Positions 1-64,000 of a stretch of DNA of 64,000 bases are shown here, piece by piece (position 1 is the stretch's first letter; the number at the start of each line of letters is the position of its first letter). The notes under the pieces are model-generated. The model saw nothing but the letters and a program-made list of their open reading frames with translations, did not search any database and was not told where the DNA came from. The position numbers were made by a program, and so were the translations under genes. Source of the DNA: Solirubrobacterales bacterium (GTDB lineage: Bacteria; Actinomycetota; Thermoleophilia; Solirubrobacterales; 70-9); assembly GCA_021323175.1 (NCBI GenBank), contig JAJTCK010000001.1, positions 1 through 64,000 on the forward strand, written 5' to 3'.

Positions 1-433
1 CGCGCGCGCGGCCGGGGACCTCGCTGAGCGCTTGGCGGACCTCGGCTACCCCGGACCGAAGCTCGACGTCCCCGACCTCGACCAGCGCCTGATCGTCCTG
101 GAGTCCGGCGAGCATCTCATCGGCGCCTTCGGCCTCGTTCGCGGCCATCTCGATCAGCTCCGCCGCCTTGAGCGACCCGGGAGGGACCGCCGGCGCATCG
201 AAGGAACGACTCTGGAGGTCGTGGCGGCCCGCGAAGCCCGAGTACGCGCGGCGGGCGGCGGCGTACGCGCGCTGCACCGACCCGAAGATTTGCTCCTCCA
301 GGCGGTCAGCATTGATGTCATCGAGGCGCTCGTGGGCCGCGCCCAGGTATTCCAGGGCGGCGCCGACCTGCTCGGCCGACTCTGCAAGGGCCTCGAGCAG
401 CCCCTCACGTCCTTCCAGGTTCGTATAGGCCAA
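1..433 (-). CDS. Hypothetical helical protein, C-terminus beyond window
   Basis: The open frame begins with TTG at 433 and runs off the left edge, so only about 144 N-terminal residues are seen. The product is rich in Ala, Glu and Leu with long predicted helices and no membrane segment or catalytic motif; I do not recognise a family. The TTG lies only 5 bases from the 3' end of the tRNA-Gly gene on the same strand, so after tRNA 3' processing its mRNA would be almost leaderless. A GTG at 277 is an alternative start. Codon use (GC-rich third positions) matches the neighbours, which supports a real gene; function unknown. Confidence 0.5.
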   Translation of the reverse strand, partial: MAYTNLEGREGLLEALAESAEQVGAALEYLGAAHERLDDINADRLEEQIFGSVQRAYAAARRAYSGFAGRHDLQSRSFDAPAVPPGSLKAAELIEMAANEAEGADEMLAGLQDDQALVEVGDVELRSGVAEVRQALSEVPGRAR

Positions 434-437
434 GAGA

Positions 438-511
438 AGCGGCTGATGGGATTCGAACCCACGACCTTCTGCATGGCAAGCAGACGCTCTAGCCAACTGA
501 GCTACAGCCGC
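438..511 (-). tRNA. tRNA-Gly (anticodon GCC)
   Basis: On the minus strand a complete cloverleaf can be folded. The acceptor GCGGCTG pairs with CAGCCGC, the D-arm is GCTC/GAGC, the anticodon stem is TCTGC/GCAGA around loop TTGCCAT (anticodon GCC), and the T-arm GTGGG/CCCAT encloses TTCGAAT. The discriminator is U, as usual for bacterial tRNA-Gly. CCA is not encoded and must be added after transcription. It lies between RNase HI and the partial hypothetical gene on the same strand. Confidence 0.96.
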
Positions 512-554
512 GCAGCGGGCAAGTATAGGACGACGCTCGCCGGGCGACGGGCGC

Positions 555-953
555 TCAGGCCGCGTCCAGCGCTTCGTTGACCAGCTCGTCCGCGCGGATG
601 TTCTGCTCGCGCTTGACCGCGCGGAGCGACCACGACGGCAGCTCGTCGAGCGCTGCGACGACCTCCTCCCGCAGCGGTCTCAGGTGCTCCTGCTTCACCT
701 TGTAGGCGCCCTGGACCTGCTTCACGATCAGCTCCGAGTCCCCGATCAGCTCGACCTCGTCCGCCCCTAGCTCCTTGGCCAATTCGACACCTAGCAGCAT
801 GGCCCTGTACTCGGCGACGTTGTTGGTCGTCACCCCGATCGTCTCGCTGCGCTCGGCCAATAGCTTTCCGTCCCCGTCGGTGGCCACAGCGGCGATCGCG
901 GCGAGCCCCGGGTTTCCCCTGGCGCCGCCGTCGACGTTGACGGCGATCCTCAG
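555..953 (-). CDS. rnhA: Ribonuclease HI family protein
   Basis: A 132-residue RNase H-fold nuclease that cuts RNA in RNA:DNA hybrids. The catalytic carboxylates are visible: Asp in VNVDGGARGNPG near residue 8, Glu in NNVAEYRAML, Asp in IGDSELIVKQ, and the last Asp in RADELVNEALD. The only ATG/GTG/TTG start in frame is GTG at 887, which would delete the first catalytic Asp. The frame must therefore start upstream, and the only near-canonical codon is CTG at 953. This overlaps the TGA of the upstream EF-G-like gene as CTGA and suggests translational coupling. The short form resembles actinobacterial RNase HI-like proteins fused elsewhere to CobC-type phosphatases. Confidence 0.85.
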   Translation of the reverse strand: MRIAVNVDGGARGNPGLAAIAAVATDGDGKLLAERSETIGVTTNNVAEYRAMLLGVELAKELGADEVELIGDSELIVKQVQGAYKVKQEHLRPLREEVVAALDELPSWSLRAVKREQNIRADELVNEALDAA

Positions 954-3037
954 GCCGAGACCTCGGCCTCGGACTTGGCCTCGGCGATCACCTTCTGGGC
1001 GAGGTGCGCGGGCACCTCTTCGTGCCTGGCGAACTCCATGGTGAAGTCCCCGCGCCCCCCGGTGATCGCCCTCAGGTCCGGGGCGTAGTCCAGGACCTCG
1101 GCCATCGGCACCTCAGCCTTGACCTCGGTCGCCGAGCCCATCGGCTCCATGCCCAGGGGCTTACCGCGGCGCGAGTTCAGGTCACCGATCACGTCGCCCA
1201 CGACGTCCTCGGGCACGCTCACGGTCAGAAGCATGATCGGCTCGAGCAGGACGGGATCGGCCTGCTCCATCGCCTGCTTGAAGGCCATCGAGCCTGCGAC
1301 CTTGAAGGCGTTCTCCGAGGAGTCCACGCGGTGGTACTGGCCGTCGTAGAGCCGGACCTGCATGTCCTTGACCGGATACCCCGCGACGACCCCGTGCTGC
1401 ATCGACTCGGCGACGCCCTTCTCGACGGCAGGGATGAAGCCCTTGGGGATCACCCCGCCTTTGATCGCGTCCACGAACTCGAAGCCCGTCCCGGGCTCGG
1501 TGGGGGCGATCTCGATGTGGCAGTCGCCGAACTGGCCGCGGCCGCCCGTCTGCTTCTTGTAGCGGCCGTGGGCCTTGGCCGGCTTGCGGATCGCCTCCAG
1601 GTAGGGGACCCGTGGCGGATGCAGCTCGATCTCGGCGCCGAACCGACTCCTCATCCTGTCCACGATCACCTCGACGTGGACCTGGGTGATGCCGGCGATG
1701 ATCTGCTCACCCGTCTGCTGGTCGCGGTGGACGTCCAGCGTCGGGTCCTCCTCCTCGAGCCTGCGAATGGCGTTGACCGCCTTCTCCTCGTCGCCCTTGC
1801 TCTTCGGCTCGAAGGCGAAGGCCATCACCGGTGCGGGCAGGTCCAGCGGCGGGAAGGCGATGCGGGCGTCCTTGCCGGCCAAGACGTCTCCCGCGCGCGT
1901 CTCCTTCAGCTTCGCAACCGCGCCGATGTCCCCGGCTCCCAACTCGTCGACCTGCTCGTGGTCCTTGCCGCGGGGAACCAGCAGCTGGCCGATCCGCTCC
2001 TTGCTCTTGCGGGTCACGTTCGAGACCTGGGAGTCCCCCTTGAGCACCCCCGAGTACACGCGGAACAGGTTGAGTCGCCCCGCGTAGGGATCCGCAAGCG
2101 TTTTGAAGACGTAGACGACGAGCTCAGCGTCCTCGTCCGGCGCGATCTCGATCGTCTCGCCCTCGTCGTCCAGGGCCCTGACGGCTCCGCGCATCGCCGG
2201 CGAGGGCAGGTCCTCCACCAAGGCATCGAGCAGGCGCGTGGTGCCGAGGTTCTTCGTTGCAACCCCGCACGTGACCGGGAATATGCGGCCCTCGGTGACG
2301 CCGCGCTTCAGGACCGTGACGATCTCCTCGTGAGAGATCTCCTCGTCGGCGAGGTAGCGCTCCATCAGTTCGTCGGAGTTCTCGGCGACCTCGTCCATCA
2401 GCTTCTCGCGGTACTCCTGGGCCTGCTCGGCGAGTTCGTCGGGTATGTCCTGGGGCTCGGGTGCACCCCTGCCCTCCCCGTCCGCCACGAACGCCTTCAT
2501 GTCGATCAGATCGATGACTCCCTTGACCTCGTGTTCGGATCCGATCGGAATCTCCGTTGCGACGACGTGGTTGCCAAAGGCGCTTTGGAGCGATTCCAGC
2601 GCACGGAAGAAGTCAGCGCGCTCGCGGTCCAGCATGTTCACGTACACCAGGCGGGCCAGGCCCTCCCTGTCGGCGCGCTGCCACAGGCGCTCGGTGTGGA
2701 CCTCGACCCCCATCACGGCGTTGACCACGACCACGGCCGAATCGGCGACGCGCAGGGCGCCGACGGTGTCGGCGACAAAGCTGGGCTCGCCGGGCGTGTC
2801 GATCAGGTTGATCTTGCGGCCGTCGTGCTCGAACGAGGCCACCGAGGCCCCGATCGACATCTCCCGCTGCTGCTCGTCGGCCTCGAAGTCCGAGACCGTG
2901 GTGCCGTCGTCGACCTTGCCCAGCCGATTGACCACACCCGCCTCGAACAGCAGTGCCTCATGCAGCGAGGTCTTGCCACTGCCCCGGTGGCCGATCAGCG
3001 CGACGTTCCGGATCCGGTCAGAAGCCTTGTGGCCCAT
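950..3037 (-). CDS. Elongation factor G-like protein (EF-G2 type)
   Basis: A 695-residue translational GTPase with the five-domain EF-G layout: G domain at 1-270, domain II around 290-380, and domains III-V to the end, including the GRGQFGDCHIEI segment of domain IV. The P-loop is GHRGSGKT. It departs from EF-G in two places. G3 reads DTPGEPSF, so the His that follows DTPG in EF-G and activates water is Glu. G4 reads NMLD instead of NKxD. These changes and the lack of neighbouring rpsL/rpsG/tuf fit the EF-G2 paralogue of actinobacteria, whose role is unclear, rather than the housekeeping factor. It is followed by RNase HI with a 4-base overlap. Confidence 0.88.
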   Translation of the reverse strand: MGHKASDRIRNVALIGHRGSGKTSLHEALLFEAGVVNRLGKVDDGTTVSDFEADEQQREMSIGASVASFEHDGRKINLIDTPGEPSFVADTVGALRVADSAVVVVNAVMGVEVHTERLWQRADREGLARLVYVNMLDRERADFFRALESLQSAFGNHVVATEIPIGSEHEVKGVIDLIDMKAFVADGEGRGAPEPQDIPDELAEQAQEYREKLMDEVAENSDELMERYLADEEISHEEIVTVLKRGVTEGRIFPVTCGVATKNLGTTRLLDALVEDLPSPAMRGAVRALDDEGETIEIAPDEDAELVVYVFKTLADPYAGRLNLFRVYSGVLKGDSQVSNVTRKSKERIGQLLVPRGKDHEQVDELGAGDIGAVAKLKETRAGDVLAGKDARIAFPPLDLPAPVMAFAFEPKSKGDEEKAVNAIRRLEEEDPTLDVHRDQQTGEQIIAGITQVHVEVIVDRMRSRFGAEIELHPPRVPYLEAIRKPAKAHGRYKKQTGGRGQFGDCHIEIAPTEPGTGFEFVDAIKGGVIPKGFIPAVEKGVAESMQHGVVAGYPVKDMQVRLYDGQYHRVDSSENAFKVAGSMAFKQAMEQADPVLLEPIMLLTVSVPEDVVGDVIGDLNSRRGKPLGMEPMGSATEVKAEVPMAEVLDYAPDLRAITGGRGDFTMEFARHEEVPAHLAQKVIAEAKSEAEVSA

Positions 3038-3086
3038 TGACCGCGCACCCTATACGCGCGGCGGAACCTTGTTCAAGCTGTTCGGC

Positions 3087-3665
3087 TCAGGCGCCGGTAA
3101 CCGGCAGTCCACCCCACCCGAAGAACGGCGAGCTGGAGCAGTTCGTGTGGCCGGGGTTGGGGTCGAGGTCATCGATCTGGAACTTGCCCTGCGAGCGCAG
3201 CTTTCCGTCCTCGGTGTTCGGCTTGTCGATCGTGCCGCTGAGCTTGCCCGTGAAGTCCTCGAAGGCGTAGGAGAACCTGTAGGCGTAGCGGCCGGGCTTG
3301 GGCTTCTTCCCGGCCGGCTGCGGGGATTTCGTGAACTTCACGTTCGTGTCGAGCGTGTCGCTGAGCAGGAACTGCGAAGTCCCCCCGCCCTGTTCGTTGC
3401 CGCAGGTCAGTGGGATCTGGTCGAACTCGATGCGGGTCAGCAGGCGCGGGGTGAACTTCCGCTTGCTGCCCCGCTTGTTCTTGAAAACGAGGTCCAGGGT
3501 CAACGTCCCCGCTTTCTGTGAGGGGTTCTGCGGATGCGCGGGGACCTGCACCTGCACCTGGCGCAGCTTGGTCGCGCTTTGGGCGGCCGTGGCCGGCGCC
3601 AGTAGCGCAAACAGCAGCAGGAGCGGGAACAGGATGCTCCACCTCGTCGTCTTCAGCAGGCTCAT
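3087..3665 (-). CDS. Secreted hypothetical protein
   Basis: 192 residues. The first 27 form a classical signal peptide: a basic start, a Leu-rich core and an ATAAQS cleavage region. The mature part is beta-rich, with a Cys in PLTCGNE and a second near the C-terminus (HTNCSSS) that could form a disulfide outside the cell. No enzyme motif is recognised. It sits alone between the EF-G-like gene and the recombinase. Proteins of this look are common in Solirubrobacterales, but I cannot name a family. Confidence 0.65.
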   Translation of the reverse strand: MSLLKTTRWSILFPLLLLFALLAPATAAQSATKLRQVQVQVPAHPQNPSQKAGTLTLDLVFKNKRGSKRKFTPRLLTRIEFDQIPLTCGNEQGGGTSQFLLSDTLDTNVKFTKSPQPAGKKPKPGRYAYRFSYAFEDFTGKLSGTIDKPNTEDGKLRSQGKFQIDDLDPNPGHTNCSSSPFFGWGGLPVTGA

Positions 3666-3779
3666 GGCTCTGAATCAAACACGCATGCGACTTGATCGAT
3701 GCGCTCGCGGTTGCCGCTCGGCGCGGTTTGACCAGGCGCTGTCTTGAGCCTGGGTCCGCAGCCGCAGAACGGCCTCAAA

Positions 3780-4706
3780 TCACGCTCGTGGATGGCTGCG
3801 AGCGTACTGCGTGCGCATCCAGGAGGGTTCCACTTGGGTGTAGATCTGCGTGGTCGAGACGCTGCTGTGCCCCAGCAGCTCCTGGATCGCGCGCAGATCA
3901 GCGCCTCCCTGAAGCAGATGGGTCGCGAACGAGTGGCGCAGCGCGTGCGGGGAGACGCCACCCGCGATCGCCGCCGTGCGCACCCACAGCTCGAGCCTGC
4001 GGCGCAGGTCTGAGGGGTGCAGCCGCCTGCCGCTCTTCGACACCAGCAGGGCGGGAGAGGCGTCGGGCCCCGCCCCCGCGAGGGCCGGGCGCCCGCGATC
4101 CAAGTAGGCGCGCAGCGCTCGCTGCGCCGGCTCGCCGACCGGGACGAAGCGCGTCTTGCCGCCCTTGCCCTCCACGCGCAGGCGCTCGCCCTCGAAGTCC
4201 ACGGAGTCCCTGTCCAGGCCGATCACCTCCTGAGCTCGGAGGCCGCACGAGTAGGCCAGGTCGAGCATGGCACGGTCGCGCAGTTCGAGCGGCGTGCGCG
4301 CCGGAATTCGGTCGAGCAGCTGCTCGACTTCGTCACGGCTGAGAACCCTCGGAAGCTTCACGTCGCGCTTGGGGCTGCCGACTAGGTCGGCGGGGTTTGC
4401 CTCGACCTTCCCGGCGCGCGTCAGCGCCCGGTAGAAAGCCTTGATCGCGGCGAGCTTCCTCGCGACGGTGGCCTTGGAGGCGCCGCGGCTGGAGACCTCG
4501 GCCACATAGCGCCGCAACTCGCGGTGCCCCAGGTCAGCCGGCTCACGCCCGCGTCCGGTCGCCCAGGCAGCGAGCTGGTCCAGGTCGGTCTCGTAGGCGC
4601 GGCGGGTCCTGAGGGCGGCGCCGGAGGCGCTCAGGTCGCGGTCAAAGGCGGACAGTGCCTCGCGCCAGGGCCCGCTCAGGCCAGGCTCTGCCTCGATGGC
4701 GCGCAT
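3780..4706 (-). CDS. xerC: Tyrosine recombinase, XerC/XerD type
   Basis: About 308 residues. The N-terminal SAM-like core-binding domain (to about residue 105) precedes the catalytic domain. All six active-site positions are visible: Arg in YSCGLRAQEV, Lys in GKGGKTRF, His-x-x-Arg in HALRHSFATHLL, His in LLGHSSVSTT, and Tyr in TTQIYTQV. The family resolves chromosome dimers at dif with FtsK. Length and the TTQIYT signature are those of Xer rather than phage integrases, and no attachment sites or phage genes lie nearby. The choice of XerC over XerD rests on its being within 7 kb of dprA-comM, as in other actinobacteria. GTG at 4751 would add 15 unlikely residues. Confidence 0.88.
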   Translation of the reverse strand: MRAIEAEPGLSGPWREALSAFDRDLSASGAALRTRRAYETDLDQLAAWATGRGREPADLGHRELRRYVAEVSSRGASKATVARKLAAIKAFYRALTRAGKVEANPADLVGSPKRDVKLPRVLSRDEVEQLLDRIPARTPLELRDRAMLDLAYSCGLRAQEVIGLDRDSVDFEGERLRVEGKGGKTRFVPVGEPAQRALRAYLDRGRPALAGAGPDASPALLVSKSGRRLHPSDLRRRLELWVRTAAIAGGVSPHALRHSFATHLLQGGADLRAIQELLGHSSVSTTQIYTQVEPSWMRTQYARSHPRA

Positions 4707-4768
4707 GCCCGGGACTTCGCCGCAACCGCGGCTCTCCCTGCCGCCGCACACACGCCGTCAGGCGGGCG

Positions 4769-5824
4769 CTACTGGATGTAGATCGGAGTGCCGACCTCGA
4801 CCTGGTCGAACAGCTCGATCACGTCGGGCACGAGCATGCGGATGCAGCCGTGCGAGGCGGCACTGCCGATCGAGCCGGTGTCGTCGGTCCCGTGGATCCC
4901 CGCGCCGTTGTAGATACCCATCCAGCGGGACTTCAGCGGGTTGGACGGGCCCGGGGGAATCGATTGCCCGGCCAGGTCGCCGGCCCAGCTCGAGGTCGGG
5001 ACGTTCCAGGTCGGGTCCACCTGCTTGTCCTGGATGCTGTGCAGCCCGGTCGGCGTCGGGTAGCCGCTGCCGCCGACCGCGATGGGGTAGGACTTGACCA
5101 GCTTCAGGTTCTTGAACAGGCGCAGCGTGTACTCGCTCTGGCTGACCGTGACATAGACCGGGTACACCTCGGCCAGCTCCTTGGTCGTGATCTCCGGCTT
5201 GGTCGTCTTGACCTCCGCCGCGAGCCTCCTGCCCGCTCCGGGCGACTCGATCTCGTCGACGATCAGCTGCTTCATCCGCCCCTCGCGCAGCTCGATGCCG
5301 GTCTCCCCACGCGTGGGGGTGAGCGTGTCGCCGCTCGGGGTGATGCTCGCGTCGACGGGATCGCGGTCGATCACATCCTTGAGGTCGGACATGTAGTTCG
5401 CGACCGCTTCCTTCGAGTAGTGGACCCGCGGCTCGATGTCCGTGTCCACCTCGGAGCCCTGGACGTATCGGCTCACGCGCTCGATCAGACCCCCCTCGCG
5501 GGTGACCTCGACGGCCTCATCGACCATCCCGTCCACGTCAGCGGTCGTATCGAGCTGCTGCGGATTCAGGCGGTACGGCCGGCCCTCGAAGGTCACGACG
5601 ACGGGCTTGTCGAGCGGTGCGACGACCCGGTCCTGGATCACGTCACGCGCCTCGGCCTCGCTGAGGCCGCCGATGTCCACGCCGCCGACCGTAACGCCGG
5701 GGGCGATCTTGTCCTTCTGGGCGCTGTCATACGCCCAGACGGCGGTGGCGAGCAGCAGCGCGCCCGTCAGGACGACGACCGCCGCGATCAGGGCCTTCTG
5801 ATGTGCCTTGAGCTTCGTTCCCAT
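4769..5824 (-). CDS. L,D-transpeptidase (YkuD) with putative peptidoglycan-binding domain
   Basis: 351 residues from ATG at 5824; the upstream in-frame GTG at 5893 adds low-quality sequence. One N-terminal membrane helix (about residues 8-30, AALIAAVVVLTGALLL core) anchors it with the body outside. A beta-rich middle resembling PG_binding_4/VanW-type domains precedes the C-terminal YkuD catalytic domain with HGTDDTGSIG then SHGCIRM, where Cys is the nucleophile. It makes 3-3 cross-links or attaches proteins to peptidoglycan. It is divergent from the MTHFS-like gene, with about 130 bp between them. Confidence 0.92.
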   Translation of the reverse strand: MGTKLKAHQKALIAAVVVLTGALLLATAVWAYDSAQKDKIAPGVTVGGVDIGGLSEAEARDVIQDRVVAPLDKPVVVTFEGRPYRLNPQQLDTTADVDGMVDEAVEVTREGGLIERVSRYVQGSEVDTDIEPRVHYSKEAVANYMSDLKDVIDRDPVDASITPSGDTLTPTRGETGIELREGRMKQLIVDEIESPGAGRRLAAEVKTTKPEITTKELAEVYPVYVTVSQSEYTLRLFKNLKLVKSYPIAVGGSGYPTPTGLHSIQDKQVDPTWNVPTSSWAGDLAGQSIPPGPSNPLKSRWMGIYNGAGIHGTDDTGSIGSAASHGCIRMLVPDVIELFDQVEVGTPIYIQ

Positions 5825-5955
5825 ACCGGTTCCGGGTCCCATGTGATGATACGAGCACGGGTGGCGGTCACCTCTCGGATGACCGTCCCGCATGGGGTTT
5901 TGCGCGCTTTCGCCCGTAAGATCTCGCCCGGCATGGATCGAGCGAGGAGAGCCTG

Positions 5956-6669
5956 ATGCGAAGCAAGGACTCGGTCCGCAAGGAGGTCTGGAAGGCGATG
6001 GACCGCGAGGGCGTCGCCAGGTTCCCGGGCGCCGATGGCCGCATTCCGAACTTCGCCGGGGCGAGGCTGGCCGCGGAGAAACTGGCGGCGCACCGGCTGT
6101 GGAAGCGCTCGCGGACGATCAAGGTCAACCCCGACTCGCCCCAGACCCAAGCGCGGCGCATCGCCCTCGAGGAGGGCAAGACCCTGGTGGTGGCCGTCCC
6201 CCGCCTGCGCGACATGCATCCGTTCCGCCTGCTCGAGCCGCGCAAGCTGAACGACAAGCAGAAGCGGGAGGCCGCGACGATCAAGGGTGCGCTTCGCCAC
6301 GGAAAGGTGGTCGCCGACGAGGAGCTGCCGGACATTGACTTCGTCCTGACCGGTTCGGTGGCCGTCAACCTGAGCGGGGCCCGGGTGGGCAAGGGTGGCG
6401 GCTACTCGGACCTGGAGTACGGGCTGCTGATCGAGGCCGGAAAGATCGACGACCACACGACGGTCGCGACCACGGCTCACCCCATCCAGATCGTGCGAGA
6501 ACACCTGCCGGTCACCGATCACGACCTGCCCGTCGACCTGATCGCCACCCCCCGGGCGGTGATCGAGGTCGAGCGCCAGTATCCGCGCCCGCGCGGGATC
6601 CTGTGGAACCACCTGCAGCCACCGCAGATCCGTGAGATCCCGATTCTCGAGCGCATGGGATACGCGTAG
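5956..6669 (+). CDS. 5-formyltetrahydrofolate cyclo-ligase family protein
   Basis: 237 residues, ATG preceded by GAGGAGA. The ligase-family glycine-rich loop is seen as ARVGKGGGYSDLEYGLL near residue 140, followed by a conserved HPIQIV/TDHDLPVDLIAT region matching the family C-terminus. True cyclo-ligases carry GxGGGYYD; here the second Tyr is Ser. The protein is also longer than the usual 180-200 residues, resembling the MTHFSD-type branch. Folate activity is therefore plausible but unproven. It is followed 18 bases later by the alpha/beta hydrolase, likely as one transcript. Confidence 0.75.
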   Translation: MRSKDSVRKEVWKAMDREGVARFPGADGRIPNFAGARLAAEKLAAHRLWKRSRTIKVNPDSPQTQARRIALEEGKTLVVAVPRLRDMHPFRLLEPRKLNDKQKREAATIKGALRHGKVVADEELPDIDFVLTGSVAVNLSGARVGKGGGYSDLEYGLLIEAGKIDDHTTVATTAHPIQIVREHLPVTDHDLPVDLIATPRAVIEVERQYPRPRGILWNHLQPPQIREIPILERMGYA

Positions 6670-6687
6670 GCGGATAGACGAGTCATC

Positions 6688-7707
6688 GTGAGCGCACCCC
6701 GGACACAGGACGCGCGCGAGCTGGACGTCTCGGTGGGCGAGGCGCTCCGGAAGATCGCCGCCGATACCGGGTTCGCGCTGAAGCTGGCGACGAACCGGGT
6801 CGAGCTGCCGCCGCCGACTCCCGCGGACGGCCCCGATCCGTACGGCTCGCCGGATCCGGAGTGGCTGGGGATCGGATGGAGCGCGCACAGGCACCAGATC
6901 GACGTCGTGGGCACCCGCGTGAACTACGTCGAGATGGGCGAGGGCCCGCCCCTGGTGTTCGTCCACGGCCTCTCCGGCGCCTGGCAGAACTGGCTCGAGA
7001 ACCTCCCCCATTTCGCGAGCACCCACCGCGCCATCGCGCTGGACCTGCCCGGCTTCGGATCCAGCCCGATGCCACGCTGGGACATCACGATCCCCGCCTA
7101 CGGTCGGTTCCTGCGGGACTTCTGCGAGCGAATCGGCGTGGGCACCTGCGTCCTGGTCGGCAACTCGATGGGCGGTTTCATCGCGACCGAGGTCGCGGTC
7201 GCCGAGCCCGACCGCGTCTCGAAGCTCGTGCTCGTGTCGGCCGCCGGCATCACCTGGGCAAGGGCGCGGCGCGAGCCCGCCGCGATGGTCGGCAGGATGG
7301 TCCGCGCTGCGACACCGATGACGATGCGCTGGCAGCTCGGCGCGGGAATTCGGCGGCCTCGCGCTCGGCGTCTGTCGTTTCAGGGGGTCTTCCACGACCC
7401 GAACGCGCTGCGCCGGGAGCTGCTGTGGGAGAACATCGTCCCGGCGCTCAACAGCCCTGGCTACCTGGACGCTTTCACGAACCTCGTCGGCTACGACATC
7501 CGCCACCGCCTGGAGGAGATCGAGGTCCCCACCCTGGTCGTGTGGGGCCGCAACGACCGCGTGGTCCCCGTGCCCGCCGCCTTCAGCTACCAGCGGCGCA
7601 TCGGCTCCAACGCGCGGCTGGAGATCTTCGACGGCACGGGCCATGTCCCCCAGCTCGAGCGCCCCGTGCGCTTCAACGGGCTGCTCGAGGAGTTCTTGGC
7701 GGAGTAG
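6688..7707 (+). CDS. Alpha/beta-fold hydrolase
   Basis: 339 residues, GTG start. After about 70 residues without a clear fold, a standard alpha/beta hydrolase core follows: oxyanion-hole strand VFVHGLSGAW, nucleophile elbow VGNSMGGF (Ser), acid in VWGRNDRVVP (Asp), and His in GTGHVPQLE. A variable cap lies between the elbow and the Asp. The substrate cannot be told; esterase, epoxide hydrolase-like or C-C hydrolase activity are all possible. It is cytosolic, with no signal peptide, and probably cotranscribed with the MTHFS-like gene. It converges with ilvD. Confidence 0.85.
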   Translation: MSAPRTQDARELDVSVGEALRKIAADTGFALKLATNRVELPPPTPADGPDPYGSPDPEWLGIGWSAHRHQIDVVGTRVNYVEMGEGPPLVFVHGLSGAWQNWLENLPHFASTHRAIALDLPGFGSSPMPRWDITIPAYGRFLRDFCERIGVGTCVLVGNSMGGFIATEVAVAEPDRVSKLVLVSAAGITWARARREPAAMVGRMVRAATPMTMRWQLGAGIRRPRARRLSFQGVFHDPNALRRELLWENIVPALNSPGYLDAFTNLVGYDIRHRLEEIEVPTLVVWGRNDRVVPVPAAFSYQRRIGSNARLEIFDGTGHVPQLERPVRFNGLLEEFLAE

Positions 7708-7773
7708 AGAGCCGCCGCCCCGGCCACCGCCTCAATGACAGGAAGGAGTCCCCGCCGCGAGCCGCGAGGGCTA

Positions 7774-9462
7774 TCAGGCCGGGCGGGTAACCGCGCCGTC
7801 GGCCGCCGATGAGACAGAGGCCGCGTACTTGGCCATGACCCCGGAGTCGTACAGCGGCTTCGGCGGCTGGTAGACCGCGACGCGGTCGGCGATCTCCTCG
7901 TCGGACAGATCCACGTCGAGGCGGCGCGCCTCGACGTCCAGCGTGATCCGGTCCCCGTCGCGAATGGCTCCGATGGGGCCGCCACGCACCGCCTCGGGCG
8001 CCACGTGTCCCGCCATCAGCCCGCGGGTCGCGCCGCTGAAGCGACCGTCGGTGAGCAGCGCGACCTTGTCGCCCAGGCCCTCACCGACCAGGGCGGCCGT
8101 GACCTGGAGCATCTCGCGCATGCCGGGGCCTCCCGAGGGGCCCTCGTTGCGGATCACGACCACGTCGCCGGCATTGACGCCGCCCTTCTTGACGGCGCCG
8201 AAGCAGTCCTCTTCCGACTCGAAGACCCGGGCGGGGCCCGTGTGCTGCAGCCGCTCGTATCCGGCGACCTTGACGACACAGCCCTCGGGCGCAAGGTTGC
8301 CGTGCAGGATGACCAGGCCTCCCGTCTCCTTGATGGGATCGTCGAGCGCCCTCACGACCTGCTGGCCCTCGGCCTCGTCGGCGTCGTCGGCCTCCTCGCC
8401 GATCGTGCGGCCGGTGACCGTGATCGCATCGCGATGAAGGAGCCCTGCGTCCGAGAGGCGCTTCGCCAGCAGGCCCACTCCCCCGGCCTCGTTCAGGTCC
8501 CTGGCGACGAAGCGTCCGCCGGGCTTCAGGTCGCCCAGCAGCGGGGTCCGCTCGGAGATGTGGTCGAAGTCGTCGATCGTCAGCCCGATTCCGCACTCCC
8601 GCGCCAGGGCCAGCAGATGCAGGACCCCGTTGGTGGAGCCGCCGGACATGGCCACGGTCGCGATCGCGTTTTCGATGGACTCGCGCGTGATGATCTGGCT
8701 GGGGCGCAGGTCCTGCTCCAGAACGTTCAACACCAACTCGCCCGCCCGCTCCGAGACGGCCTTGCGCTCATCGGCGACGGCGGGGACCATGCCAGAGCCC
8801 ATCGGCGCGATGCCCATCACCTCGTAGGCGCAGGCCATCGTGTTGGCCGTGAACTGGCCGCCGCACGCGCCGGGCCCCGGGCTCGCGACGTCCTCCAGCG
8901 CCTTCAGCTCCTCGTCGGACATCTCGCCCTTCGCGTGGGCCCCGATCGCCTCGAAGACATCCTGGATCGTGACGTCCCGGTCCTTGTAGCGGCCCGGGAG
9001 GATCGAGCCGCCGTAGAGCAGCACGGCCGGGACGTCGAGCCTGGCGAGCGCCATGACGCTGCCAGGAATCGTCTTGTCGCAGGCGCACAGGGCGACCACC
9101 GCATCGAACTGATATCCGCGCACCGCGAGCTCGATCGAGTCCGCGATGACCTCGCGGCTGACCAGCGAGGCCTTCATCCCCTGGGTTCCCATCGTGACGC
9201 CGTCCGAGACGGCGATCGTGTTGAACTCCATCGGCGTACCCCCCGCCGCCCGCACGCCCTCCTTGACGTACTCGGCGACGGCCCGCAGATGGAAGTTGCA
9301 GGGCATCGCCTCGATCCAGGTGTTCGCGATCCCGATGATCGGCTTGCGCAGGTCGGCGTCGTCGAAGCCGATGCCCTTCATGTACGCGCGCGCGTGCGCA
9401 CGGTCCGGGCCATCGAACACGACCGAGCTCCGCGGGCGCGGCGCCCCCCCGTCGCGGGACAT
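7774..9462 (-). CDS. ilvD: Dihydroxy-acid dehydratase
   Basis: 562 residues. It dehydrates 2,3-dihydroxy-isovalerate and -methylvalerate to the 2-oxo acids of valine and isoleucine synthesis (and pantothenate). Family marks are CDKTIPG (iron-sulfur Cys, residues about 126-132), [12 protein letters not shown] (second cluster Cys), GGSTNGVLH and the C-terminal [10 protein letters not shown]. Start chosen at ATG 9462 (MSRDGG), which overlaps the upstream gene's TGA as TGATG; the open frame reaches to 9603 but that part lies in the neighbour's frame. No leader peptide or ilvBNC genes are nearby, so the gene stands apart from the main branched-chain operon. Confidence 0.97.
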
Positions 9463-9896
9463 CAGGCCGTCGCCCCCACAGGTGACCAGGTCCGCAGGCG
9501 CTCCAGGTCCCGGCGGACCATCGCCGGGTCGAGCTGGCGGCCGGGCCGGTCCAAATTGGCGGTGGAGACGAGACCCCGCTCGTCCGCCCGCAGCGCGAGC
9601 CACTTCGCCAGCACGTCGTCCGCATCCGGCAGGCGCCCGCCCGCCTCACCTCCCTGCTCGCAGGGAAAGCGGACGCAGAGCTCACTGAGCAGCTCGCGGG
9701 TGCGAGAGTCGAAGGCCACGATCGGACGATGAGGGTAGAGCAGGTATCCGTACTCGCCCCGTCCATGCACGGCGACCACGCCCAGCTCCTCGTAGCTGGC
9801 CAGGACCTCGGCGCCCGCGACGGACCCGAGCAGCGTCCGGGCACGGCCCTCGGCCCTGGCGTCGCGTGCGCGGTCCTCGCCCGCAGAATCCGTCAT
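9462..9896 (-). CDS. Hypothetical protein coupled to ilvD
   Basis: 144 residues from ATG 9896. An N-terminal charged helix leads to a beta segment ([19 protein letters not shown]) that recalls small ligand or cell-wall proteins but matches no family I know. The C-terminus is helical. There are two Cys, in CVRFPCEQ. The start overlaps the stop of the upstream 82-residue gene (ATGA) and its stop overlaps the ilvD start (TGATG), so all three are translationally linked. Function unknown. Confidence 0.6.
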
Positions 9897-10141
9897 CGGC
9901 CGCCTGCAGCAGGCGGGAAGAAGATCACCCGGTCGGCCCCGTCGGGGATCTCCTCGAACTCGCGCACCATCGTCGCCTCCCGTCGTCCGCTCCGGCCGGC
10001 GGTAGGGACGGCCGCCCACATGCCCAGGTCGAGCTGGCGGCGGAACTCACGGATCAGCCGCTCGGCGTCCTCGGCGACCTCGGGGTCGCCCTCGGCGAGG
10101 ACCGCGTCCCCGTGTCCCGGTGTCATTCGCAGCAGTCGCAC
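9893..10141 (-). CDS. Small hypothetical protein upstream of ilvD
   Basis: 82 residues from GTG 10141 (VRLLRMTPGHGDAV); an ATG five codons later is an alternative. It is acidic in the first half (ADGE-rich helix with AEDAERLIREF) and carries MVREFEEIPDGADRVIFFPP near the end, which looks like one beta-strand of a small fold. It starts 7 bases after thiD's stop and overlaps the next gene by 4 bases (ATGA), placing it in a thiD-82aa-144aa-ilvD run. No recognised domain. Confidence 0.6.
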   Translation of the reverse strand: MRLLRMTPGHGDAVLAEGDPEVAEDAERLIREFRRQLDLGMWAAVPTAGRSGRREATMVREFEEIPDGADRVIFFPPAAGGR

Positions 10142-10148
10142 CGGCCGA

Positions 10149-10955
<807 letters not shown>

Positions 10956-10980
10956 GCGTCAAATCTAGGGATCGCTGTCC

Positions 10981-11631
10981 TCAGGCCAGGCCCAGGTGAC
11001 GAGGCAGGGCCGGGTCCTCCAGCGAGCTGACGACGACGTGCGCCTCGTCAAGCGTCACGCCGGGAACAGACGGCACGCCGATCACACTCAACCCGGCCGC
11101 GCGCGCCGCGGCCACGCCGGTCGGGGAGTCCTCCAACGCGATCGCCGCGTCCGGCTCCACGCCGAGCAGCTCGCACGCGTGCAGGTAGGGATCCGGGGCC
11201 GGCTTCGGCGACGCCACCTCGTGACCGCTGACGATGGCGCCGAACTCGCCGCCCATCTCGACCAGCTCCAGCGCCCGCTCGATGAAGGCCTGCGGGGAAT
11301 TCGACACGAGCGCCAGCGGGACGCCGCGCCCGTGAAGCTCCGCGACGAGCTCGCGAGCCCCGACCATCGCCTCCACCCCGCCCTCCAGCTCCTCGAAGAC
11401 CAGTGCGTCGAGCTCGCGGATCAGCTCCGCGGCCCGGCCGGGCTCATGGAGCCGCAGGGCCAGGATGCCGCCGGCGATCTCGGCCGAGGTCCCGACCAGC
11501 TCCAGCTTGCTCTGGAGCGTGAACTCTCGCCCTCGCCTCTCGAACAGCGCCCGCTCGGCCCTGCTCCACGCGGACTCGGTGTCCAGAAGCAGCCCGTCGT
11601 TGTCGAAAAGGACTGCGGCGGGAGGGCTCAC
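10981..11631 (-). CDS. HAD-superfamily hydrolase, beta-phosphoglucomutase-like
   Basis: 216 residues. Motif I is DNDGLLLDTE (nucleophile and acid/base Asp), motif II is LVSNS, motif III Lys is in SPKPAPDPY, and motif IV is ALEDSPTGVAAA. An all-helical cap sits between motifs I and II (subclass I). This is the branch that includes beta-phosphoglucomutase, phosphoglycolate phosphatase and sugar phosphatases; the substrate cannot be deduced. It is upstream of thiD by 25 bases and may share its transcript. Confidence 0.9.
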   Translation of the reverse strand: MSPPAAVLFDNDGLLLDTESAWSRAERALFERRGREFTLQSKLELVGTSAEIAGGILALRLHEPGRAAELIRELDALVFEELEGGVEAMVGARELVAELHGRGVPLALVSNSPQAFIERALELVEMGGEFGAIVSGHEVASPKPAPDPYLHACELLGVEPDAAIALEDSPTGVAAARAAGLSVIGVPSVPGVTLDEAHVVVSSLEDPALPRHLGLA

Positions 11632-11676
11632 CGGCGGCAGCCTAGTGGGGCGCTCAGCAGCGCAGTGGACGGACGC

Positions 11677-12789
11677 CTACGCGGGAAGCCTGTATCGGCC
11701 GGCCGAATCGGAGCGGACGAGCCCGGCGAGCTCGAGCCGGACGAGCGCGGACGCCGCCGCCGGGGGCCCGAGTTCACAGGTCCGCGCGACCTCGTCGCAG
11801 CTCGCGCTGCCCGTCGAGACCGCTGCGAGCACGGCGGCCAGCTCCGGCTCGAGTGAGGACCCGCCTCGGCTCGAGGCGATCGTGGCCCGCCCGGCGCCGG
11901 CCCCGAGCAGCGCGTCGAGGACGTCCTCTGGCCCGCGGACCACGTGCGCACCCGCCCGCAGCAGCTCGTTGGTCCCTTCGGCACCCGGATCCCCCACGCG
12001 CCCGGGGACGGCTCCGACGTCCCGCCCCAGGTCCTGCGCGATCGCGGCGGTGATCAGCGATCCGGACCTGCTGCGGGCCTCGACCACGACGGTCATTCGG
12101 CCGAGGGCGGCCATGATCCGGTTGCGCGCGGGAAACGTCCACCGCCGCGGCGCCGTCCCGGGCGGCAGCTCGCTCACGATCAGCCCCTCGTTTGCGATCC
12201 GGCGGTAGACGCGTGCCTGTCCCCGCGGGCTTGGGATCTCGGCGCCGCCGCCCAGAACGGCCACTGTCCGCCCCGCCGCGCTGAGTGCGCCCTCGTGCGA
12301 GGCGGAGTCGATGCCGTGCGCCATGCCGCTGACGATCACCGCGCCGGCGCGGGCCAGGCGGGCGCCGAGGGACTCGGCCAGGTCCCTCGCGTGCGCGCTG
12401 GGGCGCCGCGTCCCGACGATCGTCACCACGGCGGGCTCCTCCGAGAGCTCACGGAGCAGGCCTTCGCTGCCGCGCCCGAACAGGACGGCGGGTGCGTCGC
12501 GGGCGTCCCGGAGGCGGCCGGGGTAGACCGCGTCGTGGCGGCAGGTCGCCCAGAGGCCGGTCCTCTCCACCGCCTCGCGCGCCGCCGCGGTGTCTGCGGC
12601 GCGGGCGGTCTCCAGGATCCGTTCGGCGTCCCCGGCCGCGACCGCCTCGGCCAGGCGCCCGTCCTCGAGCGCCAGGAGCTCGCGGGCCTCGCGCCGCGCC
12701 GACCCCAGACCGGCCTCGATCCGGTCCGCCAGGCCGGCCACGAGCCACGCGCGCCGCAGGCAGTCGTCGCATGCCCCGGGACGGTTCAC
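11677..12789 (-). CDS. dprA: DNA processing protein DprA
   Basis: 370 residues from GTG 12789, which overlaps the comM TGA (GTGA). It loads RecA onto single-stranded DNA during transformation. The N-terminus carries a CDDC pair and helices; the Rossmann-like core has VGTRRPSAHA, SGMAHGIDSASHEGAL, TVAVLGGGAEIPSP, NEGLIVSELPPGT, FPARNRIMAALG, and RSGSLITAAIAQDLGRDVGAVPG. A winged-helix DprA C-terminal domain follows (about 305-368). The open frame upstream of 12789 is a shadow of comM. Confidence 0.93.
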   Translation of the reverse strand: MNRPGACDDCLRRAWLVAGLADRIEAGLGSARREARELLALEDGRLAEAVAAGDAERILETARAADTAAAREAVERTGLWATCRHDAVYPGRLRDARDAPAVLFGRGSEGLLRELSEEPAVVTIVGTRRPSAHARDLAESLGARLARAGAVIVSGMAHGIDSASHEGALSAAGRTVAVLGGGAEIPSPRGQARVYRRIANEGLIVSELPPGTAPRRWTFPARNRIMAALGRMTVVVEARSRSGSLITAAIAQDLGRDVGAVPGRVGDPGAEGTNELLRAGAHVVRGPEDVLDALLGAGAGRATIASSRGGSSLEPELAAVLAAVSTGSASCDEVARTCELGPPAAASALVRLELAGLVRSDSAGRYRLPA

Positions 12790-14291
12790 GGGCCGCCGCG
12801 CCGGCGCAGGTTGAGCGCCTCGCTCACGTGCAGCCCGGTCACCTGCGCCTCGCCGCCCAGGTCGGCGATCGTGCGGGCCACGCCGAGGACCCGGTCCCAC
12901 CCCCGGCCGCTGAGGCCGAGTTGTGCATGGCCGAGCTCCAGGGCGGCCCCGGCCCCCTCGTCGAAGCAGCCCGTCCGCCGCAGCTCTGGGCCCTCGGTCG
13001 CACTGTTGCAGCGACCGGGCCCGAGCCGGGACTCCTGGCGCTCGCGGGCCTGCCGCACGCGGTCCCGGACGCGCCGCGAGGGCTCGCCGGGGTCGCCCGA
13101 GAGCGCTGCGGCAGAGGGTCGGTCCACCTGGATCTGGACGTCGATGCGGTCGGCCAGGGCGCCGCTCAGCTTCGAGGCGTAGCGCGCCGCGAAGGCGGGA
13201 TTGCATTCGCAACGGCCGGAATCCCTGCCGTGTCCGCACGGGCACGGGTTCGAGGCAGCGACCAGCATGAAGGAGCACGGCATCGAGACCACCCCGCCCG
13301 CGCGCGCCAGGGTGACGCTTCCGCGCTCCAGCGGCTGGCGCAGTGCCTCGAGCGAGTCCCTGCGGAACTCGCCGAGCTCGTCCAGGAACAGAACCCCGCG
13401 GTGCGCGCGGGTCACCTCACCGGGGCGAGGCGGAGAGCCTCCGCCGATCAGGGCGCGGGCCGAGGCGCTGTGGTGAGGCGCCCGGAACGGGCGACCGACC
13501 GGGAGAATGCCGTTGCCCGCGCCGCGGCAGGCGCCCGCGATCCTCAGGACCTCGAGGGCCTCGCCGCGCTCCAAGGGCGGAAGCAGAGACGGCAGGCGCC
13601 GTGCCGCGAGCGTCTTCCCCGCCCCGGGGGGACCGGTCAGGAGCATGCTGTGGCCCCCCGCCGCGGCAATCTCCAGGGCGCGCCGGAGCGTTGGCTGGCC
13701 CCGCAGGTCCTCGAGGTCGGGGGCATCGTCCTGGGATGGCCCGCACAGGTCCGGGGTCGCCTCTCGCGGCACCGAGGCCAGGCTTCCCGCGGCGAGGTCC
13801 GTCAGCCTGGAGACGTGCTCGATCGCGACGACCTCCAGCCCATCCACGAGGCGCGCCTCGCCGGCGTCCTGGGACGCGACCGCGATCCCCTGGAGCCCCA
13901 GGGACCGCGTTGCCTCGGCCATCGCCAGTGCGCCCGGCACGGGCCTGATCGTCCCGTCCAGCGCCAGCTCCCCCGCCAGCGCGTACCTGTCGAGGACGTG
14001 GACGTCGATCTGCCCGGAGGACGCGAGCAGCGCGGCCGCGATGGCCAGGTCGAAGCCCGGCCCCGCCTTCTTCAGATGGGCCGGGGCCAGATTCGCCGTG
14101 ATCCGCTGCATCGGAAAGCTGAATCCCGAGTTGAGCAACGCGGAGCGCACCCGCTCGCGCGACTCGCGGACCGAGGTGTCGGGGAGTCCCACGATGGTGA
14201 ACGCGGGGAGCCCGCGGCCGACATCGGCCTCGACGTAGACGGGCTCGGCCTCGACCCCCACCAGGGAGAAGGTGCGCGCGACGGCGATCAT
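12786..14291 (-). CDS. comM: ComM/YifB family AAA ATPase (Mg-chelatase-like)
   Basis: 501 residues. The N-terminal ChlI-type domain (about 1-165) precedes the AAA module with Walker A GPPGAGKT, Walker B VLFLDELGEF, sensor SNPCPCGHG and the Cys-containing insert. A C-terminal Mg_chelatase_C domain ends in HVSEALNLRR. In transforming bacteria it is a branch-migration helicase for donor DNA. It is followed by dprA with a 4-base overlap, and yraN diverges 132 bp upstream. Confidence 0.95.
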   Translation of the reverse strand: MIAVARTFSLVGVEAEPVYVEADVGRGLPAFTIVGLPDTSVRESRERVRSALLNSGFSFPMQRITANLAPAHLKKAGPGFDLAIAAALLASSGQIDVHVLDRYALAGELALDGTIRPVPGALAMAEATRSLGLQGIAVASQDAGEARLVDGLEVVAIEHVSRLTDLAAGSLASVPREATPDLCGPSQDDAPDLEDLRGQPTLRRALEIAAAGGHSMLLTGPPGAGKTLAARRLPSLLPPLERGEALEVLRIAGACRGAGNGILPVGRPFRAPHHSASARALIGGGSPPRPGEVTRAHRGVLFLDELGEFRRDSLEALRQPLERGSVTLARAGGVVSMPCSFMLVAASNPCPCGHGRDSGRCECNPAFAARYASKLSGALADRIDVQIQVDRPSAAALSGDPGEPSRRVRDRVRQARERQESRLGPGRCNSATEGPELRRTGCFDEGAGAALELGHAQLGLSGRGWDRVLGVARTIADLGGEAQVTGLHVSEALNLRRRGGP

Positions 14292-14423
14292 GCCGCGACC
14301 CTAGGTCGCTCCGTCGGGCGGTTGGCGCGCCGAAAGTGCCGGCTTCGGCGCGGCCCTGTGCGGGTTCGTGACACACAGGTCAGCCCTTCCTTCAGAAGCT
14401 CAGGCGATGCCACCCGAGAACGG

Positions 14424-14798
14424 ATGACGAAGGCCCGCCAGAGGCTCGGCCGGGTCGCCGAGGACCTGGTCGCCCGGCGGCTCGAGTCGCAGGGGTGGAT
14501 GATCGTGGAACGGAACGCCCGCACCCGCACGGGTGAACTGGACCTGATCGCACTGGACGGCGGCACCCTCGTGTTCGTCGAGGTGAAGGCCAGCCGCGCC
14601 GGCTCGCGTCACGGGCCCGTATGCCCCGCCCACGCCGTCGGGCCCCGGAAGCGGGCCCAGGTCAGGTTGCTCGCCCGCGAGTGGCTCGGGGCGCGCCGGG
14701 GGCCATCAGGGGTCGCGGGCTATCGCTTCGACGTCGTCGGGGTCAGCCTCGGCGGCGATGGCCTCGCGAATGTCGATCACATCCGCGGAGCCTTCTAG
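14424..14798 (+). CDS. YraN/UPF0102 family endonuclease-like protein
   Basis: 124 residues starting MTKARQRLGRVAEDLVARRLE. The restriction-endonuclease-like core is visible as RTRTGELDLIALDGGTLVFVEVKASR, with the Asp and Glu-x-Lys of a PD-(D/E)xK fold. The biological role is unsettled; it is conserved beside rnhB and comM-dprA. Here it is on the plus strand, divergent from comM and convergent with rnhB. Its 3' end overlaps rnhB's by 93 bp (14706-14798), a long tail-to-tail overlap. Confidence 0.9.
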   Translation: MTKARQRLGRVAEDLVARRLESQGWMIVERNARTRTGELDLIALDGGTLVFVEVKASRAGSRHGPVCPAHAVGPRKRAQVRLLAREWLGARRGPSGVAGYRFDVVGVSLGGDGLANVDHIRGAF

Positions 14799-15461
14799 GG
14801 GCGGCACGGCCGCCCCGGCTGATGGCGAAGCCGGAAATTCTCCCGTCAGGTCCAGCTGGTTGTACGCCACCGACGCGAATGAGCGGCGGTGAAGCGGGCT
14901 GATGCCGTTGGCGCGGATGGCGTCGCGGTGTTCGGGCGTCGAGTAACCGACGTTGCCCTCGAAGTTCCAGCCGGGATACAGCTCCGCGGCGCGGTGCATG
15001 TAGCGGTCCCTCGTCACCTTGGCGATCACGGAGGCGGCCGCGATCGCGGCGCTGCGCGCGTCACCTTCGACCACGGCGGTGTGCTCCAGCTCGCAACCGG
15101 GCAGCCGGAAGCCGTCGACGAGGCACAGTGCGTCCGGCGGCGCGATCGCCCGCAGGCAGTCGCTGAGCGCCTGGACGTTGGAGACGTGCAGGCCTCGGGT
15201 GTCTATCGCCCTGACTGAGCGCACGGCGACCGAGAAGCACGCCGCGGCGCGGAGCACGTGCGGATAGAGGTCCTCGCGCTCCTCGATGCTCTTCTGCTTG
15301 GAGTCGTCCAGGCGGGCGAGCGCGAGCCGCTCTCCGCGCCCGATCCGCTCCAGGTCGAGCAGGACGCCCGCGGCCACCAGGGGACCGGCCAGCGAGCCGC
15401 GTCCGGCCTCGTCCACGCCCGCCACGTACCGGAACCCGAAGGAGCGGTCAAAGCGGAACAG
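14706..15461 (-). CDS. rnhB: Ribonuclease HII
   Basis: About 251 residues; it removes ribonucleotides from DNA. The family signature is YVAGVDEAGRGSLAGPLVAAGV (Asp-Glu pair), with further acids in DDSKQKS, LVDGF and EGDARSAAIAAASVIAKVTRDRYM. The start is uncertain. ATG 15602 overlaps lepB by 107 bases, GTG 15425 begins at the first beta-strand, and CTG 15461 gives LFRFDRSFGFRYVAG, the N-terminus I expect from relatives. The C-terminal 40 residues are acidic and extra, lying in the overlap with yraN. Confidence 0.92.
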   Translation of the reverse strand: MFRFDRSFGFRYVAGVDEAGRGSLAGPLVAAGVLLDLERIGRGERLALARLDDSKQKSIEEREDLYPHVLRAAACFSVAVRSVRAIDTRGLHVSNVQALSDCLRAIAPPDALCLVDGFRLPGCELEHTAVVEGDARSAAIAAASVIAKVTRDRYMHRAAELYPGWNFEGNVGYSTPEHRDAIRANGISPLHRRSFASVAYNQLDLTGEFPASPSAGAAVPPLEGSADVIDIREAIAAEADPDDVEAIARDP

Positions 15462-15495
15462 CCTCGCCGCGGTCCTGCGTCCGCCTTTGCCGGCC

Positions 15496-16107
15496 TTAGA
15501 AGATGCCGATCTTCTCGGGGGGCCAATACGTGGCGAAGGCCTTGCCGATGAGCCAGTCTCGGGGAACCGGTCCCCAGAATCGGCTGTCGTCGCTCTCTCC
15601 ACGATTGTCGCCCATCATGAAGTAATGGTCCGGCGGAATCGTGATCTCCCTCGGGAGATTGCATTCCCCGCCCGGGCGGCAGGGGCGCGTGAAGTCATCC
15701 TCGGACCGCTCGCCGTTCACGATCGGCACCCCGTCTTCTATTCGCAAGGTGTCCCCCGGCCCGGCGACGATGCGCTTGATGAAGTTGACGTCCGCCTGCT
15801 CCGGCGTGGGCTGCGCGCACGCGGCACCCGGCGCGCGGCGGGCGCCGCACTGGTTGCCGCGCTCGGCGCCCTGCGGAGGATGGAAGACGACGATGTCCCC
15901 GATCTCGGGGTCGGCGAAGTGGTAGAGGAAGCGGTTCACCAGGACCCGCTGGCCAACGTCGAGCGTGGGCTCCATCGACTCGGAGGGGATCTGGTAGGGC
16001 TTGACGACGAACGCCTGGATCCCCAGCGCCAGCCCGAGGGCGAGCGCGACGATGACCACGAGCTCGCCGAGCGCGCCCGCGGTGCTCTGGGGGCGTGGAA
16101 CCTTCAG
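15496..16107 (-). CDS. lepB: Signal peptidase I
   Basis: Membrane-anchored Ser/Lys protease that cleaves Sec signal peptides. The catalytic Ser is in [10 protein letters not shown], the general base Lys is in [11 protein letters not shown], and the boxes GDIVVFHPP and [17 protein letters not shown] follow. One N-terminal helix ([15 protein letters not shown]). GTG 16059 would start inside this helix. CTG 16107, overlapping the rplS TGA as CTGA, restores an N-terminal segment ([10 protein letters not shown]) that relatives have, giving 203 residues. A Cys-bearing loop ([14 protein letters not shown]) is inserted before the Lys. Confidence 0.93.
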
Positions 16108-16742
16108 CCTTCTGCCTTCTCGGAAGAGGCCCGCTCGTCGCCGTCTGGCGTCTGCTCGAGGGCCTCGTCCGAGGGGGTGGCGGCGGGCCCGGCGTCCGCC
16201 GGCTGCCTCGCCGCCTTCGCGGGAGCGTCCGGGGCGCCGGCCTCGTTCTGCTCATCGGCCTGGGCATGTCCCTCGGCCTCGCCGGAATCCGCTTCGGGCC
16301 CTGCGTCGACGACCTCGGGCTCCGCCGCAACCTGCGCGACGCCCTCGGCGTCGGTCGCCTGCGCCTCATCCTCCGCGACCAGCTGGTCGTCCTCGATGCC
16401 CCAGCGGCGCTCGGCGACGCGGGCGCTCTTGCCGACCTTCTCGCGCAGGTAGTAGAGCTTCGCGCGGCGAACGTCGCCGCGGGCGGCGACCTCGAGCCGT
16501 TCGATCTTGGGCGAATGCAGCGGGAAGGTACGCTCGACGCCGACCCCGAAGGAATTCTTCCGGACGGTGAACGTCTCGCGGGCGCCGCTGCCCTGGCGCT
16601 TGATCACGATCCCCTCGAACACCTGGGTCCGGGTGCGGTTGCCCTCGATCACCTGGAAGTGAACCCGGACCCGATCGCCGGCCGCGAACGCGGGCCGCTT
16701 CTTCAGCTCCTGCTTCTCGAGGGTGTCGATGACTGTGCTCAT
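16104..16742 (-). CDS. rplS: 50S ribosomal protein L19 with long acidic tail
   Basis: The first about 115 residues are a normal L19: [57 protein letters not shown] tail of about 95 residues follows, rich in Glu, Ala, Asp and Gln with no predicted fold, almost doubling the usual length. Reading frame and codon use continue smoothly and the stop overlaps lepB's start, so the tail is not an annotation error. L19 sits at the 30S/50S interface; whether the tail is retained on the ribosome cannot be told. Confidence 0.95.
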
Positions 16743-16797
16743 GAGCTGGGATGGTCGGGTACTGGCCTCAGGGCCGCCTCAAGGGGCCCGGAGCGTG

Positions 16798-16823
16798 AAA
16801 AAGCGCGTGCCCGCGGCCCGCGC
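16798..16823 (-). terminator. Possible intrinsic terminator/attenuator between trmD and rplS
   Basis: On the minus strand GCGCG and GGC pairs fold with GCC and CGCGC (8 bp with one mismatch, loop of 3), directly followed by TTTTT and then CACGC. It is the best U-tract hairpin in the 127-bp trmD-rplS gap and could end the upstream transcript or control L19. The hairpin is short and the U-run is only five. Confidence 0.4.
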
Positions 16824-16869
16824 AGGCGCGAATGGTAGCGACAAGGCACCGCGGCCTATGCGAGCCCCG

Positions 16870-17535
16870 TTACGTGCGGGCCGCGCGCTCGCGGCTGCGC
16901 TCCAGCCGCCACTCGCGCACCTTCGCGTGGTCGCCCGAGAGAAGGATCTCGGGAACGCCCCAACCGCGGTAGGTCGGCGGCCGGGTGTAGTGCGGGTACT
17001 CGGGCGCCCCTCCGAGGGCCTCGCTGAAGGACTCCTCGAGCGCGCTCTCCGAGTCGCCCAGGGAGCCGGGCAGCTTGCGCAGGACGGCGTCTGCGACGAC
17101 CATCGCCGGCAGCTCGCCGCCGGACAGGACGTACGGACCGATCGAGACCGCATCGTCGGCGAGGTGCGCGACGATCCGCTCGTCAAAGCCCTCATAGCGG
17201 CCGCACAGCAGCGCCAGGTGGGACTCGCGCGCCAGCTCGGAGGCCAGGCCCTCGTCGAAGCGGCGCCCGCCCGGCGTCAGCGCGAGCTTGCGAACGCCGT
17301 CGCGGTCGGGTCCGTAAGCGGCCTCCAGTGAGGCGTCAACGACGTCCACGCGCATCACCATCCCAGCACCACCTCCGTAGGGCGAATCGTCCACCTGGCC
17401 GGCGCCGAGCGGCGTCGTGTCCCGATAGTTGAAGAACCGCAGCTCCGAACCGTGCTCGCCTGCGTTGCGCACGTGCCGCTGGCCCGCAAACCACTCGAAG
17501 TGCTCCGGGAACAGGGTGAAGACGTCGAAGATCAA
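16870..17535 (-). CDS. trmD: tRNA (guanine37-N1)-methyltransferase
   Basis: 221 residues of the SPOUT fold. It methylates G37 of tRNAs reading CNN codons. The trefoil-knot AdoMet site is visible in LLCGRYEGFDERIV and SIGPYVLSGGELPAMVVADAV; DDSPYGGGAGM and PHYTRPPTYRG are also family marks. The start is TTG at 17535, overlapping the khpA stop as TTGA. In most bacteria rimM separates the two genes; here they abut directly. Confidence 0.96.
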   Translation of the reverse strand: MIFDVFTLFPEHFEWFAGQRHVRNAGEHGSELRFFNYRDTTPLGAGQVDDSPYGGGAGMVMRVDVVDASLEAAYGPDRDGVRKLALTPGGRRFDEGLASELARESHLALLCGRYEGFDERIVAHLADDAVSIGPYVLSGGELPAMVVADAVLRKLPGSLGDSESALEESFSEALGGAPEYPHYTRPPTYRGWGVPEILLSGDHAKVREWRLERSRERAART

Positions 17536-17765
17536 TCGAGGATGTCGACGATCGCGCGCTTCTCGGCGGGGACGGCGGCCGCCTTGACCACCGCTCGCAG
17601 CGCGTTCGCCACCCGGCCACCACGGCCGATCACGCGACCGAGGTCATCCTCGGCGACCTCCAGCTCCAGGATGACCTCGCCCTCGATCTCCTCGATCTCC
17701 TCGACGTGCACGGCGGCGGGTTCCTCGACCAGTCCGCGGGCGAGGAATTCGAGCAGTTCGCGCAC
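17532..17765 (-). CDS. khpA: KH-domain RNA-binding protein KhpA
   Basis: 77 residues forming a single KH domain with the GxxG loop in LGRVIGRGGRVANALRAV. KhpA binds RNA, usually with KhpB, and influences cell division and translation. It sits in its classical place between rpsP and trmD, 9 bases downstream of rpsP, and overlaps trmD by 4 bases. Confidence 0.95.
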   Translation of the reverse strand: MRELLEFLARGLVEEPAAVHVEEIEEIEGEVILELEVAEDDLGRVIGRGGRVANALRAVVKAAAVPAEKRAIVDILD

Positions 17766-17774
17766 GCCGCCTCC

Positions 17775-18026
17775 CTAGGAGTAGCTGGACTCGATGCCCT
17801 TGGTGCGGAGCAGGTGAGAGACCGTGCGCGTCGGGCGCGCGCCGTGGTCAAGCCAGTGCTGGGCGCGATCCTCGTCGATCACGATCAGCGAGGGCTCCAT
17901 CTGGGGGTTGTACTGGCCGATCGTCTCGATCGTGCGACCATCGCGCGGCGAGCGCTTGTCGGCGACGACGATCCGCCAGATCGGGTTCTTCTTCGAACCA
18001 ACCCTTCTCAGTCTCATTCGAACCAT
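17775..18026 (-). CDS. rpsP: 30S ribosomal protein S16
   Basis: 83 residues. The N-terminus MVRMRLRRVGSKKNPIWRIV and GRTIETIGQYNP are the conserved S16 blocks. Normal length. It opens the rpsP-khpA-trmD run and begins only 14 bases after the stop of the ECF41 sigma gene, so its promoter must lie inside that gene or it is read through from upstream. Confidence 0.97.
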   Translation of the reverse strand: MVRMRLRRVGSKKNPIWRIVVADKRSPRDGRTIETIGQYNPQMEPSLIVIDEDRAQHWLDHGARPTRTVSHLLRTKGIESSYS

Positions 18027-18040
18027 TGCGACGCGGGAGG

Positions 18041-18967
18041 TTAGCGGCCATCGCCCGCCTGGGCCCGCAACAGGCGGCGCGGGTCGCCGAGCGGGCCAAC
18101 GTGCCTGAGCTTGTCAGGGTTGACCACCGAGGAGATGCCCTGGATGCGGCCGTCGGCGACGTCGAGGGCGAGCACGCTGATCACGCCGCCCTCGGGGTCG
18201 CGCGTGAGCACCCCCGCTTGGCCGTTCACCTCCACGCGCTCCCAGTTCACGTCGACACGGCGGGCGACCCTCCCCCACGCGGCAAGCGTCTTCGCCACGC
18301 GGCGAGCGCCGTGTAGGGCGCGGGCCAGCGCCGGGACCTTGCCGCCACCGTCGCCGCGCAGGACGACGTCCTCGGCCAGCATCGCCTCCAGATCCGCGAG
18401 CTCCCCCCGCTCCACGGCGGCCATGAACCGGTCCGCGAGCTCCTCGCCCCGTTCGCGCGAGGCCTCGAACCGCCCGCGTCCAGAGGCGACGTGACCGCGC
18501 GCCCTCGCCGCGAGCTGACGCGCGTTGGCCTCGCTGGTGCCAATGATCTCGGCCACCCGGTCGTACGGATAGTCGAACACCTCGCGCAGCAGGAACGCGG
18601 CCCGCTGCTCGGGCGTGAGGCTCTCGAGCAGGAGCAGGAACGCCATCGAGAGCGAGTCGGCCATCTCGGCGTGGGCCTCCGGATCCTCCGTCCCGCCCGT
18701 CAGCAGCGGCTCGGGAAGCCAGTCCCCTACGTACGTCTCACGGCGGTGGCGCGCCGAGCGCAGCTCGTCGATGCCGAGCCTCGTCACCACCGTCGCCACG
18801 TACGCGCGCGGAGAGTCGATCCGCTCGCCCCGCTCGAGCGCGGTGTGCAGCCGCAGAAGGCTCTCCTGGACGAGGTCCTCTGCCTCGGTGACAGTCCCCA
18901 CCATCCGGTAGGCGATGGCGAAGGCCTGCGGCCTCAGTTCCTCCAGCAGCTCTTCGCGCTCGTCCAT
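18041..18967 (-). CDS. ECF41-type RNA polymerase sigma factor with SnoaL-like C-terminus
   Basis: 308 residues. Sigma region 2 is at about 8-75 (AYRMVGTVTEAEDLVQE) and region 4 at about 115-165. A linker carries the WLPEP motif, and a SnoaL-like C-terminal domain has DGGGK and ends with NPDKL. These three motifs define ECF41, in which the fused C-terminal domain replaces an anti-sigma factor and tunes activity. ATG 18967 overlaps the epimerase stop (TGATG); TTG 18970 is possible. ECF41 members typically control a neighbouring carboxymuconolactone decarboxylase, oxidoreductase or epimerase; here the epimerase is directly upstream and carries the cognate promoter. Confidence 0.93.
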   Translation of the reverse strand: MDEREELLEELRPQAFAIAYRMVGTVTEAEDLVQESLLRLHTALERGERIDSPRAYVATVVTRLGIDELRSARHRRETYVGDWLPEPLLTGGTEDPEAHAEMADSLSMAFLLLLESLTPEQRAAFLLREVFDYPYDRVAEIIGTSEANARQLAARARGHVASGRGRFEASRERGEELADRFMAAVERGELADLEAMLAEDVVLRGDGGGKVPALARALHGARRVAKTLAAWGRVARRVDVNWERVEVNGQAGVLTRDPEGGVISVLALDVADGRIQGISSVVNPDKLRHVGPLGDPRRLLRAQAGDGR

Positions 18968-19911
18968 CAACCCAGCCCCTCGGCGAAGCCACGCCGCCAG
19001 CTCGCGTAGCGCGGCTGCCAGCCCAGCACCCGCTTCGCCTTGGCGTTGGACGCCCCGCGGCCCTCGGTCAGCATCTTCGTCATGGCCTCGCCCGCTAACA
19101 GCCGCGCGAGCCAGCGCGGCACCCGCAGCGGCGGCTTGGCGCCGACCTGCTCGGCCAGGACCGGGACCCAGTCCCGCGCCGGGGCGGGCTCGTCGTCCAC
19201 GACGTTGAAGATCCCGGGGGCCCCGGACTCCACCGCCAGCGCCGTCGCCCCGGCGGCATCGTCGATGTGGACGAGGGACATCAGGCCGTCGCCCGAGCGC
19301 AGCACGGGGAACTTGCGGGACATGATGGCCTCCAGCTGCTCGCCGTCGGGGGCCATCGAGGTACCCGGGCCATAGAAGCCCCCGTAGCGCAGCACGATGC
19401 CCTCGATGCCCTCGGCCGTGGTCACGATTCGCTCCAGCTCCCGGATCGCGGCGAGGCTGCGCTCCATGCCCTTCGGAGGATTGAGCTCGAGCGGGTCATC
19501 CTCGCTCTTCACGAGGGTGCCCTCCCGCGCGTAGGGCCAGCCGGCGAAGCTCTGCGCCACGAAGCGGCGGGCGCCTGCGTCCCGGGCAGCCTCGAGCAGG
19601 TTGCGCGTCCCCTGTGTCCGCAGCCGATTCGTCTGCGCGAACGTCTTGTCGAAGTGGCGGAAGTCCATGTCGCCGCCCGAGAGAGCGGTCGCTTGGTGCA
19701 CTACCACCTCGGGAGCCGCGTCGCGAACCGCCGCCTCGACGGCCGCCGCGTCCAGCGCGTCCAGCACGACGGGCTCGGCGCCCAGGCTCTCGACCAGGCC
19801 GCGCTTCGACGGGCTCGTCGTCGTTCCCGTCACGTCGTCTCCCGCGGCCACCAACTGCGGGACGAGCCTGCGGCCCAGTGCTCCGCTTGCGCCAACCACG
19901 AACACCTTCAT
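18967..19911 (-). CDS. NAD-dependent epimerase/dehydratase, ECF41 target
   Basis: 314 residues, an extended SDR. The Rossmann motif is VVGASGALGRRLVPQLV (GxxGxxG), followed by VVHQATALSGG. The active-site Tyr/Lys pair is not in canonical YxxxK form: the equivalent segment reads FAGWPYAREG. The C-terminal substrate region is PLRVPRWLARLLAG. It may be an atypical SDR binding NADP(H). ATG 19911 follows a strong GGAGG; GTG 19935 falls at the expected transcription start and is rejected. It forms a two-gene operon with the sigma factor. Confidence 0.88.
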   Translation of the reverse strand: MKVFVVGASGALGRRLVPQLVAAGDDVTGTTTSPSKRGLVESLGAEPVVLDALDAAAVEAAVRDAAPEVVVHQATALSGGDMDFRHFDKTFAQTNRLRTQGTRNLLEAARDAGARRFVAQSFAGWPYAREGTLVKSEDDPLELNPPKGMERSLAAIRELERIVTTAEGIEGIVLRYGGFYGPGTSMAPDGEQLEAIMSRKFPVLRSGDGLMSLVHIDDAAGATALAVESGAPGIFNVVDDEPAPARDWVPVLAEQVGAKPPLRVPRWLARLLAGEAMTKMLTEGRGASNAKAKRVLGWQPRYASWRRGFAEGLG

Positions 19912-19942
19912 GTTGCCTCCTTCGTCTCGGTTCACACATTGA

Positions 19943-19969
19943 GACGAGGTGGCCCGGCCAGCTGTGACA
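19943..19969 (-). promoter_or_regulatory. ECF41-dependent promoter
   Basis: On the minus strand TGTCACA (19969-19963), exactly 16 bases, then CGTC (19946-19943). This is the published ECF41 consensus as I recall it, with no mismatch. It lies 31 bases upstream of the epimerase ATG, giving a short 5' leader that contains the GGAGG ribosome site. It implies autoregulation of the epimerase-sigma operon. Confidence 0.85.
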
Positions 19970-19975
19970 GCCAGG

Positions 19976-21307
19976 CTAGCGAGCGCCGCGCATCAGCTGC
20001 TCCGGCGAGGGCATCTTGCCCTCGGAAAGCTGCTTCATCATCTTTCGCATCTGGCCGAACTGCTTGACCAGGCGGTTGACGGCCTGGACGTTCGTGCCCG
20101 AGCCGGCCGCGATGCGCTTGCGGCGGGAGCCGTTGATCTGGTCGGGATGAGCGCGCTCGTGGGGCGTCATCGAGAGCACGATCGCCTCGATCCGGTCGAT
20201 CTCGCGCTCATCCACCTCCCCCATTCCCTGCATCGCCTTCCCCATGCCGGGGATCATCTTCATGATGCTCCCGAGCGGTCCCATGCGGCGGACCTGCTTG
20301 AGCTGGGTCAGGAAGTCGTCCAGCGTGAACTGCTGCTTGCGGAGCTTCTGCTCCAGGTCCGCCGCCTGGTCTGCGTCGAACTCCTCCTGGCTCTTCTCGA
20401 TCAGGGACATCACGTCGCCCATGCCGAGGATGCGGCCCGCCATCCGGTCCGGGTGGAAGCGCTCCAGCTCGTCCAGCTTCTCGCCGGTGGACGCGTACAT
20501 GATCGGCTTGCCGGTCACCGCCCGAACCGAGAGCGCCGCGCCGCCGCGCGCGTCGCCGTCGAGCTTGGTGATGACGACGCCGTCGAACTCCGCCACCTCG
20601 GCGAAGCTCTCGGCGACATTGACGGCGTCCTGTCCGGTCATCGCGTCCAGCACCAACAGCACGTCCATCGGCTTGGTCGCCTTACGGACCGCGGCCAGCT
20701 CGTCCATCAGGTCCTGGTCCACGTGCAGCCGCCCGGCGGTGTCGACGATCAGCACGTCGCGGCCTTCGGCCTTGGCCTGATCCAGGGCCCACTTGGCGAC
20801 ATTGACCGCGTCGGACTCGCCGGGCACCGTATAAACGTGCGCCTTCGCCTGCTCGCCCAGCTTCTGGAGCTGCTCGACCGCCGCCGGGCGCTGAAGGTCG
20901 CAGGCCGCCAGGGCGACATCCTTGTTGTCCTTGCGCAGCAGCTTCGCGAGCTTCGCCGCCGCCGTCGTCTTGCCCGAGCCCTGCAGTCCGGCCATCAGGA
21001 TGACCGTCGGCGAGTTCGGCGCGAAGGCCAGGTCGCGGCTGCCTCCGCCCATCAGCTCCGTCAGCTCGTCGTTGACAGCCCTGACGACCGTCTGGCCCGG
21101 GTTCAGCGCCTCGGAGACCTCCTCGCCCTCCAGCCGCTCGCGCAGCGAAGCCGTGAAGTCCTTCACGACCTTGAAGTTGACGTCGGCCTCGAGCAGCGCC
21201 AGGCGAACCTCGCGCAGGGCCTTCTTGACGTCGTCCTCGGAGAGCTTGCCGCGGGAGCGGACCTCCGAGAGCACGCCCTGAAGTCGCTCTGAGAGCTGAT
21301 CGAACAT
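19976..21307 (-). CDS. ffh: Signal recognition particle protein Ffh
   Basis: 443 residues from ATG 21307 (MFDQLSERLQG). N domain at 1-85; the GTPase G domain has GLQGSGKTTAAAKLA, DTAGR and TKLDGDARGG. The Met-rich M domain (about 300-430) carries GPLGSIMKMIPGMG and RIAAGSGTNVQAVNRLVKQF and binds 4.5S RNA and signal peptides. The open frame upstream to 21514 is a shadow of the plus-strand gene. Its usual downstream neighbour rpsP is separated from it by the epimerase-ECF41 cassette. Confidence 0.97.
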   Translation of the reverse strand: MFDQLSERLQGVLSEVRSRGKLSEDDVKKALREVRLALLEADVNFKVVKDFTASLRERLEGEEVSEALNPGQTVVRAVNDELTELMGGGSRDLAFAPNSPTVILMAGLQGSGKTTAAAKLAKLLRKDNKDVALAACDLQRPAAVEQLQKLGEQAKAHVYTVPGESDAVNVAKWALDQAKAEGRDVLIVDTAGRLHVDQDLMDELAAVRKATKPMDVLLVLDAMTGQDAVNVAESFAEVAEFDGVVITKLDGDARGGAALSVRAVTGKPIMYASTGEKLDELERFHPDRMAGRILGMGDVMSLIEKSQEEFDADQAADLEQKLRKQQFTLDDFLTQLKQVRRMGPLGSIMKMIPGMGKAMQGMGEVDEREIDRIEAIVLSMTPHERAHPDQINGSRRKRIAAGSGTNVQAVNRLVKQFGQMRKMMKQLSEGKMPSPEQLMRGAR

Positions 21308-21347
21308 GTGGGCGAGGGAGGGTAGTGCCTGGGTTACGGTTGGCCGC

Positions 21348-21818
21348 GTGCCGGGTTGGCCTGCCACCCTGTTCGCGCTCAGCGGGCTCATGCTGTTAGC
21401 TGGGACCGCGCTCGGGCTGGCGGTCGGAGACGGCGGCTCGGAGGCCGCCGACACCGCGGCGACGGCCATGGTCATCGGTTCGCTCGCGGTCTTCCCCCTG
21501 GCCGTCCTCGTCACGCTGGCCCGGATCCTCCAGCGCCCGGGCGCCGGGCGCCATCGGGACCTGATCGGCTTCTGCTGCGCCGCCTGGCTGGTGGCCCTGG
21601 GGCTCGTCTGGGCCGGTCTCGGAGATGCCGGCGACGGCGACTATGCGATCGCAGCCATCGCACTCGGGACGGTCGCGCTGCTCCCTTTCGCGCTGTGGCC
21701 GGTCGCGTTATGGCTGACGGCCGAGAGGCGGGGGCGCCGGCCACCGGTCCGGCCCGCGCTTGCACTGCTCGGTCTCGCAGCGGTTCTGGCGGCGGCGGCC
21801 TGGCTGCTCGGCGACTGA
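21348..21818 (+). CDS. Hypothetical membrane protein, four helices
   Basis: 156 residues from GTG 21348. Four hydrophobic segments: TLFALSGLMLLAGTALGLAV, MVIGSLAVFPLAVLVTLA, a third around AAWLVALGLVWAGL with AIAAIALGTVALLPFALWPVAL, and a last near LALLGLAAVLAAAAWLL. No family recognised. It is divergent from ffh (40 bp) and 22 bases upstream of the BASS transporter, so the two probably share a promoter. Confidence 0.6.
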   Translation: MPGWPATLFALSGLMLLAGTALGLAVGDGGSEAADTAATAMVIGSLAVFPLAVLVTLARILQRPGAGRHRDLIGFCCAAWLVALGLVWAGLGDAGDGDYAIAAIALGTVALLPFALWPVALWLTAERRGRRPPVRPALALLGLAAVLAAAAWLLGD

Positions 21819-21840
21819 CACGCAGATAGAACTACGGGCG

Positions 21841-22722
21841 GTGGAGGACTCCGTCTTCGCAACGGTGCTGCTCCCGATCGCCCTGGCCGTGATCATGTTC
21901 AGCCTCGGGATGTCCCTCACGGTGGATGACTTCCGCAGGGTCGTCGTCTATCCCCGAGGCATCTCGATCGGGATCTTGAACCTGGCGATCCTGTCGCCGC
22001 TCCTGGCGTTCGGAATCGCCGAGCTGTTCGACCTGAAGCCGGCGATGGCGGTCGGGCTCGTCCTTTTGGGAGCGTCCCCCGGCGGCACCATGGCGAACCT
22101 GCTCACCCACCTGGCGCGAGGGGACACGGCCCTCTCCATCTCCATCACAGGGATCTCGAGCGTCGCCTCGGCGATCACCGTGCCGCTCTTCCTGTCTCTC
22201 TCGATCGACCACTTCGGGGCCGTCGGGTTGGAGGATGACGTCAGCATGCTGGGCGTCGTCGCCCGCGTACTGGCGATCACAGTCGTACCGCTGGCGCTCG
22301 GAATGCGCCTCCGGGCCCGGCGACCCTCGCGGATCGCGGAGATCCAGCCGCGCTTCCAGCGAATCGCGTTCATCCTCTTCCTGGGAATCGTGGTCGGCGT
22401 GGTCATCGCCGAGAACGAGCGTGTCTTCGAGAACCTCGACGCGGTGCTCGCCGCAGCGGTCGCGCTCAACCTGGCTGCGATGGCGATCTCGTTCACGATC
22501 GCCCGGCTGGCGCGCCTGGACGACCGCCAGTCCACCGCAATCGCGATTGAGCTCGGCGTCCACAACACGGCGCTGGCGATCGCCGTTGCCGCGACGATCG
22601 ACACCGAGCTCACGATCCCCGCCGCCGTCTACGCGTCGTTCATGTTCGTCTCGGCCGGCCTGTTCGCACGCCTGATGTACCGCCGCAATGACGCGGAGGC
22701 GCCGGCGGGCGCTCAGTCGTAG
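21841..22722 (+). CDS. Bile acid:sodium symporter (BASS) family transporter
   Basis: 293 residues, GTG start (VEDSVFATVLLP). About nine to ten membrane helices. Family marks include MFSLGMSLTVDDFRRV near the N-terminus, LLGASPGGTMANLLTHLARGDTALSISIT (the Na+-site crossover helix with Gly-Gly and Asn), and the second inverted repeat ending with ELGVHNTALAIAVA. BASS proteins carry organic anions with Na+; the substrate here is unknown. It converges with ftsY. Confidence 0.92.
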   Translation: MEDSVFATVLLPIALAVIMFSLGMSLTVDDFRRVVVYPRGISIGILNLAILSPLLAFGIAELFDLKPAMAVGLVLLGASPGGTMANLLTHLARGDTALSISITGISSVASAITVPLFLSLSIDHFGAVGLEDDVSMLGVVARVLAITVVPLALGMRLRARRPSRIAEIQPRFQRIAFILFLGIVVGVVIAENERVFENLDAVLAAAVALNLAAMAISFTIARLARLDDRQSTAIAIELGVHNTALAIAVAATIDTELTIPAAVYASFMFVSAGLFARLMYRRNDAEAPAGAQS

Positions 22723-22821
22723 ACGTAGATCATCTCCCGACCTCGATCCAGTCGTAGATGAAGACCGAGTACGAGCGGGTCGATCACGAAGGTCCAGGGC
22801 TCCGCCCGTTGGCGCCCCGCG

Positions 22822-23808
22822 CTATTCGGCCAGCAGCGCCCGAGCGAACTGCTCGGAGTCGAAGGGGCGCAGGTCCTCCAGGGACTCGCCGATCCCGATC
22901 AGCTTGACCGGAATCCCCAGCTCCGAGGCGATCGCCAGGGCAACCCCTCCCTTCGCCGACCCGTCGAGTTTGGTCAGCACCGCTCCGGTGACCGCGACGG
23001 ACCTCGAGAACTCCTGCGCCTGGCGTACCCCATTCTGTCCGGTCGTGGCGTCGATCACGACCAGCGTCTCGTGGGGGGCGTCCGGCAGCTGCTTCGCGAT
23101 CACCCTGCGGACCTTGGACAACTCCTCCATCAGGTTTCCCTTGGTGTGCAGGCGCCCCGCGGTGTCGCAGATCACCACGTCGGAGCCGCGTGCGCGCGCG
23201 GCCTCGACGGCGTCGAACGCCACCGCGCCGGGGTCTCCCCCCTCAGTCCCTCTGACGATCTGGCATCCGGCGCGCTCGGCCCACTCGGTCAGCTGTTCGA
23301 CTGCCGCCGCGCGATAGGTGTCGGCGGCGCCCACCACGACGTCCAGGCCCAGCTCCTGCTGCAGGTGCCACGCGATCTTCCCGATCGTGGTGGTCTTTCC
23401 CGTCCCGTTCACCCCGACGACCATCAGCACGGCCGGATCGGCGCCCAGCCGGATCCGCGGATCCGCGGACGGGCTTGCCGTCTCCGCGAGCAACTCGATC
23501 AGCCGCTCGCGCAGCCGCTCTCCCCCCGTGACATCGCCCGCCTCGTACTCGTCCTCGAGGCGGCGCACGACCGCCGCGGTCGTCGGAGCGCCAACGTCCG
23601 CCAGGATGAGCGCCTCCTCCAGGCTCTCCCATGTCCCGTCGTCGATGCCGGCGGTGAGACTCGAACCCAGCTCCGCCCCAAGCGCCTTGCGGCTCCTCGA
23701 CAGGCCCTGGCGCAGGCGGGAGAAGACGCCCTCACGCCCCTCCGGCTCCGGACCGACCGGAATCTCCCGGTCGCCGAGGTCGAACGCGTCTCGCCAGCTC
23801 GTTGGCAT
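22822..23808 (-). CDS. ftsY: Signal recognition particle receptor FtsY
   Basis: 328 residues. SRP GTPase motifs: GVNGTGKTTTIGKIAWHL, DTAGRLHTKGNLMEEL, and TKLDGSAKGGVALAIASELGIPVKLIGIGE. The N-terminal acidic A region found in many FtsY is reduced to about 25 residues. It acts at the membrane with Ffh. It is 27 bases downstream of smc, a conserved smc-ftsY pair. Confidence 0.97.
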   Translation of the reverse strand: MPTSWRDAFDLGDREIPVGPEPEGREGVFSRLRQGLSRSRKALGAELGSSLTAGIDDGTWESLEEALILADVGAPTTAAVVRRLEDEYEAGDVTGGERLRERLIELLAETASPSADPRIRLGADPAVLMVVGVNGTGKTTTIGKIAWHLQQELGLDVVVGAADTYRAAAVEQLTEWAERAGCQIVRGTEGGDPGAVAFDAVEAARARGSDVVICDTAGRLHTKGNLMEELSKVRRVIAKQLPDAPHETLVVIDATTGQNGVRQAQEFSRSVAVTGAVLTKLDGSAKGGVALAIASELGIPVKLIGIGESLEDLRPFDSEQFARALLAE

Positions 23809-23835
23809 GAGCGGTGAGGGTAGTGCCGGCCGGGA

Positions 23836-26800
23836 CTACGCTGCTTCGGCTTCGGCGGCGTCGGCCTCGGGGATCTCCCCCGGGCGAAGCTCGCCGTCGC
23901 GAGGCAGGCGACGCGAGACCACCTTGGTGACGCCGTCACCCGCCATGCTGACGCCGTAGAGGATGTCCGCGGCGTCCATCGTCCGCTTCTGGTGTGTGAC
24001 GACGATGAACTGCGAGCGCTCGGAGAAGCGGCGGACCAGTTGGATGAAGCGGTCCAGATTGATGTCGTCCAGCGCGGCCTCGACCTCGTCCAGGATGTAG
24101 AAGGGGCAGGGGCGTGCCATCAGGACGGCGAACACGAACGCCAGGGCCACGAGCGACTTCTCGCCGCCCGAGAGTAGGGACAGGCGCCTGCTCGACTTGC
24201 CGGCCGGGCGAACCTCGATCTCCACGCCCCAGGCCTCGTCCGTGGGGGCGCCATAGCCGTCTGTCTCCTCGTCAAGGGCCTCCTCGGCGGCCAGCTCGCC
24301 CACCCCGTTGCGGTCGGTCCCTGACTTCGGCGTGACGTCGATGCGGCGCAGGCGGCCGGAGCCGCCCGGGAACAGCTCCATGATCATCTCCTCGAAGTTG
24401 CGCGCGGTGGACTCGAAGGTGTCTTCGAACGCCTGGGCGATCTCGCGGTCGGTCCGCCGGATCAGGGAGCGCAGGTCGCCCATCGCCGCCTCCAGGTCCT
24501 TGCGCTGGGCGGCCAGGTCCTTGACGTGCTCGCTCGCCTCCTCGTACTCCCTCTTCGCCAGCGGGTTCACGGGGCCGATCTGCTCGCGGCGGCGGACGAG
24601 GCGCTCGAGCTTCGTCTCGATCTCGGCGCGCTCGGCGTCCGGCAAGAGCGCGTCCGCGACTTCCAGCTCGCGCTCGAGCGTCTTCCCCAGCCGGCCGAGT
24701 TCCTCACGCCCCTCATCGCGCTGCTGGCGCAGCCGGGAGGCCTCGACCTCTCCAGCGGTCAGCGTCTCGCTGACCGTCCGCATCTCGCCCTGCATCTCGT
24801 ACTCCTGGCGTGAGCACTCGCGCAGCTCGGCCGCGACCTGACCTCCACCCTGCTCGCCACCGCCCACGGTCCCGAGGGACTCTGCGTGGCGCTCGAGCCG
24901 CTCGGCGACCGCGGCGAGCGCGTCCCTCGCCCGCTCCAGCGCAGGCAGGGTCCTCTGCTCCAGTTCGATCCTGGCCCGTAACTGCTCCTGGTCTCGCCGG
25001 CGCGCCTGGGCCGCCTTCTCGGCGGATTGCGCGTGCCGGCGCTCCGCCTCGAGCTCGGCCTCCAGTCGCGCACGCTTGACCGTCGAAGCGCCGTCCTCCT
25101 CCCTGTCCGCGCGGCGATCCGAGCGCCACCTCGCACGGCTCGCCTCCTCGGCCGCCTCGTCCACGCGGCGGCGACCTTCGCGCAGCGCCAGATCGGTCTC
25201 GTCGCGGAGGTCTCGGGCCTTCGCCAACGCCTGCTCGGCGCGCTCCAGGTCGCGTTTGCCGCGCTCCTCAGTCGCGCGGCGCTGCTCCAGGCGCGAGACC
25301 AGCTCCTCGCGGGCGGAGCGGGCCGCGAGCGCTGGGTCCGTGCCTTCCCGCGGGAGCCGGCGCAGCTCGCGGACGCCACCGTCGAAGGCGTCCCCGTCCA
25401 CCGTCACGGCGATCCCCGTGAAGCCTTGGGGCAGCTCCGTGAGGTCATCGACGAGCCACGCGTCCGCAAGTAGCCGCTGGGCGATCTCGAGGGCCGTGCC
25501 ATCGGCCGTGACCAGGTCGAGCAACCGCCGCGCTCCGGCGACCGGCGGGTCGGCCGCTGCCTCGGGCCCGCGGCCGCCCGCGACCAGGGCGCGCAAGGCA
25601 CCCTCGCTGCCGGCCAGGCGACCGACGCCGTCGGCGACGCTCTGAACGACAGCCGCGCGCAGGCGCTCCCCCAGGGCCGCCGAGAGCGCCCGCTCGATGC
25701 CGGGTCCGGTCTCGATCAGGCCGGCCAGGACCTCGTCGTCGCCCTCCATCGCGGCCCGCGCAAGCTTCGCCTCGATGGCCGCGAGGTCGCCCTCCATGGC
25801 GGCACGCCGCTCCGACGCCTTCTCGGCCTCAGCCCTGGCGCGGTCCCGCATCGCGCTGGCACGCTTGCACGCCTCGGCGGCCTGCCCTGCCTCCCGCTCG
25901 AGCACCGACAGCGCAGCCGCGGCCTCGCTGCGCGCCTCCTCGGCGGCGGCGGCCTGCTCGCGCAGCTTTGTCAGCTCGCCGCCGGGCTCTTGGCCGTCCA
26001 GGGCGGCCAGGGCCGCCTCCAGCTCGCCGACCCGCTCGGCGGCCGCCCGGCCGATCTCCGGGCCTTCGTCGAGCTGCTCCAGGCGAAGCTGGCGCTCGCC
26101 CAGGCCCGAACGGAGGTCCCGGACCGCGGACTCGGTCGCCTCGGCCCTGGCGCGGACCCTCTCCAGCGTCCCTCGGGCGTGCGCCAGACGCTCGCCGTGC
26201 TCGCGCCGTTCGTCCTCACCCGAGGCCACCTTCTCCTCGATCGCCGAGCGCCGCCTGTGGACCTCCTCCAAGCGCGCCTCTATCGCGTCGCGCCTGGAGC
26301 GGGCCTCGGTCAGCTTGGCCTCCGAGGCCTCGAGCAAGCGCTCGTGCGAGTGCAGCTCGGAGGCCACCACGGTCGCGCGCAGCTCGCTCTCCTGGGCCAC
26401 CAGCTTCGCGGTCCGCTCCGCGGCCTCCGCCTGCCGCTTCAGCGGCCGCAGACGCGAACGCGCCTCGCGCTCGACGTCCAGCGCGCGGTCCAGGTTCTCC
26501 TGGGTTCGGTCCAGCTTCAGCTGAGCCCGGTGGCGCCGCTTGCGGTGCTTTCCGAGGCCCGCGGCCTCCTCGATCAGCATGCGGCGGTCCCGCGGCTTGG
26601 AACTTACGATCGCCTCCACCCGGCCCTGGCTGATGACCGAGTGCATCTCGCGGCCCATGTTCGTGTCCGAGAGCACCTCGACCACGTCCGCGAGGCGGCA
26701 GCGTGCCCCGTTCAGCCGATACTCGCCGTCGCCGTTGCGCTCGATCCGGCGGGTGATCGAGATCTCGGAGAAGTCGCTTGCCGCGCGTCCCTCGGAGTTG

Positions 26801-27054
26801 TCGATGATGACCTCGACCTCGGCGAAGCGGCGCGCGGACTGGCCTGCTCCGCCGGCGAAGATCACGTCGCGCATGGATTGGCCGCGAACGGCCAGCGGGC
26901 TCTGCTCGCCGAGCGCCCACAGGACCGCGTCCGTGATGTTCGACTTGCCGCTCCCGTTCGGGCCCACGATCACGCTGACGCCCGGGCTGAAGCTCAGCCG
27001 CGTGCGGTCGGGGAACGATTTGAACCCCTTGAGGTTGATCGCCTTCAGGTACAT
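23836..27054 (-). CDS. smc: Chromosome segregation protein SMC
   Basis: 1072 residues. The N-terminal ATPase half has GFKSFPDRTRLSFSPG and Walker A VGPNGSGKSNITDAV. Two long heptad-rich coiled coils (about 165-480 and 620-870) flank a hinge around 430-560 (GLIETGPGIERALSAALGE onwards). The C-terminal half has signature LSGGEKSLVALAFVFA and Walker B FYILDEVEAALDD. It condenses and organises the chromosome with ScpA/B, which are not in this window. The hinge is shorter than in B. subtilis SMC, which accounts for the somewhat short total length. Confidence 0.97.
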   Translation of the reverse strand: MYLKAINLKGFKSFPDRTRLSFSPGVSVIVGPNGSGKSNITDAVLWALGEQSPLAVRGQSMRDVIFAGGAGQSARRFAEVEVIIDNSEGRAASDFSEISITRRIERNGDGEYRLNGARCRLADVVEVLSDTNMGREMHSVISQGRVEAIVSSKPRDRRMLIEEAAGLGKHRKRRHRAQLKLDRTQENLDRALDVEREARSRLRPLKRQAEAAERTAKLVAQESELRATVVASELHSHERLLEASEAKLTEARSRRDAIEARLEEVHRRRSAIEEKVASGEDERREHGERLAHARGTLERVRARAEATESAVRDLRSGLGERQLRLEQLDEGPEIGRAAAERVGELEAALAALDGQEPGGELTKLREQAAAAEEARSEAAAALSVLEREAGQAAEACKRASAMRDRARAEAEKASERRAAMEGDLAAIEAKLARAAMEGDDEVLAGLIETGPGIERALSAALGERLRAAVVQSVADGVGRLAGSEGALRALVAGGRGPEAAADPPVAGARRLLDLVTADGTALEIAQRLLADAWLVDDLTELPQGFTGIAVTVDGDAFDGGVRELRRLPREGTDPALAARSAREELVSRLEQRRATEERGKRDLERAEQALAKARDLRDETDLALREGRRRVDEAAEEASRARWRSDRRADREEDGASTVKRARLEAELEAERRHAQSAEKAAQARRRDQEQLRARIELEQRTLPALERARDALAAVAERLERHAESLGTVGGGEQGGGQVAAELRECSRQEYEMQGEMRTVSETLTAGEVEASRLRQQRDEGREELGRLGKTLERELEVADALLPDAERAEIETKLERLVRRREQIGPVNPLAKREYEEASEHVKDLAAQRKDLEAAMGDLRSLIRRTDREIAQAFEDTFESTARNFEEMIMELFPGGSGRLRRIDVTPKSGTDRNGVGELAAEEALDEETDGYGAPTDEAWGVEIEVRPAGKSSRRLSLLSGGEKSLVALAFVFAVLMARPCPFYILDEVEAALDDINLDRFIQLVRRFSERSQFIVVTHQKRTMDAADILYGVSMAGDGVTKVVSRRLPRDGELRPGEIPEADAAEAEAA

Positions 27055-27139
27055 GTGTCTTGTTCTTCCCGTCTCGAGCCGCCGCGACTAAGCCGCATGC
27101 GCGCTCAAGGCTCGCGAACGGCCCGGACGCAAACGGGCG

Positions 27140-27820
27140 TCAGCCTTGCAGGCCCTCGAGTGCCCGCTCCGCCGCGGCCTGTTCGGCCTCCTTCTTGCTG
27201 CGGCCAGAACCCGCTCCAAGATGCGCGCCGTCCACCGTGGCGCGCACCTCGAATCGGCGCTCATGGGGTGGGCCCGCCTCGCCGACCACCTCGTAGATTA
27301 CGGTGGCGCCGTCGCGCGCGAGCCGCTCCTGCAGCTCTGACTTGAAGTCCATGCGCTCGCGGCGGGCCTGCTCGATCTCTGAAGCGAACGCGCTCACGGT
27401 AGCCCGCTCCGTGGGCTCGAAGCCATGGGCGAGGTAGCAGGCGCCGATCACCGCCTCGCACACCGACGCCATCGTGCGCTCGGACGCCAGCAGAGTCTCC
27501 ACGGGCACGCCGGTTCGGTCGGGCGGGGCGCGCTCGGCCAGCATGCGGCCCAGGCCGACTTCGCGGGCAACCTCGGCGCAGGCACGGCCGCTGACCGCCT
27601 GATTGTGGACCTTGGTGAGCCGCCCGATGTCGGCCTCGGGCAGGTCGCCGAACAGCTCCGTCGCGATCGCCAGCCCCAGCACGCTGTCGCCCAGGAACGC
27701 CAGGCGTCCGTATCCCTCGGTGCGGCTGTCGACCCAGGAGGAGTGGCTCAGTGCCTGCCGGCGCAGCTCTTCGGGGGTGTCCGCGAACAGCTCCGCCAGC
27801 GTGGCGGACTCAGGTGGCAT
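27140..27820 (-). CDS. rnc: Ribonuclease III with altered active site
   Basis: 226 residues from ATG 27820 (MPPESATLAEL). The N-terminal RIII domain is followed by an intact dsRNA-binding domain (about 150-224). The signature reads GRLAFLGDSVLGL instead of ERLEFLGD: the first catalytic Glu is Ala41 while Asp45 remains. The second helix reads MASVCEAVIGACYLA where ADxxEAxxGA is usual: the Asp is Ser119 while Glu122 remains. Two of four metal-binding acids are therefore lost. It may cut slowly, use other ligands, or act as a dsRNA-binding factor. Position between acpP and smc is classical. Confidence 0.92.
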   Translation of the reverse strand: MPPESATLAELFADTPEELRRQALSHSSWVDSRTEGYGRLAFLGDSVLGLAIATELFGDLPEADIGRLTKVHNQAVSGRACAEVAREVGLGRMLAERAPPDRTGVPVETLLASERTMASVCEAVIGACYLAHGFEPTERATVSAFASEIEQARRERMDFKSELQERLARDGATVIYEVVGEAGPPHERRFEVRATVDGAHLGAGSGRSKKEAEQAAAERALEGLQG

Positions 27821-27840
27821 TCGTGCTCGCGCCGCCCTCC

Positions 27841-28101
27841 TCAGCCCGTGGCGGGAGCCCGGGCACAGACGAACTCGACGGCGTCTCCGACCGTCTTGAT
27901 CTCGGCGGCCTCCTCCTCGCTGACCCGGATCTCGTACCGGTCCTCGAGCTCCATCAGTAGCTCGTAGAGGTCCAGGGAGTCGGCATCGAGGTCCTCGCGG
28001 AACTTGGTCTCGGGCTTGATCCGGTCGGGCTCCACCTCGAGCTCGGTCACCAGATGCTCCCGAATGAGCGTCATCACTTGGTCTCTTTCCATGCCGGCCA
28101 T
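27841..28101 (-). CDS. acpP: Acyl carrier protein
   Basis: 86 residues. The Ser that receives phosphopantetheine is in EDLDADSLDLYELLMELED. A typical small acidic four-helix protein that carries growing acyl chains. ATG 28101 follows AGGAATA and overlaps the plsX TAA as TAATG, so synthesis is coupled to plsX. It is 20 bases upstream of rnc. Confidence 0.96.
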   Translation of the reverse strand: MAGMERDQVMTLIREHLVTELEVEPDRIKPETKFREDLDADSLDLYELLMELEDRYEIRVSEEEAAEIKTVGDAVEFVCARAPATG

Positions 28102-29150
28102 TATTCCTGTCCGCGGCGCGCCGGGGCGTCCCGCAGCGCCTCGCGTGTGGCGCCCGCCGCCTGCAGCGCCCGCGCCGTGCGCCCGACGGCGTCCTCGCGG
28201 ACTGTCCGGTCGGCCAGCCGGATCGCGTTCGCGATGCCCTCCGGGCTGGAGCTGCCGTGGGCCACGATGGCGACGCCGCGCAGCCCCAGCAGGACCGCGC
28301 CGCCCACCGCGTTGGGGTCAAGGCTGCTGCGCAGCCCGCCCAACGCCGGACGCAGCAGCAGGCCTCCGGCCGCGGCCAGCGGTCCCGAGCGCGCGGCGTC
28401 CCGGACCGCCGCGGCGACAGCCCGAGCGGTCCCCTCCAGCGTCTTCAGGGTGACGTTGCCGGTGAAGCCGTCGGTGACGACCACGTCAGCGGCCCCGGTC
28501 AGCAGGTCCCGGCCCTCGACGTTGCCGATGAACTCGATCGCCGCCTGCCCGGCCAGGGCGTCGTGCGCCTCGATCACGTCCGGGTTGCCCTTCTTCTGCT
28601 CCTCCCCGACCGACAGGAGCGCCACCCGCGGGCTCGTGACGCCGAGAACCGACTCGCTGAACGCCGCACCGAGATGGGCGAACTGGACCAGGTGCTGCGG
28701 GCGCACCTCGGTGTTGGCGCCAACGTCGAGAAAGAGCAGGATTCCGGGAGCCCCGCGGCCGCCGTCGGCCGACGTGGGCAGCGGCACCTGCGCCGCCAGC
28801 GCCGGCCGGTGAACCCCTTTCAACCGCCTCATCGCGAACAGCGCCGCCGTCATCGTCGCTCCGGTCGAACCGCCGCTCACCAGCGCCCCGGAGCGGCCCT
28901 CGGCGACGTCAGCGGCGGCGCGCACGATCGACGCGCCCGCAGTAGAGCGGACGGCGGCCACTGGGTCGGCGTCGTTTGAGATCCACTGGTCGGATTGCTG
29001 GATCTCGACTCCGTCCGAGGGGCTGAGCGATGCGGGCCCGAAGACCCGGACCCGGATCCCGTCCGCCGCGGCCAGGCGGGCGCCCTCGAGCGCGACCTTC
29101 GGGCCGTCGTCAAGTCCCTGGGCGTCAAGCGCGACCGGCTGCCCGGCCAC
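28101..29150 (-). CDS. plsX: Phosphate acyltransferase PlsX
   Basis: 349 residues. It makes acyl-phosphate from acyl-ACP for phospholipid synthesis. The C-terminal blocks are canonical (FLDVGANTEVRPQHLVQFAHLG, NPDVIEAHDAL, DVVVTDGFTGNVTLKTLEG). The N-terminal ones diverge: ALDAQGLDDGP replaces DAMGGD, and VSGGSTGATM replaces SAGNTGA. It probably remains active, since it sits between rpmF and acpP as usual and no second copy is visible. It overlaps acpP by 1 base. Confidence 0.93.
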   Translation of the reverse strand: MAGQPVALDAQGLDDGPKVALEGARLAAADGIRVRVFGPASLSPSDGVEIQQSDQWISNDADPVAAVRSTAGASIVRAAADVAEGRSGALVSGGSTGATMTAALFAMRRLKGVHRPALAAQVPLPTSADGGRGAPGILLFLDVGANTEVRPQHLVQFAHLGAAFSESVLGVTSPRVALLSVGEEQKKGNPDVIEAHDALAGQAAIEFIGNVEGRDLLTGAADVVVTDGFTGNVTLKTLEGTARAVAAAVRDAARSGPLAAAGGLLLRPALGGLRSSLDPNAVGGAVLLGLRGVAIVAHGSSSPEGIANAIRLADRTVREDAVGRTARALQAAGATREALRDAPARRGQE

Positions 29151-29154
29151 GGCG

Positions 29155-29373
29155 CTACTCCTCGGCGGCGGGCTCGGCCCGGGTCGAGGCCTCGGGGGCC
29201 TCGTGGCGAATGACCTCGCGCCCGGCGTAGGTGCCGCATGTCGGGCAGACCCGGTGGGGCAGCCTCGGGCTGTGGCAGCGCGGGCACTCGTTCAGGCGCG
29301 GGGCGCTGATCCCGTGCTGGGCGCGGCGCTTGTCGCGGCGCGTGCGTGACTGTCGCTTCTTGGGGACGGCCAT
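29155..29373 (-). CDS. rpmF: 50S ribosomal protein L32
   Basis: 72 residues. Starts MAVPKKRQSRTRRDKRRAQH, the universal L32 N-terminus. The zinc-type four-Cys form (CPRC and CPTC). The last about 15 residues (EAPEASTRAEPAAEE) are an extra acidic tail, echoing the tail of L19 in this genome. It is between yceD and plsX. Confidence 0.96.
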   Translation of the reverse strand: MAVPKKRQSRTRRDKRRAQHGISAPRLNECPRCHSPRLPHRVCPTCGTYAGREVIRHEAPEASTRAEPAAEE

Positions 29374-29391
29374 GAGGAGGCCGCATGGTAG

Positions 29392-29913
29392 CTATTCCAG
29401 GTTCAGGTCCCTGAGCTTGGCCATGCGCGGGTCGCCTCCGCCGCCGTGCCTGTGCTCCTCGGGGTCGGCGTCGTTCAAGGACTGGCCACAGACCGCGCAC
29501 AGCCCTGCGCAGTCGGAGCGGCAGAGCGGTTGCGAGGGAAGGCCCAGCACCATCGCGTCGTTCGCCCACCTGTCCAGGTCCAGCCTGCCCTCGCTCACGT
29601 AGGGGCTCCGCAGCTCCTCGTCCCGCGCGCCGGTCTGGTCGACCTCGCGGGCGTCGACCGAGAGCTCGGAGCGGGCCGGCTCCAGGCAGCGGACGCACGG
29701 GCCCATCAGCTCGGCCTCGTAGCGCAATCGCAGCGCGTAGCCCGTCGTGGTCCGCGAGACGTCCAGCCGCGCATCGGCCGCACCACCGGCAGCTTCGTAC
29801 TCCTGACCCCCGAGTTCGATCGCGGGCAGCGCGACCGTGGCTTGCACGCGCGCAGCCTGGCCGGTCGAGAGCGAGAGCCTCTCGAGGTCGACGATGCCGG
29901 CTTCGGCGTGCAT
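29392..29913 (-). CDS. YceD/DUF177 family protein
   Basis: 173 residues from ATG 29913. Family marks: MGPCVRCLEPARSELSVDARE and PLCRSDCAGLCAVCGQSLND, a cysteine-rich C-terminal region. YceD precedes rpmF nearly everywhere and is linked to 23S rRNA or L32 metabolism, with no defined activity. It is 18 bases upstream of rpmF and divergent from the methyltransferase (48 bp). Confidence 0.93.
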   Translation of the reverse strand: MHAEAGIVDLERLSLSTGQAARVQATVALPAIELGGQEYEAAGGAADARLDVSRTTTGYALRLRYEAELMGPCVRCLEPARSELSVDAREVDQTGARDEELRSPYVSEGRLDLDRWANDAMVLGLPSQPLCRSDCAGLCAVCGQSLNDADPEEHRHGGGGDPRMAKLRDLNLE

Positions 29914-29961
29914 GCCATTGACATTAGCCACAGCCCCGGGCTCAGCTACGGTGGGCGCCCC

Positions 29962-30501
29962 GTGAGCCAGTTCCACTGGAACCCAGAGACCTATCTAGAT
30001 CTGATCCGCGCCGAGGTCCCAAGGTTCGATGAGTTGCAGCGGGCTGCGGTGGACGCGGTTCCCTTCGCTCCGGACCGGGTCCTCGAGCTCGGGATGGGCA
30101 CGGGCGAGACCACCCGCGTGCTGCTGGAGGCCTACCCGGACGCCTGGGTGATCGGCCTGGACTCCAGCCCCGAGATGGTGTTCAGGCTGAGGCGGGAGTA
30201 CGACGGGGTGATGCTCGCCCGGATGGAGGACCCCCTCCCAGACGGCCCCTGGGACCTGGTGATCTCGGTCCTTTCGATCCACCATCTGACCGACCAGGTG
30301 AAGCAGTTGCTGTTCCGCCGCGTTCGTGAGCAGGCCCGCGCGCTCGTCATCGGCGATGTGGTCCAGGCTGAGCAGCAGGTGACGCCGATCGACCCGGACG
30401 TCGACTTCGTCGACACCCCCGAGGAGCTGGCCGAATGGTGCGACGGCGAGGTGACGTGGCGCGCGGACGACCTCGCGGTCGTCCGCGCCACCTACGCCTA
30501 G
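29962..30501 (+). CDS. SAM-dependent methyltransferase
   Basis: 179 residues from GTG 29962 (VSQFHWNPETYLDLIR). Class I fold: motif I VLELGMGTGETTRVLL, an acidic loop after GLDSSPEMV, and motif IV WDLVISVLSIHHL. The shape resembles Methyltransf_25-type enzymes of small molecules. Substrate unknown. It is alone on the plus strand. Confidence 0.88.
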   Translation: MSQFHWNPETYLDLIRAEVPRFDELQRAAVDAVPFAPDRVLELGMGTGETTRVLLEAYPDAWVIGLDSSPEMVFRLRREYDGVMLARMEDPLPDGPWDLVISVLSIHHLTDQVKQLLFRRVREQARALVIGDVVQAEQQVTPIDPDVDFVDTPEELAEWCDGEVTWRADDLAVVRATYA

Positions 30502-30765
30502 ATCTGCGGCTTCGCTTCAGGTCGTCGGGGTGGTGATGCAGCGGTACTCGATCGCCGAGTTGGTCTTGCGATCCCTGCGATCTTCTGCTCGGCCGTGCGG
30601 GCGATGACCCGCGTTGCGGGGGTTCCGTGTGGTTCACATCGCTAGCTCTGATAGCCGGGCGGCTTCGCTCAGCGCTTCAGCGCATGCCCTTGGCGGGAGC
30701 CCTGACGAAGTACGACGCGGCCACAACTCCAGGGTCGGGCAGTCCACAGCAGTGCCAACCGTGGG
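30502..30765. other. Gene-free convergent gap
   Basis: 264 bp between two convergent stops. I see no supported reading frame, U-tract hairpin or repeat longer than about 10 bases. It is less biased in codon position than the neighbouring genes, so it is probably non-coding. The ends GCTTCGCT and GCGCTTCAGCGC could form small hairpins only. Confidence 0.5.
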
Positions 30766-31146
30766 TCAGTAATCGGGGCGCGCGACCTGCAGCTTGCGGC
30801 GCACGTGCTCCGAAAGGCGTTCCGCCAATTCGTCGAGCCGGTCGTCGAGCTCGCCCGAGCGCAGTCGGCGTGCGAGCTCGGCCTCGGCCTCGCGCACGGC
30901 GGCATCAATCTCGTGAGCCGCCGGAACCTCGCCCGGGTCACCGCCGAGCAGCTCCTGCAGCAGGGCCAGGTCTTCTCGCGCGGGAGCGTCTCCGGCGCGA
31001 AGCTCACGGGCGACGATGGCGCAGAGATTGGCCGCGACCAACAGCCGGAAGCGCTGTTGGCTCGGCACCTCGAGGCGCAGCTCGGCGAGCAGGTACTCGG
31101 CGACCGCCTCGAGCAGCTCAGCCGCGTCCGGGCGATCCTGGGTCAC
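30766..31146 (-). CDS. DUF6285 family protein
   Basis: 126 residues from GTG 31146, overlapping the phosphotransferase TGA (GTGA). The opening DRPDAAELLEAVAEYL and the RFRLLVAANLCAIVAREL segment are typical of this family, which travels with phosphotransferase-like proteins and acyl-CoA dehydrogenases in actinobacteria. Helical, cytosolic, activity unknown. Confidence 0.8.
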   Translation of the reverse strand: MTQDRPDAAELLEAVAEYLLAELRLEVPSQQRFRLLVAANLCAIVARELRAGDAPAREDLALLQELLGGDPGEVPAAHEIDAAVREAEAELARRLRSGELDDRLDELAERLSEHVRRKLQVARPDY

Positions 31147-32165
31147 GATCCGGTCTCCCGAACCAGCTCGAGCAGGTCCCACTCCGGCTCACAGATACGG
31201 CGGCCGAGCGACGCAAGCTCGTGGCTGCGGCGTACGCCAATCAGATGGTCGTGCGCCTGGCGAGCGCAGATCACGGCCCACTTGACGTTGCCGAGCACCT
31301 CCCAGTAGCGGACCCGCCCGGGGTCGAGCGGCTCACCGCCCGCCGCCTGATAGGCGGCCAGAAATCCCTCGAGCCGTCCCACGCCCGCGACGGGCTTTTC
31401 GTCGTTGCCGAACCGCCAGGAGCGGATGCAGAGCCAGCCGGCGTCCTCGGCGGGATCTCCAAGATGCGACAGCTCCCAGTCGATCACGGCGGCGAGACCG
31501 CTCTCGTCCACGATGAAGTTGCCCAGGCGGAAGTCCCCGTGGACCAGCCCGGGCTCCGCAGGCTCAGGGGCGTTCGCGCGCAGCCAGCGCAGGCCCAGCT
31601 CGACCCCTGGCAGCGGCGCTCCGACCTCGTCGAGCTGGCGCTCCCACTCGTCGATCTGAGCCAGCGCGGGGTCAGAGGGCGGATCGGGGAGCACGCCCCG
31701 GAGCGTGGTCGCCTCGACCGTGTGGATCCGGGCCAGCGCCTCCGCGAGCTGCACGGTCAGCGCCCCGCGCGCTTGCTCGTACTCGGGCTTGTGCAGGATC
31801 CGGGGAGGCACCGAGGTCCCCTCCACGAAGCCCATCAGGAATCCGGCGGAGCCGAACACGCCGCCGTCGTCGAATGCGATCTGCTCGGGCACCGGGACAC
31901 CGGCCTCACGGGAGCGCTGCAGCAATGTGAACTCCTCGCGCATCGGCACGAAGGAGACGGAGCTCCCCGGGTCACGGCGCAGAACGCAGAAGGGAATCTC
32001 CGGGCCGGCTCCCTCCGCCTTTCGGGACACGAGCCAGGTTTCACGTGAGGCTCCCCCAGGGATCGGACTCAGCCGCAACTCCCCGGGGTCGCCGCCCGCG
32101 AGGTGCCCGGCGAGTACGCCCCGCACGCCCTCGGCCAAGTCGGCGGACGCTTCAGTCGCTGACAT
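31143..32165 (-). CDS. Phosphotransferase (APH) family protein
   Basis: 340 residues from ATG 32165 (MSATEASADLAEG); the frame is open to 32222. Kinase-like fold: GGASRETWLV nucleotide loop, LRRDPGS, catalytic loop VHGDFRLGNFIVDE and metal site IDWELSHLGDPAEDAGW. In this branch (with DUF6285) the enzyme is linked to acyl-CoA catabolism rather than antibiotic resistance, as in ACAD10/11-type kinases of 4-hydroxy acids. No acyl-CoA dehydrogenase is in the window, so the operon is incomplete here. Confidence 0.9.
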   Translation of the reverse strand: MSATEASADLAEGVRGVLAGHLAGGDPGELRLSPIPGGASRETWLVSRKAEGAGPEIPFCVLRRDPGSSVSFVPMREEFTLLQRSREAGVPVPEQIAFDDGGVFGSAGFLMGFVEGTSVPPRILHKPEYEQARGALTVQLAEALARIHTVEATTLRGVLPDPPSDPALAQIDEWERQLDEVGAPLPGVELGLRWLRANAPEPAEPGLVHGDFRLGNFIVDESGLAAVIDWELSHLGDPAEDAGWLCIRSWRFGNDEKPVAGVGRLEGFLAAYQAAGGEPLDPGRVRYWEVLGNVKWAVICARQAHDHLIGVRRSHELASLGRRICEPEWDLLELVRETGS

Positions 32166-32335
32166 CCGCCTCGCGGGCGCCGCGCCGCACCCCATGCCGC
32201 CTCCAATGCCTGTCGGGCCCATAGCGGCCGTTGCGGACCGGTCTTTGCCCTGACCCGCACGGATTCACCGTGAACGTCGGTAACTCCGTCCTTTTCGGCT
32301 GAGGTGTCGCTGCCCCCCTCGGTCGGTTTCGAGCG

Positions 32336-32368
32336 GCGAGCGGCCCCCGGCGAAAGGGGGCCGCTCGC
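32336..32368. terminator. Perfect 13-bp hairpin
   Basis: GCGAGCGGCCCCC, a 7-base loop GGCGAAA, then GGGGGCCGCTCGC. On the plus strand it is followed by TTTCCTCC. On the minus strand, the direction of the exported-protein gene that ends at 32411, it is followed by GCTCGAAACC with no U-run. It probably stops or stabilises the transcript of 32411-32848 by a U-poor mode. The surrounding 245-bp gap (32166-32410) holds no gene. Confidence 0.55.
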
Positions 32369-32410
32369 TTTCCTCCGTGTCTCTTGGACACTGGCTCCCA
32401 GCGGCTTGTG

Positions 32411-32848
32411 CTACCCGCGCTTCGTGTTCAGCTTGCTGAAGGTGCAGAGCACGCGTAGCTGAACCGGCAGCTCTACGGCCGTATCGTTGTCGAACTCGAA
32501 CAGCCAGGCCGAAATGCCCGACGGGCCATCGGTCTTCTCCGCGAGCGCCGATAGGTTCCTGGTGTTGTCTGGCGACCGCGGGTCGATCACCCCTCCGCCG
32601 ATCGCCACGCCAGCTCCCAGCTTCGGGTGCGACGGGCAGGTGACGAGATGGTCCGAGACCCCGTTGTTATCGGATTGCGGAAGCAGAGTCACGCTCTCGA
32701 CCACTTGTTGGGTAGCGCCGCCGAGGCGGGTCCTCAGTGTGTTGTCCCCGGCGTTCTGGGCGATAGCGGTTCCGCCCACGGCGACCACCAGCGCGATCAG
32801 GCTGAGGACGAGACCAGGAGACAGGTGCTTCTTGGTCCTTCTGATCAT
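32411..32848 (-). CDS. Exported hypothetical protein
   Basis: 145 residues. The N-terminus LSPGLVLSLIALVVAVGGTAIA is a signal peptide/anchor motif recurrent in Thermoleophilia exported proteins. The mature domain has two Cys (TCPSHP and VLCTFS) that could pair. A strong GGGGGAGA ribosome site precedes ATG 32848. The region after the signal is beta-rich and without known family; cell-surface location inferred. Confidence 0.7.
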   Translation of the reverse strand: MIRRTKKHLSPGLVLSLIALVVAVGGTAIAQNAGDNTLRTRLGGATQQVVESVTLLPQSDNNGVSDHLVTCPSHPKLGAGVAIGGGVIDPRSPDNTRNLSALAEKTDGPSGISAWLFEFDNDTAVELPVQLRVLCTFSKLNTKRG

Positions 32849-32982
32849 TTTCTCCCCCTTCTTTGGGATTGGTGAGGGAACGAGCCTTTCATACGCCCGT
32901 CATGCCAGCAGAACGCGCCCCATCTGCGTAGGTGCGGCCGATGGCATCCCCGCGACCAGCCGCCTGCGTATCGCTGGCGGTG

Positions 32983-33450
32983 CTAGCCGATTTCGGAAGG
33001 CTCGCGGTCGCGGCCCTGGAGCCTGTCGCGGCCTCGCTGCACGGCCTGCAGGAACTTCTGAAGGTTGACCTCGAGCGTCGAGAGGATGTCGTCGGCGTAG
33101 TCCTCGGCGCCGAGCCTGATCTCGCGCTCGCGCTCGCGCGCCTCCTCGACGATCTCCTCGGCCGCGCGCTCGGCCTGCCGCGTGATCTCCTCGTTGGCGA
33201 CGAGCCGCTGCTGCTGCTCGCGCGCCTCCTTGACGATCCGCTCGGCCTCGCGCTTGGCCTCGGCCAGCATCTCCTGGCGCTCCTTGACGATCCACCGGGC
33301 CTGCTTGATCTCCTCGGGGATCGTGGCGCGCATCTGGTCGAGGATGTCGTAGATCTCCTCGCGGTCGACGCGCACCTGGTCCGTGAGCGGCACGGGCCGC
33401 GCGTTGTGGACCAGGTCGTCGAGCTTGTCTATGAGTACGAGTACGTCCAT
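32983..33450 (-). CDS. DivIVA/SepIVA-like coiled-coil protein
   Basis: 155 residues. A short N-terminal segment (LIDKLDDLVHNARPVPLTDQVRVD) leads into a long continuous coiled coil (about 35-145), rich in Glu, Arg and Ala. This matches SepIVA-type proteins that guide septum and pole growth in mycobacteria and lie near coaD/rnc there. It also resembles F-type ATPase b subunits, but it lacks a membrane anchor. Cytosolic scaffold role inferred. Confidence 0.7.
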   Translation of the reverse strand: MDVLVLIDKLDDLVHNARPVPLTDQVRVDREEIYDILDQMRATIPEEIKQARWIVKERQEMLAEAKREAERIVKEAREQQQRLVANEEITRQAERAAEEIVEEAREREREIRLGAEDYADDILSTLEVNLQKFLQAVQRGRDRLQGRDREPSEIG

Positions 33451-33591
33451 GTGAGGCCGCTAAAGCTTACGCACAGGGGATCTGCTGTTACCGCGGTTGA
33501 CAGTTTCTATGCCGAAATGCAATCTCCTGCCCACAGCCGACGCAGGGATCCGCAGAGCGCGGCCAGGGATTCGGGCATCTCGCCTGGACGC

Positions 33592-34092
33592 TCAGCGCTT
33601 GAGCCTGTCGGCCAGGACCGCCGCCACCGGCGGCGGCACCAGGTCGCCCACGTCGCCCCCGAAGGTGGCCATCTCCTTGACCCCCGTGGAGCTGAGAAAG
33701 CTGTAGTTGGCCGAGGCGAAGATGTACATGGACTCGATCTCAGGCGCCAGCTTACGGTTCAGCTGGTTCATCTCGAACTCGTACTCGAAGTCCGAGATCG
33801 CGCGCAGCCCCTTGACCACCGCCGTCGCCCCGTTCTCGCGGGCGAACTCGACGAGGAGGTTGGCGAAGACCTGCACCTCCACGTTCTCGCGATCGGCCAG
33901 CGCCTGCTCCAGGAATTCCTTGCGCTCCTCGGCCGTGAACAGCGTCTTCTGCTTGCGGATCGGCTGGTTCACCACGCCGACGACCACCCGGTCGAACACG
34001 TTGGAGGCCCGGCTGATGATGTCCACGTGCCCATTGGTGACCGGGTCGTAGCTGCCGGGGCAGACCGCGACGCGCGGGTTTGAATCGCTCAT
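33592..34092 (-). CDS. coaD: Phosphopantetheine adenylyltransferase
   Basis: 166 residues. It adenylates 4'-phosphopantetheine in coenzyme A synthesis. Nucleotidyltransferase motif PGSYDPVTNGHVDII (HxGH as TNGH), then VVKGLRAISDFEYEFEMNQLNRKL and NYSFLSSTGVKE. It overlaps the rsmD stop by 4 bases (ATGA), the usual rsmD-coaD coupling. Confidence 0.97.
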   Translation of the reverse strand: MSDSNPRVAVCPGSYDPVTNGHVDIISRASNVFDRVVVGVVNQPIRKQKTLFTAEERKEFLEQALADRENVEVQVFANLLVEFARENGATAVVKGLRAISDFEYEFEMNQLNRKLAPEIESMYIFASANYSFLSSTGVKEMATFGGDVGDLVPPPVAAVLADRLKR

Positions 34093-34685
34093 CCGGCCGG
34101 CCCCTGGTCGAGCCCCGGACCGCCCGAATTCGCAGGGCCCTGCCCCTCCGGCGACGCGTGGACGCGGACCAGGGTCTCGCCGTAGCGGCGCTCGGCCAGC
34201 ACGGGCAGACCCAGCTCCAGCGGGACCTCGGGTGAGCTCTCCGCCATCACGCGGCCACCCGGCGCGAGCGCGCGGCGCAGTAGCGGATCGAGCTGGCGCG
34301 TGAGCCGGTCGGTGACGAATCCATAGGGCGGGTCGCAGAGTACGAGATCGAAGCTCGCCTCCGGCGCGCGGTCCAGGTACCGCAGCGCCTCCGAGCGAAC
34401 CGCCCTGGCCCGCCCCCGCACCCCCAGCGCCTCCACGTTTCGCTGCGCGAGCCGGGGGTCCGAGTCCACCAGCGTGACCTCAACCGCCCCGCGCGAAAGG
34501 GCCTCCAGGCCCAGGGCGCCCGTCCCGCAGAAGAGGTCGAGGACCCTTGCGCCACCCACGTCTCCGAGTATCGAGAACACCGCCTCGCGGACCCGCTCGG
34601 TGGTGGGCCGCATCTGGTCACCCCGGCGCGGGCCGGAGAGCCGGCGCCCGCGCAGCTCGCCGGCGGTGATCCTGAGGTTGGCCAT
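34089..34685 (-). CDS. rsmD: 16S rRNA (guanine966-N2)-methyltransferase
   Basis: 198 residues from ATG 34685 (MANLRITAGELRGRRL). Motif I VLDLFCGTGALGLEALSRGA and catalytic DPPYG. The start region GRRLSGPRRGDQMRPTTERVREAVFSIL is the RsmD signature. The open frame upstream of 34685 is a shadow of recG. It lies 10 bases after recG. Confidence 0.95.
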   Translation of the reverse strand: MANLRITAGELRGRRLSGPRRGDQMRPTTERVREAVFSILGDVGGARVLDLFCGTGALGLEALSRGAVEVTLVDSDPRLAQRNVEALGVRGRARAVRSEALRYLDRAPEASFDLVLCDPPYGFVTDRLTRQLDPLLRRALAPGGRVMAESSPEVPLELGLPVLAERRYGETLVRVHASPEGQGPANSGGPGLDQGPAG

Positions 34686-34695
34686 GGGATGAAAC

Positions 34696-36906
34696 CTAGG
34701 CCGCGAGCTGCTCGGAGCGCTCGTCGCCGAATCGCCGCCGCGCCTCGTCCATGAGGGGGCCCAGTTCGGGGACATCGAGGGAGCCGTGGCGGTCCAACAG
34801 CTCCAGTACCCGGCGCCGCGCATCCAGCAGCAGCCCGGTGTCCTCCGGCAGCACCGCGGCGCGGAACCGCGGCAACCCGTGCTGGCGCGTGCCGAGGATC
34901 TCGCCCTCGCCCCTGATCGTCAGGTCCACCTCGGCCAGCTCGAATCCGTCGCTCTGCTCCTCCATGGCGCGCAGGCGGGCGCTGGCCGCGTCGGACTCCG
35001 CGTCCCCGAAGAGGATGCAGACCGAGTCGTGCTCTCCCCGGCCGACGCGGCCGCGCAGTTGATGGAGCTGGGAGAGCCCGAACCGCTCGGCTCCCTCCAC
35101 CAGCATCACGCAGGCGTTGGGGACGTCAACCCCGACCTCGATCACGGTAGTCGCGACCAGGACGTCCGCCCGGCCAGAGGCGAAGCGCTCCATCGCCTGC
35201 GCCTTCTCGGCGGACTTCATCCGCCCGTGCAGGAGGGCGACCTGGAAGTCGCGGAACTCCCCCGCGGCCAGGCGCTCGGCCTCGGCCTCGGCCGCCCGCG
35301 CCCGAACCTCCTCGGAGTCTGAGATCAGAGGGCAGACCACGTAGGCCTGGCGTCCCTCGCGGAGCCGGTCGCGGATGAAGCCGTACGCGCCCTCGCGGCG
35401 GTCCTCGCCGACCGCCCAGGTCCGGATCGGCTTGCGGCCGGCCGGCAGCTCGCGCAGCGCAGTCGTGTCGAGGTCTCCGTATGCGGTCAGCGACAGGGTC
35501 CTGGGGATGGGCGTCGCCGTCATGTGCAGCACGTGCGGCAGCAGCTTCCCCGGGCCCTTCGCGTCGAGCGCGGCGCGCTGGCGCACCCCGAAGCGGTGCT
35601 GCTCGTCCACCACCGCAACCGCCAGGGACCCGAAGCCGACCGACTTCTCGATCAGGGCGTGTGTCCCGACCACGAGCATGGGCCGGCCCTGCGACAGCGC
35701 CTCCAGCATCTCCATGCGCCGGGGGCCGGGCGTGGCCGAGGTGAGCAGTCCGAGCGGCGCCGGCTCTTCGGCGAGCAGCGCGTCGAGAGTCCGGAAGTGC
35801 TGCTCGGCGAGCGTCTCGGTCGGGGCCATCAGCGCCGCCTGGTGTCCGGACTCGAGCGCGCGCAGCATCGCGTAGGCGGCGACCAGTGTCTTGCCGCTGC
35901 CGACCTCGCCCATTAGCAGCCGCTGCATCGGCTCGGGGCCGGCCAGATCGGCGTCCACGTCGTCGAGCGCCCGGCGCTGGTCCCCCGTCGGCTCAAACGG
36001 AAGCGAGTCGAGCCACCGCCCCACTCGCTTTCCAGCCGGGCCGAAGCGGACGCCCTCGCCCGTCGCGGCTCGCCGGCGGCGGCGGGCCGCGAGCGCGGCC
36101 TGGTACAGGAAGAGCTCCTCGAAGGCGAGGCGGCCGCGCGCAACGGCGGCCGCATCCTGGTCGGCCGGGAAGTGTGCGCCGGCGAGGGCGTCCGCCGCGC
36201 CAGGGAGCCCGGTTGCCGCACGCAGGCCCGAGGGCAGCGGCTCGATGGCGTGCCGTGCGAGCGGCAGCGCTTGCCAGAGCCATTCGCGCAGCTTCTGGGG
36301 CCGCAGCCGCTCCGAGGCTGGGTGGACCGGCACGAGGCCGGTCGTGTGGATACCGGCCGGAGGGCCGCCGCCCGAGCCGCCCTCATCGCCGAGCAGCTCG
36401 TGCTCCGCGACGTTGAACCCCCGCCTTTCGAGCTTGCCCCGCAATAGCAGCCGCGTCCCTGGGGTCAGTTTGTCCGCCAACCACGCGCGGTTGAACCAGG
36501 TCGCGGTCACCCGGCCGGTCGCGTCGCCGACCTCGGCCTCCAGGATCGTCAGCCGCCGCCTGCGCGTGGGCCGGACCTTGCCGGCCTTGGTCACCTCGAC
36601 CTCGACGGTCGCCTCCTCGCCCAGCTTGAGTCGTCCCAGCCCCACCGGCGACGCGCGATCGCGGTAGCTGTGGGGCAGGTGCCGGAGCAGGTCGCCGAGA
36701 GACTCGATTCCGATTTCGGCGGCCGCCTCCGTGAGCTTCGGCCCCGCACCCTTCAGCGTCGTGACGGGAGCATCCAGAACCTCGGGTCGCGGGGCCGAGC
36801 GAAGGGAGGCGTTCAGCAGGGCGGCGCGGTCGAGGGGCAGCCCCGTCCCGATCGCCCGCGGCGAGTAGGTGGCCGGGTCTGGAGCGGTTTCGAGAGCGGC
36901 CTCCAT
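34696..36906 (-). CDS. recG: ATP-dependent DNA helicase RecG
   Basis: 736 residues. An N-terminal wedge/OB domain (about 45-190, with TLKGAGPKLTEAAAEIGI), then two helicase domains: Walker A MGEVGSGKTLVAAYA, DEQH box VVDEQHRFGVRQR, motif III MTATPIPRTLSLTAYGDL, and motif VI region QLRGRVGRGEHDSVC. It reverses stalled replication forks and processes R-loops. It precedes rsmD and coaD. Confidence 0.97.
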   Translation of the reverse strand: MEAALETAPDPATYSPRAIGTGLPLDRAALLNASLRSAPRPEVLDAPVTTLKGAGPKLTEAAAEIGIESLGDLLRHLPHSYRDRASPVGLGRLKLGEEATVEVEVTKAGKVRPTRRRRLTILEAEVGDATGRVTATWFNRAWLADKLTPGTRLLLRGKLERRGFNVAEHELLGDEGGSGGGPPAGIHTTGLVPVHPASERLRPQKLREWLWQALPLARHAIEPLPSGLRAATGLPGAADALAGAHFPADQDAAAVARGRLAFEELFLYQAALAARRRRRAATGEGVRFGPAGKRVGRWLDSLPFEPTGDQRRALDDVDADLAGPEPMQRLLMGEVGSGKTLVAAYAMLRALESGHQAALMAPTETLAEQHFRTLDALLAEEPAPLGLLTSATPGPRRMEMLEALSQGRPMLVVGTHALIEKSVGFGSLAVAVVDEQHRFGVRQRAALDAKGPGKLLPHVLHMTATPIPRTLSLTAYGDLDTTALRELPAGRKPIRTWAVGEDRREGAYGFIRDRLREGRQAYVVCPLISDSEEVRARAAEAEAERLAAGEFRDFQVALLHGRMKSAEKAQAMERFASGRADVLVATTVIEVGVDVPNACVMLVEGAERFGLSQLHQLRGRVGRGEHDSVCILFGDAESDAASARLRAMEEQSDGFELAEVDLTIRGEGEILGTRQHGLPRFRAAVLPEDTGLLLDARRRVLELLDRHGSLDVPELGPLMDEARRRFGDERSEQLAA

Positions 36907-36959
36907 CGGCTCAAGGCTAGGCGCGCGGGCCGATGCAACCGCCTGCGTAGTCTGGATGC

Positions 36960-37451
36960 ATGGCTACGGGATCCCCGAAGCGTGCCAAGGAATCGGTCTG
37001 GGACTACCCGCGCCCCCCGCGCATCGAGCCAGAGTCCAGGCGGGTCCGGGTCGAGCTGGACGGCGAGATTCTGGCGGACAGCATCCGCGCCCTGCGCGTG
37101 CTCGAAACCGCCAGCCCGCCGACCGTCTACATCCCCCGCGCCGACGTGCGCGAGGACCTGCTCTCGGAAGCGCAGGGCGGGCACACGCTCTGCGAGTGGA
37201 AGGGGCGCGCCGACTACATGCACGCCGAGGCAGGTGGCATCCGGGCAGAGCGCGCCGCCTGGCATTACCCCGACCCCCGCCCGGACTTCGAGCGGCTGCG
37301 GGGGCACTTCGCCTTCTACGCCGGCCGGGTGGACGCGTGCTATCTGGGCAAGGAGCTGGTCAGACCGCAGGGCGGGACCTTCTACGGCGGCTGGGTGACG
37401 GCCGAGATCCAGGGCCCCTACAAGGGAGAGCCCGGCACCGAGGGCTGGTAG
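36960..37451 (+). CDS. DUF427 family protein
   Basis: 163 residues. DUF427 blocks are visible: RRVRVELDGEILADS, LETASPPTVYIPRADV, CEWKGRADYM, and AAWHYPDPRPDF with GHFAFYAGRVDACYLGKE. A small beta-barrel protein of unknown activity, common in actinobacteria. Plus strand, divergent from recG (53 bp), convergent with the fatty-acid kinase-like gene. Confidence 0.93.
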   Translation: MATGSPKRAKESVWDYPRPPRIEPESRRVRVELDGEILADSIRALRVLETASPPTVYIPRADVREDLLSEAQGGHTLCEWKGRADYMHAEAGGIRAERAAWHYPDPRPDFERLRGHFAFYAGRVDACYLGKELVRPQGGTFYGGWVTAEIQGPYKGEPGTEGW

Positions 37452-37461
37452 GCGATCGGGC

Positions 37462-39090
37462 CTACTCGGCCGCGAACAGCCACCAGTAGTGAGGCTGGCC
37501 GCCGCGGTGGACCTCCACCTCGAGCCCGAAGGGGGCGAGTTCGGAGACCTCATCGTCGGCGATCGGCGCGTCGGCTCCGCACACGACCGTTACGATCTCC
37601 GCGCCGCCGCCCAGCTGCTCCAGCGTCCGCGACAGCACCTCCTGTGGCTCACCCCAGGCGACGATCTCCTCGGAGACGAAACCGACCGCGTCGCCGGCGC
37701 TGAAGCGCCCATTCGCGTCATCGCGGGCGGCGGGCGCAACCGAGCCGATCCGCATCCCCTTCACCGACTCGGCCAGCAGCGACGCGTTGTCGTCGAGGGA
37801 CGCGGACGGATCCATCTCGACCAGAGCCACCAACCCGGCCTGCTGGGCGGTGCACGGCACGACCCTGGCATGCTTGTCGGAGAGCTCGGCGGCGCGCTCA
37901 GCCGCCATCAGCACGTTCGGGTTGTTCGGCAGTACCACCACCTCCTCGGTCGGCACCTCGTGAATCGCGGCGAGCAGGTCGTAGATGGATGGGTTGAACG
38001 TCTCGCCCCCGTCGACCACGAACGCGCCCATGTCCTCATAGAGGGAGCGGATCCCGTCACCCGCGACCACGGCGACCACCGCGCAGCGCCCTGACTGAAG
38101 CCGCGCGGACCGCTCGGCGACCTGCTCACGCATGTCCGCGACATCCAGTTGCGAGACGTCCCCCGTTCCCTCGAACAGGGCGACCGCGCTGTCCGGATGG
38201 TCGGTGTGGACGTGGACCTTCAGGGTCGCCTCGCCGCCCACGACCAGGACGGAGTCGCCGATCTCCTCCAGGCTCGGGATGAAGCCGCGTCCCTCGAGGC
38301 CGTTCCCGGTGACGATGAAGTTGGTGCAGTAGCGATAGCGGCTGTCGGCGTGGTGGGGCCGGGTGTCTCCACCTAAGGCCGGGGCGTGATGAGCGAGCTG
38401 GGGGGCCTCGATGTCCCCTCGCAGACCCGCGACGATCCCGGCCATGATCACGACGAGCCCGTAGGCGCCGGCATCCACGACCCCGGAGTCGCGCAGGACC
38501 GCCAGCTGCTCCGGCGTCCGGTCCACGGCCTGCTCGCCGTCCCGGACCACCTCGGCCAGCAGGTCCGCCAGCACCCTGTCCTGCTCCTCGTAGCTCGCGT
38601 CAGAGTGCAGGCGCGTCTCCCGCATGTGCGCGAGCTTCTGGGCCGCCGACGAGGCCATCTCGCGGAAGACCGTGAGCATCGTGCCCTCGGCCGGGTCGCG
38701 CACGGACTCATAGGCCGCGTCGGCCGCGCGCGCCATGGACGCCGCGACCAGGACGGGGTCCACCAGCTCGCCCGGGCGGCTGGCCAGCTCCTCGGCTGCT
38801 CCGCGGACGATCTGGCTCAGGATGACGCCCGAGTTACCGCGCGCGCCCATCAGCGCGGCACGGGCCAGGGCGTTGACCAGCTCGGTGCGGCCGATCTCGT
38901 CCACCATCTGGCCGTCCAGGCGGTCCAGCTCCTCGGCCACGGCCCGCAGGGTCAGGGCCATGTTGTCCCCCGTGTCGCCGTCGGCGACCGGGAACACGTT
39001 CAGATCGTTGACCTCCTGACGTCGCTCGTCGAGGTACGCGCTGGCCGCCGTGACGACGCGACGGAATCTTTCGATCGAGGGATCGGGCAT
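37462..39090 (-). CDS. fakA: DAK2/FakA-like fatty acid kinase
   Basis: 542 residues from ATG 39090 (MPDPSIERFRRV). The N-terminal DhaL domain has the metal-binding NVFPVADGDTGDNMALTL and GARGNSGVILSQIVRGAAEEL. A middle domain and a DegV-like C-terminal part (VLPNNPNVLMAAERAAEL) follow. FakA with FakB phosphorylates exogenous fatty acids for PlsX/PlsY. The position between rpmB and recG is conserved. No fakB is seen in the window. Confidence 0.92.
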   Translation of the reverse strand: MPDPSIERFRRVVTAASAYLDERRQEVNDLNVFPVADGDTGDNMALTLRAVAEELDRLDGQMVDEIGRTELVNALARAALMGARGNSGVILSQIVRGAAEELASRPGELVDPVLVAASMARAADAAYESVRDPAEGTMLTVFREMASSAAQKLAHMRETRLHSDASYEEQDRVLADLLAEVVRDGEQAVDRTPEQLAVLRDSGVVDAGAYGLVVIMAGIVAGLRGDIEAPQLAHHAPALGGDTRPHHADSRYRYCTNFIVTGNGLEGRGFIPSLEEIGDSVLVVGGEATLKVHVHTDHPDSAVALFEGTGDVSQLDVADMREQVAERSARLQSGRCAVVAVVAGDGIRSLYEDMGAFVVDGGETFNPSIYDLLAAIHEVPTEEVVVLPNNPNVLMAAERAAELSDKHARVVPCTAQQAGLVALVEMDPSASLDDNASLLAESVKGMRIGSVAPAARDDANGRFSAGDAVGFVSEEIVAWGEPQEVLSRTLEQLGGGAEIVTVVCGADAPIADDEVSELAPFGLEVEVHRGGQPHYWWLFAAE

Positions 39091-39159
39091 CGAGGCACCA
39101 CGAACCCTAAAGCGATTGGCCACCGGATCGCGGCCAGGAGCGGCCGCCGCTCATGGCCG

Positions 39160-39351
39160 CTAGACGGCCTTCGTCACCTTGTTCGACTTCAGGCAGCGGG
39201 TGCACACGTACACCCGGCGGCTGCGGCCGCCGTCCTGGATCCGGACCTTCTGCAGGTTCGGGTCGAAACGCCGGCGCGTGGCCACCATCGAGTGGCTCCG
39301 GGAGTTCCCAAACGCCGGCTTCTTGCCGCAGCTGTGGCATACCTTGGCCAT
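39160..39351 (-). CDS. rpmB: 50S ribosomal protein L28
   Basis: 63 residues from ATG 39351 (MAKVCHSCGKKPAFGN); the longer open frame to 39597 is a shadow. Zinc-type L28 with CHSC and CTRC pairs. FDPNLQKVRI and VCTRCLKSNKVTK are conserved. Stands alone, upstream of fakA, as in many Gram-positive genomes. Confidence 0.95.
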   Translation of the reverse strand: MAKVCHSCGKKPAFGNSRSHSMVATRRRFDPNLQKVRIQDGGRSRRVYVCTRCLKSNKVTKAV

Positions 39352-39404
39352 CGGCGGGTGATGGTAGCGAGCCCCGACGGATCGGCCACGGGCCCCGGCG
39401 GGCC

Positions 39405-39893
39405 CTAGGAGGCGAGTTGGGCCTGGAGCGCCGCCATCCGCATCACCACGATGGCCGCGCCTCGTCCCTGGTCGCGCTTGCTCCCGTCGGCGCGAGCGAG
39501 CGCCTGCTCCATGGTGTCGCAGGTGATCACCCCAAACGCGCACGGCACGCCGCTGTCGAGCTGGACGCGGCTGATGCCCGAGGCCGTCTCCGCGCATACG
39601 TAGTCGTAGTGGTTCGTCTCGCCCCGGATCACCACCCCTAGGCAGGCCACACCGGCGAAGCGGCCCGTCTCCGCCGCAAGCTTGGCCGCCATCGGCAGCT
39701 CGAAGGCGCCCGGCACGCGGTAAGTCTCGATCGAGGCCTCGCTCACCCCGCCGAGCTCGAAGCCCTCGGCGGCCCCGTTCAGCAGGCGCTCCGCCAGATC
39801 CTCGTAAAAGGTCGCCACGCAGACGGCGAACTCGGACCGCTGAAGCGTCTCGCGCTCCGCGTCGCTGAACTCGCCCCCCGCTGCGTTGCTCAT
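39405..39893 (-). CDS. ribH: 6,7-dimethyl-8-ribityllumazine synthase
   Basis: 162 residues. It condenses the dihydroxybutanone phosphate with the pyrimidine to make lumazine. Key blocks: [39 protein letters not shown], and [19 protein letters not shown]. It overlaps the ribBA stop by 4 bases. Last gene of the ribD-ribE-ribBA-ribH operon. Confidence 0.97.
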
Positions 39894-41200
39894 CCGTCGC
39901 GCTCGGCGTCCTTCAGATGCTCCTCGTGCAGCAACTGTTCGTCCAGCGCGAGTCCCTGGTGGTGGAGCGTGTGCCCCATTCGGTCGCGCTTCGCAGCCAG
40001 ATAGGCCTCGTTGTGCGGGTTGGGAAACGACCTGATCGGGACCTGCTCGGTGACCGACAGCCCGTAGCCCTCGAGGCCGATGATCTTCTTCGGGTTGTTG
40101 GTGAGGATGCGGATGCTGGTCAGGCCGAGGTCACCCAGGATCTGCGCCCCGATGCCGTAATCGCGCAGGTCGGCCGGGAGCCCGAGCTCGAGGTTCGCCT
40201 CGACGGTGTCCATCCCGCCCTCCTGCAGCCTGTAGGCGCGTAGCTTGTTCAGGAGGCCGATGCCCCGCCCCTCCTGTGAGAGGTAGAGCAAGACCCCCAT
40301 GCCCTCCCGCTCGATCATCGCCAGGGCAGCCTCGAGCTGCTCTCCGCAGTCGCAGCGAAGCGAGTGGAAGACGTCTCCGGTCAGGCACTCCGAGTGCACG
40401 CGTACGAGCACGTCGTTGGCTCCGGAGACCTCGCCCTTGACCATCGCGACGTGGTGCTTGTCGTCCACGAGGGACCGGTAACCCACCGCGCTGAACTCCC
40501 CGAACTTGGTCGGGAGCTTCGTCGAGACGATCCGCTCGATCAGCCGCTCTGTCCGCCGGCGGTAGGCGACAAGGTCGGCGACGGTGATCATCTTCAGTCC
40601 GTGCCGCTCGGCGTAGCCGGTCAGGTCGGGCACTCGGGCCATCGTGCCGTCGTCGTTCATGATCTCGCAGATGACGCCGGCGGGATTCAGCCCGGCGAGC
40701 CGCGCAAGGTCCACGCTCGCCTCGGTGTGGCCGGTCCGCTCCAGGACGCCGCCCTCCCTGGCCTTGAGGGGGAAGACGTGGCCGGGCTGCCGCAGATCCG
40801 CGGGCTTCGAGCCCGGGTCGATGGCGACTTGGACGGTGTGGGCCCGGTCATGCGCGGAGATGCCGGTCGAGACCCCTTCGCTCGCCTCGATCGTGACCGT
40901 GAAAGCTGTCCGCAGCTGATCCTCGTTCTTGGCCGGCATCAGGTCCAGGCCGAGCTCGTCGCACCGCTCGGGGGGCAGTGCCAGACAGACCAGGCCGCGG
41001 GCGTGCCTCGCCATGAAGTTGACGGCTTCCGGGGTGGCGAACTGGGCGGCGATCACCAGGTCGCCCTCGTTCTCGCGGTCCTCGTCGTCGCAGACGATGA
41101 CCATTCGCCCGCCGCGGATCTCCTCGATCGCCTCCTCGACGGTCGACCAGGGGGCGCTCGCCTGCGCCGCGTGCGTCTTCTCCTCGGTCTGTTTGCTCAT
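39890..41200 (-). CDS. ribBA: Bifunctional DHBP synthase/GTP cyclohydrolase II
   Basis: 436 residues from ATG 41200, overlapping ribE's TGA. The N-terminal RibB half (to about 215) has [22 protein letters not shown] and [14 protein letters not shown]. The C-terminal RibA half has [13 protein letters not shown], the zinc Cys in [22 protein letters not shown], and LTNNPKK. Both halves look intact. Confidence 0.97.
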
Positions 41201-41814
41201 TGGTCGTTCCCTTCGGTCGTTAAGGGTGACAGGCTCGGAAGCATCCGCTGGACGTAGCGGGCCATCACGTCGCACTCCAGGTTCACCAGGTCGCCCGGCT
41301 CCCTGCGGCCGAGGGTGGTTCGCTCGAGCGTCTCGGGGATCAGGGAGACCTCGGCCCAGTGTGAGCCCAATGAGGCGACCGTCAGGCTGACGCCGTCGAT
41401 CGCGATGGACCCGCGCTCCACCACCAGCGAACGCAGGTCCTCGGGCAGCTCCACCCGGAGCCTGCGCGCGAACCCGTCGGCCTCGACACCGGCCACCGCG
41501 GCCCTCGCGTCGACGTGCCCCTGGACGACGTGCCCACCAAGGCGATCCTCGGCGCGCAGGGGAAGCTCGAGGTTCACCGGGTCGCCCGCATTCAGCCCGC
41601 CGAGGGTCGTCAGGTCGAGGGTCTGCCTCATCACGTCCGCCTCGAACCCGTCGGCCGACGACGTCGTGGCGGTCAGGCAGGCGCCGTTCACGGCGATCGA
41701 GTCACCGGGAGAGAGCTCGGCCGAGAGTCCGCCACGCACACGCAGCCGCGCCCCGGCCTCCGAGGGCTCGACCGCCAGAACCTCACCCAGCTCGGCGACG
41801 ATCCCGGTGAACAT
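41197..41814 (-). CDS. ribE: Riboflavin synthase, alpha chain
   Basis: 205 residues with the internal duplication of the family. [12 protein letters not shown] opens the first barrel ([18 protein letters not shown]) and [12 protein letters not shown] marks the second. It dismutates two lumazines into riboflavin. It is 26 bases after ribD. Confidence 0.97.
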
Positions 41815-41839
41815 CAGGCGCTCCTCGGGCGGGTCACGG

Positions 41840-43012
41840 TCACCACTCTCGTAACCGCGCCTTGATCAGCAGGTCCTCGCCGATCGGCTCGTGTTCGACG
41901 GCGAGGGGCCGTGTGCCGTCCGCGATGCGACTTGCCCCGCGGCCCTCCAGGGGAGAGGGAGCGCCGGCGGCGCCGAGCAGGACCGGGGCGACGAACAGCA
42001 TCATCGAGTCGATCTCGTCCGCGTCGAAGAAGGACCCGGCCAGGGTCGGGCCTCCCTCCAGCAGCAGGTCCTGGAGCCCGCGGGAGCCCAGCTCCCCCAG
42101 GGCCGCCGCCAGCCGCGCGGGGGGATCGGGACCCGGGGCGATCACGACTTCCGCCCGGGCCGCCGTGAGCGCGTCACGCGCGCGGGTCGGCGCCTCCGGG
42201 GAGGAGATCACCATGACCGGGCCATCGTCGACCGAGGCCAGCAGCGCCGAGTCCAGGGGCAGCCGGGCCATCGAGTCGAAGACCACCCTGACGGGGCTCC
42301 GTTCGCTCGCCGCCGGCTCGCTGCCGGTGGCATCCGTGGCCTCGCCCGGCCGGGCCGTCAGCAGCGGGTCGTCTGCGAGCGCCGTCCCGATGCCGACCGC
42401 GATCGCATCGCACTGCGAGCGCCGCCGGTGGACGAGCTGGCGGCTGCGGGCCGAGGAGATCCACCTGGAGTCCCCGCCCGGCGCCGCGACCCGGCCGTCC
42501 AGCGTCATCGCCGCCTTGTAGGTGACGAGGGGACGCCCGGTCCGGGCATGCTTGCGAAATGGCTGGTTCAGCAGCCGGGCGGCGGCTGCCTCGGCCCCGG
42601 TGGCGAGAGCCACCTCCACCCCGCCGTCGCGCAACACCCCGGGGCCTCGTCCCGACGCCTTCTCGGTGGGGTCCTCAGACGCGTAAATGACGCGCGCGAT
42701 CCCGGCCTCGAGGATGGCGTCGGTGCACGGCGGCTGGCGCCCGGTGTGGGCGCAGGGCTCGAGCGTCAGGTACATCGTGGCTCCCGCCGGATCGGCTCCC
42801 CGCTCCCGGCAGTCGGCCAAGGCGGCTCGCTCGGCGTGGAGCTCTCCGACGCGCGCGTGAAATCCCTCCCCGATCACCTCGCCGCCGGGCGAAGTGAGCA
42901 CTGCGCCGACCAGGGGATTCGGGCTGACGCGGCCACGGCCCTCCTCGGCGAGCGCCAGCGCGCGGCGCAGGTGGGCGGATTCGATGTCGGTGCCGGTCGC
43001 GGCCAAGTTCAC
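41840..43012 (-). CDS. ribD: Riboflavin biosynthesis deaminase/reductase
   Basis: 390 residues. The N-terminal zinc deaminase has HAERAAL and TLEPCAHTGRQPPCTDAIL. The C-terminal reductase (about 165-385) has VTYKAAMTLDGRVAAPGGDSRWISS and LLLEGGPTLAGSFFD. It heads the rib operon. The upstream gap is only 71 bp and shows no FMN-riboswitch blocks. Confidence 0.96.
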   Translation of the reverse strand: MNLAATGTDIESAHLRRALALAEEGRGRVSPNPLVGAVLTSPGGEVIGEGFHARVGELHAERAALADCRERGADPAGATMYLTLEPCAHTGRQPPCTDAILEAGIARVIYASEDPTEKASGRGPGVLRDGGVEVALATGAEAAAARLLNQPFRKHARTGRPLVTYKAAMTLDGRVAAPGGDSRWISSARSRQLVHRRRSQCDAIAVGIGTALADDPLLTARPGEATDATGSEPAASERSPVRVVFDSMARLPLDSALLASVDDGPVMVISSPEAPTRARDALTAARAEVVIAPGPDPPARLAAALGELGSRGLQDLLLEGGPTLAGSFFDADEIDSMMLFVAPVLLGAAGAPSPLEGRGASRIADGTRPLAVEHEPIGEDLLIKARLREW

Positions 43013-43036
43013 GCCTCCGGGGGTTCTGGCGACCGA

Positions 43037-43052
43037 TTGACTGGTCAGTCAG
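43037..43052. promoter_or_regulatory. Imperfect TTGACT-type inverted repeat, possible regulator site
   Basis: TTGACTGGTCAGTCAG lies in the 71-bp divergent gap between ribD and the flippase. The half-sites TTGACT and AGTCAG mirror each other with one mismatch around a 4-base spacer. It recalls TetR-family operators, but the partner is unknown and the repeat is short. Confidence 0.3.
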
Positions 43053-43083
43053 CCAGTCTACCGCGCACTAGGCTTGTCGGCCC

Positions 43084-44463
43084 ATGCAGGGCTCCCCCGA
43101 CTCTGCCCAGAGCGAAGCGGCCAACTACGGCCGCCGCGCGAGCCTGCTCTCGATCGGCGTCGGAATCACCGGGCTCATCACCTACCTGTACTTCGCCATC
43201 GCCTCGCACAACCTCTCGAGCGAGGACTACGGCCAGATCGCAGTGCTCTGGTCGGCGGTGTTCATCACTGTCTCCACGCTGCAGCGGCCCGTCGAGCAGC
43301 TGCTGTCCCGGACCGTTTCGGACCACATCGCCCACGGCGAGTCCTATACGCACCCCGTGCGGGTGTCCGCGACGATCCAGCTGGGTGTCTCCCTGGCGTT
43401 TGTGGTCGTCGCCCTGGCCCTGAAGGCCCCGATTCAGGACGACCTGCTGGATGGCAACGAGGCCCTGTACTGGATCGGGCTCGGCGCGGTCGCGGCCTAC
43501 GGAGCGAGCTACTTCGCGCGGGGGTTCCTGGCCGGCAGCCACCGGCTGACCCTGTATGCGCTTCTCATCATCTCGGAGTCGGTCTCCCGCACGGCGTTTC
43601 CGTTCGCGGTCGCCCTGGGCATCGCCAGCGGCCAGACCGCCGTCGCCATCGGGATAGTCGCCGCCCCGACCCTGTCCCTGATAGTCGTCCCATTCGCGTT
43701 CCTCAAGAGCGGTAACGAAGGCATCGCGGACGAAGCCGACCCCGTCCGCGACCGCTCCACCACCGGGGCCCAAAGCATCGGCTTCGCCGAGGGCGGGGGG
43801 TTCGCGGCCGCCGTCTTCCTGATCATGCTCAGCGAGCAGACCTTTCTGAACGCGGGTCCCCTGCTGGTCAACGCCACGGCGGGAGCGGCCGCCGCGGGAT
43901 TCATCTTCAACGTGCTGATGATCGCGCGGGCCCCGCTGCAGCTCTTCCAGGCCGTGTCGACGAGCCTCCTCCCCCACCTGACCCGGCTGCGGGCCGAGGG
44001 CGCCGAAGATGACTACCGCGCTTCGGTTCGGGTCACGATCCTGGCGATCGCCGGGTTCGCCGCGCTCGTCGGGGTCGCGGTGGCGGTGGCCGGCCCGCAG
44101 CTGATGCAGATCGCCTTCGGCGAGAACTTCAGCTACCACCGCTCGGACCTGCTGATCGTGACCGCCGGAATGGGCCTGTACCTGTGCGCCGCGACCCTGA
44201 ACCAGGCGGCGCTCGCCCAGGGCCAGCTGCGGCAGGCGGCCGCCTGCTGGGTCGCGTGCGCTCTCGTGTTCGTGGCCTGGACCGCGATCCCGCTGGTCTC
44301 GGACGACTTCCTCCGCGTCGAGCTGGGCTACCTGGGTGCGGCGGCCCTCCTGTGCGCGGCGCTCTACACGCTCTATCGCCGCCCCGCAATCGGCTCCGTC
44401 GGCCCCGGCTCGACGGACGAGATGGAGCTGCGGCTCGCCTCCGCTGACGAAGGAGGCCCCTGA
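43084..44463 (+). CDS. Polysaccharide flippase (MATE/MVF-like, Wzx-type)
   Basis: 459 residues with about 12-14 membrane helices. The opening SLLSIGVGITGLITYLYFAIASHNLSSEDYG is typical of oligosaccharide-repeat flippases of the MOP superfamily. It moves lipid-linked sugar repeats across the membrane. No glycosyltransferase is next to it, so its substrate is open. Divergent from ribD. The antiporter starts 23 bp downstream and may share its transcript. Confidence 0.85.
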   Translation: MQGSPDSAQSEAANYGRRASLLSIGVGITGLITYLYFAIASHNLSSEDYGQIAVLWSAVFITVSTLQRPVEQLLSRTVSDHIAHGESYTHPVRVSATIQLGVSLAFVVVALALKAPIQDDLLDGNEALYWIGLGAVAAYGASYFARGFLAGSHRLTLYALLIISESVSRTAFPFAVALGIASGQTAVAIGIVAAPTLSLIVVPFAFLKSGNEGIADEADPVRDRSTTGAQSIGFAEGGGFAAAVFLIMLSEQTFLNAGPLLVNATAGAAAAGFIFNVLMIARAPLQLFQAVSTSLLPHLTRLRAEGAEDDYRASVRVTILAIAGFAALVGVAVAVAGPQLMQIAFGENFSYHRSDLLIVTAGMGLYLCAATLNQAALAQGQLRQAAACWVACALVFVAWTAIPLVSDDFLRVELGYLGAAALLCAALYTLYRRPAIGSVGPGSTDEMELRLASADEGGP

Positions 44464-44486
44464 TAGCGGTCGCCGTCGGGAGCGCC

Positions 44487-46280
44487 ATGCAGGACGCCGA
44501 GCTGATTCTGATCGGCGGCACCCTGCTGGCGCTCGGCATCGCAGCGGCCTTGGTAGCGGATCGGGTCAAGGTTCCCGGGCTGCTCCTGTTCCTGGGCCTG
44601 GGGATGCTCGTGGGATCGGAGGGGATCGGGGGGGTCGAGTTCGACGATGCGGAGCTGACCCGAACCCTGGGGACCATCGGCCTGATCCTGATCCTGTTCG
44701 AGGGCGGGCTCTCGGCCGGCTGGCGCGAGATCAGGCCGGTGCTGGCGACCGCGGTCTCGCTCGCGACCGTGGGGACCGTGATCACCGCCGCGGTCGCCGG
44801 GTTCGCTTCGGCGTGGATACTGGGGCTGAGCAACCTGGAGGGCCTGATCCTGGGCGCGGCCGTCGCGGCGACCGACTCCGCGGCGATCTTCGCCGTCCTG
44901 CGCGGATCGAACCTGCGGCGCAGGATCGCGCGCTCGCTTGAGGGAGAGTCGGGGATGAACGACCCGGTGGCCCTGCTGCTGGTGACCGGCTTCATCGCCT
45001 GGATCGAGGAGCCGGGCTACGGGCTCGACGGGATGGCGGTGGAACTCGTCGTCAAGCTCAGCCTGGGCGCGGCTCTCGGCGTCCTCGTGGGCCTCGCCGC
45101 CCGCGGGACGTTCCGCCGGCTCGACTACCCCACCCAGGGGCTCTATCCGGTCGCCTCGATCGCGACAGCGGCCATCTCCTACGGAGTCGCCGAGGTAGCG
45201 CACGGTTCTGGGTTCCTGGCCGTCTACCTGACCGCGTTGATCCTGGGGACCGGTCAGGTCCCAGGTCGCCGGACGATCGTCGCATTCCACCAGGGTCTCG
45301 GCTGGGTCTCGCAGATCTCGCTGTTCTTCCTGCTGGGACTGCTGGTGTTCCCCAGCCAGCTGATCGACGTCGCGGGCAAAGGGCTTCTGATCTCGGGGGT
45401 GCTGATCTTCGTGGCCCGCCCGCTCGCGGCGCTGCTGGCGAGCCTGACCGAGAGGTTTTCGCTGCGGGAGCGCCTGATGCTCGGATGGGCTGGACTGCGC
45501 GGGGCCGTCCCGATCTGGCTCGCGACCTTCCCGGTGATCGAGGGACTGGACGCGGGCGGCGAGATTTTCAACATCATCTTCTTCGTCGTCGTCACCTCCA
45601 CCCTGGTGCAGGGAGTGAGCTTCGAGCCGCTGGCCCGCCGCCTGGGACTGACGACGACCGAACCGGCCCTGCCGAGGCCCCTCGTGGAGAGCGGGACCAT
45701 CCGCCGGCTCGGGGGCGAGGTGTTCGCCTATCGCGTCGATCAGGACGCCGCGATCGTGGGGCGGCCGGTTCGCGACCTGCGGCTGCCCCGCGAGGCGATC
45801 GTCAACGTGATCGTCCGCGGGGGCGAGGCCATCCCGCCGCGTGGGTCCACGGAGATAGAGGGCAGCGACGAGCTCCACATCCTGGTCCGCGCAGAGGTCC
45901 GCGGCGAGGTCGAGGAGCTGATGCGGCGCTGGCGCGAGGGTCCGCTCGACGAGCAGCCGCGGCCGCGCTTTCAACCGCGCGGGGCGCCGCAGATCTTCAA
46001 CGTGCGCCGCTGGAGGGACGACGAGGGGGACATCGCCCGTCCCGACCAGATCGCAGGCGTCGCCGTAACGCAGCGCCTGCGAACCCGCCGTGACAGTCCC
46101 GGGACGCTGATGCTCCTCGAGGACGGCCGCTACGCCGTCACCGGGGAGTCGTTGGTGGCCGTGGGCGGCCGCGGCCAGGTGGCGGCGTGGGCGGCGCGGC
46201 GCTACGCCGCCGCCGAGGGCGGCGGCGCCAGGGCGTGGTGGCAGGAGATCGCGGGTGTGTTGAACGCCCCGGCGCGCTAG
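44487..46280 (+). CDS. CPA1-family cation/proton antiporter with TrkA_C domain
   Basis: 597 residues. About 12-13 membrane helices: LLFLGLGMLVGSEGIGG, TIGLILILFEGGLS, ATDSAAIFAVLRGS (the Asp of ion binding), and LEGESGMNDPVALLLV. A cytosolic tail has a TrkA_C-like domain (about 430-485, VGRPVRDLRLPREAIVNVIVRGG) that usually binds nucleotides. Likely exports K+ or Na+ for H+, as in CvrA/NhaP2. It ends 4 bases into the rpe 3' end. Confidence 0.93.
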   Translation: MQDAELILIGGTLLALGIAAALVADRVKVPGLLLFLGLGMLVGSEGIGGVEFDDAELTRTLGTIGLILILFEGGLSAGWREIRPVLATAVSLATVGTVITAAVAGFASAWILGLSNLEGLILGAAVAATDSAAIFAVLRGSNLRRRIARSLEGESGMNDPVALLLVTGFIAWIEEPGYGLDGMAVELVVKLSLGAALGVLVGLAARGTFRRLDYPTQGLYPVASIATAAISYGVAEVAHGSGFLAVYLTALILGTGQVPGRRTIVAFHQGLGWVSQISLFFLLGLLVFPSQLIDVAGKGLLISGVLIFVARPLAALLASLTERFSLRERLMLGWAGLRGAVPIWLATFPVIEGLDAGGEIFNIIFFVVVTSTLVQGVSFEPLARRLGLTTTEPALPRPLVESGTIRRLGGEVFAYRVDQDAAIVGRPVRDLRLPREAIVNVIVRGGEAIPPRGSTEIEGSDELHILVRAEVRGEVEELMRRWREGPLDEQPRPRFQPRGAPQIFNVRRWRDDEGDIARPDQIAGVAVTQRLRTRRDSPGTLMLLEDGRYAVTGESLVAVGGRGQVAAWAARRYAAAEGGGARAWWQEIAGVLNAPAR

Positions 46281-46993
46281 GACGCGCCCGCGGCCTCGAC
46301 GATCGCCGCGTATGCGCCGCCCGGATCCTCGTTGCCGAAGATGGCGGACCCGGCCACGAACAGGCCGGCCCCGGCCTCGGCCACGCCTCCGGCCGTGCCG
46401 CGGTCGATTCCCCCATCCACCTCGATCTTCACCTCGGGGCCGAGCAGTTCGCGCAGCCGGCTGACCTTGCCCGGGGACTCCGCGATGAACGGCTGTCCGC
46501 CCCAGCCGGGGTTGACGGTCATGCAGAGGGCGATGTCGGCGTAGTCGCCCAGCTCGCGCAGCGCGTCCGCCGGCGTGCCGGGATTGATGGCGATCCCGGC
46601 CAGGCATCCCAGCTCCCGGATCGCGGTCAGGGTTCGGTTCGCGTGCGGTGTCGCTTCGAAGTGGAACGTGATCGAGTCGGCCCCGGCCTTCGCGAACTCC
46701 TCGATGTGATCCTCGGGGCGCTGGATCATCAGGTGGACGTCGACGGCCCCCCCGTTCTCGTGCACCGGCCCCGAGATCGCCCCCGCGACCAGCGGACCGA
46801 TGGTGATCGGCGGGACGAAATGCCCGTCCATCACGTCGACGTGGATCACCCGCGCGCCTGCCTCCATCACCTCGGCGACCTGGGCGCCCAGGCGCGCGAA
46901 GTCCGCGGACAGGATCGACGGGGCGATGCGGCGGGCCCCGTAGATCTCGTCTCGGGCGGCGGCGGTGCTGGCGGTGTCGGCTGCGACTTCCAC
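46277..46993 (-). CDS. rpe: Ribulose-phosphate 3-epimerase
   Basis: TIM barrel. Motifs: APSILSADFARLG, HVDVMDGHFVPPITIGP, DVHLMIQRPEDHI, VNPGWGGQPFI, and VDGGIDRGTAGGVAEAGAG. The start is uncertain: GTG 46993 (238 residues) or ATG 47038 (253); neither has a clear ribosome site. It serves the pentose phosphate pathway and precedes the rib operon in actinobacteria. Confidence 0.95.
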   Translation of the reverse strand: MEVAADTASTAAARDEIYGARRIAPSILSADFARLGAQVAEVMEAGARVIHVDVMDGHFVPPITIGPLVAGAISGPVHENGGAVDVHLMIQRPEDHIEEFAKAGADSITFHFEATPHANRTLTAIRELGCLAGIAINPGTPADALRELGDYADIALCMTVNPGWGGQPFIAESPGKVSRLRELLGPEVKIEVDGGIDRGTAGGVAEAGAGLFVAGSAIFGNEDPGGAYAAIVEAAGAS

Positions 46994-47045
46994 GGTGGCG
47001 ATTATCGGGCCTGGCCCCCGGATCGATGCCCCGGGCACGCGGGGG

Positions 47046-47324
47046 TCAGATGCTACGCAGCATCGAGTGGCCGCAGTGCTGGCACTTCATGTCCTCGGTG
47101 CGGCTCATACGGCTGATGGTCTGGTGCTCGCCGCAGTTCGGGCACTGGGAGACGAGCTCGAAGCGGCGCAGGCAGTAGACGCAAACGAAACGGCCCGGAA
47201 GCTGGGCAGGGCGCAGCCACGGCTCTCCACAGCCGGGACAGTTGGGCCGCCTGAGCGTCCCCTCGGTCACCTCCGGAGCCTCGGTGTCGGGGGGCCCCAG
47301 CCCTCCATCAGTGCGCTCAGCCAT
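47046..47324 (-). CDS. Small zinc-ribbon protein
   Basis: 92 residues from ATG 47324 (MAERTDGGLG). Four Cys pairs (CPGC, CVYC, CPNC, CQHC) form two zinc ribbons; the first 25 residues are disordered. No other domain. It lies between fmt and rpe, where many bacteria have rsmB. Possible RNA or protein binding; function unknown. Confidence 0.75.
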   Translation of the reverse strand: MAERTDGGLGPPDTEAPEVTEGTLRRPNCPGCGEPWLRPAQLPGRFVCVYCLRRFELVSQCPNCGEHQTISRMSRTEDMKCQHCGHSMLRSI

Positions 47325-47364
47325 CGTTCGAGGGTACCGACGCCCTGCTGGCCCCGCGCAAGGG

Positions 47365-48279
47365 CTAGATCGCGTTCGGCGGCAGCGGGTTGCCGCGCAG
47401 GAACTCGGCCGCCGCCATCGGTTGTCCCCCCGGGGCCTGGACGACCTGGAGCTCGAGAGCGGCGTCGGCGACACCGAGCACGAGCGAGCCGCCCCGCTCC
47501 TCGATCCTGCCCGCCTCGAGATCCGGCGTCTCGACCGCGCGAGCCCGCCGCACGCCCAGCCTCGCTCCGTCCGCCAGCTCGAGATGTGTGCCGATGTGCG
47601 GGTTCAGCGCTCGCACCCTCCTCGCCAGCTCGGCGGCGGCGCGCGAGGGGTCGAGCCGGCGGTCGGAGGCCTCGATCTTGTCGGCGTAGGTAGCGGCGGC
47701 CTCGTCCTGCGTAGAGAGCTCGAGCGCGCCCGCCGCCCGTAGGTCAAGGGCCCTCACCAGCAGCCGGCCGCCGATCTCGGCGAGTCGGCCGGACAGCACG
47801 TCGTGGTAGTCGTCGGGGCCGATCGGCGTCGCCTCCCTGAGCGCCACCGGGCCGGCGTCGAGCTCCCGCGCCAGGTGCATGATCGTCACCCCTGTCTCTG
47901 GATCGCCCGCCATCACCGCGCGCTCGATGGGGGCCGACCCGCGCCAGCGCGGGAGCAGCGATGGGTGCACGTTCAGGAATCCGGGCTCCGACAACAGCGG
48001 CTCGCCGATCAGCTGCCCGAACGCGCAGACCGCGCCGGCCTCGGGCTCGATGGCATGGATCGCGGCGTGCGAGGCCGGTTCGTTGACCGACGCCGTCTGG
48101 TACAGCTCCAATCCAAGCTCGCGGGCCGTCTCGGCGGCGGGAGGCGGCGCCAGCTTGCGCCCACGGCCTCTGCGGCTATCGGGCGGGGTGACGACCAGCG
48201 ACGGGGCGTGCTCGGAAGCGGCCAGGGAGCGCAGAACCGTCGCCGCGAACCCCGAGGTTCCGAGGTAGACGGTCCTCAA
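47365..48279 (-). CDS. fmt: Methionyl-tRNA formyltransferase
   Basis: 304 residues. The N-terminal formyl-transfer domain has YLGTSGFAATVLRSL, and FLNVHPSLLPRWRGSAPIER, GDPETGVTIMHLARELDAGP. The C-terminal OB domain runs from about 205 to the end. It formylates initiator tRNA. The ATG overlaps the def stop by 4 bases. Confidence 0.96.
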   Translation of the reverse strand: MRTVYLGTSGFAATVLRSLAASEHAPSLVVTPPDSRRGRGRKLAPPPAAETARELGLELYQTASVNEPASHAAIHAIEPEAGAVCAFGQLIGEPLLSEPGFLNVHPSLLPRWRGSAPIERAVMAGDPETGVTIMHLARELDAGPVALREATPIGPDDYHDVLSGRLAEIGGRLLVRALDLRAAGALELSTQDEAAATYADKIEASDRRLDPSRAAAELARRVRALNPHIGTHLELADGARLGVRRARAVETPDLEAGRIEERGGSLVLGVADAALELQVVQAPGGQPMAAAEFLRGNPLPPNAI

Positions 48280-48983
48280 CCCGCGGCGCCGCCGGACGGC
48301 GCAGCGGCGCCGTTGCCGCCGGCTCGCAGCGCCCCGCCGGGCTCGCCGGCGTCGGCCTCGTCCGGCTCGCGCTCGGGGGCGTAGGTCCCGCCCTCGCGCA
48401 GCGCCCGCATCGCGGCCCGCCTCTGCTCGTCGGGAGCCCGCTGCAGGATCAGGACGCCGTCCAGGTGATCCACCTCGTGCTGGATCACCCTGGCCTCCAG
48501 GCCGGAGGCCTCGATCGTGAGCGCCTCACCCTGCGGATCGACCGCCCTGATGCGGACGTGGAGGGGCCGCTCGACGTCCAGGACGATCCCGGGGATGCTC
48601 AGGCAGCCCTCCTCGGCCGTGACCACCTCCTCGTACGAGGACCACTCGATCTCGGGGTTGACGAGCGTCGTGACCGGCGCGTCCGGGCCCGCCTGGAAGA
48701 CCAGGATGCGCCGCAGGATCCCCAGCTGGGTGGCGGCCAACCCCACCCCCATGCCCTCCTGCATCAGCCGACCCATCCGCTCCGCCTCGGCGGCGAGGGC
48801 GTCGTCGAAGTCCTGCACCGGCGAGGCGACGGAGCGCAGCACGGGGTCTCCGAACTTGACGACCCGGGCGAGCGCGGCGGCGCGCCGCTCGGCGCGCTCG
48901 GGGTCCAGATCGTGCACCTCGGCGGTGCCGGCCTCGACGGGCTCGAGGCCCTCGTGCTCGGCTGTCGTCGCTTCCTCGGCCAC
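48276..48983 (-). CDS. def: Peptide deformylase
   Basis: 235 residues. Motifs GVGLAATQLG, EGCLSIPG and HEVDHLDGVL give the metal ligands Cys, His, His and the catalytic Glu. It removes formyl from nascent proteins. An N-terminal extension of about 35 acidic residues and an Ala/Gly-rich tail make it longer than the usual 170-190. Coupled to fmt. Confidence 0.96.
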   Translation of the reverse strand: MAEEATTAEHEGLEPVEAGTAEVHDLDPERAERRAAALARVVKFGDPVLRSVASPVQDFDDALAAEAERMGRLMQEGMGVGLAATQLGILRRILVFQAGPDAPVTTLVNPEIEWSSYEEVVTAEEGCLSIPGIVLDVERPLHVRIRAVDPQGEALTIEASGLEARVIQHEVDHLDGVLILQRAPDEQRRAAMRALREGGTYAPEREPDEADAGEPGGALRAGGNGAAAPSGGAAG

Positions 48984-49002
48984 GATTTCGAGTCTAGACC
49001 GG

Positions 49003-51201
49003 CTACTGCGGGTCCACGTCCACCGAGATCGCGACGTCGCGAAGGCGGCGCCCCGAGACGGCCGCGGCGACCGCGGACCGGACGGCGGCCACGGCGGCGG
49101 CGCGATCGCGTGCCTTCAGCATCAGCCGCCGGCGGTGCTTGCCGCGCAGCCGGAACAGTGGTGCGGGGCCCAGCAGCGCGACATCCTCGCCGATTCGCTC
49201 GGCGATCAGGGCGTGCACCGCGACGGCCGCGTCGTCCAGGGGCTCCTCGTCGGGCGAGGCCAGCGCGACCTCGATCAGATGGGAGAACGGCGGATAGCCC
49301 AGCTCGCGCCGTCGCCCCAGCTCATCGGCGAGGAACCCCTCAGAGTCGTGGGTCGAAGCGTGCCGCACGCTCGCGGCGTGGGGAGCCAGTGTCTGGACCA
49401 GGACCCTGCCGCCCGCCCGCCCCCGGCCGCTGCGCCCCGCGAGTTGGGTGACGAGGGCGAACGTGCGCTCCTCGGAGCGGAAGTCGGGCAGCCGCAGGGT
49501 CGAGTCGGCGTCGAGAACCACCCCGAGCGTGACCTCGGGGAAGTCGTGTCCCTTGGCGACCATCTGAGTACCGACCAGCACGCCCGCGTCGGCGCGCTCG
49601 AACCTGCTCAGGACCTGGGCGTGCCCCGAGGTGGCCGCGCTGTCCGAGTCGAGCCGGAACACCTCCAGGGGCGAGAGCAGACGCTCCAGCTCGTCCTCCA
49701 CCCGCTGGGTCCCCGCGCCGATCCGGGCGATCGTCACCGAGCCGCACTCTGGGCAGCTTCCCGGCTTCGGCTCGGCGTGCCCGCAGTGGTGGCAGCGCAT
49801 CACGCCCGCGGCGCCTTCCCGCGCTGACTCGCCGTGCAGCGACAGGCTCACGTCGCACTGGGGGCACTGCCAGGCGTGGCCGCACGAGCGGCATGCCAGA
49901 TGGCTCGACCACCCGCGCCGGTTGACCATCACGATCGCTTTCCCGCCGGCGCTGCGGACCTTGGCCAGCGCTTCGGAGGTACGCGGGTGCAGCGGCCCGC
50001 GGACCCCGCCCCGCATGTCCAGGACCTCGACGGGCGGCAGGGCCAGCCCGTCCACCCTCTCGGGCAGCGCGAGGCGGCGCATCCGCTCGCGGCTCTCGGG
50101 CCGCGGGGTGGCACTGCCGGCGAGGAGGACGGCCCCCGCCTGCGCGGCTCGCCGCGCAGCCACCTCGCGCGCGTCGTAGCGCGGGTCCGACTCCTGCTTG
50201 TAGGAGGAGTCGTGCTCCTCGTCGATCACGATCAGGCCGAGGTCGGAGACCGGGGCGAACACCGCCGATCTCGGGCCCACCGCCAGCCGCGCCCGGCCGG
50301 AGCGCAGGCGGCGCCACTCGTCGTAACGGGCGCCGGCGGACATCCGCGAGTGCAGGAGCGCAACCTGGTCGCCGAAGCGTCGGCGGAAGCGCTCCATCGT
50401 CTGCGGTGTCAGCGCGATCTCGGGCACGAGCGCGATCGTCCCAAGCCCGCGCTCCAGCGCAGCCTCGGCACACGCCAGGTAGACCTCGGTCTTGCCCGAC
50501 CCGGTGACGCCGTGGAGCAGCCAACCGCCGCCTCCGCGCGCCAGGGCATCGCTCACGGTCGCCGCAGCCGCTGCCTGTGCGGGGTTCAGCGCGATGCCGG
50601 GCGCCGCGGTCGCCCCCACCGATGTCGAGGGCGGGCGGCGATGGCGCTCGACCTCGCGGGTGGTGAGGAGGCCGCGCCGCTCGAGCCGCCTCAGGGTCGC
50701 CCGGTCTGCCCCCGCCTCGTTCGCGAGGGCCCGCGCGGCCTTCGGCCCGCTCGCCAGGGCGCGCAGCACCGCCTTCTGACGCAGGCCGAGACGCTCATCG
50801 CCGCTCAGGGCCATCTCGCCCTCGGCGGTCCTCTCCGCCTCGAGCTCAACGAGCGGCTTCACGCGCCGCGCGGAGGCGCCACCCCCAACGCCCGGCGGCA
50901 GCACCAGACCCAGGCCTCGGGAGGGAGTCGAGCAGTACTCCTCGCCCACCCAGCGGCCGAGCTCGACCAGCTCCGGCGGCACCCCTGCCTCCAGCGCCTC
51001 GATGGGTTTCGCCAGACGCTCCTCCGGCAGGTCGCTGCCGGTGGCCAGCCCGACCACCACCCCCTTCACCCTCCTGCGTCCGAACGGCACGACCAGGATC
51101 GATCCGACCCCGACATCCGCCATCGATTCGGGCAGTCGGTAGTCGAATGGCCCGCGCACACCGCGCGTCGTCAGCAGGGGCTCGACCTTGGCGATCGTCA
51201 C
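49003..51201 (-). CDS. priA: Primosomal protein N' (PriA)
   Basis: 732 residues. It restarts replication forks. The 3'-DNA-binding domain is at 1-100 (FDYRLPESMADVGVGSILVVPFGRR). The helicase core has Walker A HGVTGSGKTEVY, DEEH box VIDEEHDSSYKQE, SATPRPESRE, and QLAGRSGRGRAGG. Eight zinc Cys sit at CRSC, CPQC, CHHC and CPEC. Many actinobacterial PriA have lost the ATPase motifs; here they are intact. Confidence 0.96.
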   Translation of the reverse strand: MTIAKVEPLLTTRGVRGPFDYRLPESMADVGVGSILVVPFGRRRVKGVVVGLATGSDLPEERLAKPIEALEAGVPPELVELGRWVGEEYCSTPSRGLGLVLPPGVGGGASARRVKPLVELEAERTAEGEMALSGDERLGLRQKAVLRALASGPKAARALANEAGADRATLRRLERRGLLTTREVERHRRPPSTSVGATAAPGIALNPAQAAAAATVSDALARGGGGWLLHGVTGSGKTEVYLACAEAALERGLGTIALVPEIALTPQTMERFRRRFGDQVALLHSRMSAGARYDEWRRLRSGRARLAVGPRSAVFAPVSDLGLIVIDEEHDSSYKQESDPRYDAREVAARRAAQAGAVLLAGSATPRPESRERMRRLALPERVDGLALPPVEVLDMRGGVRGPLHPRTSEALAKVRSAGGKAIVMVNRRGWSSHLACRSCGHAWQCPQCDVSLSLHGESAREGAAGVMRCHHCGHAEPKPGSCPECGSVTIARIGAGTQRVEDELERLLSPLEVFRLDSDSAATSGHAQVLSRFERADAGVLVGTQMVAKGHDFPEVTLGVVLDADSTLRLPDFRSEERTFALVTQLAGRSGRGRAGGRVLVQTLAPHAASVRHASTHDSEGFLADELGRRRELGYPPFSHLIEVALASPDEEPLDDAAVAVHALIAERIGEDVALLGPAPLFRLRGKHRRRLMLKARDRAAAVAAVRSAVAAAVSGRRLRDVAISVDVDPQ

Positions 51202-51259
51202 TGCGCCAGGCTAGGCCGAAGCCAGGACGTGCTCGGGCCGAGGAAGTAGGCTCCGCGCC

Positions 51260-51757
51260 GTGGACCTGCAGTCCGGGGAGCGGATCATCTACCAGGGGCA
51301 TCCGTCCTGGCGCGCCATGCTCGCTTTCTACCTGCTCGGGCTCCTGATCGCGGCAGGGGTGGGACTTATCGCGGCGCTCGCGGACGAGACGTCCACCGGG
51401 GTGATCGCCTTCGCGGTGATCGCCGGGATCACGGTCGTGGCCGGACTGGTCAAGCGGGTCGCGACCGTGTACACGATCAGTGACCGCCGGCTCAACATCA
51501 AGCGCGGGATCGTCGCTCGCAAGGTGCAGGAGACCCGACTGCAGCGGGTCCAGAACGTCAACTACAGCCAGTCGGTCTACGAGCGGATCATGCAGATCGG
51601 CAACGTCGACTTCGACACCGCCGGGACCGACGACTCCGCCTTCGTCTTCGTGGGGGTCAGCCAACCCGACCAGGTCGTCGAGAAGGTGGACCGGGCCACC
51701 CACCACGACGCCGGCGACTCCGCGCTGGAGGCCGAAGCGCGCGCGCCGGGGACGTAG
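51260..51757 (+). CDS. PH-domain (bPH2) membrane protein
   Basis: 165 residues from GTG 51260. Two membrane helices (about 20-38 and 44-64) then a PH-like domain (YTISDRRLNIKRGIVARKVQETRLQRVQNVNYSQSV). YdbS/YdbT-like; location membrane, role unknown. It sits between metK and priA; it is divergent from priA and convergent with metK. Confidence 0.88.
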   Translation: MDLQSGERIIYQGHPSWRAMLAFYLLGLLIAAGVGLIAALADETSTGVIAFAVIAGITVVAGLVKRVATVYTISDRRLNIKRGIVARKVQETRLQRVQNVNYSQSVYERIMQIGNVDFDTAGTDDSAFVFVGVSQPDQVVEKVDRATHHDAGDSALEAEARAPGT

Positions 51758-51762
51758 CCGGC

Positions 51763-53010
51763 CTAAGCCGGCGCTGCGTCCTTCGCTCCCAGGCCCGCCG
51801 CCCCGCGCAGCGCCTCGGCCCGGTCGGTGCGCTCCCAGGTGAAGTCGGCGTCCTCGCGGCCGAAGTGGCCGTAGGCGGCGGTCTTCTGGAAGATCGGGCG
51901 GTGCAGGTCCAGGTAGCGGCGGAAGGCCGCCGGGCGCAGATCGAAGTGCTCGCCGACGAGCCTGGCGATCTGGGCGTCAGGCAGCTTGCCGGTGCCGAAG
52001 CTCTGCACCATCAACGAGACCGGATGGGCGACGCCGATCGCGTAGGCCACCTGCACCTCGCAGCGCTCGGCGAGGCCGGCCGCGACGACGTTCTTGGCGA
52101 CGTAGCGCGCGGCGTAAGCCGCCGAGCGGTCGACCTTGGAGGGATCCTTGCCCGAGAAGGCGCCCCCGCCGTGGCGGGCGGCGCCGCCGTAGGTGTCGAC
52201 GATGATCTTGCGACCGGTCAGACCGGCGTCGCCGACGGGGCCGCCGATCACGAACTTGCCGGTCGGGTTGACCATCAGGTTCTCGAGCAGCTCCGACTCG
52301 GTGAAGAGGTCGCGATAGTCGGCGTGCAGGACCGGCTCGACCACGTGCTCCCAGAGGTCGTTGCGGATCATCGCCTCGCCGGCGCCCTCGCGGTGCTGGG
52401 TCGAGATCAAGACCTTCGAGATCTCGACCGGGCGCTCGTTCTCGTAGCGGACGCTGACCTGGGTCTTGCCGTCGGGGCCGAGGTAAGGCATCACCTCGGC
52501 CTTGCGGACCTCTGCGAGCTGGCGCGCGAGCTGATGGGCGACCTGGATGGGCATCGGCATCAGCGCCTTGGTCTCCCGGGTCGCGTAGCCGAACATCATC
52601 CCCTGATCGCCGGCTCCGGCCGCGTCCAGCTCATCGTCGGAGCCCTCCTCGCGCTGCTCGCGCCCGGAGTTCACGCCCTGGGCGATGTCTGGGGACTGCT
52701 CGTCGACCGCGGTCAGCACCGCGCATGCTTTGTGGTCGAAGCCGTAGCGAGGATCGTCATAGCCGATGCGCTCGATCGTCTCGCGCGCGATCGTCGGGAT
52801 GTCCACGTAGGTCTCGGTCGTGATCTCGCCCGAGACGACGACCAGGCCCGTGTTGACGAGCGTCTCGCAGGCGACGCGACCGCTGGGATCGGAGGCCATG
52901 ATCGCGTCCAGGACCCCGTCGGAGATCTGGTCGCAGATCTTGTCCGGGTGGCCCTCGGTGACCGACTCCGAGGTGAACAGGTACTCGTTGTCTGAGAGAT
53001 CGGTGGTCAT
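51763..53010 (-). CDS. metK: S-adenosylmethionine synthetase
   Basis: 415 residues from ATG 53010. Motifs [52 protein letters not shown] and KVLISTQH. It forms AdoMet from Met and ATP. AGGAG lies just before the start, 1 base after the end of the DUF3352 gene. No SAM riboswitch, since there is no leader. Confidence 0.97.
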
Positions 53011-53011
53011 G

Positions 53012-55006
53012 TCACTCCTGGTCGATGACGAGGAAGAGCTCCGTCGTGACCTCATCCTCGTTGCCTACGACGGCCAGGGCGGTAGAGGTGGCATTGTCGA
53101 ACAGGATGCTCAAGTTCGCGAAGAATGGGTCTTCGACCAGGTCCGTGCGCGTGACCTGGCCGAAGAGCTCGTCGAGGTTCAGGAAGACTAGCGCCGAGAC
53201 CCTGTCAGGCAGCCCACTGGTCGCCCGGCCGTAGGCCTCGGAATCGGCGAGGGAGTCGCCATCCGAGCGGACCTGCTCGATGCCCGCCGGGTCGGTGCTG
53301 ACGACGAGCATCCCGTCGAACACCGCGTAGCTCAGGTTCACGGTCGGCGACACCTGGACCGAGCGCACGGCCACGCCATCGACCTCGGAGTCCTCGAAGC
53401 GCAGCACCCGAGAGCCGCCCGAGGTTCCGAGCGAGCGCAACAGCGGACGCTGCAAGCGCGCGAGCGCCTGCGAGGCGCGCTCCTCGTCGACGTCTTCGAC
53501 GATCAGGCTCGCGAAAGGGGGGCCGTCGGTCGGCTCGGCGATCAGCGCGGCCTGCCCGCCCAGGGCCGGGAGGAGGTCGCTCAGGGGATCGACGCCGGCC
53601 TGCTTGCGGAGCCGAGCCGCCAGCCTGCGCAGGGAACCCGCCGCACCCCCGGCCCGCTCGAGCAGGTCCGAGAGAGTCGTGCCCACCTCTCCAACCCCGA
53701 CGTATCCGAGCGACCGGACCCCGGCCTCCCCGTCAAGCTCGGGCTCGAACTCCGGCAGCTCCGAGAAGAAGCTGGGGTTCCTGGCGAGCAGCTCGGGCTC
53801 GAGGTCGCTGATCAGCTCCACGGCGATCCCATCGTCCTCGGCGACCGCGGCCGCCGCGATGCCCTGGGTCGCCCCGTAGTCGACAAACGTCTCGAGCTGG
53901 GTGGCGGCCCCCGGCCGGCCGGCGAGCAGGCGCTGGACGCCCGACCGCGACAGGTACACCTCGGCGAAGCGAGTCTCGGGCAGCTCCTCGTAGAGGGACA
54001 TCACCTGCGCGTTCCCGCCGAGGGAGGACGCGTCGTCCTGCTGGGCCCTGAGCGCGTCCCGGACCGCTCGCTCGTCCCCGAACACAAGCGAGTTCTCCGC
54101 GAATGCCGTGGCGAAGCCGCGCGGGTAGACGCTCAGCTCCGCGTCGCCCTGCCTCTCGGCCCGGGCCTCGCCGGCCGGCGCGACCTCCGCCAGGAACTCG
54201 TCCGCTCCAGCGCGGTCCCCCACCCCGACCACGAAGGCCTGCAGGGAGCGGTCGCCGGGACCCGCAACCAAGAGCATCGCCAGGTCCCCCTCGGCCCAGG
54301 GCAGAGCGTCCAGCGAGATGTCCACTGTCCCACCGGACGGAGTGGGCAGGGCAGGGGGCAGCTCGGCGGCCAGGATCGTGCGCAGATCGCCCAGGCTCCC
54401 GAGCGCGTCCGAGGCATTCTCGAACTGCTCGGAGTCGCGGTCCAGCGTGAGCTGTGCGTACAGAAGCGCGTCGGCCGGCGCGAAGTCGAAGCTCTGCTGC
54501 TCAGGCGGGCATGCCTTGACCGAGATGCCGCACGGGACCCCCGGGAGGGGGACGATCCGGACCAGCAGCACCAGGAAGAGAAGCCCCGCGGCCGCGCCGA
54601 TTCCGATGCGCTCCCCGAGCGACCGCGCCTTCCAGATGGCACCGACGCGACGCGCCGCGGGGCGGCCCGTCCTGACGCCCTGCTGAGACTTCTCCCGCAG
54701 CCAATACCCGGCGGCGCGAATCCTGGTCGAGCCCCGAAACCACAGGTCACTGGAGGGGTCCTTCTCCGGCTTCGCCCCCTGCGTCCCCGTGGTCACGGGC
54801 CCCGGTGGAGGCGCCGGCGCGGGCTTCGACTCGGGTCTCAGCCTCCGCTGCAGCCTGCGCCTGAGGTCCCGCCTGAGCTTCGCCCCCGAGCGCGGACGCC
54901 CGGCCTCGGGCCGCTCGGCCTGCGGCCGCTGCGTTGACGAGTCCGGCCTCTCCGCCGGGTCCTCGCGCGTATCGCCGTCGCCGCCCTTGCCGCCCGTTCC
55001 CTCCAC
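53012..55006 (-). CDS. DUF3352 domain membrane protein
   Basis: 664 residues. About 125 N-terminal residues are basic, Pro-rich and disordered, then one membrane helix ([19 protein letters not shown], near 134-153). The long extracellular domain (about 165-660) has repeated beta-alpha units typical of DUF3352, a family of lipoprotein-like or surface proteins of unknown role. Cys in GVPCGIS and KACPPE follow the helix and may be paired. It lies directly upstream of metK. Confidence 0.85.
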
Positions 55007-55055
55007 GAGCGTCCTTATAGCGACTGCGCTGGCGCCGGCGCGCCGGGGGCTCCGG

Positions 55056-56450
55056 TCACCAGGACTTGGAGCCGGTGCGGTCGCGCTTGCGCGGCACGAA
55101 ATCGATCACGAGCGGCACGCCCTCCAGCCCGAGGGCGTCGCGGAGCCGGTTCTCCAGGAAGTAGGCCCAGTCGCGCGTGAGCAGCTTCCTGTCATTGACC
55201 TGGATCGCGAATCGGGGCGGCCGCCGCCCCACCTGTGCCGCGTAGTACAGGCGCAGGCGCCGTCCGTGGCGGGCGGGCGGCGGACGTTGCGACACGACGC
55301 CCGAAACGATTCGGTTGAGCTGCCCGGTCGGCACCCGTTCGCCGGAGCGGTCGGCCAGCTCGAGGGCGCGACGCAGGACATCGTCTGCGCCGCGCCCCGT
55401 CCGCGCCGAGCAGGTCATGACCGCGGGGCGCATGCGCAGCTTGCGGCGCGCCCGCGCGCGCGCGTCGTCGATCAGGGCCTCGGCCTCCTCGCCCGGCACC
55501 AGGTCCCACTTGTTGAAGGCGAGCACGGTCGCGCAGTCGGCGTGCATCGCGAGCTCGGCGACTCTCAGGTCCTCGGAGGTCAGGCCCTCGGACGCGTCGC
55601 AGACGACGATCGCGGCGTCAGCGCGCTCGGCGGCCGACTCGGAACGGAGCTGGGCGTAGTAGCCGACCGTGCCGGCGACCTTGCCTCGGCGGCGCAGCCC
55701 GGCCGTGTCCACCAGGACGATCCGGCGGCCTTCCATCTCGAGCTCCGTGTCCACCGGATCGCGGGTCGTTCCCGCCAGCTCCGAGACGATCACACGCTCG
55801 GACCCGAGCAGACGGTTGAGAAGCGAGGACTTGCCCACGTTGGGGCGCCCGAGGATCGCGACTCTCGGCGTCTCGTTCTCGAGCTCGTCAGCGCCGGCTG
55901 CGCCGCCCAGTAACGCGAGGGCGTCCGTGACCCGGTCCAGCAGGTCGCCCGTGCCGATGCCGTGAGTCGCTGACACGGTCAGCGGATCGCCCAGGCCGAG
56001 GCCGTAGAGCTCTGCCGCCATCGACGTGTCTCCCGGGCTGTCGACCTTGTTGGCGGCCAGCAGCACGGGCTTCTCGGCCCCCCGCAGGACCGCCGCGAGC
56101 TCGCTGTCCCCCGGGCCGATTCCGGCGCGGGCATCGACGACGAGGATGATCGCATCGGCCTCGTCGATCGCCGCGCGCGCCTGGGCCTGAACCGACTGGG
56201 AGAGCGCGTCGCCCTCGGCCAGGTCCATCCCGCCCGTGTCGATCAGCTCGAAGCGCAACCCGTTCCATTCGCACGGAAGCGCGCGCCGGTCGCGCGTCAC
56301 TCCGGGTTCCGCGTCGGTCACCGCCTCGCGGCCGCCCGAGAGGCGGTTCACGAGGGTGCTCTTGCCGGCGTTCGGGAACCCCACGACTGCCACCTTCGGC
56401 CGGGAGCCGGTGCGCGCAGGCGGCGGCGCCTCCCGCTCCGCCCCGTTCAC
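55056..56450 (-). CDS. der: GTPase Der (EngA)
   Basis: 464 residues with two tandem G domains and a KH-like C-terminus. G1 motifs VVGFPNAGKSTLVNRL and ILGRPNVGKSSLLNRLL; switch I TRDRRAL and TTRDPVD; DTGG and DTAG; NKVD and NKWD. It acts in 50S assembly. Overlaps the cmk stop by 4 bases; the cmk-der order is widespread. Confidence 0.97.
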   Translation of the reverse strand: MNGAEREAPPPARTGSRPKVAVVGFPNAGKSTLVNRLSGGREAVTDAEPGVTRDRRALPCEWNGLRFELIDTGGMDLAEGDALSQSVQAQARAAIDEADAIILVVDARAGIGPGDSELAAVLRGAEKPVLLAANKVDSPGDTSMAAELYGLGLGDPLTVSATHGIGTGDLLDRVTDALALLGGAAGADELENETPRVAILGRPNVGKSSLLNRLLGSERVIVSELAGTTRDPVDTELEMEGRRIVLVDTAGLRRRGKVAGTVGYYAQLRSESAAERADAAIVVCDASEGLTSEDLRVAELAMHADCATVLAFNKWDLVPGEEAEALIDDARARARRKLRMRPAVMTCSARTGRGADDVLRRALELADRSGERVPTGQLNRIVSGVVSQRPPPARHGRRLRLYYAAQVGRRPPRFAIQVNDRKLLTRDWAYFLENRLRDALGLEGVPLVIDFVPRKRDRTGSKSW

Positions 56451-57085
56451 GCCACCCCCCTTTCGGTCGCCAGAGCGACGACCCTCTGCACCACCTCTTC
56501 GGCCGGGACCCCGGTGGTGTCCAGCTCGACGGCGTCCTCGGCCGCGCGCAGCGCGCCGTGGCGGCGCGTGCTGTCGCGCTCGTCGCGCGCGCGGATCGCC
56601 GTCAGCACCTGCTCGAACGGCTCGTTCGTCTGCTGTGAGCGCCTGCGGGCGCGTTCCTCCTCGCTCGCCGTCAGGAAGACCTTCAGCGCCGCGTCGGGGC
56701 TGACGACCGTGCCTATGTCTCGCCCCTCGGCCACGTAGTCGCCCGACTCGATCATCCGGCGCTGCCTCGCGACCATTGCCTCGCGGACCTCCGGATGGAC
56801 TGAGAGGCGTGACGCCGCCGCGGTGACCTTTGGCTCGCGAATCGCCTCGCCCACGTCCCTCCCGTCCAGACGGACCACGGGCCCCTCCAGCTCGATGTCC
56901 AGGCCGCGGGCCAGCTCACTCACGGCAGCCGGCTCATCCGGCTGGACGCCCCGCTCGAGCGCCGCCAGGGCGACGCAGCGGTACATGGCCCCGGAGTCCA
57001 TGAAAGTGAAGCCCAGGACCCGGGCCACCTCGCGCGCCACGGTCGACTTGCCGGCGCCGGCGGGGCCGTCGATCGCGATGACCAT
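56447..57085 (-). CDS. cmk: Cytidylate kinase
   Basis: 212 residues. Walker A IDGPAGAGKSTVAREVAR, then YRCVALAAL and YVAEGRDIGTVV, with the family insert. It phosphorylates CMP and dCMP. It normally sits directly after aroA; here an inverted cupin gene separates them, so cmk-der needs its own promoter in 57086-57175. Confidence 0.97.
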   Translation of the reverse strand: MVIAIDGPAGAGKSTVAREVARVLGFTFMDSGAMYRCVALAALERGVQPDEPAAVSELARGLDIELEGPVVRLDGRDVGEAIREPKVTAAASRLSVHPEVREAMVARQRRMIESGDYVAEGRDIGTVVSPDAALKVFLTASEEERARRRSQQTNEPFEQVLTAIRARDERDSTRRHGALRAAEDAVELDTTGVPAEEVVQRVVALATERGVA

Positions 57086-57175
57086 GGGCGGCAGGGTAGT
57101 CGCCGGTTCGGGGCCTGCCGGCGCGGAGCCGCCGCGTTTACGAGCGCAGAGAGACGGCTATAGAGTGGCGTGCCC

Positions 57176-57505
57176 ATGCAGAGCTGGAAGCTCAACGAAC
57201 TGGATGTCGAGCCACACAAGCCCCAGGTTCTCGACTCCGAGGACGAGGGCAGGGCGATCGCGATCAACCTGCCCGCGGGCGAGCAGCTCCAGGAGCACCA
57301 GGTCCATGAGCGCGCCTGGGTACTCGTCACCGAGGGCGAGGTCCAGATCGCGGACGCGGGCGGTGAGGCGGTCACCGGCGGGCCCGGCCTGCTCTGCGTG
57401 TTCGACCCCAAGGAGCGCCACGAGGTGACCGCGAGAGCGGACTCGCGCGTGCTGCTGGTCCTAGCGCCCTGGCCGGGCGACGGGCACCCGAGCAACCAGG
57501 ACTGA
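57176..57505 (+). CDS. Small cupin-domain protein
   Basis: 109 residues from ATG 57176 (GTG 57170 also possible). A single cupin barrel: ERAWVLVTEGEVQIADAGGEAVTGGPGLLCVFDPKERHEVTARADSRVLLVLAPW. Of the usual metal ligands only HQVHER and RHEV histidines are seen. Could be a small-molecule binder or isomerase; function unknown. Its orientation is opposite to its neighbours. Confidence 0.8.
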   Translation: MQSWKLNELDVEPHKPQVLDSEDEGRAIAINLPAGEQLQEHQVHERAWVLVTEGEVQIADAGGEAVTGGPGLLCVFDPKERHEVTARADSRVLLVLAPWPGDGHPSNQD

Positions 57506-57534
57506 GCGCCCGCCTGGGCGGATGTCCCGGCGGC

Positions 57535-58854
57535 CTAGCCCGAGAGCGCTCGCAGATCCCCGGCGAAGCCCGGGTAGCTGACCGCGACCGCGTCGAAGCC
57601 GGTGACCTCGACCCCCTCGCGCGAGGCCAGGCCCGCGATCGCTCCCAGCATCGCCATCCGGTGGTCGCCGCGCGCGTCGAGCGTTCCCCCGCGCAGGCCG
57701 CCCGTTCCCCTGACGGCGAAACCGTCGGGACGGCCCTCGATGTCGGCTCCCACGGCTGAGAGCCCGTCCACGACGGCATCGATCCGGTCCGACTCCTTGC
57801 GCCGCAGCTCATCGGCTCCCGTGACGACCGTCTCGCCCTCGGCGAAGCATCCGAGCAGCGCCACCAGGGGCAGCTCGTCGATCGCCCCGGGCACGTCCTG
57901 CGGGCCCACCTCGGCGCCGGAGAGTGCCGCCGGTCGCGCTCGGAGCGACGCCATCGGCTCGGGGCCGGGCTCCCGGATCTCGTGCACGACCATGTCGCGC
58001 CCGGACTCGTGGGCACCGCCCATCGTGACCCCCATCCGGGAGAGGATGCTCAGCAGGCCGATCCGGTTGCGGTTGATGCCGACCTCTCTGACTTCCACCT
58101 CGCTGCCGGGGACGATCAGGGCGCCGCAGATGAAGAATGCCGCGGAGGAGAAGTCCCCCGGGACCACCACGTCCCCCGACTCCAGCGCTTCCGCGGGAGC
58201 GACGATTACCGCGTTCCCCTCGCGGCGGATTGAGGCCCCTGCCGCTGCGAGCATCCGCTCGGTGTGGTCCCTGGAGGGAACGGGTGAGCTGATCCGGGTC
58301 TCGCCCTGCGCCAGCAGGCCCGCCAGCAACAGGCAGGACTTGACCTGGGCGCTCGCGATCGGAAGCTCGTAGTCGATCCCCCGCAGCTTCGAGCCGCGAA
58401 CGGTCAACGGAGGGAGTCGCCCGTCACGGCAGTCCACGTCGGCGCCCATCCGCCCGAGCGGCTCGGCCACGCGGTCAACCGGCCGGCTTCTGATCGAATC
58501 GTCGCCGTCCAGGGTCCACCCGCCGCCCGGCTGGCCCGCGAGCCAGCCGGGCAGGACACGCAGCAGGGTTCCCGCGTTGCCGACGTCTATCCGCGCGGGC
58601 CGCGCGCCCCGCAGCCCCACGCCCTCGACCTCGACGAACAGGCCGCCGTGCTCATCGGCCTCCCCCTCCCGGACGGCCGCGCCGACCGCCTCCACCGCTG
58701 CCAGCGTGGAGCGGGTGTCGGCGGAGTCCAGGAACCCCGTGACGCGCGTCGGCCCGTCGCACATGGCGCCGATCAACGCGGCCCGGTGCGAGATCGACTT
58801 GTCCGGCGGTGGGCGGAGGGACCCCTCCAGCGCCCCGGCGGGATCGAACCTCAC
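57535..58854 (-). CDS. aroA: 3-phosphoshikimate 1-carboxyvinyltransferase (EPSP synthase)
   Basis: 439 residues. Motifs PDKSISHRAALIGAM, DVGNAGTLLRVLPGWLAG, RSRPVDRVAEPL, VPGDFSSAAFF, LRRKESDRIDAV and GDHRMAM. Joins shikimate-3-P and PEP. The GNAGT loop has LLR rather than the class-I TMR. Starts 4 bases inside tyrA (ATGA). Third gene of aroF-tyrA-aroA. Confidence 0.97.
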   Translation of the reverse strand: MRFDPAGALEGSLRPPPDKSISHRAALIGAMCDGPTRVTGFLDSADTRSTLAAVEAVGAAVREGEADEHGGLFVEVEGVGLRGARPARIDVGNAGTLLRVLPGWLAGQPGGGWTLDGDDSIRSRPVDRVAEPLGRMGADVDCRDGRLPPLTVRGSKLRGIDYELPIASAQVKSCLLLAGLLAQGETRISSPVPSRDHTERMLAAAGASIRREGNAVIVAPAEALESGDVVVPGDFSSAAFFICGALIVPGSEVEVREVGINRNRIGLLSILSRMGVTMGGAHESGRDMVVHEIREPGPEPMASLRARPAALSGAEVGPQDVPGAIDELPLVALLGCFAEGETVVTGADELRRKESDRIDAVVDGLSAVGADIEGRPDGFAVRGTGGLRGGTLDARGDHRMAMLGAIAGLASREGVEVTGFDAVAVSYPGFAGDLRALSG

Positions 58855-59933
58855 CGCTCCACCGGTACGACGTCGTGGCCGAGAGCCCCGATCAGCTCCG
58901 CGGCGCGCCTGGCATCGTCATCTCCCGTGACGAACAGCGAGATCGCGCCGGAGCTCATGTCGGCCGACGGATGCAGCGCCATGTCCTCGATGTTGACGCC
59001 GCCGTCGCCCAGGGCCAGCGCGATCTGCGCGACTACGCCCGGGGTGTTGGAGACGAGGACGCGAAGCTCGCGCAGACGCCCAGCCGCGCGGTCCTCCGCC
59101 AGCAGGCCGCGTCGGTGCTCAGCTGCCCCCGCGTGCCACGCCGCGATCGAGTCCTGGTCGCCGCTCCGCAGCAACTCCGCCGCATCGGAGAGCCTGGCGG
59201 CGGCAGCCTCGACCTGGTCGGCCACCGCCTCGCGGTTGCCGCCGAGGATGTCCCCCCAGATCGCCGGGTTGGCGCCGGCGACGCGCGTGGCGTCGCGAAA
59301 GCTGGGCCCGACCTCGGGGAATCGCTCGGAGTAATCCCCGGCCAGGGCCTCGGCGGCCTGGGCGACCAGGACGTTGGCCAGCACGTGCGGGAGGTGGCTG
59401 ACCGTCGCCATCAGGCGGTCGTGGGCCTGGGCGTCGATCGCCTGGGGCCGCGCGCCCATGCCGGCGATGGCGCGCTGGACCCGGTCGTAGAGCAGGCCGC
59501 CAGTGGTGGGCGTCGGGGTGAGGTACCAGCGGGCGCCGTCGAACAGGTCCGCGCGGGCGTTCTCGACACCCGCCGTCTCGGCCCCCGCGAGCGGATGGCC
59601 GCCGACGAAGCGGGGGTCCCCGCCCAGGGCGGCGATCGCGTCGCGCTTGACAGAGCCGACGTCGGTGACCGCTGTGTCCCTCCCGGCCGCCGCCAGGGCA
59701 TCGCGGGCCACGTCCGGCAACACGCCGACCGGCGCCGCGCAGAAGACGATCTCGGCGCCCGCGACGGCGTCGGCGATCGAATCGTGGGTGGACCCGACGG
59801 CGCTCAGCTCCTCAGCGCGAGCGAGCAGCTCGGCGTCCGGGTCGTACCCGGCCACCTCCGCAGCCAGGCGGTCTCGCGCCGCCAGCCCGATCGAGCCCCC
59901 GATCAGGCCGACGCCGAGGACCGCGATGCGCAT
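58851..59933 (-). CDS. tyrA: Prephenate dehydrogenase with ACT domain
   Basis: 360 residues. NAD-binding GVGLIGGSIGLAARD; catalytic region GGHPLAGAETAGVENARADLF and the His in VSHLPHVLANVL. A C-terminal ACT domain (about 283-355, RVLVSNTPGVVAQIALALGDGGVNIEDM) suggests feedback by Tyr. Second gene of the aromatic operon, 36 bp after aroF. Confidence 0.96.
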   Translation of the reverse strand: MRIAVLGVGLIGGSIGLAARDRLAAEVAGYDPDAELLARAEELSAVGSTHDSIADAVAGAEIVFCAAPVGVLPDVARDALAAAGRDTAVTDVGSVKRDAIAALGGDPRFVGGHPLAGAETAGVENARADLFDGARWYLTPTPTTGGLLYDRVQRAIAGMGARPQAIDAQAHDRLMATVSHLPHVLANVLVAQAAEALAGDYSERFPEVGPSFRDATRVAGANPAIWGDILGGNREAVADQVEAAAARLSDAAELLRSGDQDSIAAWHAGAAEHRRGLLAEDRAAGRLRELRVLVSNTPGVVAQIALALGDGGVNIEDMALHPSADMSSGAISLFVTGDDDARRAAELIGALGHDVVPVER

Positions 59934-59969
59934 CTGCCTATCGGCCCGCGGCCCGCGGCCCGAAGCGCT

Positions 59970-61067
59970 TCATCGGTCTGCCCCGCGGCGCGCGCGCGAC
60001 GCCGCCGCCAGCCGGTCGAGGGCCAGCACCGTGGTCTCCCAGTCCATGCAGGCGTCCGTGATCGACTGGCCGTAAACCATCTCGGCGCCCGGCTCGAACT
60101 CCTGGCGCCCGCCGACGATGAAGGACTCGAGCATCACCCCCACGATGGCTCGGTTGCCGCCGGCGACCTGGCCGGCGATGTCCGAGAGCACCGTCGGCTG
60201 GACCTGGTGGTCCTTGCCGCTGTTCTCGTGGGACGCGTCGACGATCACCCGCTCGGGCAGGCCCGCCGCCCGCAGCTCCCGCAGCGCGGACTCGACCCCT
60301 TCGGCGTCGTAGTTGGGCGCCCCGCGGCCCCCCCGCAGAATCACATGGCAGTCGTCGTTGCCCTGGGTGTGCAGGATGGCCGGGGTGCCGCTTACGTCCA
60401 CGCCCGCAAACGCGTGCTGCGCCGCCGCGGCGCGGACCGCATCCACGGCGATCTTGACCGTGCCGTCCGTGGCGTTCTTGAATCCCACCGGCATCGAGAG
60501 TCCCGAGGCGAGCTGGCGGTGGATCTGGCTCTCGGTCGTCCGCGCGCCGATCGCCCCCCAGGCGACCAGGTCGGAGATGTACTGCGGCGTGATCGGATCC
60601 AGGAACTCGCAGCCGATCGGGAGCCCTACGTCCAGCACCTCCCTCAGCAGCCCGCGCGCGAGCAGCAGGCCGTTGTTCACGTCGCCGCTGCCGTCCAGAT
60701 GGGGGTCGTTGATCAGGCCCTTCCAGCCGATCGTGGTCCGCGGCTTCTCGAAGTACACCCGCATCGCGATCAGCAGGTCATCGCTGAGCTCCTCGGCGCG
60801 GGCGCCCAGGCGCTGGGCGTAGTCCAGGGCGGCATCGACGTCGTGGACGCTGCACGGCCCGACCACGACGAGCAGGCGGTCGTCCTCGCGGTCCAGGACC
60901 CTTGCGACCGACTCCCTGTGGGCGAGGACAGCGTCCTCCTCGTCGCTGCTCAGCGGCACCTCCTCGAGGATCTGGGACGGAGAGATCAGTTCGACGATGC
61001 GCGCGATCCGCTTGTCCCGGACCCTTCCCGACTGCCCTGTTGGTAGCTCCTTCATCTCCATGATCAT
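59970..61067 (-). CDS. aroF: 3-deoxy-7-phosphoheptulonate (DAHP) synthase, class I
   Basis: 365 residues, class I of the AroFGH type. Motifs LLVVVGPCSVHD, VYFEKPRTTIGWKGLINDP, ARTTESQIHRQLASGLSMPVGFKN, HENSGKDHQ. It commits PEP and erythrose-4-P to the shikimate pathway. AAGGGG stands 5 bases before ATG 61067 (further in-frame ATGs at 61061 and 61055). Immediately upstream is the FYWY leader peptide and the helix described separately, so expression probably follows charged Phe, Tyr and Trp tRNA. Confidence 0.97.
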   Translation of the reverse strand: MIMEMKELPTGQSGRVRDKRIARIVELISPSQILEEVPLSSDEEDAVLAHRESVARVLDREDDRLLVVVGPCSVHDVDAALDYAQRLGARAEELSDDLLIAMRVYFEKPRTTIGWKGLINDPHLDGSGDVNNGLLLARGLLREVLDVGLPIGCEFLDPITPQYISDLVAWGAIGARTTESQIHRQLASGLSMPVGFKNATDGTVKIAVDAVRAAAAQHAFAGVDVSGTPAILHTQGNDDCHVILRGGRGAPNYDAEGVESALRELRAAGLPERVIVDASHENSGKDHQVQPTVLSDIAGQVAGGNRAIVGVMLESFIVGGRQEFEPGAEMVYGQSITDACMDWETTVLALDRLAAASRARRGADR

Positions 61068-61078
61068 TCTGTCCCCTT

Positions 61079-61208
61079 TTCTACTGGTACGGCGATCGTC
61101 CTTGCCCGGTTGCGGCGCCCGGCGAAGCGGATTCGCGGTCAGCGGGCCCGGGATCGAGAGGCGGGCCCGCGGGCCGGACGCCTAGCTAAATCGCGGATAC
61201 CAGTAGAA
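61079..61208 (-). promoter_or_regulatory. aroF attenuator: leader-codon helix next to the Shine-Dalgarno
   Basis: On the minus strand TTCTACTGGTA (61208-61198; the Phe-Tyr-Trp-Tyr codons) is exactly complementary to TACCAGTAGAA (61089-61079), 108 bases on. Inside it GCGAT pairs with ATCGC, and CGTCC with GGACG, giving one stacked closing stem around GC-rich inner hairpins (GGCCCGCGGGCC; GCGAA/TTCGC). The 3' strand ends two bases before the aroF GGGG. No U-run terminator follows. A ribosome stalled on FYWY would break the helix. Confidence 0.75.
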
Positions 61209-61283
61209 GCTGCGCGCACGCGAGCGAGCCGCCTTGCGGCCCGTGTCCGAGGTGCTGGGATCGAGGGGAGTCGCGTGACGCAT
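61182..61283 (-). CDS. Aromatic leader peptide of aroF
   Basis: A 33-residue frame from ATG 61283 (or GTG 61289, two codons earlier) to TAG 61184-61182. Preceded by AGGAAGAAG. The first 25 residues are hydrophilic and Arg/Ser-rich; the last eight before the final Ser are FYWYPRF, holding five aromatic residues in seven. It is the only run of this composition in the window, and it lies directly upstream of DAHP synthase. Expected role: to sense supply of Phe, Tyr and Trp by ribosome stalling. The peptide itself is probably unstable. Too short for ordinary gene finders. Confidence 0.8.
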   Translation of the reverse strand: MRHATPLDPSTSDTGRKAARSRARSFYWYPRFS

Positions 61284-61344
61284 CCACACAGAGACTACTT
61301 CTTCCTGCGCTTCGGATGCGACCTTCTCGTTCACGCCGACGCTC

Positions 61345-62436
61345 TCAGATCGCGTCGGCCATCGCCGTCAGGAACCGTTGGTTCTCGTCGCGGTTGCCGT
61401 AGGTGACGCGCAGGTTTCCCTCCGCCCCGAGCGCCGCGCCGGGCCGCACCGCGACACCGGCGCGCGCGAGCGCTTCCACGAGCTCGGACTCGTCGCGGTC
61501 CCCCAGGCCGACCCACACGAAATTCGCCTGGGAATCGGCGATCTCGAGACCGAGCTCGCCGAGACCCTCCTCGACGAACATCCGCTCGACGATGTTCTTC
61601 TCGACCCGGTTGGCCACGTCGTCCTGGTGCAGGAGCGCCTCGGCCGCCGCCGTCTGAGCGAGCAAGTTGACGCTGAAGGGCTGACGCACCGCGTCCACAG
61701 CCGCCCGGAACTGCGCGGAGCAGAGCGCGTAGCCCACGCGCAGGCCGGCCAGGCCGTACACCTTGCTGAAGGTCCGGAGCAGGACCAGGTTCGGGTGGTC
61801 CGGCAGCAGGTCGATGGTCGCATCGGGGTGGTCAACCGCCTGGTACTCGATGTAGGCCTCGTCCAAGATCACCGTCACGTGCTCGGGAACGCTCTCTACG
61901 AAGGCCGCGATCCGCTCTGCGGGCAGGTAGGTCCCGGTCGGGTTGTTCGGGTTGCAGACGACGACGATCTGCGTCGCCGCTGTGACCTCCTCGTGCATCG
62001 CGTCGAGGTCGTGTACCCAGCCGTCGGCCAGCGGCACGCGGATCTCGCGCGCCCCCGAAAGCGCCGCCATGTGCGGGTACATCGAGAACGAGGGCCACGC
62101 GTAGACGATCTCCGCATCGGGCTCGCACAGCGCCTCGGCGGCGGCGAGCAGGATCTCGCAGGATCCGTTCGAGACCGCGATTCGACCCGGCTCGGTCTCG
62201 CAGCGCTCGGCGATGCGGGATCTCAGCACGCGCGCCTCGGGGTCCGGATAGCGGTTGATGTCCCCCGCGGCGGCGGCGATCGCCTCGATCACCTGTGGGT
62301 GGGGCGGCAAGGGCGACTCGTTCGAGGCGAGCTTGACTGCGTCGGAGGTCTGCGCCCGCGCTTTCGCATCGTCGAGCGAGATACCCGGCTCGTAGTGCGG
62401 GATCCGCGCGAGCTTCTCGGCGAAGGTGACGGTCAT
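61345..62436 (-). CDS. HisC-type aminotransferase (histidinol-phosphate or aromatic)
   Basis: 363 residues from ATG 62436. Fold type I PLP enzyme: LASNESPLPPHPQV opening, VVCNPNNPTGTY, DEAYIEYQ, PLP-Lys in RTFSKVYGLAGLRVGYAL, and Arg in GNLRVTYG. It lies between chorismate mutase and DAHP synthase with no his genes near, so aromatic transamination (phenylpyruvate or prephenate) is more likely than histidine synthesis. The leader peptide follows 61 bp downstream. Confidence 0.88.
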   Translation of the reverse strand: MTVTFAEKLARIPHYEPGISLDDAKARAQTSDAVKLASNESPLPPHPQVIEAIAAAAGDINRYPDPEARVLRSRIAERCETEPGRIAVSNGSCEILLAAAEALCEPDAEIVYAWPSFSMYPHMAALSGAREIRVPLADGWVHDLDAMHEEVTAATQIVVVCNPNNPTGTYLPAERIAAFVESVPEHVTVILDEAYIEYQAVDHPDATIDLLPDHPNLVLLRTFSKVYGLAGLRVGYALCSAQFRAAVDAVRQPFSVNLLAQTAAAEALLHQDDVANRVEKNIVERMFVEEGLGELGLEIADSQANFVWVGLGDRDESELVEALARAGVAVRPGAALGAEGNLRVTYGNRDENQRFLTAMADAI

Positions 62437-62497
62437 GGTCGCGACATTGTGACGGGCCGACGCAGGCATGGCCGGGGGAAGCTCCCGACCGGCCTGC

Positions 62498-62875
62498 CTA
62501 CTGGGCGGCGTCCAGGTCCGAGCGCAGCTTCTGAGCCTCGCCTATGTATGTGTGGACCGGCGTGTGGTCGGTGGCGCCGTAGTAGTGGACAAGGACGCGG
62601 ACCACCCCGCGCATCGAGCCGGGAACGTCGATCTCCTGGCCGCAGAGCAGCGGCACCTTGTCCAGGCCGAGGTTGCGCGCGGCAACCGCCGGGAACTCCG
62701 CGTTCAGGTCGTGGGTACTGGTGAAGATGCAGCTGACGATTCGCTCGGCTTCGAGATCGTTGCGGGACAGCAGCTCGCGCATCAGCTCCTCGGTGCCTGA
62801 CACGACCAGGTTCGCGTCGTTGCGACCGATGCTCGTCGCTCCGCGGACTGCCCACAGTCTCTGGTCCTGGCTCAT
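62498..62875 (-). CDS. aroH: Chorismate mutase, AroH class
   Basis: 125 residues of the small trimeric alpha/beta-barrel class (B. subtilis AroH type). WAVRGATSIGRNDAN, IFTSTHDLNAEFPAVAARNLG, and RVLVHYYGATDHTPVHTYIGEAQKLR, with the active-site Arg near residue 11 and Arg/Tyr near 93 and 98. Converts chorismate to prephenate for Tyr and Phe. It overlaps the rluB stop by 4 bases. Confidence 0.95.
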   Translation of the reverse strand: MSQDQRLWAVRGATSIGRNDANLVVSGTEELMRELLSRNDLEAERIVSCIFTSTHDLNAEFPAVAARNLGLDKVPLLCGQEIDVPGSMRGVVRVLVHYYGATDHTPVHTYIGEAQKLRSDLDAAQ

Positions 62876-63606
62876 GGCGCGGAATCTTCCCAGAGGGTGC
62901 CTGTCGCGGCGTCCGGGCCCGGAAACGCCCGCAGGGCGCTGACCTCCTCGGCGCTGAGCCGGCGGCTCCGCCCGGACTCCAAGTCGCCCAGATCCACTGA
63001 CCCGATTCGGGTCCGCCGCAGCGCCTCGACACGGTTGCCCACCGCTTCCGCCATGCGGCGGACCTGGCGGTTGCGGCCCTCGCTGATCGTGATCTCGATC
63101 TCACGCTCGCCGACCCGCTTCACCTGCGCCGGCGCCGTCGGCCCGTCCTCGAGGCCGACCCCGCCGCGCAAGCGCTCCAGATCGCCGCCGGACGGCGCGC
63201 GCTCCAGGCGGACCGCGTAGGTCTTCGGCACCTCGTAGCGGGGATGAGTGAGCCGGTTTGCCAGCTCGCCGTCGTTCGTGAGCAGGATCAGGCCGGTCGA
63301 ATCGGCGTCGAGCCTCCCGACCGGGTAGAGGCGGCGTTCCGATGGCACCAGCTCGGTCACGGCTCGGCGGCCGCCAGGCTCACGCGCCGTGGAGACGACG
63401 CCGGCGGGCTTGTGCACCGCCCACACCTCCCGCTCCTCGGGCGCGACCGGGCGCCCATCCACCTCGACGCCGCTCTTCTCGTCCACGTCTCGCGCGGGGT
63501 CGGTCACGACCTGGCCGGCGATCGTCACCCGGCCCGCCCGGATCACTTCCTCGGCGGCTCGGCGCGAGGCGACTCCACCGTGGGCGAGGTAGCGGGCCAG
63601 CCGCAC
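62872..63606 (-). CDS. rluB: 23S rRNA pseudouridine synthase, RluB/RsuA family
   Basis: 244 residues. An N-terminal S4 RNA-binding domain (1-60, MRLARYLAHGGVASRRAAEEVI) and the catalytic block VGRLDADSTGLILLTNDGEL with the nucleophilic Asp, then KTYAVRLER and SEGRNRQVRRM. In many bacteria it is followed by cmk-der; here the aromatic block lies between. Confidence 0.95.
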   Translation of the reverse strand: MRLARYLAHGGVASRRAAEEVIRAGRVTIAGQVVTDPARDVDEKSGVEVDGRPVAPEEREVWAVHKPAGVVSTAREPGGRRAVTELVPSERRLYPVGRLDADSTGLILLTNDGELANRLTHPRYEVPKTYAVRLERAPSGGDLERLRGGVGLEDGPTAPAQVKRVGEREIEITISEGRNRQVRRMAEAVGNRVEALRRTRIGSVDLGDLESGRSRRLSAEEVSALRAFPGPDAATGTLWEDSAP

Positions 63607-63611
63607 GGGCC

Positions 63612-64000
63612 TCAGCAGGGGCCGAGCTCGTGCAGCTCCCTGCGATAGACGCGCATCGAGCGCTTCCTGAAGTCCCCGTGCGTGCGTCCGCGGAAGTCGG
63701 GGTCGAGCTCCTTGTAGAGGGACGAGGACAGGCTCTCGGCGTGGCCGATCACCCGCTTGATTCCGAGGTCATAGGTGCAGCGAAGCCACTGGATGAGCCG
63801 CAGGGAGCCGCGCAGCTGAGGCGTGCGGCCCAGCACCTCGCCGTCGCTGAATCCGACGTGCTCGACCCCGATCGAGACGTGGTTCAGCCCGACCACGTGA
63901 CGGCACCGGATCCCCGGCTTCACGAACTGGACCGCTCCCCCCTTCGCCCCGACGGCGTAGTGCGAGCAGACGTTCGGCTTCTCGCCGTACTCGGGATCGG
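63612..64000 (-). CDS. N-acetylmuramoyl-L-alanine amidase (Amidase_2), N-terminus beyond window
   Basis: The frame runs into the right edge, leaving about 128 C-terminal residues. Visible are NVCSHYAVGAKGGAVQFV (first zinc His in SHY), RCRHVVGLNHVSIGVEHVGFSD (typical LNHxSIGIE) and GHAESLSSSLYKEL, where the last zinc His is expected. It cleaves the stem peptide from glycan. Signal peptide and other domains would be beyond 64000. It is 5 bases upstream of rluB. Confidence 0.85.
   Translation of the reverse strand, partial: DPEYGEKPNVCSHYAVGAKGGAVQFVKPGIRCRHVVGLNHVSIGVEHVGFSDGEVLGRTPQLRGSLRLIQWLRCTYDLGIKRVIGHAESLSSSLYKELDPDFRGRTHGDFRKRSMRVYRRELHELGPC

What the first reader, a model, noticed from the sequence alone, without database searches (positions are those of the whole stretch)
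61068..61289. FYWY leader peptide and matching helix upstream of DAHP synthase: a likely three-amino-acid attenuator
Seen: a 33-codon frame ends in SFYWYPRFS just before aroF. The codons TTC TAC TGG TA form the 5' strand of an 11-bp perfect helix whose 3' strand stands two bases from the aroF GGGG. GCGAT/ATCGC and CGTCC/GGACG extend the same stem. Known: leader-peptide attenuation is classical for trp, pheA and his, and from memory a Phe-type leader acts on aroF in Corynebacterium. Inference: one leader reads Phe, Tyr and Trp together, and the ribosome's position on the codons decides whether the helix can form. The absence of a U-tract hairpin suggests translational control, but I cannot exclude Rho or RNase action. 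A possible second partner for the SD is TCCCCT at 61269-61264 (pairs with AGGGGA).
Basis: partly seen in the sequence, partly recalled or inferred. Interest (0 to 1): 0.92.

Follow-up and report, generated by a model that had tools for sequence, protein, structure and literature searches.

The report
Aromatic-sensing leader before DAHP synthase
A tiny upstream gene rich in phenylalanine, tyrosine and tryptophan codons sits before the first enzyme of aromatic amino acid synthesis in this bacterium and most of its order, and probably lets ribosomes stalled by a shortage of these amino acids switch the enzyme on; devices of this kind are known, but this order-wide version appears undescribed.

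Summary
On the minus strand, a 33-codon ORF (61283-61182) ends SFYWYPRFS and precedes aroF (61067-59970). The 11-bp helix is exact.

Relatives strengthen the leader reading. A nearly invariant element, UGG-CGA-UUU-ANN-UAG-GCG, occurs about once per genome in 142 of 201 genomes of the order. It lies upstream of DAHP synthases of three architectures. In 140 leaders, F/Y/W codons crowd the five codons before CGA in that frame only. 138 of 139 leaders contain Trp, Tyr and Phe.

Its register drifts between lineages, but native pairs beat swapped pairs (p = 0.0009) and controls are null.

Most likely it is a leader-peptide attenuator acting on translation initiation. Rho-dependent or other transcriptional control is not excluded, and no expression data exist. 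It works like the Corynebacterium aroR leader and the actinobacterial LEU element, but lacks aroR's terminator. Verdict: new variant of a known kind.

The parts
61292..61297 (-). Candidate -10 element TAGTCT, 8 nt before the leader ATG: predicted leaderless start of the leader mRNA
   Evidence: Position. In relatives TTG - 17 nt - TGNTACAA(A/C) lies typically 8-11 nt before an in-frame start (80 of 140 vs 6 and 4 in the other frames). The window's own version is divergent, so this part is inferred.
61182..61283 (-). Leader ORF, 33 codons, MRHATPLDPSTSDTGRKAARSRARSFYWYPRFS*
   Evidence: In 140 relatives: no stop in 20 codons and F/Y/W enrichment only in this frame
61197..61208 (-). Regulatory codons TTC TAC TGG TAT (Phe Tyr Trp Tyr)
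   Evidence: Codons -1 to -5 before CGA are aromatic in 94, 42, 52, 56 and 36% of relatives
61179..61193 (-). Near-invariant element CGATTTAGCTAGGCG (CGA UUU ANN, stop UAG, then GCG)
   Evidence: Exact pattern in 142 of 201 genomes of the order, none for the reversed control. A codon-independent peptide search gave the same bases in all hits
61173..61182 (-). P1 hairpin, 5' arm GGCGTCCGGC, starting at the last base of the stop codon
   Evidence: 98.7% paired, 5 pairs with double changes, 0 of 500 shuffles
61114..61123 (-). P1 hairpin, 3' arm GCCGGGCGCC
61198..61208 (-). P0 stem, 5' strand (aromatic codons) TTCTACTGGTA
61079..61089 (-). P0 stem, 3' strand TACCAGTAGAA, directly upstream of the aroF SD
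61190..61194 (-). P0 inner extension, 5' strand GCGAT
   Evidence: Pairs with 61096-61092 in the MFE; GGCGA/UCGCC and GGCG/CGCC at the same place in L008 and L002 (read by eye)
61092..61096 (-). P0 inner extension, 3' strand ATCGC
61073..61078 (-). aroF Shine-Dalgarno AAGGGG; may also pair with TCCCCT 61269-61264 (in the MFE; L002 and L008 lack the GGGG)
59970..61067 (-). aroF, DAHP synthase (class I, AroF/alpha type)
   Evidence: Pfam PF00793, E = 1.9e-86
58851..59933 (-). tyrA, prephenate dehydrogenase, next in the same direction
   Evidence: Pfam PF02153/PF20463

Best explanation
This is a cis-acting, ribosome-sensed leader that matches DAHP synthase production to the supply of charged tRNA-Phe, tRNA-Tyr and tRNA-Trp. 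Proposed steps: (1) A mostly leaderless transcript starts at or near the leader start codon (inferred from promoter spacing in relatives). (2) The ribosome translates the short ORF and meets the cluster of F/Y/W codons just before the fixed CGA-UUU-ANN-stop (shown in sequence; translation itself is inferred). (3) With aromatic amino acids plentiful, the ribosome finishes and leaves. The aromatic-codon strand then pairs with the strand directly upstream of the SD (stem P0, closed over hairpin P1) and lowers aroF initiation (pairing supported statistically; effect inferred). (4) With any one of the three scarce, the ribosome parks on the codons. The 5' strand of P0 is covered, P1 stays folded and the SD region is freed. 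P1 forms only while the ribosome is at or before the last aromatic codon before CGA; it probably sets the ribosome's position or supports the open state (inferred).
For: Order-wide conservation upstream of DAHP synthase genes of three architectures: alpha (PF00793), beta with PF18152, and beta without it. Frame-specific aromatic enrichment. Trp, Tyr and Phe together in 138 of 139 leaders. P1 covariation. Codon:pre-SD pairing above swapped partners: p = 0.0009, 20 of 79 clusters at 5% or better, while P1-loop, middle-region and upstream-leader controls gave p = 0.91, 0.39 and 0.37. Modelled RBS unpaired probability in the window rises from 0.42 to 0.70 when the codons are covered, or from 0.59 to about 0.8 with another window definition. 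In the window P1 holds 10 pairs with the A-site at or before codon -1 and 1.2 or fewer afterwards. No U-tract terminator in the window. Promoter-to-start spacing typical of leaderless starts in relatives.
Against: P0 is clear in a minority of lineages, and the average gain in RBS accessibility over all leaders is small (0.45 to 0.48). Whether a ribosome at the stop codon also opens P0 depends on a few nucleotides of assumed footprint (disagree). The constant Phe codon UUU lies after the point where P1 is lost, and an additional Phe codon upstream is present in only 66 of 139 leaders. Many relatives carry a TANNNT box 30-40 nt before the gene start, which could be a second promoter bypassing the leader. 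P0 alone does not explain why CGAUUUA is so constant. There are no expression data.
Confidence: 0.6

Rival explanations
1. Same leader and same codon sensing, but the output is transcriptional. After the ribosome leaves, Rho (or RNA polymerase pausing plus Rho/NusG) terminates in the unprotected stretch before aroF; a stalled ribosome and P1 protect the RNA.
For: C. glutamicum aroR is described as acting on transcription of the aroF operon (PMC11802643). Kribbella, Corynebacterium, Arthrobacter and a Devosia MAG show hairpin plus T-run terminators after their leaders (seen by eye). The window lacks one, so Rho would be needed. P1 is far better conserved than the SD-occluding stem (vs 46).
Against: No conserved strand competes with P1 downstream, as an antiterminator/terminator pair would require (strand 3 with its own downstream region no better than swapped). 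Codon:pre-SD pairing points to the ribosome binding site.
Confidence: 0.25
2. The leader peptide or the WRF-stop region is an arrest element in its own right (TnaC-like): the nascent chain, slow CGA codon or stop context holds the ribosome in response to free amino acid or slow termination, not only to uncharged tRNA.
For: W-R-F is nearly invariant in residues and in bases, including minority codons (CGA 9% of Arg, UUU 9% of Phe in neighbouring genes). TGG-CGA-TTT also occurs in Kribbella and Corynebacterium leaders.
Against: The stop codon is replaced by CAG in two relatives, L131 and L294. F is replaced by T in G104 and the last residue is free (S, I, T, M, R, V), which argues against strict stop-codon arrest. 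Nocardia-type leaders lack the CGA.
Confidence: 0.1
3. A structured RNA (P1 plus the constant CGAUUUANNUA strand) is bound by a protein or small ligand, and the aromatic peptide is secondary.
For: Constant, mostly unpaired bases beside a covarying hairpin.
Against: The constant bases are in frame with a codon-biased ORF, no stop interrupts 20 codons in 140 sequences, and no Rfam family matches.
Confidence: 0.05

Closest known systems
AroR leader of the aroF operon in Corynebacterium glutamicum (Neshat et al. 2014, as reported in PMC11802643 and PMC4046766)
   Same: Aromatic-rich leader peptide directly upstream of a class I DAHP synthase; ribosome stalling at Phe/Tyr codons under Phe limitation. 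Corynebacterium leaders found here read MRMWRFYFSKAPEA with the same TGG-CGA-TTT bases.
   Different: In Corynebacterium a hairpin followed by TTTT lies after the leader and control is reported as transcriptional. In this order there is no such terminator in the window, a different hairpin starts at the stop codon, and the leader also serves beta-type DAHP synthases.
LEU element upstream of leuA in Actinobacteria (PMC1262725)
   Same: Base stem formed by the regulatory codon run and the SD region of the biosynthetic gene, no obvious terminator; the leuA leader (LeuL1) is leaderless in Streptomyces (PMC8079986).
   Different: Aromatic instead of leucine codons, a post-stop hairpin P1 instead of the described pseudoknot (no pseudoknot was tested here), and a different gene.
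Polycysteine leaderless short ORFs before cys genes in mycobacteria (Canestrari et al. 2020, cited in PMC13236596)
   Same: Short actinobacterial leaderless ORF with the cognate codons, cited as translation attenuation.
   Different: Other amino acid; primary paper not read here.
Classical trpL/pheL attenuators of enterobacteria
   Same: Regulatory codons shortly before the stop. From memory, E. coli trpL ends WWRTS-stop, with the same spacing from Trp to stop as WRFS-stop here.
   Different: No intrinsic terminator and no competing terminator strand detected.

Membership tests
Leader-peptide (ribosome-mediated) attenuator | Short ORF upstream of a biosynthetic gene with codons for the pathway's end products | tested here: met
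Leader-peptide (ribosome-mediated) attenuator | Codon bias conserved in one frame across relatives | tested here: met
   36-94% aromatic in frame at five positions vs 0-14% in other frames
Leader-peptide (ribosome-mediated) attenuator | RNA structure that depends on where the ribosome stands | tested here: inconclusive
   P1 clearly depends on position in the model; the effect on the RBS is modest and footprint-sensitive
Leader-peptide (ribosome-mediated) attenuator | Expression responds to charging of the cognate tRNA | not testable with these tools
   Needs reporter fusions or ribosome profiling
Classical transcription attenuator | Intrinsic terminator (hairpin plus U-tract) before the gene | tested here: not met
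   none in 60950-61500
Classical transcription attenuator | Strand competing for the antiterminator hairpin | tested here: not met
   strand 3 with downstream region native -15.9, swapped -16.5
C. glutamicum aroR type | Aromatic leader upstream of class I DAHP synthase | tested here: met
   PMC11802643
C. glutamicum aroR type | Terminator-based control of aroF transcription | tested here: not met
   for the window; the T-run terminator is seen in Corynebacterium L071/L073
C. glutamicum aroR type | Common descent of the leader | tested here: inconclusive
   Shared TGG-CGA-TTT, but model R1 finds nothing outside the order in the sampled class and phylum
LEU element | Base stem between codon run and SD region | tested here: met
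   In the window and in 20 of 79 clusters at the 5% level
LEU element | Leucine codon run | tested here: not met
   The codons are aromatic
LEU element | Conserved pseudoknot | not tested
   No pseudoknot search was made
Known Rfam riboswitch, T-box or leader | Match to a covariance model | tested here: not met
   no family near its gathering score

The most novel reading that the evidence does not exclude
A two-layer device. Besides ordinary stalling at Phe/Tyr/Trp codons, the nearly base-invariant UGG-CGA-UUU-ANN-UAG followed by a fixed post-stop hairpin is itself a timed ribosome-pausing or arrest element. It would give one DAHP synthase leader an integrated reading of all three aromatic amino acids, and it was kept while the enzyme behind it was exchanged between alpha and beta DAHP synthases.
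Probability: 0.2. Interest if true: 0.8.

Novelty: new variant of a known kind. Interest (0 to 1): 0.58.

Why it matters
DAHP synthase is the gate to all aromatic amino acids. In E. coli its control is split among isoenzymes and repressors (general knowledge). Here one conserved leader carries codons for all three products and stays attached to DAHP synthase although the enzyme type behind it changes, which makes integrated sensing directly testable in one RNA. It extends leader-peptide control of this step from Corynebacterium to a deep, mostly uncultured actinobacterial order, and offers a clear case of a post-stop hairpin whose stability should depend on ribosome position.

Tried and rejected
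Rfam search of the region gave only chance-level matches. Classical 3:4 terminator pairing: strand 3 of P1 does not pair better with its own downstream region than with others. Strand 1:2 (leader with P1 5' arm): no signal. Pairing within the P1 loop, or of the loop with other parts: no signal. A TANNNT box upstream of the gene start was considered as the partner of the constant CGAUUUA; its fifth base is rarely T (11%), so pairing does not explain it, and a second promoter remains possible. Using the 11-bp helix as the conserved core was dropped: it is exact only in the window, with register shifts in L002 and L008. Leader start at GTG 61334 or 61289 was considered; ATG 61283 is preferred from spacing to TAGTCT, but unproven. 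One exact match of the pattern (L158) is a chance hit without leader or DAHP synthase.

Full report
1. What is there. On the minus strand a 33-codon ORF (ATG 61283 to TAG 61184-61182) ends SFYWYPRFS and is followed 114 nt later by aroF (61067-59970; PF00793, E = 1.9e-86). Then come tyrA and aroA; upstream lie an aminotransferase and a chorismate mutase gene. The 11-bp helix TTCTACTGGTA/TACCAGTAGAA is exact and its 3' strand touches the aroF SD. Such a helix is rare between just these two windows (2 of 20,000 shuffles), but not very rare anywhere in this GC-rich stretch (9 of 300). It is present in the MFE of the leader.

2. Relatives. Searches with AroF gave 80 public loci and 70 genome matches. 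A codon-independent search for peptides ending (W/P/F/Y)-R-F upstream of aroF found ...WRF(S/I/T)-stop in some 46 relatives and, in every hit, the same bases: CGA TTT ANN TAG GCG. The pattern CGATTTANNTAGGCG occurs in 142 of 201 genomes of the order, nearly always once; the reversed control pattern gave none. The gene behind it is a DAHP synthase in 139 of 140 collected cases (the exception, L158, is a chance match). It is not always the same enzyme. Pfam shows an alpha/AroF type in the window, a beta type with the ferredoxin-like domain PF18152, and beta types without it. In several genomes the leader is attached to the beta gene and not to aroF itself.

3. It is a peptide-coding leader. In 140 distinct leaders the five codons before CGA are F, Y or W in 94, 42, 52, 56 and 36% of cases, against 0-14% in the other two frames. 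No stop interrupts the last 20 codons. Trp and Tyr occur in the last 12 codons of 138 of 139 leaders, and the constant UUU supplies Phe. CGA and UUU are minority codons in the neighbouring genes (9% each), so their constancy is a constraint on bases or on decoding, not codon habit.

4. How the leader probably starts. In relatives TTG - 17 nt - TGNTACAA(A/C) lies before an in-frame ATG/GTG, usually 8-11 nt after TACAA. This is seen in 80 of 140 leaders, against 6 and 4 in the other frames. This spacing fits leaderless mRNA, known for several actinobacterial leader peptides (PMC8079986). The window has TAGTCT 8 nt before ATG 61283, a divergent version, so its start is inferred.

5. Structure. 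The strongest structure is hairpin P1, GGCG(TC/CT)CGGC with GCCG(GA/AG)CGCC, whose first base is the last base of the stop codon. On 55 sequences 98.7% of cells pair, 5 of 10 pairs show double changes, 0 of 500 shuffles reach any measure, and slid versions collapse. The 3' register of P1 was chosen partly by complementarity, and sequences were kept only if it was found, so the paired percentage is biased upward; the double changes at two inner pairs are the safer evidence. In the window P1 is 61182-61173 with 61123-61114.

6. Aromatic codons pair with the strand just before the SD in many lineages, in shifting register: TTCTACGCCT/AGGCGTAGAG, CTACGCCTGG/CCAGGCGTAG, CTCTATTGGCG/CGCCAGTAGGG, GCTGGCGA/TCGCCAGC, CTGGTCCT/AGGACCAG. 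With 79 clusters of related leaders, native pairs outscore pairs with leaders of different codon sequence (p = 0.0009; 20 of 79 at 5% or better, about 4 expected). The P1 loop, the middle region and the upstream leader give no signal (p = 0.91, 0.39, 0.37). An earlier version of the test, without excluding similar partners, gave p = 0.0075. In L002 and L008, the nearest relatives, the 3' strand is almost unchanged while the codons differ, and pairing is kept by a shift (read by eye).

7. Ribosome positions. Covering the aromatic codons raises the modelled openness of the window's RBS from 0.42 to 0.70, or from 0.59 to about 0.8 with a different RBS window. P1 stays intact with the A-site at or before codon -1 and is lost once CGA or a later codon is in the A-site. 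A ribosome waiting at the stop gives 0.42 and 0.77, because the two footprints differ by a few bases. The model therefore separates 'stalled' from 'gone', not 'stalled' from 'at the stop'. Averaged over all leaders the RBS effect is small.

8. Spread. A covariance model of the element found it in 80 of 299 sampled genomes of the class and 12 of 397 of the phylum, once per genome, and every hit was in the window's own order. Genomes of the order without an exact match include diverged versions: WRFR-stop, CAG in place of TAG, WRFV-stop, WRTV-stop. Others have a DAHP synthase without any recognisable leader. Looser aromatic leaders precede DAHP synthase in Kribbella (SYWRFFEW), Corynebacterium (WRFYFSKAP), Nocardia (VYFWFSKP), Pseudonocardia (QYWFTRP) and Arthrobacter. 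In Kribbella, Corynebacterium and Arthrobacter a hairpin with a T-run follows, judged by eye.

9. Known systems. C. glutamicum AroR (Phe-Tyr-Phe) upstream of aroF is reported to work by stalling (PMC11802643, PMC4046766). The LEU element pairs leucine codons with the leuA SD and lacks an obvious terminator (PMC1262725). That 2005 survey of Actinobacteria reported no conserved RNA structure before phenylalanine or tyrosine operons. Literature searches found nothing on Solirubrobacterales or Thermoleophilia leaders; the library is open-access only.

10. Verdict. Leader-peptide sensing is well supported by comparison (about 0.9 by my judgement). Translation-level output is the best single guess but only moderately supported. 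Nothing about expression has been measured.

Noticed in passing
Relatives, e.g. L029, L104, L149; 30-40 nt before the DAHP synthase start: A TANNNT box is present in the 25-55 nt before the start in 84 of 136 relatives against about 21 expected, without a clear -35. It could be a second promoter inside the leader; the window lacks it.
   Followed up: partly
G042, G090, G160, G182, G007, G162, G081 vs their aroF contigs or positions: The leader sits before a beta-type DAHP synthase while the alpha aroF lies elsewhere without it: the leader stays with one DAHP synthase gene although the enzyme type differs.
   Followed up: partly
L131 and L294: The leader stop TAG is CAG, so the peptide runs on (WRFSQALG-stop in L131; WRFRQA... 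in L294) while the surrounding bases stay conserved.
   Followed up: no
L067 (Devosia sp. MAG): An alphaproteobacterial-labelled DAHP synthase locus has a leader ORF with AAYYFWYFAN followed by a hairpin and T-run: an aromatic leader possibly outside Actinomycetota, or a binning error.
   Followed up: no
L039, L043, L044, L048, L051: Nocardia and some Pseudonocardia leaders keep TTTAGC-N-AG bases but read through as sense codons (FSKP, FSEP; L048 diverges to FTRP), with a GAGCCGG/CCGGCTC-type hairpin lacking a T-run after the leader stop.
   Followed up: no
window 62498-62875 and 61345-62469: Chorismate mutase type I (PF07736) and an aminotransferase lie just upstream in the same direction, so chorismate mutase, aminotransferase, leader, aroF, tyrA and aroA form an aromatic cluster.
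   Followed up: partly
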